Shown here: piece after piece, positions 1-41,054 of the stretch
Layout: each line of letters starts with the position of its first letter
Numbering within the stretch: the first letter of the stretch is position 1
Origin: a virus
Virus record (IMG/VR): IMGVR_UViG_3300025112_000048
Span: 1-41,054 of that record
DNA: 41,054 bases
Reading direction: 5' to 3' (one strand)
Notes under the pieces: generated by a model
What the model was told of the DNA's origin: nothing
Database searches by the model: none
The model's input: the letters and a program-made list of their open reading frames with translations, nothing else
Position numbers and translations under genes: made by a program

Positions 1-401
1 GATAACAGACTCTTCTTGTAGACTACATATTCCAGATTTTGAGCAATAAACAGAGGAAGTTCATACAGATTGATTCCTGCTGATGCATCAAATACTGCGT
101 AATTCCTAGCCCAAATAGGAGCGTGATAAGATATCTGAGAAGAAGCTTCATCAATTGCAGTCTTTATTTGAAATGGGGTAAGCTCCACCCTAATAATGGG
201 ATGCCCCAATCTAGCTAAAACAAAATCGTAAATAATTTTTTCAAACTTATTGAACTCAACAACATCAGTCATCTCGTTCTTGTTTAGTCTGTCTGTAAGA
301 ATACCTCCTGAGGCATCATAAGCTGTAAGCTCAATACCCCCGAAAGCTCCAAACGAACTACCGAACGGGGTTATTCTTGGTTTTGGCGGTGCTATTGTCA
401 T
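1..401 (-). CDS. Neck/connector-like virion protein, 5' part only
   Basis: The frame is open from an ATG at 401 to the left edge (133 codons plus two bases), so only the N-terminal part is present. The product begins MTIAPPKPRITPFGSS. Residues from about 50 on read FEKIIYDFVLARLGHP, then RVELTPFQIKTAIDEA. This pattern (a helix, a short strand, then a helix of the form LTxxQIxxAIDEA) occurs at the N-terminus of neck or connector-type structural proteins of many T4-like phages; the comparison is from memory. It overlaps the upstream 74-aa gene by 44 nt. Its place behind the capsid gene suits a head completion or neck role. The gene is fairly certain, the function is a guess. Confidence 0.6.
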   Translation of the reverse strand, partial: MTIAPPKPRITPFGSSFGAFGGIELTAYDASGGILTDRLNKNEMTDVVEFNKFEKIIYDFVLARLGHPIIRVELTPFQIKTAIDEASSQISYHAPIWARNYAVFDASAGINLYELPLFIAQNLEYVVYKKSLL

Positions 402-582
402 TCTTTATCTTCCTCTTTGATTTGGGTGTTTCAAATACAGGCTTGATACAATCATATCCAATTGGAGATTTTGATTCGAACTGTTCTCCCGATTCTATCT
501 TTCTAAGACTTCCATCTACAAATATATGCACTGCATTTAGATGAGTATTTATGTAAGTTACCATACAATTATATAGCCCCAT
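358..582 (-). CDS. Small hypothetical protein (74 aa)
   Basis: A 74-residue ORF with an ATG start lying between the terminator after the capsid gene and the neck-like gene. The first half is mixed hydrophobic (MGLYNCMVTYINTHLNAVHI) and could form a small beta-rich fold. The second half is very basic and ends KSKRKIKNDNSTAKTKNN. No family is recognised. The upstream DNA contains the terminator hairpin, so expression would need read-through or a promoter very close to the start. The 44-nt overlap with the following gene suggests translational coupling. A small head or neck accessory protein is possible from position alone. Confidence 0.6.
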   Translation of the reverse strand: MGLYNCMVTYINTHLNAVHIFVDGSLRKIESGEQFESKSPIGYDCIKPVFETPKSKRKIKNDNSTAKTKNNPVR

Positions 583-586
583 ACAA

Positions 587-619
587 ACAGAAAAGGCCAG
601 GAGCTTTGGGCTCCTAGCC
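587..619 (-). terminator. Rho-independent terminator after the major capsid gene
   Basis: On the minus strand a 10-bp stem (GGCTAGGAGC pairing with GCTCCTGGCC, one G-U pair) closes a five-base loop CCAAA and is followed at once by TTTTCTG. It begins 25 nt past the capsid stop codon and precedes the 74-aa gene. It is the only strong stem-plus-T-tract seen in the window, and it fits the end of the highly expressed head transcript. Confidence 0.85.
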
Positions 620-644
620 TCTTCTTATGTTACCCTAGGTTGGC

Positions 645-2270
645 CTAGGTGTATGCGCCTATAGCGTTAGCACCATGATGCGTTACACGGCTCATCGGAT
701 CGATCATCCAGTTATCGCTCACTCCAACGATTCTGATAACTCTGTAGAACCTACTCGCAGGGGCGATAGCAGCCTTACCGTAACGAGTAAGGATACCCTT
801 CCTTGGCTGGAAGCTCTCAGGGTCAGTGATTGTAGGAAGCTGTTGCAATGGGATATATGGACTGTAAACAAATCCAGCATCCATAGCGTTAGCACCCTTA
901 TAAGCCACAAGGATCTCATCCTCAGGCCAGAGCGGATCGATATACAAGTCATACTTGCCAGCGAACTTACCCTTATAGGCAATTGTCGTTCCCATATTGG
1001 TAGGACGATCAGAAGAGTTTACACCACCTTCAAGCTTAGCTGCACTCTCCAACATCGCTCCAACAATTGGAGAAGTAATTAGAACAGTTCCAGGTCCACG
1101 GTGAGTAGTCCTGTAAATATCCTGGCTTACCAAGTTCAGCATAGCTAGCAGGTTAGCATACCTGTGACCCATGTGCTGAGCAGCCATGCCAGTTGTAAAG
1201 GCAGACGTTGTCAGGTCGATAACGAACACGTTTGAACCGGGGTTGTTAGTATTTGGGATACCCGTGAAATCATAATTAAACGCCGATGGAACAAATCCAG
1301 TAATTCCATTAGGGTCCTTACCCCCGGTCTGACCGAATGCATTCGGGTTAGCGTTGTCCAGAGAATTCTGATACCAACCACCCGCACCGCCAGTGACGCC
1401 AAGAGACAAACCACTTGGGTTATATGCAAGCATACGAATGTCTTCTAGAAGCTCACGATCAATTTCCAAAGTAAGCTCCTTACTTAGAAGTTCTGTCAGT
1501 TCGCGCTCCAAGTCCAAGTTGTGATACGCCTTTAGATCCTGTGAAGCTTCAAGGGTCCACAGAGCACGCATCTTACGAGTCTTAGCAACAACTGCTTGCT
1601 GCTGGATTTGGAAGCTGATCTCAGGAATCGCAGTGGACGCAAGACGCTCACCACCAGATACAGACCAACCAGTAATGGTTGTTGGATCAGGCCAGCCAGC
1701 GATCTTACCACCAAAGGTAGTAGACGCTGCACCAGCACTAACTTCCAAGAATGAGCTAAGGTCGATAGTTCCAGTTACGGTCGTGGCATCATTGAAATCA
1801 AAACCACCGTTAGCAGTCCCATTATCAAACTGCCCCGTTCCTTCCTTAGGACCACCAGTTACACCCAATGAAGGACGAGAACCAATCTTCTCGCTAGTCA
1901 GACCACGATAAGTCAGATTGTGCTTACTATAGATATTTTGTGCAGTCGTATTACTGTGACGCGAGTGACCAAGGTAGAAAATCTGACTCACCGGGCCAGA
2001 CATCGGCTGAACACCAACAATGTTGTTGGCAATCAGTTCGGGATAAACCCTACGAACTAGCGGGAAAGCAAACTTCTGGAAGGTTCCGAGCTTACCGACT
2101 GTAGTAGTCGCGGTTGTCACCGCAGCTTCATCCAACCTTTCAGCTAGAATAGCCTTCGCTTGGTTTTCAAGCAAAGTAGCAGTGCATCTACGAATATAGT
2201 CGCTCTCGATACCATCTAGAACCTTTTCCCACTTCTCAACTAGTGCAGTCGCACCACCTAAATTATGCAT
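645..2270 (-). CDS. 23: Major capsid protein (T4 gp23-like)
   Basis: This 541-aa protein forms the hexamers of the capsid shell. Residues 65-95 carry the gp23 signature (QKFAFPLVRRVYPELI, then IVGVQPMSGPV), and the length is close to T4 gp23 (521 aa). In T4 the N-terminal roughly 65 residues of gp23 are removed by gp21. Here the equivalent segment (1-60) is helical and charged, and an LLE at 33-35 is a possible cleavage site, though I could not confirm it. The start follows a good ribosome-binding site (AGAGGAC) in a 10-nt gap after gp22. Scaffold and protease lie directly upstream and a terminator directly downstream. No separate gp24 vertex paralogue is visible in this window. Confidence 0.96.
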   Translation of the reverse strand: MHNLGGATALVEKWEKVLDGIESDYIRRCTATLLENQAKAILAERLDEAAVTTATTTVGKLGTFQKFAFPLVRRVYPELIANNIVGVQPMSGPVSQIFYLGHSRHSNTTAQNIYSKHNLTYRGLTSEKIGSRPSLGVTGGPKEGTGQFDNGTANGGFDFNDATTVTGTIDLSSFLEVSAGAASTTFGGKIAGWPDPTTITGWSVSGGERLASTAIPEISFQIQQQAVVAKTRKMRALWTLEASQDLKAYHNLDLERELTELLSKELTLEIDRELLEDIRMLAYNPSGLSLGVTGGAGGWYQNSLDNANPNAFGQTGGKDPNGITGFVPSAFNYDFTGIPNTNNPGSNVFVIDLTTSAFTTGMAAQHMGHRYANLLAMLNLVSQDIYRTTHRGPGTVLITSPIVGAMLESAAKLEGGVNSSDRPTNMGTTIAYKGKFAGKYDLYIDPLWPEDEILVAYKGANAMDAGFVYSPYIPLQQLPTITDPESFQPRKGILTRYGKAAIAPASRFYRVIRIVGVSDNWMIDPMSRVTHHGANAIGAYT

Positions 2271-2280
2271 GAATGTCCTC

Positions 2281-2922
2281 TTAGTTAGGCATTAGCCTCA
2301 TTGACTCCTCAGAAAGGAGTTCAGTTCTTACATTTACACGGTCTTCTGGCTTTCTTGGGTCTCCCCCGTTTATAGAAGCAACGTGCGCTCTCTCAGAAGA
2401 TTTGAAGGGTTTCTGAGTTGATTCTTCTAAAGATTTTACATTAGCCTTTAGACCCTTTACGTTCTGGTTAAGACCCTTCTTTTCTTCCGATAGGCGCTCA
2501 ACTTTCTGAGTTAAAGCCTTTACTACCGTAGCAAGTTTGGTATTCTCTTCCAAGATCTTATTGACTTCACTAGTAAGAACATTGTTTTCTTCTTCTAGTT
2601 CCATCTGATTGAGTCCCATAATTTGGACTGCATTATTTTCGTCTTCCTGCATCAATTCTGTTGACATCAAGGCTCGGACATTTTCGAACATTTGAGCATT
2701 GCGGAAGGTGTCGTTTTCCAACTCCAATTCCCTAATCGCCTGCTCTTTGATTTCATCCACTTGAGAACGAATGTATGAAATTACTTTTGTGTTGAGAGAC
2801 TTCACCCTTTTGGTGACCGTTTCGTTGATAATTGTATCAACAAGTGTTGCAATTTCCTTTACGGTATCTTCCGTAAGCCCTTCGGGCAATAGACTTGCAA
2901 TATTCTTTAGTTTCTTATTCAT
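2281..2922 (-). CDS. 22: Prohead core scaffolding protein (T4 gp22-like)
   Basis: A 213-aa, highly charged protein predicted to be mostly helical. A coiled-coil stretch runs from about residue 50 to 165, with repeats such as LEEENNVLTSEVNKILEENT and ALTQKVERLSEEKKGL. It lies between the protease and capsid genes, exactly as T4 gene 22 does, and its size is somewhat below that of T4 gp22. By homology of position and composition it forms the internal core on which the capsid assembles and is degraded by the gp21 protease during maturation. The C-terminal tail (ELLSEESMRLMPN) may contact the capsid protein, by analogy with other scaffolds. The upstream 67-nt gap contains a stem-loop. Confidence 0.85.
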   Translation of the reverse strand: MNKKLKNIASLLPEGLTEDTVKEIATLVDTIINETVTKRVKSLNTKVISYIRSQVDEIKEQAIRELELENDTFRNAQMFENVRALMSTELMQEDENNAVQIMGLNQMELEEENNVLTSEVNKILEENTKLATVVKALTQKVERLSEEKKGLNQNVKGLKANVKSLEESTQKPFKSSERAHVASINGGDPRKPEDRVNVRTELLSEESMRLMPN

Positions 2923-2989
2923 AGGTTCCTATTTGTAGAAGCTTAGCCTCTAGATAATATTTACTGGTTATTTGAGAAAAAGATGTAAA
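2923..2989 (-). promoter_or_regulatory. AT-rich gap with a stem-loop upstream of the scaffold gene
   Basis: This is one of the few real gaps on the minus strand. Read on the minus strand it holds CAGTAAATATTATC, resembling but not matching a T4 late promoter (TATAAATA). A 7-bp stem-loop with one G-U pair follows (positions 2952-2936, loop TAA), and then AGGAACCT just before the gp22 ATG serves as ribosome-binding site. There is no T-tract, so it is not a terminator. A promoter or RNA-processing site that boosts scaffold and capsid expression is possible but unproven. Confidence 0.25.
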
Positions 2990-4708
2990 TTATTTCTTCT
3001 TGTCCTTCTTGTCCTTATCTCCATGCATTGAAGCTGATGGATCGCCGACATCCCCGCGAGCACCGAGATCACGAACTACAGCGGTGACGGTTGGATCGGG
3101 ATCATCTCCTGATCGACTCGGCGGATTCATCTTACTCCTGGCTTGTAAAGCCTTGAAATTTGCCTCTGCCTCTGCCTTTGCCTTTGCCGTCTTGCCCTTT
3201 GGCTTTGCCGTAGTATCCTGCGGCGTCTTCGGCTTCTTGCGTTCACCGGAATTCGTCCAGTCGCTCGGCTTCGCCTGCGCCGGGTTGTCCGCCGCTCGTT
3301 TGCGCGACCTGAACACCCCATGGATGATCTCAAAACGAGAACGCTTCTTTGGCTTAGACACATCTAGCGTGACTTCATTAGTCTGCTTTATCAAGTCGCT
3401 GAGGCCAGGAGAATACCCAGCATTTAGTTTATCCTGTTGCTGCTTTATCAGGCGACGAGTTGCCGTCGCTCTCTGCAAATCTTTCGGGCTAAGGGAAGCT
3501 GAGCCTCGCCTAGTATCAGACTGAGTTCCAGTGTAGGAGATTGGCCCCGACCCCCCTTGGCGTGGAAGTCGTCCACCTCTAGCAACCCTCCGCTGCGCGA
3601 GCAATAAAGACAACCGATTGGAACCTGAAAATCCGCTGTCTTCCCGCGACTTCGCTGCCTCGGTCTCAGCGGCTCTTCTGGCTATTGCAGCAAGGTTTTC
3701 CCTTTCTTCCTCTTTTTGATTCGCCTGTCTCGTGCGAGCACCCCGCGTGCTGGCCGACGATCTTCGCATTGACTTAATACGGTCCTCTTGCGAATCGCCC
3801 GCTGCCCTATCCCTCGATGCTGTATAGCCAGCAGGGTCCTTCTCCTTAGCGGCATCGCGCTGAGCGAATGAAGTAGCACCCGGGCCTAAACCCTTTTCTC
3901 CACTCCTGTAAGCTCTTCCTAATGCGTCCTTTCCTGCAACAAAACCTGTGACCCCCTTTCTCTTTAGACTCTTAGCTATTCCAACACCAGTGCCTACCCC
4001 CGATCCGACCTTTCTAGCTACCCGCTTCGATCTGCCCGCCAAATTCGCGGCACCCATAGCAACCCTCCGTGGATCGAGAGAGAACTCTTCAAGTTCATCT
4101 TCAGACAAGCCTTGAAGTTCTTCCTTTAGTAGAGCAATAAAAGCCCTCTCTCCGAGAACCTTTTTGTATGCTCCTGAGATCTTATCCTCTCTTTGTACAC
4201 TTTCAGTAATACCTGGGAAAGCTCCTTGAACTGAAGGATCGGCTACCAAATCGTATGTCCTCATATCCAGGTCATCGTTAACGTCAGTAAAGCCTTCCCC
4301 CTCATCACAGGGCGTCAGAGAGCCTAGGGCTCTACTAGAGATCCCCAACTGCACTCCATCATTTATGAGGCACTCCGCTACTCGACCAGCAGGAGTTGAT
4401 AGTAATTCCATCTCTCCGATAAGGTCATTACCCTTCCAAGAAAGTTTGGTGATCCTATGGGATGCATTCTGTAGTTTTACTACGTCATAGTTCGGATGGT
4501 CAAGCTCGCCCACAAGACGGTTTTCCTTAATAAGTTCATGCATCTTTCCTCTTTCTCTTTCAAGAAGATCTTTCTTGTAACGACGCTTATTTTTATTGAA
4601 CTCATCAGCACGTTGGAATATTCCACACAACTTAGTTCTAGAAGTTCCCCTTCTGCCCTCAGAAATGACTTGTAGTTTGAAAACTGGATTAAATTCTTGT
4701 AGTAACAT
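2990..4708 (-). CDS. 21: Prohead core protease (T4 gp21-like) with long basic C-terminal extension
   Basis: The N-terminal ~165 residues match the T4 gp21 serine protease family. They include GELDHPN with the likely catalytic His71, LGISSRALG with Ser124 or Ser125 as nucleophile, and YDLVADPS (Asp157). This enzyme matures the prohead by cutting scaffold and capsid N-termini. T4 gp21 is only about 212 aa, whereas this product is 572 aa. Residues ~200-572 are low-complexity and very rich in Arg, Lys, Ala, Ser and Gly, ending KDKKDKKK. The DNA encoding the extension (about 3000-3950) is visibly more GC-rich than the neighbours. The extension could be an internal core or DNA-binding segment removed by self-cleavage. 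The start shares its A with the upstream stop codon (TAATG). Confidence 0.9.
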   Translation of the reverse strand: MLLQEFNPVFKLQVISEGRRGTSRTKLCGIFQRADEFNKNKRRYKKDLLERERGKMHELIKENRLVGELDHPNYDVVKLQNASHRITKLSWKGNDLIGEMELLSTPAGRVAECLINDGVQLGISSRALGSLTPCDEGEGFTDVNDDLDMRTYDLVADPSVQGAFPGITESVQREDKISGAYKKVLGERAFIALLKEELQGLSEDELEEFSLDPRRVAMGAANLAGRSKRVARKVGSGVGTGVGIAKSLKRKGVTGFVAGKDALGRAYRSGEKGLGPGATSFAQRDAAKEKDPAGYTASRDRAAGDSQEDRIKSMRRSSASTRGARTRQANQKEEERENLAAIARRAAETEAAKSREDSGFSGSNRLSLLLAQRRVARGGRLPRQGGSGPISYTGTQSDTRRGSASLSPKDLQRATATRRLIKQQQDKLNAGYSPGLSDLIKQTNEVTLDVSKPKKRSRFEIIHGVFRSRKRAADNPAQAKPSDWTNSGERKKPKTPQDTTAKPKGKTAKAKAEAEANFKALQARSKMNPPSRSGDDPDPTVTAVVRDLGARGDVGDPSASMHGDKDKKDKKK

Positions 4709-5124
4709 TATTTTTTAGATCCTCTATAACCACTTTTGAAATTCTTTTCACTCTTGAGCTTATTAGCAGTTTGCTTACCATGCTTTACAAGAGTTCTATT
4801 TGCATACCCTTTCACATCCTTGAAGGACGCACCAGGAGTTGCACTACCAGGGGTAAACCCCTTAGCTGTCTTACCTGAAACCCTTTGATCAGTGTCTTTA
4901 CCCCATCCCCCTTTTGTGATAACATACAGACGTTGTGATCCTTTAGTGGAAAACATCTGGCCTGGGTGTCCTCGTTTCAAAGCTTTCAAGATTGTAGGAT
5001 AAACTTTTACTCTCGACTTCTCAGCCGTTTCTTTACCGCCCTTTCCTTTAGACTTAGCCCTACCAGATGCTGACCCTTGAGCTTTTTCGGCCCTTGATTC
5101 ATTGATTGCATCAAAAATATCCAT
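4708..5124 (-). CDS. Basic hypothetical head-region protein (138 aa)
   Basis: No family recognised. The first 40 residues are low-complexity and basic after a short acidic start (MDIFDAINESRAEKAQG). A compact central part, KALKRGHPGQMFSTKGSQRL, is followed by YVITKGGWGKDTDQ, and the tail ends in KSGYRGSKK. It is joined to both neighbours by TAATG junctions and is therefore probably translated with the protease. The strong positive charge and location between core-type proteins and gp21 suggest a component packaged inside the prohead. This is inference from context only. Confidence 0.7.
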   Translation of the reverse strand: MDIFDAINESRAEKAQGSASGRAKSKGKGGKETAEKSRVKVYPTILKALKRGHPGQMFSTKGSQRLYVITKGGWGKDTDQRVSGKTAKGFTPGSATPGASFKDVKGYANRTLVKHGKQTANKLKSEKNFKSGYRGSKK

Positions 5125-5648
5125 TAGTCTTCCAAATACTCCTTTAGAGCGTCAGCAATAATTCTGTTTTCAGTGGACTCTCTCTTCTTCTTCTTTTTCT
5201 TAGTAGATGTCTTTTTCTTAGTAGATGTCTTTTTCTCAGGGCCTGCCATGTTGACACCAATAGTTCCCACTGTGGTCATCATTTCTAGGATAAGGTTCTG
5301 AGCCTGAATAACTGCTTCTTGAAGATTCTTTACAACCTTAGGAAGTCTATCCATCGGAATTTCCTTCTTAGTAGTCTCTTCACTAACAACAACCGTATTT
5401 TCAACTGATTCTAATTCTTTACTAAGGTCCAAAGGCTTTTTACCAGTCCACATCTCCATAAGAGTATCGGGAATCTCAATATTAGAAATATCCAACTGTC
5501 CTGCTACTTCTGTAGCAGTATCATCAGATGTATCTCGGGTAAGATCAGGAGCCCTTTCAGATCCCTCTCTAATCTTTGATTCTTGATCACGCAACATATC
5601 TTCAACAAAGTTGCCAACGTCGATATCTGGTAATTCGTTATTTGCCAT
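5124..5648 (-). CDS. Hypothetical prohead core-type protein (174 aa)
   Basis: No family recognised. Residues 1-75 are acidic and likely disordered. A predicted helical part (about 95-135, MDRLPKVVKNLQEAVIQAQN) follows. Then comes a lysine block with two copies of KKTSTK and a run of six lysines, and the protein closes on IIADALKEYLED. The two copies derive from an 18-bp direct repeat in the DNA around 5196-5235. It overlaps the upstream gene by 11 nt and is joined to the downstream gene by TAATG. The alternating acidic and basic blocks resemble small prohead core proteins, but no homologue is named. Confidence 0.7.
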   Translation of the reverse strand: MANNELPDIDVGNFVEDMLRDQESKIREGSERAPDLTRDTSDDTATEVAGQLDISNIEIPDTLMEMWTGKKPLDLSKELESVENTVVVSEETTKKEIPMDRLPKVVKNLQEAVIQAQNLILEMMTTVGTIGVNMAGPEKKTSTKKKTSTKKKKKKRESTENRIIADALKEYLED

Positions 5649-6015
5649 TACTTTTTCTTCTTGCCCTCGCTGCTGCCCTCGCTGCCCTCGCTGCCCTTAT
5701 TTTATCAAACATATGCGTCTGATGCAATCGAAGTTCCTTTGCACGCCTTACCATCTCCGGATTAGGAATAGGCCTCTTAGAGTTGGGGTGGTAAGCTCCT
5801 GTTTTCGGTGGCTCCGCTGGTGGCTCCGCTGGTGGCTCCGCTGGTGGCTCCGCTGGTGGCTCCGCTGGTGGCTTCACTTTTTCCGCATTACGCGTCGTCC
5901 TCTTCGCCTTGGCTTTTTTCAAAGCCTTTAAAATCCAAGGGCTATTTTCCCCACCGTGCTCATCTCCCTGCCGGATCTCTCGCATTTGTCTAAGAACTTG
6001 TGAGATACTACGCAT
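5638..6015 (-). CDS. Hypothetical protein with PPAE repeats (125 aa)
   Basis: I start this gene at the ATG ending at 6015 (MRSISQVLRQMREI). It overlaps the upstream stop by 8 nt and has GAAGG about eight bases before it. A longer form would need a TTG at 6066 deep inside the upstream gene. The protein has a short basic helix, then five perfect PPAE units ending in PPK. The C-terminus is arginine-rich (IRAARAARAAARARR), encoded by short 9-bp repeats around 5665-5697. The rigid proline spacer and basic tail suggest a tether binding nucleic acid or acidic partners. Function unknown; possibly a prohead core component. Confidence 0.65.
   Translation of the reverse strand: MRSISQVLRQMREIRQGDEHGGENSPWILKALKKAKAKRTTRNAEKVKPPAEPPAEPPAEPPAEPPAEPPKTGAYHPNSKRPIPNPEMVRRAKELRLHQTHMFDKIRAARAARAAARARRKSNGK
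5807..5866 (-). repeat. Five perfect 12-bp tandem repeats coding PPAE
   Basis: The plus-strand unit GGTGGCTCCGCT is repeated five times without a mismatch, followed by a degenerate sixth copy (GGTGGCTTCACT). The period is a multiple of three, so copy-number change would keep the reading frame of the host gene. The lack of any synonymous change between copies suggests recent expansion. Confidence 0.95.
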
Positions 6016-6325
6016 CGTCAGAGCCTTCGTCGTCTTCGTCAGTAGACTCTTCATTGAGTTCTTCAAGAACTTCGCAGATAGTCTCTACGCATTCCATGAT
6101 AGTCTCATCTGAAAGGGCTTCATCCAATTCACTTTCGCACATCGGACAAACGTCTACTTCCTGTTCCGAATCTTCAGCAAGAACTTCTTCCTCGTTACCG
6201 AACATATTAGTTTCGTCAACCTTTTCAGTTTTGTCATTTTTCTCAAGTTTATGACCTATTTGATGCCAAGCAGCACCTTCAAGAAGTTGACTAACAAGTT
6301 CGTCAGGGACAGTAATGTGATTCAT
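6008..6325 (-). CDS. Acidic small head-region protein with one CxxC (105 aa)
   Basis: A very acidic protein, especially the C-terminus (ELNEESTDEDDEGSDDA). It has one CPMC motif near residue 80 and two more cysteines (ECVETIC), which together could bind a metal. The start follows GGAGAATTAATT. It is the first gene of the head block, after an 82-nt gap. T4 has the small prohead core proteins gp67 and gp68 upstream of gp21, and this acidic protein could be an analogue, but I see no sequence match that proves it. Confidence 0.7.
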   Translation of the reverse strand: MNHITVPDELVSQLLEGAAWHQIGHKLEKNDKTEKVDETNMFGNEEEVLAEDSEQEVDVCPMCESELDEALSDETIMECVETICEVLEELNEESTDEDDEGSDDA

Positions 6326-6407
6326 AATTAATTCTCCAAATTTGGTTTAGGGGTTACCCATGTCATATCTAGACATTTAGACCTTTCAAAAGGGATAACT
6401 TTACAAT
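6326..6407 (-). promoter_or_regulatory. 82-nt gap between tail and head gene blocks
   Basis: This gap separates the PAAR gene from the small head genes and is the first real spacer downstream of the roughly 27-kb gapless block. It contains GGAG before the ATG at 6325 and a short AT-rich dyad (CCTTT TG AAAGG) around 6385. No clear -35/-10 pair, late-promoter octamer or T-tract was found. It is the natural place for a promoter for the head genes, but that is inferred from position only. Confidence 0.25.
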
Positions 6408-7208
6408 TTAGCACTCTTGCACTCTCTTGCTAGAAAATGTAACTTGAACTATGTTAGATGGGCCAACCTTATTCCAACACTTTATCTCAATTTTCCGATA
6501 CTCGTCGCTCGTAGTAGTGCCAGTAATTTTGCCTGTAACTGAATCCAGCGTGGCCCCTTTCGGAAGTGCCCCACTGTGCAACTCAAATTTGAAAATCGGT
6601 TCCGGTGCTTCCAAGCCTTTATTAGCATATTTCGGCAACTTAACACCTGATTGGGTTGTCACTGGAAAACCAGGAAAATTCTTGAACTGAGCGCGTGAAC
6701 CTTCCTCAATCATTGGAGTGAAAACTTCAATAAGATTAATTTCATAAGGACACCCCGAGTAGAACTGCCACTCATGGGGAGGGAAGGGTGCTCGTTTGCC
6801 TATATAAGGCATAATGACCCCCTGTGGATACGCTAAGACAGGAACAAGCTTGATATAACCTGTGGTTTCATTCGGATCAGTGCCCGACGTTCCGGGGCCA
6901 CCTCCCCCGCCTCCATTAGCAAATACGGTATCGCTACCATTATCAGCAGCATCCCCACAGGTACAACTATCACCATCTCTATGAATTGGAAGATTTTCAA
7001 CAAATACATCACTACTTCCTGCACCCGCGAAAACAGAATGAGTTGGGATTTCCCCACAAGGCCCAGGATGGTCGTTGTATTGATCTCCCATTCTCATAAT
7101 CTCAAATCTATTGGCGAATACCTTAGTGCTCCCGATTTTTGGAATCGCAGAAGGCCAGCAGTGACTTTGGGTTTTATCGCCTTCGTATACTCTTATTACT
7201 TTAGGCAT
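6408..7208 (-). CDS. PAAR-type tail spike tip with C-terminal Ig-like domain
   Basis: Residues 1-100 show the PAAR pattern: three short repeats around VFANR, VFVENLPIHRDGD and VFANG, with scattered His and Cys (H16, C17, H47, C51, H57, H76, C82, C84) available as zinc ligands. PAAR proteins form the sharp metal-bound tip on the central spike of contractile tails; T4 gp5.4 plays this role. After a glycine linker (GGGGGGPG) comes a central part of unknown fold. Residues ~200-262 read as a putative-Ig (He_PIG-like) domain with LPKGATLDSVTGKITGTTT. PAAR proteins often carry such extensions. It is the last gene of the tail block, joined to the preceding gene by TAATG. Confidence 0.85.
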   Translation of the reverse strand: MPKVIRVYEGDKTQSHCWPSAIPKIGSTKVFANRFEIMRMGDQYNDHPGPCGEIPTHSVFAGAGSSDVFVENLPIHRDGDSCTCGDAADNGSDTVFANGGGGGGPGTSGTDPNETTGYIKLVPVLAYPQGVIMPYIGKRAPFPPHEWQFYSGCPYEINLIEVFTPMIEEGSRAQFKNFPGFPVTTQSGVKLPKYANKGLEAPEPIFKFELHSGALPKGATLDSVTGKITGTTTSDEYRKIEIKCWNKVGPSNIVQVTFSSKRVQEC

Positions 7209-9976
7209 TACTTATTGGCTCTCCCAACTTTAGCGTCATATTTTCTATTTTCATCATTTAGGAATATCAAATCTTCAATAGCCGAATTTCTTATTGAGCC
7301 TAAGCCACTCTTGACAATTGGTGCTCTATTTAAAATCATACCAATTTTTACTCCTCCACGCCCGCCATTAGAAAGCCAATGTGATAATCCAGGACCAGCC
7401 CTAGTAACCATGATTTCAAAAATCTCATCAGAACTCAAACGCCTGAATACGTCATACCATGTTATACTACTAGTAGGTATCTCATATCTAGCCAGGATAG
7501 TATTATCTATTACTCTATTGATCATCTTACCTATGGCAGATCTAACCCTTGTAGGAGCAGTTGAAGATAAACCAGTTTTAGATGAATAATAAGTATCCTG
7601 ATAGATAGGAGCACTTGTCTCAAATTTGAATACTACATTGTCTACATCAATAGGCTCAAAGAGCCCTACTCTATAAACTCCATCCACATCAACTGAGAAT
7701 TCTTTCTCTAAAGTAGTTTCCCAAGTTCCATCTTGTGCCGTATCAATATGTGGAATAAAAGAAGCAGATCTTCTAACACTATGTTCCCACTCTACCAATT
7801 CAGACATTTCTCCAAATGGATTATGTTTACTACCCCTCCCTGGATAAAGTATTATCCCAAATGGTGTGGTTCGGGGTAGAATTGTGTTCTTTATATTGCC
7901 CTTGGATGGATAAAAATTGTTGAACGTGATATCACGCATACTCAACTCCATAGACGAGGAGTTATTAGCATAAACCAAAAATGGATCTTCATAGTCCATA
8001 CTAGCTGCTAGGACATCAAACCCGTTTGATCTGGCATGAATATTGATTTCATTTACATCAGTAACTCTCTCATAAACAGCCGAAGTCTGACTAACTATTG
8101 GATTGCTAGTTGGCAGTGATCCTACAGTAGACAAGCTCAACTTGAAATACATTGGAACTATGACAGAGGTTAGATCGTAATCATCCCCAAACTCCGACTT
8201 AGCATAGGTTGAAGTTACAGTGAATCGCATTCCATTATCTTCTCCAATAATGGATAAAGCATTACTTCTAGATTGAGGACTGATTCTATAAGCATCCTGA
8301 ATTTGAGTAGATGCATCTACAACCACTCTAGTAACATCATCAATTAGCGTGGCAGACAAGTAATATCCCCCACCTTCTGCTAGCTCTATAAGAGAAGAAA
8401 CATCTTCATTAGCATTAGAAGGATTGGCTAGTCTAACAACCTGTAACCCTTCATTATACAGATCTGCTCCTATAGAATTACCATCACAAGTTGCCACAGG
8501 CATAGTAACATCCAGATCTGTATTCAGATATCTGTGCTTTCTAAGCATAGGCTTATGAGCATCTTCCCCTACTTCTGGATTGGCTGGAGTAGATTCTGAA
8601 TTGATAATACCTAAAGCTGCTTGAGTTTTTACACTAACATCATTTGTTCCAATATATGAAACCCTATCTTCAGTTTGGTGATCAGCCGCTAATGATAAGA
8701 AATACTCTGGGTCAAACTCACTAATTCTGTTAGTTAGAATCAGAGTCCGTATTGTATCAAGCATGTCTCTAACATCAATGATAAGCCCTCCAGGATACCT
8801 CAATAAATCCAAAGCCATTAGAAGATCGGGTTGAAGAGCTAAAGCAATATTAGCAGGAGTCATACCCTCAATCAACTGTTCATGCCAAATACCACTAGAT
8901 CCCAACGACCTCAAAGCCCACCCCACAGAATATGGAACTTTTTCTTTGAAAATGTTTGGAAACAAAGTATTAGGAATTATACCCTCCGGTATTCCTCCAT
9001 CAGGGAATGTGGTTAGATTGAACTCAGGATCATATATTGTTTTGAAATCAGACTCAGAACCAGGACCAAGAGACTTATCCCTCTCCTTATACAAGTCCAC
9101 CTTCTCTACTTGTTTAGGCCTGCCTTTAGCTTGAGGCCCTGCACCACTATCTCTAGCATTAGCTAAAATACTTTCTAAGCTATTCCCTCCCCCTCCAAAT
9201 CTACTTCTGCCAAAGTTAGTAGTTTCACCGGTATCTTGTCTTGTAACAGTTGGTCCCCCTCCTCTGACTACGGGAGCATCCCCCCTTCCAACTATAACAG
9301 GTCCTGATCCTCCAATAGTAGGTCCTGGTCTAACAGGTCCGAACCCTGGAACGCGAGTGGGCGCAGTAGGGCCTGGGGTTACAGGTCCTGATCCTGGTCC
9401 CCCAGTAGTAGGTGCTCCTCCAACAGGTCCTACTACAGGTGGTGGTGGCGGCGCAACAGGGCCTGGGGTTATAGGTCCTGATCCTGGTCCCCCAGGAGGA
9501 GTAGTAGGTCCTGGTCTAACAGGTTTTCCAACAGGTGAAGGTCCTGGCGCAGTAGGGCCTGGGGTTATAGGGCCATGGGGAGGTCCACATTTCCCAGGAA
9601 TATCTTGACAGACTGCCTCACACGCTATCTTGGTCTTATGAATACAAACTCGCAGAGCGGGGGGGAGCAACAAATCCGCCTTCAACTCATTCAAAGTACA
9701 TTTGAAGCACGCTCGCTCCACAGTATGCCGGATCATTTGCGTGTGCGTGGGGAATCCTGGGGGAGGGCATGGATCCACCGGCCCGAGTATGACGCACTTC
9801 CACCTCGGTTCTGGAAGTGGTATAACTGGCGGTCTAACAATAGGAGGATTAGGAGGAAGACCCATTGGTCCTCTTGGCTTTATGATTATCTTAGGTCCTG
9901 GTCTTGGTCCTGGCCCACCAATGGGCTTTTTTCCTGGGCGGAATTCTCCGCAATTGAAGATTAGGTTATCTGGCAT
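7208..9976 (-). CDS. Large virion protein with Cys cluster and Pro/Gly-rich region (922 aa)
   Basis: The N-terminal 60 residues are proline/glycine-rich, followed by a compact segment with many cysteines (CVILGPVDPCPPPG, then CFKC, CIHK, CEAVC, KCG; about residues 60-130). Residues ~135-260 form a long repetitive linker of PGP and GSGP units. From about 290 to 922 the protein is ordinary globular sequence with no family I recognise. Its location between the large fibre-like proteins and the PAAR tip, and its size, point to a baseplate or tail-fibre network component. The Cys cluster could bind zinc. The final 100 residues (YDVFRRLSSDEIFEIMVTRA) look like a compact domain. Function is inferred from context only. 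Confidence 0.75.
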   Translation of the reverse strand: MPDNLIFNCGEFRPGKKPIGGPGPRPGPKIIIKPRGPMGLPPNPPIVRPPVIPLPEPRWKCVILGPVDPCPPPGFPTHTQMIRHTVERACFKCTLNELKADLLLPPALRVCIHKTKIACEAVCQDIPGKCGPPHGPITPGPTAPGPSPVGKPVRPGPTTPPGGPGSGPITPGPVAPPPPPVVGPVGGAPTTGGPGSGPVTPGPTAPTRVPGFGPVRPGPTIGGSGPVIVGRGDAPVVRGGGPTVTRQDTGETTNFGRSRFGGGGNSLESILANARDSGAGPQAKGRPKQVEKVDLYKERDKSLGPGSESDFKTIYDPEFNLTTFPDGGIPEGIIPNTLFPNIFKEKVPYSVGWALRSLGSSGIWHEQLIEGMTPANIALALQPDLLMALDLLRYPGGLIIDVRDMLDTIRTLILTNRISEFDPEYFLSLAADHQTEDRVSYIGTNDVSVKTQAALGIINSESTPANPEVGEDAHKPMLRKHRYLNTDLDVTMPVATCDGNSIGADLYNEGLQVVRLANPSNANEDVSSLIELAEGGGYYLSATLIDDVTRVVVDASTQIQDAYRISPQSRSNALSIIGEDNGMRFTVTSTYAKSEFGDDYDLTSVIVPMYFKLSLSTVGSLPTSNPIVSQTSAVYERVTDVNEINIHARSNGFDVLAASMDYEDPFLVYANNSSSMELSMRDITFNNFYPSKGNIKNTILPRTTPFGIILYPGRGSKHNPFGEMSELVEWEHSVRRSASFIPHIDTAQDGTWETTLEKEFSVDVDGVYRVGLFEPIDVDNVVFKFETSAPIYQDTYYSSKTGLSSTAPTRVRSAIGKMINRVIDNTILARYEIPTSSITWYDVFRRLSSDEIFEIMVTRAGPGLSHWLSNGGRGGVKIGMILNRAPIVKSGLGSIRNSAIEDLIFLNDENRKYDAKVGRANK
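9369..9571 (-). repeat. Imperfect direct repeats coding the Pro/Gly linker
   Basis: A 37-bp segment starting GGGCCTGGGGTT at 9369-9405 recurs 90 bp later at 9459-9495 with one difference. Its first 17 bases appear again at 9555-9571 with one difference. The repeats encode GPGSGPxTPGPxAP-type units of the linker in the 922-aa virion protein. They keep frame and probably allow length change by recombination. Confidence 0.8.
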
Positions 9977-12327
9977 TAGAGTAGGTTAATAGTTTGATCA
10001 CGTCCTACTCCTAGATAGTGTCCTGAGAAAGTCTTCGGAATACCTGTAACAGTGAATGTAACCGTTGGATAAATGGCAACACCCGCTTGAGGTTCCCCGT
10101 CATATGCCTGAGTGTTATTAGTCTGACGAATGATATCTTCGTTCACGACTGCAAACCCAATGAAATGGTCTCCCTCTCTATTGTTATGGGGAGTTTTGAA
10201 ATCGGAACCTGAGTTGTATTTTGTGTCGCCTGCAAGCAAACCCGTCTCTGCCCCGTCTTGCATGTAATCATTAGCTACCCACGCTACGTAGATAGTAAAC
10301 TGATCTTCCCTCTTATCAACCCAGGTTCCTACACTTCCCGCAGCAGCTAAGTTATCACCCGTTCGTGCTCTACTCGCAAGAGCAACACAGTTCCAAAGCT
10401 CTACATCAACATTGTAATCCCCCATCCAAGTAACCCCAGTTTTACTAAATGGGACAGTCTTAGACACATAATGAATACACACTTGACCCTTGCTTCCTAG
10501 AATATTGTCTGTTCCAAAAGCAGTAGCCACGTTGGACCTAGCCTGATCTGTGAAACATCCAAAATCTGCTGGATTCAGAGAGCCTCTTTGAATATGAGTG
10601 TTGATATAGTCATTAGGGAAGTCTCCCTTGCTAGCAAAGTTTCCAACCTGAACCCACTTAGAAAGGTCCCACTGTGGGAAATCTGGCAAGATTGTAGTGG
10701 ATGGCAGACTAGTACTATTTACCAACTCAGCCTTAGCCTGAGGAGTTGTAGAGCCCCTATTCTTGACCTTTAGATAATCAATAAGAGCAGCCTCTACTCC
10801 ATATAAAGCTCCTCCAAATATGTAACCAGTAGCTACAGTTCTTGGAGAAGTTGGACTTGTGCCACCACCTTCAGCCCCACCTTTGCTAATAGCCCCAATC
10901 TTAGCATCGTAGTCTTGCATAGCTTTCCGAATTTCCCAGTCCAACTGAGCCTTACCTACAGCGGGGTTAGCCAACGATAATTGTGGCATGGCGGCAGCGA
11001 TTCCGGCACGTTCATTGTAGGCTAGTTCAGTTGTCCTGAGAAAAGGTCTAATGTCAATGATAGAAGTATCAGAGATTATGTTAACTCCCGAAGCATTGAT
11101 CGAATCTGTATTTGTAGTAATGATGTATGCAATAGGCAAGATTGACTGGCCTACTAGCAGTGGACTGTCTTCCTCTAGATTTTCTGAAATCACAGGAGCA
11201 ACATTCATTAAATCATCTGGTGCTGGGAAAGAACCATGCACATTTAGCTGGGTAAATCCAGAGTCTGTCATTAGCTGGTCAGCAGCATTAGCTAGAATCC
11301 GAGTTTTACCATCGGCATCAATTGCTGACTCTGGCTCATACGTCTTCTCAGTCTGGCCCGCTTCAAAGTTCATCCCAATACCAGCACCATGGACTAGCCC
11401 AAGTTCAGCTTTTGTGATCTGAGTCGGGGAACCATTGACATACTTTCCTACGTAAATTGAGGTTACATCAACTGGCTTGGAATAAATGAATAGAAGATCA
11501 ATACGATTAGTAGCTCCTTCTATAGGAGTCTCAACCCCTTTATCATCCTTATAGAAATAGGCATTGGAATTGAAGGGGGGGATAGCAATTGTTAATTCTG
11601 AGGGAACATCAACAATAGCAGTTCTTGCAGTTCCTGCCCATCTCTTAATACAGTGATTTTCTGCAATGCCGAGAGATCCAAATCCGTGAATCCGAGCGTC
11701 GGACATCTCAAAAGTTTCTACATTATATGTATCAGGGTTTCCTACCTTTTTATTAGCCCAAAGTAAAACCTCGCTTAGTGGAAACACAGCCTTTTTCAAG
11801 CCTATGAGTCCGGTTACTGTGGGACCACCAGCAGCGGTGACATGTGTTGATGGGCGATCTTCGAATGCGGTAGGGTAAGTAAAAGCCCTTTCTACTAAAC
11901 CGTTCATACCTAAGAAGTTATCTAAAATCCTGGTCTTGATCTTATCCAAAGTTGGCTTAAGAACTGAGTGCCCAGTAACACCCGCACTCCAAACATCCAT
12001 TTCTCCTAGAGCATCACCAAATACTTGGGTAAGAATTTGTAGAGTTTGAATCTTGTAAGCATTGTTTACCCTAGCAGTGTATCGACCTGGAAGAACTCTA
12101 ACCACATTATCTTCGCCAGATGAGTAAGGCTTTAGTTCAGCAATATCGCGCCTCGCAACATTAGCAATATTTTGTGGACCTACCTGATCCTTTAGCCACA
12201 ATACATTAGCATGGATCTGCTTTAATGGAATATTGTCAACTTCCCAATAGTAAGGGTCGTTGTTCTTAAAATATCTAATAGGGTCAGTGAATTTGTGAGC
12301 ACTGTCTTTGAATACGATTTCAGCCAT
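9976..12327 (-). CDS. Baseplate/tail-fibre structural protein (YYWEVDN type, 783 aa)
   Basis: The N-terminus contains DPIRYFKNNDPYYWEVDN followed by IPLKQIHANVLWLKDQV (about residues 15-50). I remember this signature from large virion proteins of marine T4-like phages. The rest is beta-rich with many Gly, Thr and Asn, typical of fibre or baseplate-attached proteins. The C-terminus (FSGHYLGVGRDQTINLL) is short and may cap a trimer. The next gene upstream carries a related motif (YNWEQDNEPLYDLEERT), so both proteins may dock on the same baseplate site through this segment. There is no gap to the upstream gene (TAAATG), and the downstream gene follows by TAATG. The exact T4 counterpart is unclear. 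Confidence 0.75.
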   Translation of the reverse strand: MAEIVFKDSAHKFTDPIRYFKNNDPYYWEVDNIPLKQIHANVLWLKDQVGPQNIANVARRDIAELKPYSSGEDNVVRVLPGRYTARVNNAYKIQTLQILTQVFGDALGEMDVWSAGVTGHSVLKPTLDKIKTRILDNFLGMNGLVERAFTYPTAFEDRPSTHVTAAGGPTVTGLIGLKKAVFPLSEVLLWANKKVGNPDTYNVETFEMSDARIHGFGSLGIAENHCIKRWAGTARTAIVDVPSELTIAIPPFNSNAYFYKDDKGVETPIEGATNRIDLLFIYSKPVDVTSIYVGKYVNGSPTQITKAELGLVHGAGIGMNFEAGQTEKTYEPESAIDADGKTRILANAADQLMTDSGFTQLNVHGSFPAPDDLMNVAPVISENLEEDSPLLVGQSILPIAYIITTNTDSINASGVNIISDTSIIDIRPFLRTTELAYNERAGIAAAMPQLSLANPAVGKAQLDWEIRKAMQDYDAKIGAISKGGAEGGGTSPTSPRTVATGYIFGGALYGVEAALIDYLKVKNRGSTTPQAKAELVNSTSLPSTTILPDFPQWDLSKWVQVGNFASKGDFPNDYINTHIQRGSLNPADFGCFTDQARSNVATAFGTDNILGSKGQVCIHYVSKTVPFSKTGVTWMGDYNVDVELWNCVALASRARTGDNLAAAGSVGTWVDKREDQFTIYVAWVANDYMQDGAETGLLAGDTKYNSGSDFKTPHNNREGDHFIGFAVVNEDIIRQTNNTQAYDGEPQAGVAIYPTVTFTVTGIPKTFSGHYLGVGRDQTINLL

Positions 12328-15300
12328 TTAGTTCTCTTTAGTTAGGTCAAATGCTGTTGACGATCTATAACCTCGTCCATAACTCTTACCATCGTTGTCT
12401 GGTGAGTCTCCATGTGGAGAAGTGTAAGGTCCATAGATATGAACCTTTTTAGCGAGCCCAGACTTGCCAGTAGCTAGGTGCTTGGCATTAGCAAACAGAT
12501 TTGCAGCAGATTCTTCAAGGAAAATTTGAACTCCTGGACTTAGCATTGCAGAAGCATAATAGAATCCTTTAGTTTGTAGAACCCCAGTGACGGCCACTCC
12601 ACCTCCAAAATCATTCCACTGGACAATATTACCATACAAGGAGCTAACAGAAGTTGATACCTCGAAATCACCAGAGGGTTGATAACCTTGAGAGTATAGC
12701 TGCTGGGCTAGCCCCCTATGATTGTTACCTGCTACATCATCCATGTGATTTACTACTGGATCAGGGGACAGGAACAGCCTGAATGGTCCCTGGTTTAGTG
12801 GGGATATGCCTTGACCAAACTTGGTTATAAGATGTCCGTGAGGAGGAGTAGGTAGAATCAGCCCTGTAACTGGAGTCCCCCCAGGTGCTGGGGCTTGTCC
12901 GAAATAGTCCAATACACTTAGAGAGCTAGTGTCTGGAGTCCCTGGGGGAGCACTATAAGCTACAACGCCCCCTCCCGCTTCCCACACAGCACTAGGACCA
13001 AAGTATCCAGCGTCAGAAGGATACTCAGCACTTACTGATACATAAGCAGCATGAAGTTCCGAATCCTGTGCAATATTCCAGATGAACAATCTATCACAAA
13101 GAGAACCAGAACTATCGAAGTAAACCGAAGATGGATTCCAGTATCCGGTAGGGAACATCACATTGTTGACATTTACTTTACTTCCATGCAAAGCCCTTAG
13201 ACATACTCCACCACCTGTTAGACCACTAAGACCGTGTAATCCATTAGAGGCTGCTGCCCACGGACCATGCACAACTCCTGTTAGATATTGAAATTGTTCA
13301 CTATCAGGGCCTTTATCATCATCATATGCCTCCGTTCCTAATACATCATTACCGACTGTAGAAACTTTGCTTATACCTGCTCCAGTTGCAATAAGATAAT
13401 CCTTAGCATCGTTTGGATTAGGATAGAACTGCATAGAACCAGCACTAACATACATGTCAATACCAAGATCTCCACGAGCAGCATCTGCACTAATACTTAG
13501 ATCGGTTCCAGAGGCTAGAGCAAGCAGACCATTTCCTCCACCCGCAGGACTTCTACCCCAGTGACGTTGATAATCTCCAAGATGCTCCATATTGATAATA
13601 GACCCATTATCTGCTACCAAACAAGCTCTTGTGCTGTGAAGTTCAACCATTGTGTGGTTTCCCCCCGCAGACAAGTTGAATGAACTAGCATCTACACTTC
13701 CATGCTGATTTTCTCTAGGAGGATTGAATGACATCTCAGAATTACGATCAGCCAAAACATCTACACCGAACTGAGCAATAACCGTAGGACCAGTGAATTC
13801 AACTCTAGAGTTGTTATTTGCATACACTCCTGCTGTGAATCTTTGCTTAGTAAAAGCATCCGGGCCTAGCATTCTTGTAGCATAATTCTGAGTTCCTCGG
13901 AACACTGCCTCAGAATTACCATCAACACTCACTAGAGATCCGAAAGCAGGACGATTCGCTGTCTTTACGTCCGCATCTTTACGATTCATAACAGAGTGAA
14001 CTAATTCCATCTTAGATCCATTACGAAGTCTAATAGAAGGAATAATATTAGATGTAGTTCCTGGCTTATCCCCTGAGGTATCCACACTAGTTCCATGAGG
14101 AAGTGTAAACCTCATCAAACCATAATTAGCATCCATAGAACTACCATACACTGGAAGAAAAGTGGAATCATTCAAGTCCAGGTGCATACCATTACCCGAC
14201 AACTGCCACTGATTAGTTAATGACATATTATTGGTAACCGATTGAAAACTAGAATTATACTTAATTTCAGACTTGTAGGCTCTAAGTCCTTCTCTATGGT
14301 TGGCCTCACACGAAAACTCATCGAATAGAGCATTAGAGTCTATAAGATCCAATCCTCTCATATTGTAGATTGAATCTATACGACCTTTTAGATTAATAGT
14401 AGATCCTCTAGCTATGAGACCGTTATTAGTGTTAGCCTCTAGAACAACATAAGTCTTAGTGTAAAGAGAATTTAGAGTCCCTTCGGTTGCCATAGTAGCA
14501 GTCTGCTTAAGACCACCTCTAAGAACTGAATTGATTAGGGAAATACCGTTAGTGTTTCTAGTGAACTGAATCATGTCATTCACAGGTAGCACCCCCGACG
14601 CACCACCACGGATATCGAATTCAAACCCAGAAGTTGAACTAACAGTAACTGTGCTATTGAATGCCTTTAGCCCAGCAGTTTCGTCTGTGAATACTGAGTC
14701 ATTCATCGCTAGAGCTGACCAGTCTCCGTCAATTCTAGCTCCTCCATTTTGGAGGTAATTCCTATAGGCTATAGCTCCTCTGGTTAGAGTGACATCAGAA
14801 TTTCTGAATACAAATCCATTACCATTGTTTAGAACAGATGCACATCCTTCTAGGACAACTACAGAGTTTTCAATTGTGATTCCATCCTGAACTGCTCTAT
14901 CACCGTTTATTAGGAACCCACGAATGTATAAAGGACCAGCACAATTCTTGACTGTGATCTTATCAAGATAATTTCCGTATACCCTTGAGTTGGTATTAAG
15001 TTGCCCAAGAGCAATTCTTCTAAGCTCGAAAGCTCTACCCAGTATTTGATTGTAAGCACTAGAGTCATAAAGAGCTATCTCTGTAGCATTTGTGTTGTCA
15101 TTTTCATACGGAGCACAAGAAACATTAGGATCTCCAGCAGCCCCTGTAACAGTAGGCCCCCTCCCGTTAAGTCCTACAGTAAGACCCCAATTAAAACTAT
15201 TCTTTCCTGGGCCAGCAATGAATACATTAGTCTTACCGCCGAACCTGTGATCTCCATCTGGATGATTTACCACAGGAGTACTAATTGCCAGGGCAGATGC

Positions 15301-15930
15301 TCCCAAAATTTGTTGCTCCAAGGTCCATTCTGGGATAACTGAATGCTTATCATCAATTGCACTAATACCATTGTATAGGCTATACTTACTGTAAGTTCCT
15401 GTCTTTCCGATAGTTCCAGTATTGTAGAAGGATCTTCCATCACTTCCTGTAACATTGAAATCCCCTGACCCATCTCCAGACAAAACATAACTATATCCAC
15501 GGTAAGAGTTTCTGTTTATAATCTCAACTGATCCCCTATCTCCAAAGACAATATCATGGAAGTCTAATTTACCAAGAGAGCCATAACTAGCCACTTCAAT
15601 CAAAACTGGAAAATCAATGAACTTCGGAAGAGCATCGATACAAGATGATAGATTCAGAAAGATATTACGGTTACATCCTACATCAGCGGCTGGGGCATCA
15701 GCAGAAACTACCAAGGCTAGCCCAGGAATACATGAAGTTGGGAATCCCAATTTCTCCCAATTGAGATAAGTTCTTTCCTCTAAATCGTAAAGAGGCTCAT
15801 TATCTTGCTCCCAATTATAAAAAGAGCTAGTATCATACTTATCCACATTCTCAGTCCAACAGTTGAACAGTTTCGTAGACCCGGAGGTAGTATAAATATC
15901 AGCGTGATAAATTTCGTTAAATTGTGTCAT
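12328..15930 (-). CDS. Large beta-helix tail fibre/spike-like protein (1200 aa)
   Basis: Residues ~30-65 carry YNWEQDNEPLYDLEERT, a probable attachment module related to the motif in the following gene. From about 300 to 800 the sequence has repeated short strands with Asn/Ser/Gly turns (GFLINGDRAVQDGITIENS, GNGFVFRNSDVTLTRG, NGLIARGSTINL). This is typical of a right-handed parallel beta-helix as in tailspikes and pectate-lyase-like adhesins. Such proteins bind or degrade host surface polysaccharide. No catalytic residues could be assigned by eye, so enzymatic activity is not claimed. It is the largest fibre-type gene in the block and a candidate host-range determinant. Confidence 0.8.
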   Translation of the reverse strand: MTQFNEIYHADIYTTSGSTKLFNCWTENVDKYDTSSFYNWEQDNEPLYDLEERTYLNWEKLGFPTSCIPGLALVVSADAPAADVGCNRNIFLNLSSCIDALPKFIDFPVLIEVASYGSLGKLDFHDIVFGDRGSVEIINRNSYRGYSYVLSGDGSGDFNVTGSDGRSFYNTGTIGKTGTYSKYSLYNGISAIDDKHSVIPEWTLEQQILGASALAISTPVVNHPDGDHRFGGKTNVFIAGPGKNSFNWGLTVGLNGRGPTVTGAAGDPNVSCAPYENDNTNATEIALYDSSAYNQILGRAFELRRIALGQLNTNSRVYGNYLDKITVKNCAGPLYIRGFLINGDRAVQDGITIENSVVVLEGCASVLNNGNGFVFRNSDVTLTRGAIAYRNYLQNGGARIDGDWSALAMNDSVFTDETAGLKAFNSTVTVSSTSGFEFDIRGGASGVLPVNDMIQFTRNTNGISLINSVLRGGLKQTATMATEGTLNSLYTKTYVVLEANTNNGLIARGSTINLKGRIDSIYNMRGLDLIDSNALFDEFSCEANHREGLRAYKSEIKYNSSFQSVTNNMSLTNQWQLSGNGMHLDLNDSTFLPVYGSSMDANYGLMRFTLPHGTSVDTSGDKPGTTSNIIPSIRLRNGSKMELVHSVMNRKDADVKTANRPAFGSLVSVDGNSEAVFRGTQNYATRMLGPDAFTKQRFTAGVYANNNSRVEFTGPTVIAQFGVDVLADRNSEMSFNPPRENQHGSVDASSFNLSAGGNHTMVELHSTRACLVADNGSIINMEHLGDYQRHWGRSPAGGGNGLLALASGTDLSISADAARGDLGIDMYVSAGSMQFYPNPNDAKDYLIATGAGISKVSTVGNDVLGTEAYDDDKGPDSEQFQYLTGVVHGPWAAASNGLHGLSGLTGGGVCLRALHGSKVNVNNVMFPTGYWNPSSVYFDSSGSLCDRLFIWNIAQDSELHAAYVSVSAEYPSDAGYFGPSAVWEAGGGVVAYSAPPGTPDTSSLSVLDYFGQAPAPGGTPVTGLILPTPPHGHLITKFGQGISPLNQGPFRLFLSPDPVVNHMDDVAGNNHRGLAQQLYSQGYQPSGDFEVSTSVSSLYGNIVQWNDFGGGVAVTGVLQTKGFYYASAMLSPGVQIFLEESAANLFANAKHLATGKSGLAKKVHIYGPYTSPHGDSPDNDGKSYGRGYRSSTAFDLTKEN

Positions 15931-16544
15931 TAGAAGTTAATCGTCCATCTGAATACGAGAGCGAAGTCGCTGGCTTTTATGATGTTACTGAATTTTCTGT
16001 ATGCCACAAGAAGAGAGGCTACAGAGGATCTCCCTTGTGGGTTCTTCATGAACAGCCCTATCTCATTCAGAGGGGCATCAACAGAGTCTCTCTGGATGCC
16101 ATTGGCTGAATCCTCGTCTAGGACGATTGTGTATCGGACAGACGTATCATTCACCCTAGTAACATGGCTGAACGGGATAATGCCAAACACCTTATCTGAA
16201 GCATCCCCAATAGAACGAATCTGATCAGCAATAACAGTCCTTAAACCCCCTGCTGTTCCAGCATATTCTGCTGCACTTTCAAGACTTCCGCTAAGTTGAA
16301 AGACTGAGCTAGTTTCAGTTTCTCCTGCTCCTGACACTCCTACTTGAAAACGATCAAACTGGAAATCAGTTATATTACTAGACCCTGACAGGGAATACAG
16401 GATACTAAGTCCAACCCCCATACCTGATACAATAACATTATGGTCATCAAAAAGAATCTCAGATCCTTTAGACTTATCCTTCCAAATCTTTTCGATTTGA
16501 AGATGTCCTGTTATCCATCTCTGTTCTGCAAAATTTAGATTCAT
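15930..16544 (-). CDS. Baseplate/fibre structural protein (204 aa)
   Basis: I start this gene at the ATG ending at 16544 (MNLNFAEQRWITGHL), one base after the stop of the upstream gene (TAGTATG). A longer form from 16646 would overlap that gene by 101 nt and adds a spurious signal-peptide-like sequence. The C-terminal third (EIGLFMKNPQGRSSVASLL, then YRKFSNIIKASDFALVFRW) resembles the end of tail-collar or baseplate-attached fibre proteins, which often finish with a FxLxFRWxI strand. It probably works with the two neighbouring fibre genes. It is joined to the downstream gene by TAATG. No T4 gene name can be assigned. Confidence 0.7.
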   Translation of the reverse strand: MNLNFAEQRWITGHLQIEKIWKDKSKGSEILFDDHNVIVSGMGVGLSILYSLSGSSNITDFQFDRFQVGVSGAGETETSSVFQLSGSLESAAEYAGTAGGLRTVIADQIRSIGDASDKVFGIIPFSHVTRVNDTSVRYTIVLDEDSANGIQRDSVDAPLNEIGLFMKNPQGRSSVASLLVAYRKFSNIIKASDFALVFRWTINF

Positions 16545-16545
16545 A

Positions 16546-17634
16546 CTAGAAAGATAGTCTCCACTGTATTTTACTCTTAAAAGTCTCTCCGGGTTCGCCA
16601 ACGCCAAACTGTTCATAAGGAGTAGAAAACTTATTGATAATCCCATTCTTACCAGAATCCTGAGCGAACGTCAGATCTCGTGTGAACACCTTCTTAGCAA
16701 AAAGCTTATAGAGTCTGGTATTATTTAGGGCTGTGAAAGAAAAAGGCGGCGTAATACCAGACGCTAACATAGCCTTAGTATCAATACACCACAAACCAAT
16801 TGCATAGATGCCTCCATAAGCATTTGGCAAAGCAAAATCTCCTCCCGATAAAATTGCATTATATCCAATTTGCCCTCTACCATCACTACTTGAGAATGAG
16901 GCTGATGTTTGAGTAGCACTTACACCTTGTAATAGGGAGGTCATCCATACACCTCCTGAAGTAGGATATTCCGCAACATGCGCCCCTGAAGCCACACTAG
17001 TAACTGTCATGTTCAACATTCCACTACCATCCATCACGTTGTTATCATTGAAGTTACCCTTCATAATATTTGACGCATTAAAGGTTCCAGTGACATAGTA
17101 ATCCATTCTAATCCCACCTGTGGGAGGAAAACATCCAACCCCGAGACTACTAATTCCTAATCCATTAGTAGCAGAGAATTGAATAGCATTCATATTATGT
17201 CCTACATCAGCGGTCACTGCCAACGTAGCAATCCCCATTGGAGTATCCGTTGAAGCCATTTGCAGTCGTCTATCCTCTGGGTGAGGGAACGCAGGGATTA
17301 GAATACCTGTCACAGCAGAGGTTTGGAAACTAGAAGTAGTAACGACCGTATTCACTTGAACTGCTGTTACTGCAACCTGGGTTGCCGACATATCAATATC
17401 ATGAGCAAACTCATCAAAACTATCGTAACCCTTTCCAAAACTCATACCATGAATTGTATAATTAGACGTATCCAAAATAGCTGACGATTCTACCAAAGCT
17501 GACAAGCTAGGAGACATTGTAAGTCCATCTACCAATACCTCAGCACCCCCAACACAAGCCATATTAGAACCCTCAACCATGCTTACCACATTATTGAGAT
17601 GATCGTATATTGTTGCTGTTACGTGACCTTTCAT
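16546..17634 (-). CDS. Baseplate/fibre structural protein (362 aa)
   Basis: A beta-rich protein with an N-terminus (MKGHVTATIYDHLNNVVSMV) that looks like a strand-rich domain. A segment ILDTSNYTIHGMSFGKG near residues 53-69 is familiar from virion structural proteins of T4-like environmental phages. The rest is rich in Ser, Thr, Gly and Ala and ends in FGVGEPGETFKSKIQWRLSF. By location between the gp7-like wedge protein and the beta-helix protein it occupies the region where T4 has gp8 to gp11 (wedge and fibre-connecting proteins). The precise equivalent cannot be decided by eye. Confidence 0.7.
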   Translation of the reverse strand: MKGHVTATIYDHLNNVVSMVEGSNMACVGGAEVLVDGLTMSPSLSALVESSAILDTSNYTIHGMSFGKGYDSFDEFAHDIDMSATQVAVTAVQVNTVVTTSSFQTSAVTGILIPAFPHPEDRRLQMASTDTPMGIATLAVTADVGHNMNAIQFSATNGLGISSLGVGCFPPTGGIRMDYYVTGTFNASNIMKGNFNDNNVMDGSGMLNMTVTSVASGAHVAEYPTSGGVWMTSLLQGVSATQTSASFSSSDGRGQIGYNAILSGGDFALPNAYGGIYAIGLWCIDTKAMLASGITPPFSFTALNNTRLYKLFAKKVFTRDLTFAQDSGKNGIINKFSTPYEQFGVGEPGETFKSKIQWRLSF

Positions 17635-20600
17635 TAGATATCAATCACTAGTATTTCGTTACTTTGAAGATGACTTCCCCCGTTATCAGTCTCATTCTGC
17701 CTATAAAAGTTAGGCCATAAATAGTTCTGCCTATAATTCAATCTAGATCCACCTGAAAACTCCATAAAGGCACTAGTATTAAATGCATCCCTACCTGCAT
17801 CAGGCCTTCTAAAGGTAGCTCCTGAGATCTTATTGAAGTATCTAATAATATGATAGACTTCTTCCTTACTAAGTTTTATTCTACGAATCTCACATAAAGG
17901 ATCAATATCCTTAGGAAGACCTGTACTAGTTCCATACACAGGAATCATAGTCCTTTCATTTTGTGTTAGATCAATAAGATTCACTTCATCAAGAAGAGCA
18001 AACTTATCAATGTTTTGATCTGATGGGAGCATAAACACCTCAATCACATAATCCTGGTCTATTCTATGTATTTGATTAGTGTTCTTATAGTAATGTTCGG
18101 GAACACAAATAGGCTTATTCTTAGTGTTAAACCATACAGAGAAAGTCTCAAAATCATCTTCCGAGAAACTCAGAATCACATTTCTCTCATCGGAAGTCTC
18201 ATCCAGACATCGTCTGTTCTTTGACCCTGGATCAGTCTTCCTGTCCTTATTCTTCAACCTATGAGTATAAATGAATCTTTCAAAGAGTAGTTCTCTATTT
18301 AGATCATCACTATTTACATACTCCCAAAGGCCTTCTTTGTTTAGAGACCAGAAGTATCCGCCCTCAATAGCAGTATGAACCCAAACTCCCATCCCAACCT
18401 GACCCACTTTCATTCCATCATTAGTTCCTCCTGAATACTTCACATCAAAGCGGAACTTGTGATCTGGAACTAGGAAATTCTTAAGAACTGACACCACCGC
18501 AGTAACCGCGACATCAGCCCCCTTAGTGCTGTATTGAATTCTTGGAAATCCGTCAACAGATCTTAGTTTTACCATCGGATTATCAATAGCAAAATTAGGA
18601 TGATCTGTTTTACTAAAAGACTTGTCTATATTGTAAAACGTAAAACTGTTGAATGGAGATGAACCAGAAGTATGAATTAACTCCACACCGCTGATAAGAG
18701 TATTATTCCTCATCTCACCAAATGCAGAAGAAGAGTAGTTCCTTGACGATACCGCAAGGCTAGAAACTCCAACATGGAAAGTAGACGCAAAAGTTGCCGT
18801 AGCTCCGAGATCGAATAAGTTCTGACCTGGGATAAGAGCAGAAGCAGATTCTGTAGAAGACGCAACAATATTAGGAAAGTGAGATAAGGCCCTTCCATAC
18901 TCATCAAATTTAGAACTATTGAATACTGACCCAAAAGCATGAGCTAGAACATGGGCTCCATCTGTATCCAATACATTGAGTCTTGTATTATGTCTATTGA
19001 AATGCTTAGTGTAATCTTTGTATAGTTGGTGAATTCCTCTAGAGAAACTGAACTCTTCGTAATCCTTTTGAGAATCTGGGGAGGCTCCACTAAATTCTGT
19101 CGCACTATTAGCCCAGCTTTGAGCATTATCCTTGTAGTCGAAAGTTCCTACGTATTGATCGTATAGAGCACTAACAGAGGATGCTCCGATTAGATACTTA
19201 CGCTTCTCTCCAATTGAATGCATTACTGCGATAATTGGGTCTAGCTGACCTCGATCAACATACCTATCCGCACTGGCTGCATACTGGGTATTCTTGGCAT
19301 CTGACCCTAGCGCACTTAGCCCTCGACACGGGAACGTAGTGCTTACGTCCACCCCTGAGAAGGTATTAGACGAGTCTAGAACTTGGCAATGACCATAGAC
19401 TGTTGGAATATTATCATAATCAGCAATAGGCATGAAGATACCTGCCGATGGAACATAGCCCAAAGGAAGAAATCCTAGAGATGACATCGTTAACCCAGCG
19501 GCAACCGCAGTCAGAGAATGTTCAATTGATGAGGGGTTCCAAGTTAGAGGACCATTGAATCCAGTCCTGTCGTAGTAGCCATTTCTAGGCAAAATAAACT
19601 TGAAGTCTCTTCTACGAAAAGAGTTTCTAGGAAAATCTAGAGATCTTGTATCGTCAGCTAAGGCATCATCAACATGATTTACGTCTGCTCTAAGGAACGT
19701 CAAAGGCATAGACACCCCATAACGCATCCTATTAGCAAAGACTGAGCTTACACCATGTCCTGATGTTTCTGCAAAATTAGAATCTTGTCCTAATGCCAGA
19801 TACTGGAAGAGGACCGAAGACTGGTCATACTCATCAGTTGTTCCTAGAAGTAACCTAGAATCCTGGATTGCGTGGGCAGGAGAAAAGTCCTTAGCTATAG
19901 CAAATGCAATGCTTGGAGCGTGCTTAGAATCTGAATCAATTGTGTTCTTAGAGAAGTCGAAACTTGAAGCTTCAAGTAACAACTTATAATGTGACGACTT
20001 GCCGCTCCACAAACTGAGGAATTCAGTCCTATTCACAGAGATACTATCGAGGACCCTATCCCAGTTAGTAGGATAGTTCACTGCCGATGTAAACATTAGC
20101 CAACCATTGTTCTCTCTAATGTCATCATTAGCTCTAGTAACGTTGTCTCTAATATACTTACCAACTTCAAGGGCAAACGCTTTCCTAACTCCAAAGCAAG
20201 CTAGTTCATCTTCTAACTTAGCAATCATCCTTTCATGCACTTTACAGTTAGCATAATAAGGAGTCTCTTCCCATGGAGGTAGATTCACCGTCCTTCCGCG
20301 ATAATTGAAAACGAAATCGGAACTGCCAGTCGGGAATACCTTCCCACCAAGAATAAATAGCTCTGGGTAGAAACTGTGCAGAGTCTTCATGAAGTGGTCA
20401 ACAACTAGACGTAGGTTATCATCTATGCTACTGGGAGAATATCCATTCACTCCCATGAATTGTGCTTTGTCCTCAGTCCAAACTGACAGGTCAGTAAAGA
20501 AAGATGACTCAGTAGCCAGAGCGTAGTAGATCAAATGTGGAATGTAGGATTCCCATAGTTCGTGAATATTGCTAGAAACATCGAACACATTTTTTGCAAA

Positions 20601-21728
20601 TACGGAATCAACTGCAATTTGAATAGACTGCTTAGTTCCTGTTCTCTTGTAGATGTCCACCGCATTGAAAAGTTGTATCCTCCATCTAGAAGGATCATAT
20701 CCATACAGTTTCCATCCAATGAGATTTGCTAGCTCTGGGAGAAGCTCATCAGGGCATCTCTCAAGATCATACAAGATCTCAAGCTTTTCTATATCCTCAT
20801 TCACATCCATCATTGAATATGAGAATGCTCTCAACAGATTATAAAATGGCCCTTTAGCTGTTCTATTTACTAAGAATTTGGCATTGACAATATAATCATC
20901 TATGGCATCTTTTACTACCACATTACCGTCGTCGATAACGGCAGGAGAATAAACCACATCAATCATGGTCTGCCACTTATCTAATTGCTGAGTTCCACTA
21001 GTGTATATGCTACTAAGAGAAGTATCCAAAGTTCCTGATGGTAAGAAGCCAGCAGGAATCGCGCTTAGATTAGACCATGCTGTACAAGTCTCAAAGTTCT
21101 CAAAGATATGCTGAGAAAGACCCTTCAGACAATCATTCAGATCAATTCGATTACCTCTGAACATATTGTTGATTAGGAGATCCTTTACAATACCGGATGC
21201 CCCATACAAACCATCCCCATCTCCTGAAGTGTTCAAGAAGTAGAGCCAAGACATGTTGGTAATCAAATACTCGTGAATAGCAGAAGTATCAGATCCTACA
21301 CCTGTAAATGTAGCGGTAGGAAGGTTGCATTGCACAGAGGATAGAAACTCATCTAAGTAAGACGAGAAATCAGAACTAGTTTGAAACTCAGAAAGAGTTC
21401 TCCCCTGAGGGAGCATGATCTTGTTTTCAAAATCCTTTGGGGAAATCTTTGTTAGCCCATTCTGCTTGACAAAGAACTGTCCCATGCCAGAGACATTATC
21501 CATTGCAGAATACTGATTAGTAGTCTGTAGAGCACTAACGAATACGAAAGAAGTAACGTTAGCTAGAGTATGCAAATGGGCATTGATAATCTGAGATACT
21601 GGATCAACGTGGGTTCCACTTAGGTTCAGATCTTCATCAAAATAAGTATCAGGAACGATCAACTCCAAGGCGTTGATGAAACTTATCTTATCGTAATTCC
21701 TCTGTGTTTGAGAAAACTTTTGACCCAT
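17634..21728 (-). CDS. Baseplate wedge protein, gp7/P2 gpI-like (1364 aa)
   Basis: Residues ~295-380 read like the phage tail protein I (P2 gpI) core: FYNLLRAFSYSMMDV, then LYDLERCPDELLPELANLIG and YKRTGTKQSIQIAVDSVF. In contractile tails this protein pairs with the gpJ/gp6 protein to build the wedge. T4 gp7 is the equivalent, with large inserted domains. Here the gene follows the gp6-like gene directly (one base gap), as T4 gene 7 follows gene 6. At 1364 aa it is longer than T4 gp7 (about 1030 aa). The extra C-terminal domains (from ~400 on) are unrecognised beta-rich sequence likely decorating the baseplate periphery. Confidence 0.8.
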   Translation of the reverse strand: MGQKFSQTQRNYDKISFINALELIVPDTYFDEDLNLSGTHVDPVSQIINAHLHTLANVTSFVFVSALQTTNQYSAMDNVSGMGQFFVKQNGLTKISPKDFENKIMLPQGRTLSEFQTSSDFSSYLDEFLSSVQCNLPTATFTGVGSDTSAIHEYLITNMSWLYFLNTSGDGDGLYGASGIVKDLLINNMFRGNRIDLNDCLKGLSQHIFENFETCTAWSNLSAIPAGFLPSGTLDTSLSSIYTSGTQQLDKWQTMIDVVYSPAVIDDGNVVVKDAIDDYIVNAKFLVNRTAKGPFYNLLRAFSYSMMDVNEDIEKLEILYDLERCPDELLPELANLIGWKLYGYDPSRWRIQLFNAVDIYKRTGTKQSIQIAVDSVFAKNVFDVSSNIHELWESYIPHLIYYALATESSFFTDLSVWTEDKAQFMGVNGYSPSSIDDNLRLVVDHFMKTLHSFYPELFILGGKVFPTGSSDFVFNYRGRTVNLPPWEETPYYANCKVHERMIAKLEDELACFGVRKAFALEVGKYIRDNVTRANDDIRENNGWLMFTSAVNYPTNWDRVLDSISVNRTEFLSLWSGKSSHYKLLLEASSFDFSKNTIDSDSKHAPSIAFAIAKDFSPAHAIQDSRLLLGTTDEYDQSSVLFQYLALGQDSNFAETSGHGVSSVFANRMRYGVSMPLTFLRADVNHVDDALADDTRSLDFPRNSFRRRDFKFILPRNGYYDRTGFNGPLTWNPSSIEHSLTAVAAGLTMSSLGFLPLGYVPSAGIFMPIADYDNIPTVYGHCQVLDSSNTFSGVDVSTTFPCRGLSALGSDAKNTQYAASADRYVDRGQLDPIIAVMHSIGEKRKYLIGASSVSALYDQYVGTFDYKDNAQSWANSATEFSGASPDSQKDYEEFSFSRGIHQLYKDYTKHFNRHNTRLNVLDTDGAHVLAHAFGSVFNSSKFDEYGRALSHFPNIVASSTESASALIPGQNLFDLGATATFASTFHVGVSSLAVSSRNYSSSAFGEMRNNTLISGVELIHTSGSSPFNSFTFYNIDKSFSKTDHPNFAIDNPMVKLRSVDGFPRIQYSTKGADVAVTAVVSVLKNFLVPDHKFRFDVKYSGGTNDGMKVGQVGMGVWVHTAIEGGYFWSLNKEGLWEYVNSDDLNRELLFERFIYTHRLKNKDRKTDPGSKNRRCLDETSDERNVILSFSEDDFETFSVWFNTKNKPICVPEHYYKNTNQIHRIDQDYVIEVFMLPSDQNIDKFALLDEVNLIDLTQNERTMIPVYGTSTGLPKDIDPLCEIRRIKLSKEEVYHIIRYFNKISGATFRRPDAGRDAFNTSAFMEFSGGSRLNYRQNYLWPNFYRQNETDNGGSHLQSNEILVIDI

Positions 21729-21729
21729 G

Positions 21730-23301
21730 CTATACTAGAACTACATTAATTGTGAGGTTATTCAATTGGATAATCTCATTGAAATCGATAGGGACATTAG
21801 TTTTCAAATTATCAATAGTAGAAAACCTAACATCATCGATTGCAAATATTTTCCTGTTTAGATCCTCCAAAAGGAGAGATTTACCAAAATCATTATTGTC
21901 AACAGAGAAGAAACTTTGGATAGCATCCCTGGCTTGCAACTTGATACTTGCTTCTTTCCCTCGTAGTTCCTTATCAATTCTCAGGGTAACAATCAAATCA
22001 AGAGTTCTAATCAGACCATCAAGGATGACAATCTCGCTAGTAAGCATCTTCTTCAAATTCATTTGATCAAGCATATCTAACTTGAACTGTGGAGTGGCGC
22101 GTCTTAGCTGAAAGTCATTAGCCTTCTCTAGGACAAAAACATCAATAATATTCCCCGAGCTAAATGCCCGTCTAACCGAAGCCGTAACCTTGCCCACGTT
22201 TCCGAATCCTCCTATGTAGGTGTTTCCAAAGGTTTTGATATCTTGCAAGGTTACAAGACGATCTTGGCGTCTGAACGTTAGCGGAGCATACTTCTTAGCA
22301 TGTTCCACAGTTTCCGCATCTGCCCCACCTGTCCCTTGAGAGATATTCTCTACTCTACCTATAGTAGGAATGGTTGCATTTATTAGACTATTCTTTATAT
22401 TGCCTCTACTTCCTCCACCCACTCTGTAAAATATCGTATACACATCACCATCTCTAGGGGACTGTCCAAGTTTATTGTCACCGAAAACTACCGTTCCAGC
22501 GAAGTCATCGTCAGACACTACTTGGAATACTTTATCATTAGATCCAGATGCAAAGAAGATGTTTTCTACTTTTACATAAGCTCCACTAGTATTTGAGTCT
22601 CCGTCAATAAAGACTTCGACACTACCCTCTACTACAGGCGATTGGGTCATCTGCACAGTCTTTACTAATTCCGTAGAATCAAACGTCCCAGTCTCCTTTA
22701 CTAAAGCTCCCTCCTGTAGAACTACATTAGTGAATATCTTGTTAGCATCACCATCGTCAGACTCTGCCTGATACAAACGAAAACTTCCATCTGCAACTAC
22801 AGTATCCACTCTACCATTTACAGTTTTATACAAAGTAAAAGCTAAATTCCCTCCATCCTCTGGCGAAGCAATATTGTATGTCCGATACGTGGCTGGGATA
22901 AGAACACCCTCGTCATCCACTCCTGCGTCGGCGTCGATAGTAGCCTTAGCATCTGCCACGGCGGCGATAGGGCCTCGTAGTGAAACTCCTACTAATTGAA
23001 GTAGATTCTTTATAGAACTTCTAGAACTAGCAGTTCTGATTAGATTTTCATTAGCATTGAAGTCTGCTTTATGAACATTGATAGCTCCCACATATGAGAA
23101 TAATTCAGTAAGCATAATCCCCAAATCAGACTCGTTGAAATTCTGAAAGTCCAAAGGATAGACAGCTTTCATATATTTGATTAGTGCTGCCTTGATAGAA
23201 TTGAAGTCCTGTGCTGTGAAATCTATTAGAGACTCTCTCTTCTCGTCGTTTATAGCTGCCAACTTCAAATAGTCGGATTGAACGTTTCCTGAAAAGTTCA
23301 T
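21730..23301 (-). CDS. 6: Baseplate wedge protein gp6-like (baseplate J family)
   Basis: The 523-aa product has the gp6/gpJ N-terminal pattern: FNESDLGIMLTELFSYVGAI (residues 55-74), then ENLIRTASSRSSIKNLLQLV and GVSLRGPI. The central part holds GGGSRGNIKNSLINATIP, typical of the baseplate-J core. In T4 gp6 forms the inner ring of the baseplate and drives the dome-to-star change together with gp7 and gp53. This gene lies directly after gp25 and before the gp7-like gene, matching conserved order. It is shorter than T4 gp6 (660 aa), apparently because peripheral insertions are smaller. Confidence 0.93.
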   Translation of the reverse strand: MNFSGNVQSDYLKLAAINDEKRESLIDFTAQDFNSIKAALIKYMKAVYPLDFQNFNESDLGIMLTELFSYVGAINVHKADFNANENLIRTASSRSSIKNLLQLVGVSLRGPIAAVADAKATIDADAGVDDEGVLIPATYRTYNIASPEDGGNLAFTLYKTVNGRVDTVVADGSFRLYQAESDDGDANKIFTNVVLQEGALVKETGTFDSTELVKTVQMTQSPVVEGSVEVFIDGDSNTSGAYVKVENIFFASGSNDKVFQVVSDDDFAGTVVFGDNKLGQSPRDGDVYTIFYRVGGGSRGNIKNSLINATIPTIGRVENISQGTGGADAETVEHAKKYAPLTFRRQDRLVTLQDIKTFGNTYIGGFGNVGKVTASVRRAFSSGNIIDVFVLEKANDFQLRRATPQFKLDMLDQMNLKKMLTSEIVILDGLIRTLDLIVTLRIDKELRGKEASIKLQARDAIQSFFSVDNNDFGKSLLLEDLNRKIFAIDDVRFSTIDNLKTNVPIDFNEIIQLNNLTINVVLV

Positions 23302-23765
23302 TAGTTTATTTTAACCTGAATATCAAATTGAGTGTTAACTTCTTCTTTGATCCTTAGCGTAAGATTAATAATCAAAGCTTGAAGCCCTTCTGCTCCGTAT
23401 TCATCTAGAGGATTAACAACTAAATTTACAATTTTAACCCTAGGTTCATACTCAGTGATTGTTGACATAATCTCAGTTCGGATTAAATTCCTTGTAATCC
23501 CATCCAAAGGCTCAAACAAATACTTCTTTAGAGAGACTCCGTAATCAGGGAGCATAATTCTCTCTCCTCTTTCAGTACTTAGAAGCTGACGTATATTGTT
23601 ATAAATTAGCTTCTTACCTGAGATTTTATTGAAGAACCCTTTACCCTTCACTGTCCCCAACGGATAATCAAATCCATAGACCTTTTTCACCTTACCGGCA
23701 ATAGCCCGAGCAAACGGTTTATGAGGAACAGACCCATAAGTAGTAGTAGATGTATTTATAGCCAT
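23301..23765 (-). CDS. 25: Baseplate wedge protein gp25-like (P2 gpW family)
   Basis: A 154-aa protein with the family hallmarks: IRQLLSTERGERIMLPDYG (residues 58-76), then YLFEPLDGIT and the EPR motif in EYEPRVKI (107-109). gp25 is the sheath-initiator that links the wedge to the first sheath disc through its EPR core. Length is slightly above T4 gp25 (132 aa) because of a basic N-terminal extension. It has TAATG junctions on both sides, and gp6 follows. A TATAAATA octamer inside codons 2-5 is probably chance. Confidence 0.95.
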   Translation of the reverse strand: MAINTSTTTYGSVPHKPFARAIAGKVKKVYGFDYPLGTVKGKGFFNKISGKKLIYNNIRQLLSTERGERIMLPDYGVSLKKYLFEPLDGITRNLIRTEIMSTITEYEPRVKIVNLVVNPLDEYGAEGLQALIINLTLRIKEEVNTQFDIQVKIN

Positions 23766-26700
23766 TACAATATAGTTAGGTAAGAAGTGACTAGAGCATC
23801 TCCTAGTTCTATCAAGGAAGAGGCATCCAAATCTCTATTATTGTCTTCTAGAGTAAAGGCACTTAAATCCACGTTAGCTGCTAACTCTATATCCCCTGTC
23901 ACCGAGAGTTGTGTAGCTCTAATGGTTGCTGTGCCTTGCCCATCAGTATCTTCGTGAATTACAGTTTGAACAAACGGAATGGATGTTGAATCTACCCAAT
24001 TCGTTGCGGTTAGTTGATGCCTTAGCCTATAAGCAAAGTCCTGAATATTCTGATCGAAATCGGCAGCAGCGGTATTACCGACAGTTGGTTTACCGAGAGC
24101 ATCCGATTCTCCGTTAATATAGAAGATACCACATACCTGTAATAGGTCGTTGCCTCTAGCCTTTAGGAACGGTTCTCCCTCACCCGTGACAGCTAAACCT
24201 TGAACCTTTGATAAACCCGAATCCCCTGTTGAGGAAAAGATCATATTGAATAGGTTTCCACTGGCGTCAGCGGCTAAACTTGTTGTAGACCAATCACTCC
24301 TCTCCACCCCAGAGTAACTACCTCCAGCAGAAGGTTCAAGGTATGAACCGCTAACTCCCATCTTGGCAATGTAAATATTCTCATTCGGATATTGCACCGA
24401 TAGAGCACTGGCTAGCGATAGTTCTGGGCCGAACTTGGTCTGAGCCCCCCATGATGTATCATAACTTTTATTATTGTATCCCGCTTCTAGGTTCTCCCAA
24501 ATCCTATCAGGAGAGGTTCTGTTATTCCATATAAACACGTTATCATACTTCACAGAAGAGTAGGCTGAATTTATATCTGGAATACTGGACAGCATAGCCT
24601 GACCCGCACAATTTTCACCTCCTAGAAGTAGGAATAATCTTCCTGTCAAATTGTCTACAGTTCTAACATTCTTGAAGAAAGACTTTTGAGCATTGAAGTT
24701 TTGATTGATTTCCACGGGATCCAAAGGTCTAGTGTAGAATTTCATCCCGCCCATATGACCTCTTAGACCACTTCGGACTCCACCATACTTTCCACCCATG
24801 AAGTTACCAGAAGCAGCCCCAGATGCAAACCCGTCAGTATATCCACCACCAACAATCCAAGGAGTGAAGAAGGGGTTCAATCGTGGACCAGCACCCAAAT
24901 CAACACCAGCAGAAGAACCTACATTTATTCCTGAATATTCAAAACTGTTATCCTTGTAAAAGGATGGAAGCTTGGGAGGTTCATTATTGGGAGACCCAAA
25001 TACCGCAGTAATGCTGGAAGTAGCCATTAAGGTAGAATCTAGATACACTTTAACCTCTCCTTCTTCGGGAGCTACGGTTAGGGTAATATTCATATACTCC
25101 TTTGCAACATCCATAAACCTCAGACCATTTACAGTCGAGGTTACATTCATACTCCAATTATTCCAACCTGGACCTGATGGGCACACGCCTGCCCCTGAAC
25201 TAATAAATCCAGCACTAGAGCTATCAAAGGATTGCGTAGCAGCCAGATAGAATCCCAGGCCTGCGGAAGTGTTTACCGTAGTCTCATTGCTTGGTTCAGA
25301 GTTAGTTACAATTCGGTTATCCCTAGTGAAGCCCATCACAAACCCACGAACTACACTATCTCCCTGATCCAAGAGCATTCTAGTCACAGAAGCTTGAGGA
25401 TTAATACCACTAGCAATACCTACATTCTCATTAGCCAAAAGTAACCTGTGCTGAGAAGACACTCCATTGTCTAGCCAGCCATGTTCGGGGTCCATAAGGG
25501 TAGGAACATGAGTCCACAGATCAATAGTGAATCCTTTCTTACCATACATGAGATCCTTGAATTCTGTAGTATCTGGTAGTCTAGCAAACCCTCCAACAGC
25601 AGATGCTTGATAAGGGTCTAATGACGATGCTTGGTGTTTTGTAACTCCTTCGAAGAATGGCACTCCAAGCCCTTTGGTAAATACTGTAGATGCTTCTTTA
25701 GATACTATCTGACAGTTATTATAATCGGACTCTTCGGATGAGTTGTTAATTAGGAAGAGTGGAGATGATGGGTCCACAACCTCTGAATCTAGGAAGTTGA
25801 AAAGACCAATTAGATTTTTCTTTACTACTGAATCAGTTACTGCGTAAGGAACTCCTATCGTAGCTGACACATTGGAAGTATCGTATACTACTTCTCCCAA
25901 CCCTACAGGAGGAACTAGAAGATTATCAAATGTGGTGAACTCCCGATTCTCAGTAGCTACCACAAACTCAGGCTTCAGAGGTAGAACTACACCTGAGATA
26001 TCGACTTGGCTTAGAACTAGTCTCTGCTGCTTGGAAAGAGCTACAGCTATATTCAATTCTCTCAGATACGAGAAATCATTAATAGGGATATTTCCTTTAC
26101 TGAATCTAGCTCCCTTTCCATAGATAGACGGAGCCTTGACAGCAATTTCAATCTGCTTCTTTCGCCTATTGACCTTGTCATCCATTAAAGCTTGCTCTGA
26201 TAGGAGAGCTTGTTTGGTATTATCAATGATGGCTAGGCTTCCTTGCGTATCAGACAACTCAATGATTTGTTGTTCCATATCAGAGATCTTCTTATCCCTC
26301 TGCTCAAGTAAAACTGCTAAGAACCCGTCCTTATCGTAATACTCCTGAATATGGGAGCTATTGTCTATTAGATTAGGATCAAATATGGTTCCAACATATT
26401 CACGAAGATCATCATTGCTAATGGCAACCCCCTTGCCTCCAAGGTTAGGGTCATAATCAAACTTCCATCTATCCCCATCCTTTAGAGTAGTTTGCCTTCT
26501 TTTCAACTCTCCTAGAGCTAGCTCAAGTCCATCCTCTTTTTGAGAGTCGAAATACAAGCCATCCACTGATAGAAGGAATTGGCCCTTGACTGATTTTGGT
26601 GGCCCAAAGATCAATCTGAACACCGGAGCGTCTGGCTCCTCGTCTGGATCTTTCTGAACCAGGAAATGATCTCCTATGAGATCCTCCCACTTCTTATCAA

Positions 26701-27364
26701 ATACTGGCTCTAGAGAAGGGTCTAAACGCCTTGAAGTTAGAATACCATTGATATTATTTTGTAAATCAGCCGCCCGCTCAATAAAGACTTGGAGATCCTT
26801 TACCTCTGCAATCTCACTACTATATTTTGTCTGAATTAAAGCTTGACTCTCTTCCGGTGTGAGATAATAATTTCTCTCCTTAACTGAATTACCCCCACCA
26901 TACCTAATAACTTTTGAAAAGCCATCAATACACTCAGCAATACTTTCAATCTGCGCCTTACGAGTTACGTAGTTATTATACAGATTTCCCCCAACTGTCA
27001 AATATCCATTGAGAGCCCCCATGAAGCCCCCCAACTTATCCATCAGACTTCCCCCTTCACCTTCCCTATTCTGATTAGATGCATCAGTCATGAAGACAAA
27101 TTGACCTGTCTCAGTATCAAACTCAATAATACCTGTCTCTAAGAAGACCGCATTCGTAATTTGTTTGATCTTATCATTAGCCTTCTTTTCTGCTTCCTTT
27201 GAAGCTCCACCAGCAGCATTCAAAACGGATGATGGAAGTAGCTTTAGAAGATCATTGGTCATATCCAGGATACACCTAGGCACCCCAAACCCAGCACCTA
27301 CAGATTCTACTAGGTTACCTTGTTCCCCTTGTATTGCAGCAAATGTCTCAATATCGTATATCAT
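23765..27364 (-). CDS. Baseplate-associated protein with LamG-like and inactive SGNH/SASA-like domains (1199 aa)
   Basis: The N-terminal ~430 residues are unfamiliar, with a coiled-coil stretch near 350-410 (EQRDKKISDMEQQIIELSD). Residues ~605-895 resemble a laminin-G/concanavalin fold (KKGFTIDLWTHVPTL, then HMGGMKFYTRPLDPVEINQN). Residues ~910-1199 resemble the SASA family of SGNH esterases: LLLGGENCAGQA (block I), FGPELSLASAL, NIYIAKMGVSGSYL, GIFYINGESDA and LDASSLIELGDALV. The catalytic Ser of block I is Glu917 here, and the expected DxxH histidine is missing (Arg1177 or Asp1178). Sugar binding rather than hydrolysis is therefore likely. The gene sits between the gp5-like spike and gp25, an unusual place for an adhesin, so it is probably a baseplate component that touches host glycans. 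Confidence 0.75.
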   Translation of the reverse strand: MIYDIETFAAIQGEQGNLVESVGAGFGVPRCILDMTNDLLKLLPSSVLNAAGGASKEAEKKANDKIKQITNAVFLETGIIEFDTETGQFVFMTDASNQNREGEGGSLMDKLGGFMGALNGYLTVGGNLYNNYVTRKAQIESIAECIDGFSKVIRYGGGNSVKERNYYLTPEESQALIQTKYSSEIAEVKDLQVFIERAADLQNNINGILTSRRLDPSLEPVFDKKWEDLIGDHFLVQKDPDEEPDAPVFRLIFGPPKSVKGQFLLSVDGLYFDSQKEDGLELALGELKRRQTTLKDGDRWKFDYDPNLGGKGVAISNDDLREYVGTIFDPNLIDNSSHIQEYYDKDGFLAVLLEQRDKKISDMEQQIIELSDTQGSLAIIDNTKQALLSEQALMDDKVNRRKKQIEIAVKAPSIYGKGARFSKGNIPINDFSYLRELNIAVALSKQQRLVLSQVDISGVVLPLKPEFVVATENREFTTFDNLLVPPVGLGEVVYDTSNVSATIGVPYAVTDSVVKKNLIGLFNFLDSEVVDPSSPLFLINNSSEESDYNNCQIVSKEASTVFTKGLGVPFFEGVTKHQASSLDPYQASAVGGFARLPDTTEFKDLMYGKKGFTIDLWTHVPTLMDPEHGWLDNGVSSQHRLLLANENVGIASGINPQASVTRMLLDQGDSVVRGFVMGFTRDNRIVTNSEPSNETTVNTSAGLGFYLAATQSFDSSSAGFISSGAGVCPSGPGWNNWSMNVTSTVNGLRFMDVAKEYMNITLTVAPEEGEVKVYLDSTLMATSSITAVFGSPNNEPPKLPSFYKDNSFEYSGINVGSSAGVDLGAGPRLNPFFTPWIVGGGYTDGFASGAASGNFMGGKYGGVRSGLRGHMGGMKFYTRPLDPVEINQNFNAQKSFFKNVRTVDNLTGRLFLLLGGENCAGQAMLSSIPDINSAYSSVKYDNVFIWNNRTSPDRIWENLEAGYNNKSYDTSWGAQTKFGPELSLASALSVQYPNENIYIAKMGVSGSYLEPSAGGSYSGVERSDWSTTSLAADASGNLFNMIFSSTGDSGLSKVQGLAVTGEGEPFLKARGNDLLQVCGIFYINGESDALGKPTVGNTAAADFDQNIQDFAYRLRHQLTATNWVDSTSIPFVQTVIHEDTDGQGTATIRATQLSVTGDIELAANVDLSAFTLEDNNRDLDASSLIELGDALVTSYLTIL

Positions 27365-28449
27365 TAGTTTCCGTAGTGATTCTTTTTTATAGGAGATGGA
27401 TTGGCATCCACAGCCTTCGTGTAGGGACCATCCTTTAGATAGATTACACTCCCCTCAATAGAACATACACCCTTTTCAGAAATGAGATTACTCTTCCCAG
27501 TAATCGCCTCACAGGATAGGTTTGCTTCTGCCTTTATATCTATGTTACCACCTGACTCTAATCTTATATCTCCCTTAGCCTTCATATGGATACTGTCCTC
27601 AGAAGCTATACTAATCTTCTTAGCAGCGTGAATGATAACCTCTCCATCTACACATTCTAATTGTAGGTGCTCGCCACACTTCACAAAAACTCTTCCCGTA
27701 TCCTTGAGACAGGTAATATTGATATCCTTGTGCTTGCTCGTAAAATTGATATTGCCAGACTTATCTCTGTGCTCTTCTAGAGAGTTGAATCCTGTAGAAT
27801 TGTTAGTGAAATGCATGTCCTGCCCATCCACAACAATCATCTTAATCTCAGACTCTTTACACGTAAATACCTGATAACCATGTGAAGTTGTTAGGATACT
27901 TCTCGTTGGGTAATTCTTAGATTTATCTGATACAATTTTGATACCATCCCCTAGTTTATCTTCATTCTCAATAAGAATCATTCCAACGTCAGCACTATCA
28001 TGCATTAGAATCTTCTTTCCGCTACCAGATCTTAGTTCAAGTTTGACGTTATTAAAGTCTTTATTATACTGGTCAGACATGGTGATCGTGTGACCCATTG
28101 GGCTCTTCCAGATAAGCTTCTGAGGTATGCCTCTGGAGTCGTAGATGCCCTCTGGCGGCATCACATCTCTACAGAGGTCCGTTTGGATGTCTGGGTCTTC
28201 GGGATCAGGAATACCCCTTTTCCTTGACACAACGGAACCTAAGTAATACCACTCATCAGAATTCTCCACCTGAGTAATGAGAATCTCCGCTCCTTTTTCT
28301 GGGATAGCAATGAATCCACTCTGAGGATTTGTATAAAATGGAGACACGTAAATCACATCAAATAAGTCGTCGCCTATTGCTTCACAAAACACTTTCATCT
28401 TCCCTTCTTGGGAAATGTCCATTGTATCCATTACTTGTGCTTTTAACAT
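27364..28449 (-). CDS. 5: Central tail spike, gp5-like, without lysozyme domain
   Basis: The N-terminal ~80 residues form an OB-fold-like segment (MKVFCEAIGDDLFDVIYVSP, then EKGAEILITQVENSDEWYYL) as in gp5 and VgrG proteins. From about 240 to 345 short repeated strands (GEVIIHAAKKISIASEDSIH, KGDIRLESGGNIDIKAEANL) give the triple beta-helix needle. T4 gp5 (575 aa) has a lysozyme domain between these parts; at 361 aa this protein has no room for one and no lysozyme motif is seen. It should sit under the hub and carry the PAAR tip. The next upstream gene is the hub, as expected. Confidence 0.85.
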   Translation of the reverse strand: MLKAQVMDTMDISQEGKMKVFCEAIGDDLFDVIYVSPFYTNPQSGFIAIPEKGAEILITQVENSDEWYYLGSVVSRKRGIPDPEDPDIQTDLCRDVMPPEGIYDSRGIPQKLIWKSPMGHTITMSDQYNKDFNNVKLELRSGSGKKILMHDSADVGMILIENEDKLGDGIKIVSDKSKNYPTRSILTTSHGYQVFTCKESEIKMIVVDGQDMHFTNNSTGFNSLEEHRDKSGNINFTSKHKDINITCLKDTGRVFVKCGEHLQLECVDGEVIIHAAKKISIASEDSIHMKAKGDIRLESGGNIDIKAEANLSCEAITGKSNLISEKGVCSIEGSVIYLKDGPYTKAVDANPSPIKKNHYGN

Positions 28450-28451
28450 TA

Positions 28452-30863
28452 TTAGCTGCCCTCACCTTTTGATAATCTTATATCCTTCTTGGTAGTACTC
28501 TTGGAAGGTCTCTTTTGTAGGCTGAACTCGGAATAGACTTGTCTCGGAGTGATAACATGCTTATATCCCATTACCACGAATCTTCCCGAGAAAGCTGAAT
28601 CTCGTCCGAAATCTACTTTCCTCTTCACAGCCCCTACAACCTCCCTGTCTTCCATTATGAACAAACAGTCCTTAGAGTAAACGGATAGCCCGTTCAAATA
28701 AAACATAGGTAAAGTCTCAATATTCACCTCAAAGGCATATCCAGCTAGTTGGTCAAGAGTTGCTAACTGGACTGACATTGGATGTAGAGTTGAATCCGCG
28801 TCGATATCGAGGGAACCTGTCTTGGTCGCAGCAGACTTGGCAAACAAAGCGATAGCGAAGCTAACAAAAGCCGCTAAATCAACGTTATCCTCATCAATTA
28901 GTGCCCTGTCGCGTTCAGGAAGTAGAGCCAAGATATGATTCTTGAGCACTGTCTTCAATGATTTTAGGTTATTTCCTTTAGTCTGCATATGAGTTTTGAT
29001 AATTTGATTGACATTCTTCACCTTAGGATACAAGGTCTCAATGGAGAATCCAGCTTTTGTTAAAGAGCATACTGCTCTAGGAACTATAGACTCCCTGAAT
29101 GACTTCGTAAGTGCGGCGAAATAGAAGTGCTTGAAATCTATAGCTACCCTAGTGACATTAGGGTTCTTCACATTCATCTTGAACACAGGAATGTTTGCGA
29201 AGTTGGCAAGTGATTCAGCCAGTTCCAACGGAGTTTTAGGGTTAGATTCGAATACTCTGTCTGGTATTGCTAAGGCTTTAGCGATAGTCTCAGCATAAAA
29301 CTTGGATGTGAACTTCTTATCATCCTCATGCAGAACTAGTGAGGGGTCCTTAATGGCCCCACCCACCGTCTGCGCCGCAAACTCAGCCAACTCCTTTAGA
29401 AGCTCTACCTGCTCTTCCCCATATTCAGATACATCAATTGTGTTGACTGTAGTGACAATATCTCTAGCGAAATCTGGGCTATATTGGACTAGGGTCGCCC
29501 ATTGGCGACCCAGACGTTCCCGTTGAAGGCTGCGCCCAGACCCATCGTTTCGAGTTTGGGGCATGAACTCTGTCTTGGCTAGTGACTTGTCCGCATCCTC
29601 GTGAATATTCTTATGGTAAAGATACTCGTCAATCAGCTTGCTGTCTCCATAGACGATAACTGGGTCCTGCCCATTTCCGATTTTCAACTCATCCTTCCAC
29701 ACTTTCAGGATACGAAGATCTGACTCATACTCAAGAAGGAAGTTGGGAATATACTCCGCGCACATAAAACCCTTCTCAAACCTGTCAATCACAGACATCA
29801 ACCTCCCCTGGTTCCCCTTGCTGTCTTTCTGACTTCTAATCACATTGGTTACGCTGGGGTAAGTCTTCGCTGGGTTGGTGATGGTGTCTCCAGGAGACGC
29901 ATCAATCATTAACCTGTAGTCACCGAACTTCTCAATTGGCTTCCTTTTGTAAGACAGGCTAAACCCTAGTAGGGATAGGAATGCTCTAATGTAATCGATA
30001 GTCTGAAGCATAGCTACCGCAATATCACTAATCTCGTTGTTCTTACGGAGATTCTCAATGTTCTTACCCGCAACAGCCTCTGAATTGATATGGCGTTGGC
30101 GAATGAGACTAATGTGCGGAGCCAAAACTACGTTAACGTCTGGGATCAGCACAACCACGTTGTCTGTGTTGTGTACTCTCTTCAAATAGCCAGTCAGGAG
30201 ATCAACACAGACCCTGTGCCAATCCATCTTTCCATCTTTCAGATATTCTAGGATAGGTTTACCTTTAGCTTTGAAAATCTGTTTGGAGTTCTTAGGGATT
30301 GAGACTTCATTGTATCCATCAAGAAACCTCTCGACGGTAAGATTGTTTATCGCCCCAGTAAAAACCAAAGTAAAGAGTCGGGTTCCCTTGGATACATCAA
30401 GATTTATCAGTGTTAACTGTGCTGCCATCACAGTCCACTTATTTATATCATCTCCAATTCCGTAAGAAATGAATACCCTACCAGTTCTAGACTCTTCCCT
30501 AACTACTGCCTTAGATAGTTGGTTAAAGAACTCAGTTTTGGATTCATCATTATCTCCGCTAAGCTTGGTCGATCCGATTAGATCGTCCACAATATTTAAG
30601 AAGTTGGTTTGTAAGAATCTGTTCTCAAACTCCTTCTCAGGGTCGATGAACTTTATAGTGATTGTGGGAATCCCACCTTTCCTCCACTCATGTTCCAAGC
30701 TAATCAAGCCTGAGTCTCTTCCTGGTGAAAACAAGAAGATATCCTCGTGCTTGCCCAAATCCTCAAAGCTAGGCTTCTTCAGTCCGTGAAACTCTTTAAA
30801 GAAGAATGTTTTTAGGGATTCGAAGTTGCTGGTTAGGACTACATTTGCAGCTGCTATTTTCAT
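28452..30863 (-). CDS. Baseplate hub protein (gp27-like role, 803 aa)
   Basis: A large protein directly upstream of the gp5-like spike and downstream of gp53. The N-terminal part (GLISLEHEWRKGGIPTITIK, then FIDPEKEFENRFLQ) is typical of hub proteins whose first domain continues the tube symmetry. The C-terminal ~100 residues (NGLSVYSKDCLFIMEDREVV, then GRFVVMGYKHVITPRQVYS) look like a second hub domain. Together with the spike gene this suggests a T4 gp27-type trimeric hub, although it is twice the length of T4 gp27 (391 aa) and the middle is unrecognised. The stop and next start are separated by two bases (TAATAATG). Confidence 0.7.
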   Translation of the reverse strand: MKIAAANVVLTSNFESLKTFFFKEFHGLKKPSFEDLGKHEDIFLFSPGRDSGLISLEHEWRKGGIPTITIKFIDPEKEFENRFLQTNFLNIVDDLIGSTKLSGDNDESKTEFFNQLSKAVVREESRTGRVFISYGIGDDINKWTVMAAQLTLINLDVSKGTRLFTLVFTGAINNLTVERFLDGYNEVSIPKNSKQIFKAKGKPILEYLKDGKMDWHRVCVDLLTGYLKRVHNTDNVVVLIPDVNVVLAPHISLIRQRHINSEAVAGKNIENLRKNNEISDIAVAMLQTIDYIRAFLSLLGFSLSYKRKPIEKFGDYRLMIDASPGDTITNPAKTYPSVTNVIRSQKDSKGNQGRLMSVIDRFEKGFMCAEYIPNFLLEYESDLRILKVWKDELKIGNGQDPVIVYGDSKLIDEYLYHKNIHEDADKSLAKTEFMPQTRNDGSGRSLQRERLGRQWATLVQYSPDFARDIVTTVNTIDVSEYGEEQVELLKELAEFAAQTVGGAIKDPSLVLHEDDKKFTSKFYAETIAKALAIPDRVFESNPKTPLELAESLANFANIPVFKMNVKNPNVTRVAIDFKHFYFAALTKSFRESIVPRAVCSLTKAGFSIETLYPKVKNVNQIIKTHMQTKGNNLKSLKTVLKNHILALLPERDRALIDEDNVDLAAFVSFAIALFAKSAATKTGSLDIDADSTLHPMSVQLATLDQLAGYAFEVNIETLPMFYLNGLSVYSKDCLFIMEDREVVGAVKRKVDFGRDSAFSGRFVVMGYKHVITPRQVYSEFSLQKRPSKSTTKKDIRLSKGEGS

Positions 30864-31156
30864 TACAGTTTTGGAATTCTAATTCTGTCGCCAATGTTGA
30901 AGCCCTCAAATGGGTCTCGTATGTTGTTAGCCACCATGACTAACCATCCCAAATCTACAGTATCGAAGAACGCATTTGAAATCAGGTCTGGTCTATGCTT
31001 TACAGCAGGAGTAACAAAAACGTATTCAAACTCGTAATTGTCTTCCATATTCTCCAAAAACAATTTATAGGTATCATTGGTTACAGAAGAGATTATAGGC
31101 TTATCCTTGTAGATAAACCTATCAAAACCAATTGATAAATGATTAAGGTATGCCAT
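30863..31156 (-). CDS. 53: Baseplate wedge protein gp53-like (LysM-type)
   Basis: A 97-aa protein whose C-terminal half reads RPDLISNAFFDTVDLGWLVM, then ANNIRDPFEGFNIGDRIRIP. This is the LysM-like pattern seen in T4 gp53 and in the LysM tail proteins of other myoviruses. gp53 clamps neighbouring wedges together around the hub. It is shorter than T4 gp53 (196 aa) and represents the core only. TAATG junctions occur on both sides; the neighbours are tube-initiator and hub genes, which fits. Confidence 0.85.
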   Translation of the reverse strand: MAYLNHLSIGFDRFIYKDKPIISSVTNDTYKLFLENMEDNYEFEYVFVTPAVKHRPDLISNAFFDTVDLGWLVMVANNIRDPFEGFNIGDRIRIPKL

Positions 31157-32022
31157 TAGAACTCATACACGGAAATTTCCTCTCCCGTATCGAAGTCGAT
31201 CCCCCCATCCAAGTAGAAGTGCTCGGCGATGTGCGTACTGGTGTCCTCAACTTGACGAGCGAGATCATTAGCAGGATCCATAATACCATAATCTAACAGA
31301 GAGTCCCACCCAGTCAGGTTATCCCCCTTTATTTCATCTCCTGGCTTGTAATCTTCAAAGTCTCCCGCTTTGACCTCTGCCAAATTCATTGTAACCATGA
31401 TTCTCCTATTTAGGAGAGATGCCAGTTCATAGCCAGCTACCTCTTCTCCTGCTATTTCATACCCTTCACAAATAAACTTAGCGTCTCTGTAGAGAGGCCC
31501 ATGCTTCAATATAATTATAGGTGGACCTAATTTAGGATTTCTAGTATTATTAGTAGTAGAAGATCTAATAACATTCACCCACCAAGTAATCAAACGCACA
31601 GTGTCATCCTCTACTGACCGATTCCTAAAGAAAGGGAGAGGAGCTTTTTCAATATTAACATCTACAGAAGGCTCAAGGAACATACGCATGTCCATACGCA
31701 TCTTAGCCTTCTCATCAGGGTTACTAGTGCCATACTGCATATACCTGTAAAGAGGTTCTTTGTTCTCTTTCCTTATGTGTGGGAGGGTTAGATTGAAAGT
31801 GAGCTTGAGACGACGAGACTTAGCTCCGGTGTAGGTGAACATCTCTCCCGCCCTGGACAGTAGATCATATTTGGCATAATTGGCTCTGCCTGTTTCTTGA
31901 ATAAGTGGGTTCTCAAAGAAAGGTAGTGTTAATGTGATTCGTGATCTCGGAGAATCGGCACTAGGATACATGAAACGTATCAGTGACCGTTCAGGAAGTT
32001 CTCTATCTAAAATCTTAGCCAT
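31156..32022 (-). CDS. Tail tube initiator / baseplate cap protein (gp48/gp54-like)
   Basis: A 288-aa protein with a strand-rich C-terminal core: LGPPIIILKHGPLYRDAKFI, then CEGYEIAGEEVAGYELASLL and NRRIMVTMNLAEVKAGDF. This pattern of a conserved GPP...L.G.L strand pair followed by an RRIxVxMxLxEV strand is typical of proteins that cap the hub and start tube polymerisation (T4 gp48 and gp54). It lies between the tape measure and gp53 genes, as expected. Which of the two T4 proteins it matches cannot be told, and only one such gene is present here. Confidence 0.65.
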   Translation of the reverse strand: MAKILDRELPERSLIRFMYPSADSPRSRITLTLPFFENPLIQETGRANYAKYDLLSRAGEMFTYTGAKSRRLKLTFNLTLPHIRKENKEPLYRYMQYGTSNPDEKAKMRMDMRMFLEPSVDVNIEKAPLPFFRNRSVEDDTVRLITWWVNVIRSSTTNNTRNPKLGPPIIILKHGPLYRDAKFICEGYEIAGEEVAGYELASLLNRRIMVTMNLAEVKAGDFEDYKPGDEIKGDNLTGWDSLLDYGIMDPANDLARQVEDTSTHIAEHFYLDGGIDFDTGEEISVYEF

Positions 32023-33650
32023 TATCTCTGCCTATCCGTTTTATTCATGATAGGGTTTTGACCCTGGGTGTCCGCTTGCTCCATACGACGTATCAAAAGG
32101 TCATTATTCTTTTTAAGTTCGTCGAGAATAGCAGAATTCTGACCTCTGTGCATGTTGGCCTGAAATGCTCTATCAATCAGTTCCACCATTCTAGTTGTGT
32201 GAGCGGGAATATTAGTAGACCCAGTTAGTGCATCTGTCCTCATCTGCACATCTAAGCTTTTCTTCTGGCCTGCAATGAGCTTATTTGTTTGACCTGTCAG
32301 GATATTTCCAATATTATTGAAGTTCCTCGTTAAATCTGCCCTAGTCTTCTTGCGATTCTTTTCGGCCTCCTCCCTCAGGTGCCTAGCCCTCATCTTCGCA
32401 TTATGATTCTGCACATCTGCGATCTGCCAGCCAAGTGTAAGCCTCATCGCCGCACCGCCGCTGCCAAACCAGTTATACTTGTCGTCGAATTTAGCGAGCT
32501 GCAGCGCGAGCCAGCGAGCAGCCGTTCTGATCTCACCCCCCCACTCCCTGATCGTAGAGTTCAACGTGATCAGAGGACCGGAAATCAAATCCGCCCCGGC
32601 TCTCACCTCCTTCATAAAATCGAAACCCATTGGAATCAGCCCTTTGGTTATGGAATACATCAAACGACCAATAATAGCCTGAAGAGTCATCCTAGAGATG
32701 TCCCCTCGTTTAGAAGTTTGAATATTACTTTTGATACCCTTAGCGTAAGCCTTGGCAAGAACAGCCATTCCAAGAACATCTTTACCGAGCATACTAGTTA
32801 TGGCTCCAGTTCCAGCAGTAAACTGGTCAATTCCCCCCCTCGTCTGGTCAACCCAATCACCAACAAACGCTCCGGTTTTCACCATCATTCGCATGATTAG
32901 AGCCGCCATCCCCTCAGAAGTTTTCACAGAAGCCATAGCGGCTCTCTCAGCTTGCGCTCCAACTAGAGATACTTTACCTAGCGTGTCTGTGGCGGTGAGC
33001 CACTTGATAGCCCTAATCAACGGATCTTTGAAGGCGGGTCCGACTACACCTAAAATCTTAGTTATCGCCCCCGTCATCTGTTCAGACAGGCCAAGAGCTT
33101 CAAACCCTGCCATCTCCGACGCAAGACCATCAATAGCCGTAAGAAGTTTATCGGCAGAGATAGCTCTCTTTTGTGAGGTATCTATAATGATTTCAGACAA
33201 TTCGGCGATAGCTTCGGTGCTCATATTGGTAGAAGTTTTCAGACCAGCCATGGTCCTAACTACATCCAGCGCCCCCTTACCAAAAAGTTTCTGCTGATTC
33301 ATCAACTTTAGGAGACTTATATTGTTTCCATCAAGACCTTCCCTATGAGCCGCCAAAGATAACTGCAATGTTGAAATCTCATCAGATGAATGGCTAAGGG
33401 CTTCAGTGGCCCTTGAAAAGTGTCTTATCGCTGCCTTTGCCGTGATACCCATATCACCACCCATCTTATTCAGTTGGTTTACACCGAAAATCATTCTGGA
33501 TATAACGGTAGTTAAGACCCCAATAATACTCCCAAAGCCGATTATCTTAGCCCCAATCTTGCTAGAGGATTGAAGAGCCTTTGATAACACGTTCGTCGCT
33601 CTGACATTAGCTGCGAGGGCATCTTCCAGATTTCCGCTTCGATCGACCAT
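32022..33650 (-). CDS. Tail tape measure protein
   Basis: A 542-aa mostly helical protein, close in length to T4 gp29 (590 aa), which sets tail length. A hydrophobic stretch at residues ~32-58 (AKIIGFGSIIGVLTTVISRM) and further Gly/Ala-rich hydrophobic segments in the middle are typical of tape measure proteins that later enter the host membrane. The C-terminal ~130 residues are highly charged helix (HLREEAEKNRKKTRADLTRN). It is followed by the tube-initiator gene. The DNA around 32440-32640 is locally more GC-rich than its surroundings. The tape-measure chaperone candidate (gp26 plus -1 extension) lies 4 kb upstream. Confidence 0.8.
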   Translation of the reverse strand: MVDRSGNLEDALAANVRATNVLSKALQSSSKIGAKIIGFGSIIGVLTTVISRMIFGVNQLNKMGGDMGITAKAAIRHFSRATEALSHSSDEISTLQLSLAAHREGLDGNNISLLKLMNQQKLFGKGALDVVRTMAGLKTSTNMSTEAIAELSEIIIDTSQKRAISADKLLTAIDGLASEMAGFEALGLSEQMTGAITKILGVVGPAFKDPLIRAIKWLTATDTLGKVSLVGAQAERAAMASVKTSEGMAALIMRMMVKTGAFVGDWVDQTRGGIDQFTAGTGAITSMLGKDVLGMAVLAKAYAKGIKSNIQTSKRGDISRMTLQAIIGRLMYSITKGLIPMGFDFMKEVRAGADLISGPLITLNSTIREWGGEIRTAARWLALQLAKFDDKYNWFGSGGAAMRLTLGWQIADVQNHNAKMRARHLREEAEKNRKKTRADLTRNFNNIGNILTGQTNKLIAGQKKSLDVQMRTDALTGSTNIPAHTTRMVELIDRAFQANMHRGQNSAILDELKKNNDLLIRRMEQADTQGQNPIMNKTDRQR

Positions 33651-34099
33651 TATTTCTTACCTGCTACTCTCATATCTCTTTTTAACTCTACTTGGTGGAT
33701 TCCACTCATTTTCCTAAGATTGAATGTCCTAAATCTGTCCTTACCTAAAATAGCTCTAAGAGTGCCAACCACTTTTCTATAACTAGCTAGGCGTGGATTC
33801 CTATATAGACTCTTCACGATTTCCTTCAAAATTACATCCGAAACTCCTTCAAGTCTGAATACAGTAACTAGAGGATTATGCCTCGTAGATATGAACAATC
33901 CGTTCCCTCTACCAGTAGAGACTATGAGAGCGATCACCGTGGACAAACCATACCTAAAGGCAAGAATGTGTCCTGCACTAATATAGAAAGGGCTGGCAGG
34001 GATCTTACGAAGATATTGGGCAGCTTGCCGTCCCGTCCTGATCTCTGGTCTTCCTGTTGATACAAGAAAATTCCTTAATTCTTTTGAAAACTTCGCCAT
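33650..34099 (-). CDS. Hypothetical protein upstream of the tape measure gene (149 aa)
   Basis: I choose the ATG ending at 34099 (MAKFSKELRNFLVSTGRPEI). The longer form from 34216 would run through the divergent gap into the opposite-strand gene and adds 39 unlikely residues. The protein is basic. It has a moderately hydrophobic centre (AGHILAFRYGLSTVIALIVS) and an ordered C-terminal part with YRKVVGTLRAILGKDRFRTF. It begins the gapless tail block and is joined to the tape measure gene by TAATG. A tail-assembly or hub component is plausible by position; T4 gene 28 lies next to its tape measure, but no sequence match is claimed. Confidence 0.7.
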   Translation of the reverse strand: MAKFSKELRNFLVSTGRPEIRTGRQAAQYLRKIPASPFYISAGHILAFRYGLSTVIALIVSTGRGNGLFISTRHNPLVTVFRLEGVSDVILKEIVKSLYRNPRLASYRKVVGTLRAILGKDRFRTFNLRKMSGIHQVELKRDMRVAGKK

Positions 34100-34142
34100 C
34101 GCTAGCTTTAATACAATACAAAATAGATAGCTTTGATAAGAT
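34100..34142. promoter_or_regulatory. 43-nt divergent gap at the head of the tail block
   Basis: This AT-rich spacer separates the divergent starts of the tail gene at 34099 and the small plus-strand gene at 34143. It is the only non-coding DNA upstream of the 27-kb tail block short of the gap before gp26, so promoters for both directions may lie here. No clear consensus elements and only weak ribosome-binding sites were found. Confidence 0.25.
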
Positions 34143-34457
34143 ATGCATAGAGATATAGATGTAGATATAGTTGATTTCCTAGACCTCATAGACGAAACCT
34201 TGAGTAACAAGTTCATCCTTACCTGGAGACACAGGTTTAGTGAAAAGTTCCTAAAGCAGTTTCAGCTAAAGATACTCTCTTCCCTGAGTAAACAGAAGCC
34301 CCTAAAGTTGAAATCTTTATTCAACTATCTAACGCGAAAATGCAGCTATAGTCCCGAACAAGTGACCAACTTCTTCGGGTCCATAGACATAGATCTCTAC
34401 AGACCCCTTATTCAGGGATCAATGCAGGATCTTCCTGGGGCTTCTTCTTCCTTGTAG
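34143..34457 (+). CDS. Hypothetical small protein (104 aa), possibly HTH-like
   Basis: No family recognised. The predicted protein is helical: an acidic N-terminus (MHRDIDVDIVDFLDLIDETL), a basic middle (SLSKQKPLKLKSLFNYL), then RKCSYSPEQVTNFFGSIDID, a spacing that could fit a helix-turn-helix but is not proven. Codon choice looks natural, and the ORF fills a plus-strand stretch that is otherwise empty. It overlaps the convergent nuclease gene by 50 nt at the 3' end. The ribosome-binding site is weak. It may be an early or regulatory protein because it shares the strand of the primase and helicase genes. Confidence 0.5.
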   Translation: MHRDIDVDIVDFLDLIDETLSNKFILTWRHRFSEKFLKQFQLKILSSLSKQKPLKLKSLFNYLTRKCSYSPEQVTNFFGSIDIDLYRPLIQGSMQDLPGASSSL

Positions 34458-35214
34458 GCTTCTTCTTCGCGTTCTTCAGGTTTTCCTGAAGTTTCCCAGG
34501 CTTAGTGTGTATAGGGCATAATTCCTTATAGTCACACCAGTTGCAGAATTGATTCTCTGTAGGAAAGAGATCATTTACTTTGGCCTTTCTCATTTTCCAT
34601 ACATCTTCAATTAGCTTGTTTTGCCAAACAGCCATCCTCTTCCTACCAAACTTTACTGTCACAAAATTATTAGTAACTGGGTAATAGTGGGCACAAGTGA
34701 TCTTATCCAGGGATACCCCTAGTTCTTTATGGATAGCGTAGGCATATCCTTGAAGCTGTTTATCGAAGAACAAATCGTGTGCCTGTTTTTCCCTCTTGGA
34801 AGTCTTGTAGTCTACGATGAGCACTCCACCGTCTGTGCCCTTGATAACACGGTCGATGATGCCATTGACAGTTATGCCTTCAGCTAAGTCAACTTCGTAT
34901 TTTATTTCCGTCCCGATAGTCTCAGAAAGATTTGCGTTCCATTTCAGGAAGTTGCGTAGACAAAGCTCGGTTCGGTCCCTATAATGGTTGGGGATCTTGA
35001 AGGCAGCTTTGTGCTCTTCGGCTAGGTCTTGAAGAGTGGAAATGTGTTTTGCCTCATATCCATCTTCAAGAATCTTATGAATGTAAGACCCGAAGTTCAA
35101 AGCTAATGCGTTTTTAGGTGTTCCAACATACCTGTCATGGTATCTATACTTATACGCCAACTTACATTGGAAATACAATGAATGTTTTGAGTTACTTACA
35201 GTGGATACGAACAT
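34408..35214 (-). CDS. PD-(D/E)XK nuclease, RecB/Cas4-like, with Fe-S cluster cysteines
   Basis: The 268-aa protein has the motifs of the RecB/AddB/Cas4 exonuclease family. These are His46 in SYIHKIL, GIIDRV with Asp121, VLIVDYKTSK with Asp135 and Lys137, and a following Q155xxxY. Four cysteines fit the 4Fe-4S staple typical of this group: C17 near the N-terminus and C224xxC227xxxxxC233 near the end. The C-terminal 35 residues are very basic and may bind DNA. A role in end processing for recombination-dependent replication is expected. The start has a good ribosome-binding site (TGGAGAAATCAT), which lies inside the divergent primase gene. The two start codons touch (CATATG). Confidence 0.9.
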   Translation of the reverse strand: MFVSTVSNSKHSLYFQCKLAYKYRYHDRYVGTPKNALALNFGSYIHKILEDGYEAKHISTLQDLAEEHKAAFKIPNHYRDRTELCLRNFLKWNANLSETIGTEIKYEVDLAEGITVNGIIDRVIKGTDGGVLIVDYKTSKREKQAHDLFFDKQLQGYAYAIHKELGVSLDKITCAHYYPVTNNFVTVKFGRKRMAVWQNKLIEDVWKMRKAKVNDLFPTENQFCNWCDYKELCPIHTKPGKLQENLKNAKKKPTRKKKPQEDPALIPE

Positions 35215-36171
35215 ATGATTTCTCCAGTGTTTATTAGAGACTACCTGACCGAAAAGTTCAAGAAAGATGGAAAAATTGTTTCAGACGGGACTGAGATAGT
35301 TATTCCGTCTATTTTCATAAAAGGTGATTACAAATGCCATATGAGTATCAACCTTGATACTGGTATGTGGCAGTGTTTTAAGTCTAAAGAAAAAGGTGGG
35401 TTTCTCAAACTATACGCAATATTGGAAGAAGTTGAGTATAGCCGAGCCAAAGGAGAGGTCTTCTACAGTTCTTATCTATCCAAGTATACTCCCAAAGAAG
35501 AAATTACTAAGTCCAACATCAAACGAGAAGCATTTGATTTTGACGAATTCCTGGCTGATTGCCAACCCTTGTGGGAAGTAGACCACAGAGATGTTACTCG
35601 TCTAGTAGAAGATGCATCTAATTTCTTACAGGATAGATGTCTTTGGGATACTGGGAAATATTGGGTGTGCCAGAAAGGCGACTATGAAGGGCGTTTAATA
35701 ATTCCATTCTTTCTAGGTGAGAAGGTAGTTTTCTTCCAAGGCAGGACTCTTGATGACAGAATGCCTAAATACAAGAATTTCAAAGGTATGAAGTGTTCTG
35801 ACATCCTATACCCTTTCGATTGGGAAGCGGACGAACTATACGTTACTGAGGGGGTTCTGTGCTGTAAAACTCTGAGATCTTTGGGATACAATGCTACTTG
35901 CATTAGCGGGTCTTATGTGAGTCGTGAACAGGCTCTTCAACTAAAACAGTTTGAAGGTAAACTTATCCTGGCTATGGATAATGATGAAGCAGGAATTTCC
36001 GCTACCCAATCCTTTAATCAAACTAGAAAAAGTCTAATGATGCCTTCTTTCTGGAGTGTGAGCCCTCTCTCCCCTTATAAGGATTGGAATGAGGAATACG
36101 TCAACGAAGGGTCAATTTATCTAAAACCAACTCTATATGATTGGGCTCACGTAGCTGCTAACGCACTATAA
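35215..36171 (+). CDS. 61: DNA primase (T4 gp61 / DnaG-type, Toprim)
   Basis: This 318-aa protein makes RNA primers at the fork. The RNA-polymerase core shows GRLIIPFF, FFQGRTLDDRMPKYKN and the Toprim motifs LYVTEG (Glu212) and LILAMDNDEAG (255-260). The length is near T4 gp61 (342 aa). The N-terminal zinc ribbon is reduced: C41-H42 and W52-x-C54 are present, but the expected last cysteine is Ser57 (CFKSKEKGG). Zinc binding, and with it template recognition, may therefore differ. No helicase domain is attached, so it likely partners a gp41-like helicase outside the window. The start codon directly abuts that of the divergent nuclease, and only a weak AGTGGA precedes it. Confidence 0.9.
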   Translation: MISPVFIRDYLTEKFKKDGKIVSDGTEIVIPSIFIKGDYKCHMSINLDTGMWQCFKSKEKGGFLKLYAILEEVEYSRAKGEVFYSSYLSKYTPKEEITKSNIKREAFDFDEFLADCQPLWEVDHRDVTRLVEDASNFLQDRCLWDTGKYWVCQKGDYEGRLIIPFFLGEKVVFFQGRTLDDRMPKYKNFKGMKCSDILYPFDWEADELYVTEGVLCCKTLRSLGYNATCISGSYVSREQALQLKQFEGKLILAMDNDEAGISATQSFNQTRKSLMMPSFWSVSPLSPYKDWNEEYVNEGSIYLKPTLYDWAHVAANAL

Positions 36172-37111
36172 AGTGCATAAGCGGAGTTACAATAGTTTCA
36201 TTGAGAACTGTATACTTTACTCTTAGTGCATAGGGGCCAAGTAAAGCACCTGACTCTCCTGTAGCTACCGACGCCATTGTCTTTAGGTCATTAGTATTCC
36301 AGTTAAACAACAGAGTATTATCTGAAGTAATATCCACTGTGGCTGAAGTATCTGAATATGCTGACACAGTTAAATGTCCCGCCAAAGCTTGATTGTCGTT
36401 CAGCTTGATAATCTGGAACATAGCACTCGTAATGACGCTGTCCTTGAAAATGTTACGAGCAGCCTCATCGATATTACGATTTTCAATAGCTACGGTAGCC
36501 TCTACCTTTAGGTTCACGGTTGAACCCAGATCAACATGCTTATTAGTTAGCCTGTTATGCATCTTGATAATTAGAGGTTCTGTAATGGCTATAAACGTAT
36601 TATCATGAAGAGATACATCTCGAATGTAAGTTGTATAATTAGACGATCCTACATTCCTTACTGTCCAAACATCAATGTAATCCCCAATTGCACTAACAGC
36701 ATTAGCCAGTGCGCTACCATTGAAATGCCCTGACAGGTCCAAAGTCCCATCGAGAACAGCAATATACTCACCAGTCTTTACACGATAGATTCCAGAAGCG
36801 GCTTCTCCTGGTTCATACGCTGTAGCTGCCAGAGCACTTCCAGCTACTCGACCTCCCCCAGGCATCCCGAGAGGGGAAGAAGCCTGGAAATGCATAAGGA
36901 TATCACCATAAACCCCCGTAGCAATCAGGCCACTACCATTCAAAATAGTGCTAGGACTGACATTCTTATCTTTCTGGAAGATGGAAACGCTACTAATGCT
37001 ATTCGGATCTGTAAACTGCCCGTCATTAATAAAAAACATACGCAGCCCCACCCGTTGGTTTACACCAGGGCGATTGTGCCTATCTACTAGTTCTACTCCG
37101 TTCAGCAGCAT
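36158..37111 (-). CDS. Hypothetical beta-rich, probably virion structural protein (317 aa)
   Basis: No family recognised. The protein starts MLLNGVELVDRHNRPGVNQR, is rich in Val, Thr, Ser and Asn, and has alternating hydrophobic patterns throughout (LGPYALRVKYTVLNETIVTP near the end), as in Ig-like or other beta-sandwich virion proteins. It begins 32 nt inside the -1 frame extension of the gp26-like gene and ends with a 14-nt convergent overlap with the primase gene. Being co-transcribed with hub assembly genes suggests a tail or baseplate role, but only by position. Confidence 0.7.
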   Translation of the reverse strand: MLLNGVELVDRHNRPGVNQRVGLRMFFINDGQFTDPNSISSVSIFQKDKNVSPSTILNGSGLIATGVYGDILMHFQASSPLGMPGGGRVAGSALAATAYEPGEAASGIYRVKTGEYIAVLDGTLDLSGHFNGSALANAVSAIGDYIDVWTVRNVGSSNYTTYIRDVSLHDNTFIAITEPLIIKMHNRLTNKHVDLGSTVNLKVEATVAIENRNIDEAARNIFKDSVITSAMFQIIKLNDNQALAGHLTVSAYSDTSATVDITSDNTLLFNWNTNDLKTMASVATGESGALLGPYALRVKYTVLNETIVTPLMHFIVR

Positions 37112-37274
37112 TGTTTTGTCTTTCTATATCCTCGTTGTAGAGTTTTAGGAAAATTGCTCTGTCGGTTCTAGTAAGTGACAGTAAATCAGACCAAGTAAAG
37201 CCTATTTCCTTTATAAGTATATAGGCTTCTAGATAGAGAGAGTTTAAGTCTAAAAATTCTTCTATCTCCCTGTA
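37080..37274 (-). CDS. -1 frame extension of the gp26-like gene (64 aa, probable programmed frameshift)
   Basis: After the T-run at 37280-37274 the -1 frame stays open for 64 codons past the gp26-like stop, to a TAG at 37082-37080. It reads YREIEEFLDLNSLYLEAYIL, then IKEIGFTWSDLLSLTRTDRA and IFLKLYNEDIERQNNAAE. No ATG, GTG or TTG lies between the previous stop in this frame (TGA just before the T-run) and this conserved-looking helical sequence, so a separate start is unlikely. A -1 shift would make a 311-aa fusion (247 + 64). This resembles the lambda gpG/gpGT tape-measure chaperone pair. The position also matches T4 gene 51, which follows gene 26. Confidence 0.75.
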   Translation of the reverse strand, partial: YREIEEFLDLNSLYLEAYILIKEIGFTWSDLLSLTRTDRAIFLKLYNEDIERQNNAAERSRTSR

Positions 37275-38014
37275 AAAAAACTTTCGTCAAACGGAACCTC
37301 CAATTTAGTTTCACAGCCACATCCTAGAGATTCGCATTTATAGAGAAATTGAGTATCAACTCCATACTCAGGCATACCGATCCCATTGAGTAGAGTATGA
37401 ATATCTTTAAGCTTGAGCTTTTTTACAACAGCCGAAATAATCTCTTTATTTGTATGTCCATCTATACTCTCAATAAATCTATACATATTGGCAGCAGCAA
37501 CTTCTACATTATTTAGATACTTGTGGTCCTCAGCCTTAGGAAAGATCACCCGAGCATGTTTTTCACAAACAGGAAGATAGACTTCTCTAGGATTAGTAAG
37601 ATCTTCGGGGACCTTGAGGTGAGCTAATTTAGAGATATCAATAGAAATCGGCTGCGTATCCCCACACTCAGGACAAGTAATATCGGCCTTAAAATCAGAA
37701 CCGTAGGAAATCTCTCTAATCTTTATTAGAATATAGATTTTATCCATCTCCAAGATTTGTCCTGGGGACACGTTTAGCAGGCACCTAGAAATAATATAAT
37801 TTATAGCTTTGTCCCCTCTAGCATCTTTTATGGATGCTATCCCTCTTTCATCCTCAAACGTCATCGGTCTAATCTGAATTGGACGACTTGGATCTTGTGG
37901 CGTATAGAACAACCCTCTCGATGGGAAATCAGCATCTACTGCGATGTCATCAGGCACGCAACCAAGAATATCGGCTACTATTTCTTCGTGAGATAGTGTT
38001 TGTTTTTGTGTCAT
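37262..38014 (-). CDS. 26: Baseplate hub assembly protein / tape measure chaperone (T4 gp26-like)
   Basis: A 250-aa protein of the T4 baseplate hub assembly family (gp26-type). It has PSRGLFYTPQDPSRPIQIRP followed by MTFEDERGIASIKDARGDKA near residues 31-70. ITCPECGDTQ (about 113-122) with a later VCEKHA may bind zinc. Length is close to other members. In T4, gp26 and gp51 help assemble the hub and tape measure. The ribosome-binding site is good (TTGGAGTTATTTTATG). The gene is divergent from uvsW, an arrangement also close to the T4 uvsW-25-26-51 region. Its end contains a slippery T-run leading into a start-less -1 frame, so a minor fusion product is expected. Confidence 0.85.
   Translation of the reverse strand: MTQKQTLSHEEIVADILGCVPDDIAVDADFPSRGLFYTPQDPSRPIQIRPMTFEDERGIASIKDARGDKAINYIISRCLLNVSPGQILEMDKIYILIKIREISYGSDFKADITCPECGDTQPISIDISKLAHLKVPEDLTNPREVYLPVCEKHARVIFPKAEDHKYLNNVEVAAANMYRFIESIDGHTNKEIISAVVKKLKLKDIHTLLNGIGMPEYGVDTQFLYKCESLGCGCETKLEVPFDESFFTGR
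37274..37280 (-). other. Candidate -1 slippery site (seven U)
   Basis: In the gp26-like frame the mRNA reads AGU UUU UUU ACA GGG AGA UAG, giving a U UUU UUU heptamer in the correct register for tandem slippage, four codons before the stop. After a one-base backward slip the two Phe codons still pair perfectly and the open -1 frame is entered. I did not find a convincing downstream pseudoknot by eye. Confidence 0.65.
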
Positions 38015-38043
38015 AAAATAACTCCAATAGCTATAATAGTCGC
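38015..38043 (+). promoter_or_regulatory. 29-nt divergent gap with a TATAAT hexamer before uvsW
   Basis: A perfect TATAAT at 38032-38037 lies seven bases before the GTG start of the helicase gene. The -35 region 17 bp upstream is poor (TGTCAT). If used as a -10 box, transcription would begin at or next to the start codon and give a leaderless mRNA, which agrees with the lack of a Shine-Dalgarno sequence. The minus strand holds the GGAG ribosome-binding site of the gp26-like gene. Confidence 0.3.
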
Positions 38044-39459
38044 GTGGAAATCAAAATAGGAACCCAAAAAGCTCAGATTATTACTGACAACCCTGAAATA
38101 CTTTCTACCTTATATGAGAGATTCTCTTTCAGGGTGAAGGGTGCAGAATTCTCTCCTGCCTACAGGGCTCGCAGATGGGATGGTAAAAAACACTTCATCA
38201 CGCGGAATGGGGTATTTAGATCGGGTCTCTTAGAAAGAGTTTTAGCTATACTCACTGAGGCAGGAGTGAAACCTTCCGTTACAGGAATGGATCATCTTCC
38301 CTGCCCACACTCAAAGGAGCGCAAGCTGCTTCGGGGACTGTCGTATTACGATTATCAATGGGAAGCTATACAAGACGCTCAGACGCACCTCAGGATGGTT
38401 GTGCAGTCTCCTACGGGCTCTGGGAAGACAATCGTTATGGCAGGCATATGGCTAAATCTCAATTGCCCAAAGTCCCTATTTATATTCAACAAGAAGCAGC
38501 TAACCTCTCAAACTTATGAGTTCTTCAAAGCCCATGGATTGAACAGCGTTGGAATATGCACAGGAGAAGGATATGAATATGGAGATACTATGTTCTGCAC
38601 TGTGCAAAGCATAGACAAGGTTTTAGACACGCACGGGGATTGTGAGGCTATCTTTGTAGATGAATGCCATGAATTTTGCCACGGTGAAACCACACTAGCT
38701 GCGATACAGGCTTTCCCAAACGCAACGTATAGATTCGGGTTTACTGCCACCCCTCCAAAAGAAAAAAATGATTCAGTTGGATTATTCAACCTGGAAGGAG
38801 CTTTGGGGCCTATCAAGATCTACAAGACTACAGCAGAACTAGTAGATGAGGGAAAGCTCTCCAAACCTATTGTTCAATTACTACAACTTCCTAAAGATAA
38901 AACAATTGATGATGAGAACATGTCTTATCAAGAAATCTACAAAGAATGCATTGTTAATAATGAATACCGTAATCAACAGATAAAACTAATCACAGAGAAG
39001 ATTAGGACAGATCACTTTGTAAGTCTTACCATGAAATATTCGACCCCTCCCCCTCCTCCCAGGATATTGATAATTGTAGAGAGTCTTGATCACCTAAATA
39101 CCTTTGAAGGTATAAACGGATTCTACACCCTAGAAGGTGTAGATGACCTAGCGACACGCTATAAAGTAATACACGACTTCTTGAATCATCCCACAAGTTC
39201 TTGTTTAGTAGGAACAAAAATTATGCAGACAGGAATCAATATTCAAGAAATATCTCACTTTATAAATGCCAGAGGACTGAAATCGGAAACAGCAACCTTA
39301 CAGGCTTTAGGTCGCACTTTGAGGAAGCAGGAGGGGCAGGAGAAGGTGTTTGTTTATGATTTCCTTGATCCTTATCGATACCTAAAAGCCCATTCAGATC
39401 AGAGGAAATCTGCTTACGAAGCAGAGGGTCACGAGGTAAAAATTCTAAATGAAAACTAA
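38044..39459 (+). CDS. uvsW: UvsW-type DNA/RNA helicase (recombination, replication switch)
   Basis: The 471-aa protein is a superfamily 2 helicase like T4 UvsW (503 aa), which unwinds R-loops and drives branch migration and fork regression. The N-terminal domain (residues 1-85) contains FSFRVKGAEFSPAYRARRWD, matching the UvsW DNA-binding N-terminus. Walker A is SPTGSGKT (122-129), the Walker B box is VDECHEF (205-211), motif III is FTATPP (233-238), and motif VI is QALGRTLRK (420-428). A proline-rich insert PPPPP occurs near residue 340. The start is GTG, supported by alignment of the N-terminus to UvsW. It lies divergent to the gp26-like gene, as uvsW neighbours genes 25 and 26 in T4. Confidence 0.95.
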   Translation: MEIKIGTQKAQIITDNPEILSTLYERFSFRVKGAEFSPAYRARRWDGKKHFITRNGVFRSGLLERVLAILTEAGVKPSVTGMDHLPCPHSKERKLLRGLSYYDYQWEAIQDAQTHLRMVVQSPTGSGKTIVMAGIWLNLNCPKSLFIFNKKQLTSQTYEFFKAHGLNSVGICTGEGYEYGDTMFCTVQSIDKVLDTHGDCEAIFVDECHEFCHGETTLAAIQAFPNATYRFGFTATPPKEKNDSVGLFNLEGALGPIKIYKTTAELVDEGKLSKPIVQLLQLPKDKTIDDENMSYQEIYKECIVNNEYRNQQIKLITEKIRTDHFVSLTMKYSTPPPPPRILIIVESLDHLNTFEGINGFYTLEGVDDLATRYKVIHDFLNHPTSSCLVGTKIMQTGINIQEISHFINARGLKSETATLQALGRTLRKQEGQEKVFVYDFLDPYRYLKAHSDQRKSAYEAEGHEVKILNEN

Positions 39460-39676
39460 AGAAGAGATTAATAAGAAGATAGGCGAACTGTCTCATACTG
39501 AAATATCCAAACTAGAATATATCATCAAAGTCTGCGAACGTCTAATGGAACGTAAATTGATTGATGAAGATACTTTGAAGGATCTCTCTAATATGTATAC
39601 TGAGATACACATTATCAAAGAAAGTTTTACTCTTCGATTGATTAGGATTTTAAAGCAGAATCACATGTTGGACTAG
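39449..39676 (+). CDS. Small hypothetical protein after uvsW (75 aa)
   Basis: A short helical, charged protein starting MKTKEEINKKIGELSHTEIS, with a second helix around KVCERLMERKLIDEDTLKDL. It overlaps the helicase 3' end by 11 nt and is thus probably translationally coupled to it. T4 also has a small gene (uvsW.1) next to uvsW, but I see no clear sequence match. The 3' end overlaps the convergent 100-aa gene by 35 nt. Function unknown. Confidence 0.6.
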   Translation: MKTKEEINKKIGELSHTEISKLEYIIKVCERLMERKLIDEDTLKDLSNMYTEIHIIKESFTLRLIRILKQNHMLD

Positions 39677-39944
39677 CATCGGAAGGTTTTTCATCTTCCC
39701 TGAGGAAGTCCAAGTTATCTACCCACGCTTTGTGAAGCTCTTCTGGGGATAACTCTCTTCCGAAAAGAAGTCTATTAGCGACCCCCCGCTCTCCAACAGC
39801 ATGAGCTAAAGCCTGCATCTTAATCCCTTTCTCCGATTGCAATTGCATTATTTTTTGTTCGTAAGAGCTAATATCATTTCTAGCTTGGGCAACCGCGAGA
39901 ATAGCAGTACGAAGTTCTAGTCTAATTTTCTTCGAAAAATCCAT
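39642..39944 (-). CDS. Small hypothetical helical protein (100 aa)
   Basis: No family recognised. Residues 1-60 are predicted helix with heptad-like spacing (LRTAILAVAQARNDISSYEQ, then KIMQLQSEKGIKMQALAHAV), suggesting a short coiled coil. The C-terminal 40 residues (FGRELSPEELHKAWVDNLDF) could form a small separate helix pair. It overlaps the upstream 70-aa gene by 23 nt and the convergent plus-strand gene by 35 nt. The composition is soluble and slightly acidic at the end. A small virion or regulatory protein is possible. Confidence 0.6.
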   Translation of the reverse strand: MDFSKKIRLELRTAILAVAQARNDISSYEQKIMQLQSEKGIKMQALAHAVGERGVANRLLFGRELSPEELHKAWVDNLDFLREDEKPSDASPTCDSALKS

Positions 39945-40134
39945 GCTTATTCCTCAAATCTTTCACCATTTGTGAATAGTTTTTATCCAATGCTTGGCAA
40001 TGCTTTATGTCTGATGCAGAAGCTAATAGAAATGCGTCAACTAGTTCTGCTGCCTCAGTGTCTTTCACTTCCTTGAAAATTTGCATAACCTTACTGATTG
40101 CGGCTGAGCGTTCGTTAGTTTTGTGATGAGTCAT
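39922..40134 (-). CDS. Small hypothetical protein (70 aa)
   Basis: A short helical protein (MTHHKTNERSAAISKVMQIF, then KEVKDTEAAELVDAFLLASA) with no recognised family. It starts 15 nt after the stop of the fibre-like gene and overlaps the next gene by 23 nt, so the two small genes are probably co-expressed. Its amphipathic helices suggest oligomerisation. No function assigned. Confidence 0.55.
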   Translation of the reverse strand: MTHHKTNERSAAISKVMQIFKEVKDTEAAELVDAFLLASASDIKHCQALDKNYSQMVKDLRNKHGFFEEN

Positions 40135-40148
40135 AGTAAAATTATAGA

Positions 40149-41054
40149 TTAGGAAATCATATTTACAGTAACAATTCCCCCCCGAGTGGTGAGAGTATTT
40201 GTAGTGAAATCACCATTAGTCCAAGATAGAGAGGTTGTCACTCCATCTGTTCCATTATGATTGAAAAAAGTATCTGCCCGCACAGTGTCAGCAACATGAA
40301 CATCCTCCAAAGGAACAGCTTTTCCAACTCCAAAATTTCCATCCTTTCTAAGTACAGCAAGTAAGTTGAAATCACCTTGTCCCGCTTCATTAGCAGCATA
40401 AGATCCAAATCGAATACAATCTGTGTCCCCTGCCTCCGCTCCACCAAAAATAGCTGTAGCATAATCTGTCCCGTCGTAATGAAGTTCTATCCCAAATCTC
40501 TTATCAACCCAAGGATAAAATCCTCCATTTCTTACTCCTGACCCAGTTTGGGCTCCCCCGCTGGCAAGATAAGATCCTTGACATGCAATTTGGAATCCAG
40601 TCAAAGGTGCCCCTGCTGCTCCAACATTTAGAGCAGATGCATTATGTATTGGAGTGTTGATACAATCTATTTCAGTAAATGCACTTAGAATCAGTTTGCT
40701 AGAAACTACCACCCCCCCATTCCAAACTGTATCAGTTCCATTGAAATAAATCTCTGAATCTCCACCCGCCCCAAATCTAATTTTATGTGTATCTCCTAGA
40801 AGTCTAAGATCCCCCGCTAAGATTCCTCCTGAGGACTCTAGAAAAGGAGCATCACCAGGGGCCGTATTTTCCCAAAGTGAAGTATCATGATATACAAGAA
40901 TAGCACTAGTTTGAGGAGATGCTACAACCATATCAGTTAAATCGTCCGCTCCAATCGTAGCCTGAGGAGCGTATATGCCAATATGGTCTCCGGCATGTTT
41001 CAAGGTAACTATGCCAAGAGGATCAGCAGACAAACTCTTAACTTTAATATTTCC
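40149..41054 (-). CDS. Tail-fibre-like virion protein, C-terminal part
   Basis: The frame is open through the right edge, so the gene starts outside the window; a TTG at 41033 is not needed as a start. The visible 301 residues are Gly, Ala, Thr and Asn-rich with repeated beta-type segments (GGILAGDLRLLGDTHKIRFG, SEIYFNGTDTVWNGG). They end in HNGTDGVTTSLSWTNGDF followed by TLTTRGGIVTVNMIS. This is typical of the distal part of phage fibres or of fibres carrying a collar-like repeat. No intramolecular chaperone or enzyme motif is visible. It may contribute to host range. Two small genes follow it. Confidence 0.75.
   Translation of the reverse strand, partial: GNIKVKSLSADPLGIVTLKHAGDHIGIYAPQATIGADDLTDMVVASPQTSAILVYHDTSLWENTAPGDAPFLESSGGILAGDLRLLGDTHKIRFGAGGDSEIYFNGTDTVWNGGVVVSSKLILSAFTEIDCINTPIHNASALNVGAAGAPLTGFQIACQGSYLASGGAQTGSGVRNGGFYPWVDKRFGIELHYDGTDYATAIFGGAEAGDTDCIRFGSYAANEAGQGDFNLLAVLRKDGNFGVGKAVPLEDVHVADTVRADTFFNHNGTDGVTTSLSWTNGDFTTNTLTTRGGIVTVNMIS

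Follow-up and report, generated by a model that had tools for sequence, protein, structure and literature searches.

The window analysed here, a 41,054-nt stretch of viral DNA (IMG/VR record IMGVR_UViG_3300025112_000048, positions 1 to 41,054), carries a gp26-like gene whose 3′ end contains a slippery heptamer and overlaps a conserved open frame in -1 (Table 1). The product of the gp26-like gene generated hits on PF12322 (E = 9.7e-15; 55.3 bits, above the curated cut-off of 24.5) and on phrog_150 (E = 1e-18), which places it in the T4 gp26 family. Its AlphaFold2 model (pLDDT 90) was closest, among 441 chains of solved structures, to the HK97 tail assembly chaperone 2ob9 with Z = 6.3 over 90 residues, a value below 8, and the runner-up scored 3.5. 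The closest viral matches were gp26-type baseplate hub proteins, and no sequence relative was found among solved structures. The 317-aa product of the next gene did not match Pfam or PHROG, and the 542-aa candidate tape measure protein generated no family match in profile searches.

Table 1. Features of the gp26-like locus and its surroundings in the window.
Feature	Position	Strand	Basis
gp26-like gene for the predicted major short form (TAC-N), 250 aa	37262..38014	-	PF12322, phrog_150, homologues, predicted fold
Slippery heptamer T TTT TTT (X XXY YYZ), predicted -1 frameshift site	37274..37280	-	TTTTTTT or TTTTTTC in 76/76 sequences
-1-frame extension, 64 codons + TAG, gp51-like C-terminal domain (TAC-C)	37080..37274	-	Open frame, conservation, selection, homology
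Possible stimulatory stem-loop behind the heptamer	37231..37267	-	Marginal in the window, more pronounced in many relatives
AAGCCTATATACTT, conserved nucleotide motif within the extension, probable promoter	37215..37228	-	Codon-level fixation, recurrence in relatives
317-aa gene, start overlaps the extension end	36158..37111	-	Conserved neighbour in relatives
Candidate tape measure protein (expected client), 542 aa	32022..33650	-	Residue make-up only

The slippery heptamer and the overlapping -1 frame

The gp26-like open reading frame ends with AGT TTT TTT ACA GGG AGA TAG, the stop codon lying at 37264-37262. When the -1 frame is read from TAC (37274), it encodes YREIEEFLDLNSLYLEAYILIKEIGFTWSDLLSLTRTDRAIFLKLYNEDIERQNNAAERSRTSR and stops at TAG 37082-37080, so that the long form would comprise 247 + 64 = 311 aa against 250 aa for the short form. 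Direct reading of the sequence thus bore out the first-pass annotation on the gene end, the 64-codon frame and the two product lengths. A single scan of IMG/VR yielded 76 relatives with 30-44% identity to the gp26-like protein. As one of them (L064) ends before the heptamer, 75 complete homologues remained, giving 76 sequences with the window. The heptamer was present in every one, as T TTT TTT in 22 and T TTT TTC in 54, and was followed within a few codons by the 0-frame stop. Among the 61 distinct homologues, which were used for the stop and heptamer-codon counts, the first Phe codon of the heptamer was always TTT, compared with 76% TTT (24% TTC) elsewhere in the gene, and the codon 5′ of it always ended in T. 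Only the final base of the heptamer varied between T and C, either of which allows re-pairing of tRNA-Phe. The invariant positions are exactly those that tandem slippage would need, and their constraint exceeds codon bias. A Shine-Dalgarno-like GGAGG lies upstream in the window and is not conserved in the relatives.

The -1 frame was open over 57-66 codons in all 75 complete homologues and the window. No -1 stop occurred within 40 codons after the 0-frame stop in any of the 61 distinct homologues, while stops were present in the 0 and +1 frames of all 61. In the protein alignment, conservation of the extension sets in at the heptamer, and invariant residues are spread along its whole length. 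The median pairwise dN/dS over extension codons 5-50 was 0.26, compared with 0.78 and 1.66 when the identical bases were read in the other two frames. Over 27 independent pairs, pN/pS was 0.47, with a non-synonymous deficit of p = 1e-25 (approximately). The extension thus evolves under purifying selection, as judged from its codons; the first-pass annotation had proposed such selection, together with a shared T-run and open frame in homologues, as checks on its reading, and each was found. The extension was modelled by AlphaFold2 as a compact small helical domain (pLDDT 89). Its matches in BFVD were weak, all with E above 0.2, and included tail assembly (chaperone) proteins and one gp51. A Pfam search of the extension gave no sound match, and a tblastn search with an extension as query returned, among annotated phages, only weak matches to Lak phages.

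The mean 45-nt folding energy across the loci dips at +10 relative to the heptamer (z = -3.6 versus other positions), and synonymous recoding gave a mean z of -1.15 versus -0.47 to +0.28 for controls. The hairpin of the window itself was no better than its synonymous recodings (z = -0.2). Neither a consensus fold nor covariation was found downstream of the heptamer; a conserved downstream RNA structure was therefore rejected as stimulator, leaving the stem-loop as a possible aid. A second dip in folding energy (mean -9.05 kcal/mol per 45 nt, z = -3.4) lies 70 nt past the heptamer, immediately following the promoter-like motif described below.

Homology to gp51 and a promoter-like motif within the extension

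In profile searches, 42 of 56 extensions matched phrog_634, "baseplate hub assembly catalyst" (gp51), with a best E of 7e-5; the extension of the window alone gave E = 0.096. When the extension profile was searched against the whole genomes of KVP40, P-SSM2, S-PM2 and HTVC008M, each generated one match (E = 2.6e-5 to 1e-3), in every case the ORF annotated gp51 directly behind gp26. In these four phages, the site at the end of gp26 reads T TTT TTC or T TTT TTT, and the -1 frame holds the short gp51. They thus share with the window the gene order, the frame relation, the T TTT TTY site and a homologous extension, and differ in being annotated as two genes and in an N protein only distantly similar to that of the window lineage. 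The jumbo phages RAS14 and Atu_ph07 also carry the heptamer and a like arrangement by eye, with no significant match to the extension profile. A related locus with a T TTT TTC site and extension is present on contig QCKN01000003.1 (130 kb) of the Prochlorococcus single-cell genome AG-409-P03, a hint of the host or of a co-sorted virus of this group.

In T4, the C-terminus of gp51 (249 aa) aligned weakly with the extension (E = 0.038), and its upstream body aligned with the gp26-like family (E = 0.0013), as would be expected if T4 gp51 were a one-piece TAC-NC. By these comparisons, the extension is homologous to the C-terminal domain of gp51 and to the short "gp51" of the cyanophages, HTVC008M and KVP40, just as the N protein belongs to the gp26 family. 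T4 differs in having two separate genes, a gp26 without a -1 extension of this sort and a gp51 that appears to combine N and C parts, in place of the single gene with a predicted frameshift. The first-pass annotation had placed the segment where T4 has gene 51, after gene 26; this does not hold for T4, in which genes 26 and 51 are divergent neighbours, and is correct as the tandem order in P-SSM2, S-PM2, HTVC008M and KVP40.

Cyanophage gp51 was noted to be about 20% of the usual length, with the first ~200 residues absent, and marine vibriophage gp51 to be likewise much shorter than T4 gp51 (Sullivan et al. 2010, PMC3037559). A frameshift would account for the absent residues, since the short gp51 would be the -1-frame tail of gp26. 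The "gp51" genes of the cyanophages (NC_006883, 7187-7390; NC_006820, 151121-151363), the pelagiphage (NC_020484, 16366-16578) and KVP40 (NC_005083, 186612-186794) are thus probably -1-frame tails of gp26 mis-annotated as separate genes. In the gp26 homologues of SP-15 (L078, 3600-3880), LIS04 (L079, 3640-3940) and GXN1 (L082, 3640-3990), the C-domain-like frame lies in +1, not -1, and NCC CGA TTY is common to the three just 5′ of the stop. These genes possibly encode the chaperone in a form made by +1 frameshifting. In Streptomyces phage BRock (L081, 3690-3907), the C-domain-like frame, in +1 relative to gp136, carries a gene annotation of its own (gp135, 60 aa), and this too may be a frameshift tail.

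The extension also contains a strictly conserved promoter-like motif, GCCTATATA; AAGCCTATATACTT is conserved at this position in about 70 loci. Extension codons 16-19 read GAA GCC TAT ATA, followed in most members by CTT or TTG. Within the motif, codon choice was nearly fixed: GCC was used for 56 of 56 Ala (15% elsewhere), ATA for 58 of 58 Ile (22% elsewhere) and TAT for 55 of 58 Tyr. A CCTATATA core recurs 25-30 nt ahead of start codons in several relatives and ~120 nt ahead of gp26 in others, nearly always in the same direction as the gene. In the window, the motif sits ~110 nt 5′ of the 317-aa gene, which starts at 37111 within the last extension codons. The motif was not found upstream of other genes in the window, and the promoter reading accordingly draws on the relatives. 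AAGCCTATATACTT/GCCTATATA is most likely a phage promoter for the 317-aa gene.

A predicted frameshifted tail assembly chaperone

The heptamer, the open frame, the selection on it and its homology to gp51 support the proposal of the first-pass annotation, a probable programmed -1 frameshift of the lambda gpG/gpGT design. Very probably, programmed -1 frameshifting gives the gene two products, a 250-aa TAC-N and, in lesser amount, a 311-aa TAC-NC. We infer slippage at a rate that would let the majority of ribosomes end at TAG 37264-37262 and release the gp26-like TAC-N. At U UUU UUU, the Phe-tRNAs in the P and A sites of some ribosomes would slip back by one base, and these ribosomes would read the 64 codons of the -1 frame to produce TAC-NC, ending in the helical gp51 C-domain. 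Should the two forms work like lambda gpG/gpGT, their N-domains would act as chaperones that coat the tape measure protein, with the 542-aa protein as putative partner, the C-domain would recruit tail-tube subunits, and neither form would remain in the virion. Several points count against this reading: no conserved downstream RNA structure was found, the hairpin of the window does not surpass its synonymous recodings, the promoter-like motif explains part of the DNA conservation of the extension, the 2ob9 match stays under Z = 8, and the short gp51 of P-SSM2 and S-PM2 has a nearby ATG from which it may be initiated separately.

The extension might instead be a separate small gene, translated from its own, possibly non-standard, start or by coupling to gp26, which we consider quite unlikely. 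The gp51 genes of P-SSM2 and S-PM2 are annotated as separate and begin with an ATG within the first few codons of the -1 frame, and many relatives have an ATG at extension codon 33. However, the window has no ATG, GTG or TTG in the -1 frame, as the first-pass annotation had observed, even back to the preceding stop, and relative L067 has no start codon in the frame either. The first potential starts in other relatives are scattered, mostly within the folded domain and at no conserved place ahead of it. The onset of conservation at the heptamer and the invariance of positions required solely for slippage also argue against a separate gene. It is similarly very improbable that the frames are joined by slippage of RNA polymerase rather than of the ribosome. 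The seven T's of the window would suit such a mechanism, but 54 of the 76 sequences have six T's and then C, six T's are short for polymerase slippage, and the pattern is precisely the one expected for X XXY YYZ re-pairing.

Homopolymer sites are prone to error, and a sequencing or assembly indel could have split one former long gene. This is refuted by independent genomes, as the identical frame relation recurs throughout the 76 sequences and again in T4-like phages with published genomes; with so many independent contigs and reference genomes carrying the site, the chance that the T run is an error is negligible. Equally negligible is the chance that the -1 frame is open solely owing to a signal in the nucleotide sequence, be it a promoter or an RNA structure, without translation. 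Conservation of AAGCCTATATACTT does exceed coding need, but the motif leaves the protein conservation outside it unexplained: D, R and F residues there are invariant with free synonymous variation and purifying selection, and the encoded protein is homologous to gp51. Ribosomal frameshifting thus stays the preferred reading.

Frameshifted tail assembly chaperones are classical, lambda gpG/gpGT having reportedly been described as a -1 frameshift system by Xu, Hendrix and Duda in 2004. The slippery site of lambda is G GGA AAG, in contrast to U UUU UUY here. Both have a slippery site where the N gene ends, an extension without its own start and, as predicted here, an N product plus a minor -1-extended product. 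The window differs from lambda in its N protein, which is of the gp26 type, has conserved Cys pairs and comes from a contractile-tailed phage, and in that the gene is not directly ahead of a recognised tape measure gene. In SP-15, LIS04 and HTVC008M, the gp26-like gene comes after the tube gene and ahead of the tape measure gene, or of whichever large tail gene follows, matching the position of lambda G/T between tube and tape measure; KVP40 has the order tube-gp26-gp51. The order in the window is less tidy, with the 317-aa gene next and the candidate tape measure gene starting ~3.4 kb beyond.

The first-pass annotation had regarded such frameshifting as not generally described for gp26-type genes. 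This does not stand, as tail assembly chaperones of T4-like phages are reported to have been described by Vladimirov et al. 2022, as cited in PMC12846349, where poly-T slippery sites are mentioned, and in PMC10885494, where separate short and long genes are mentioned. Beyond these citations, nothing specific to gp26-type genes was found in the papers on frameshifting that were consulted. The chaperones of Pakpunavirus Adele, Vandenendeviridae and Andersonviridae (PMC12846349) resemble the present case as myovirus -1 frameshifts at a T-run ending TAC-N, and differ in their GTTTTT motif. The frameshifted tail assembly chaperone is thus already known, and the new detail is the promoter-like GCCTATATA inside the extension; the strength of the present case lies in the breadth of evidence and in this overlapping motif.

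Taken together, these observations suggest that the gp26-like protein of a large uncultured phage lineage acts as a tail assembly chaperone and that a domain of 64 residues has been missing from it, in an extension that gene callers would overlook. The site is strictly conserved across this large, little-studied group of phages. The observations also offer a simple reason for the short gp51 of cyanophages and vibriophages, an oddity since 2010 (PMC3037559): these are probably -1-frame tails of gp26, not genes. More tentatively, and with somewhat less than even confidence, we propose that ~200 bases here hold three layers, a frameshift signal, a -1-frame gp51-type domain and a strictly conserved GCCTATATA promoter for the next gene. 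Under the same proposal, the N and C parts of gp26-type phages would be joined by -1 slippage (window lineage, cyanophages, KVP40), by +1 slippage (SP-15, LIS04, GXN1) or as a fused separate gene (T4), so that it may be the junction, not the proteins, that evolves.
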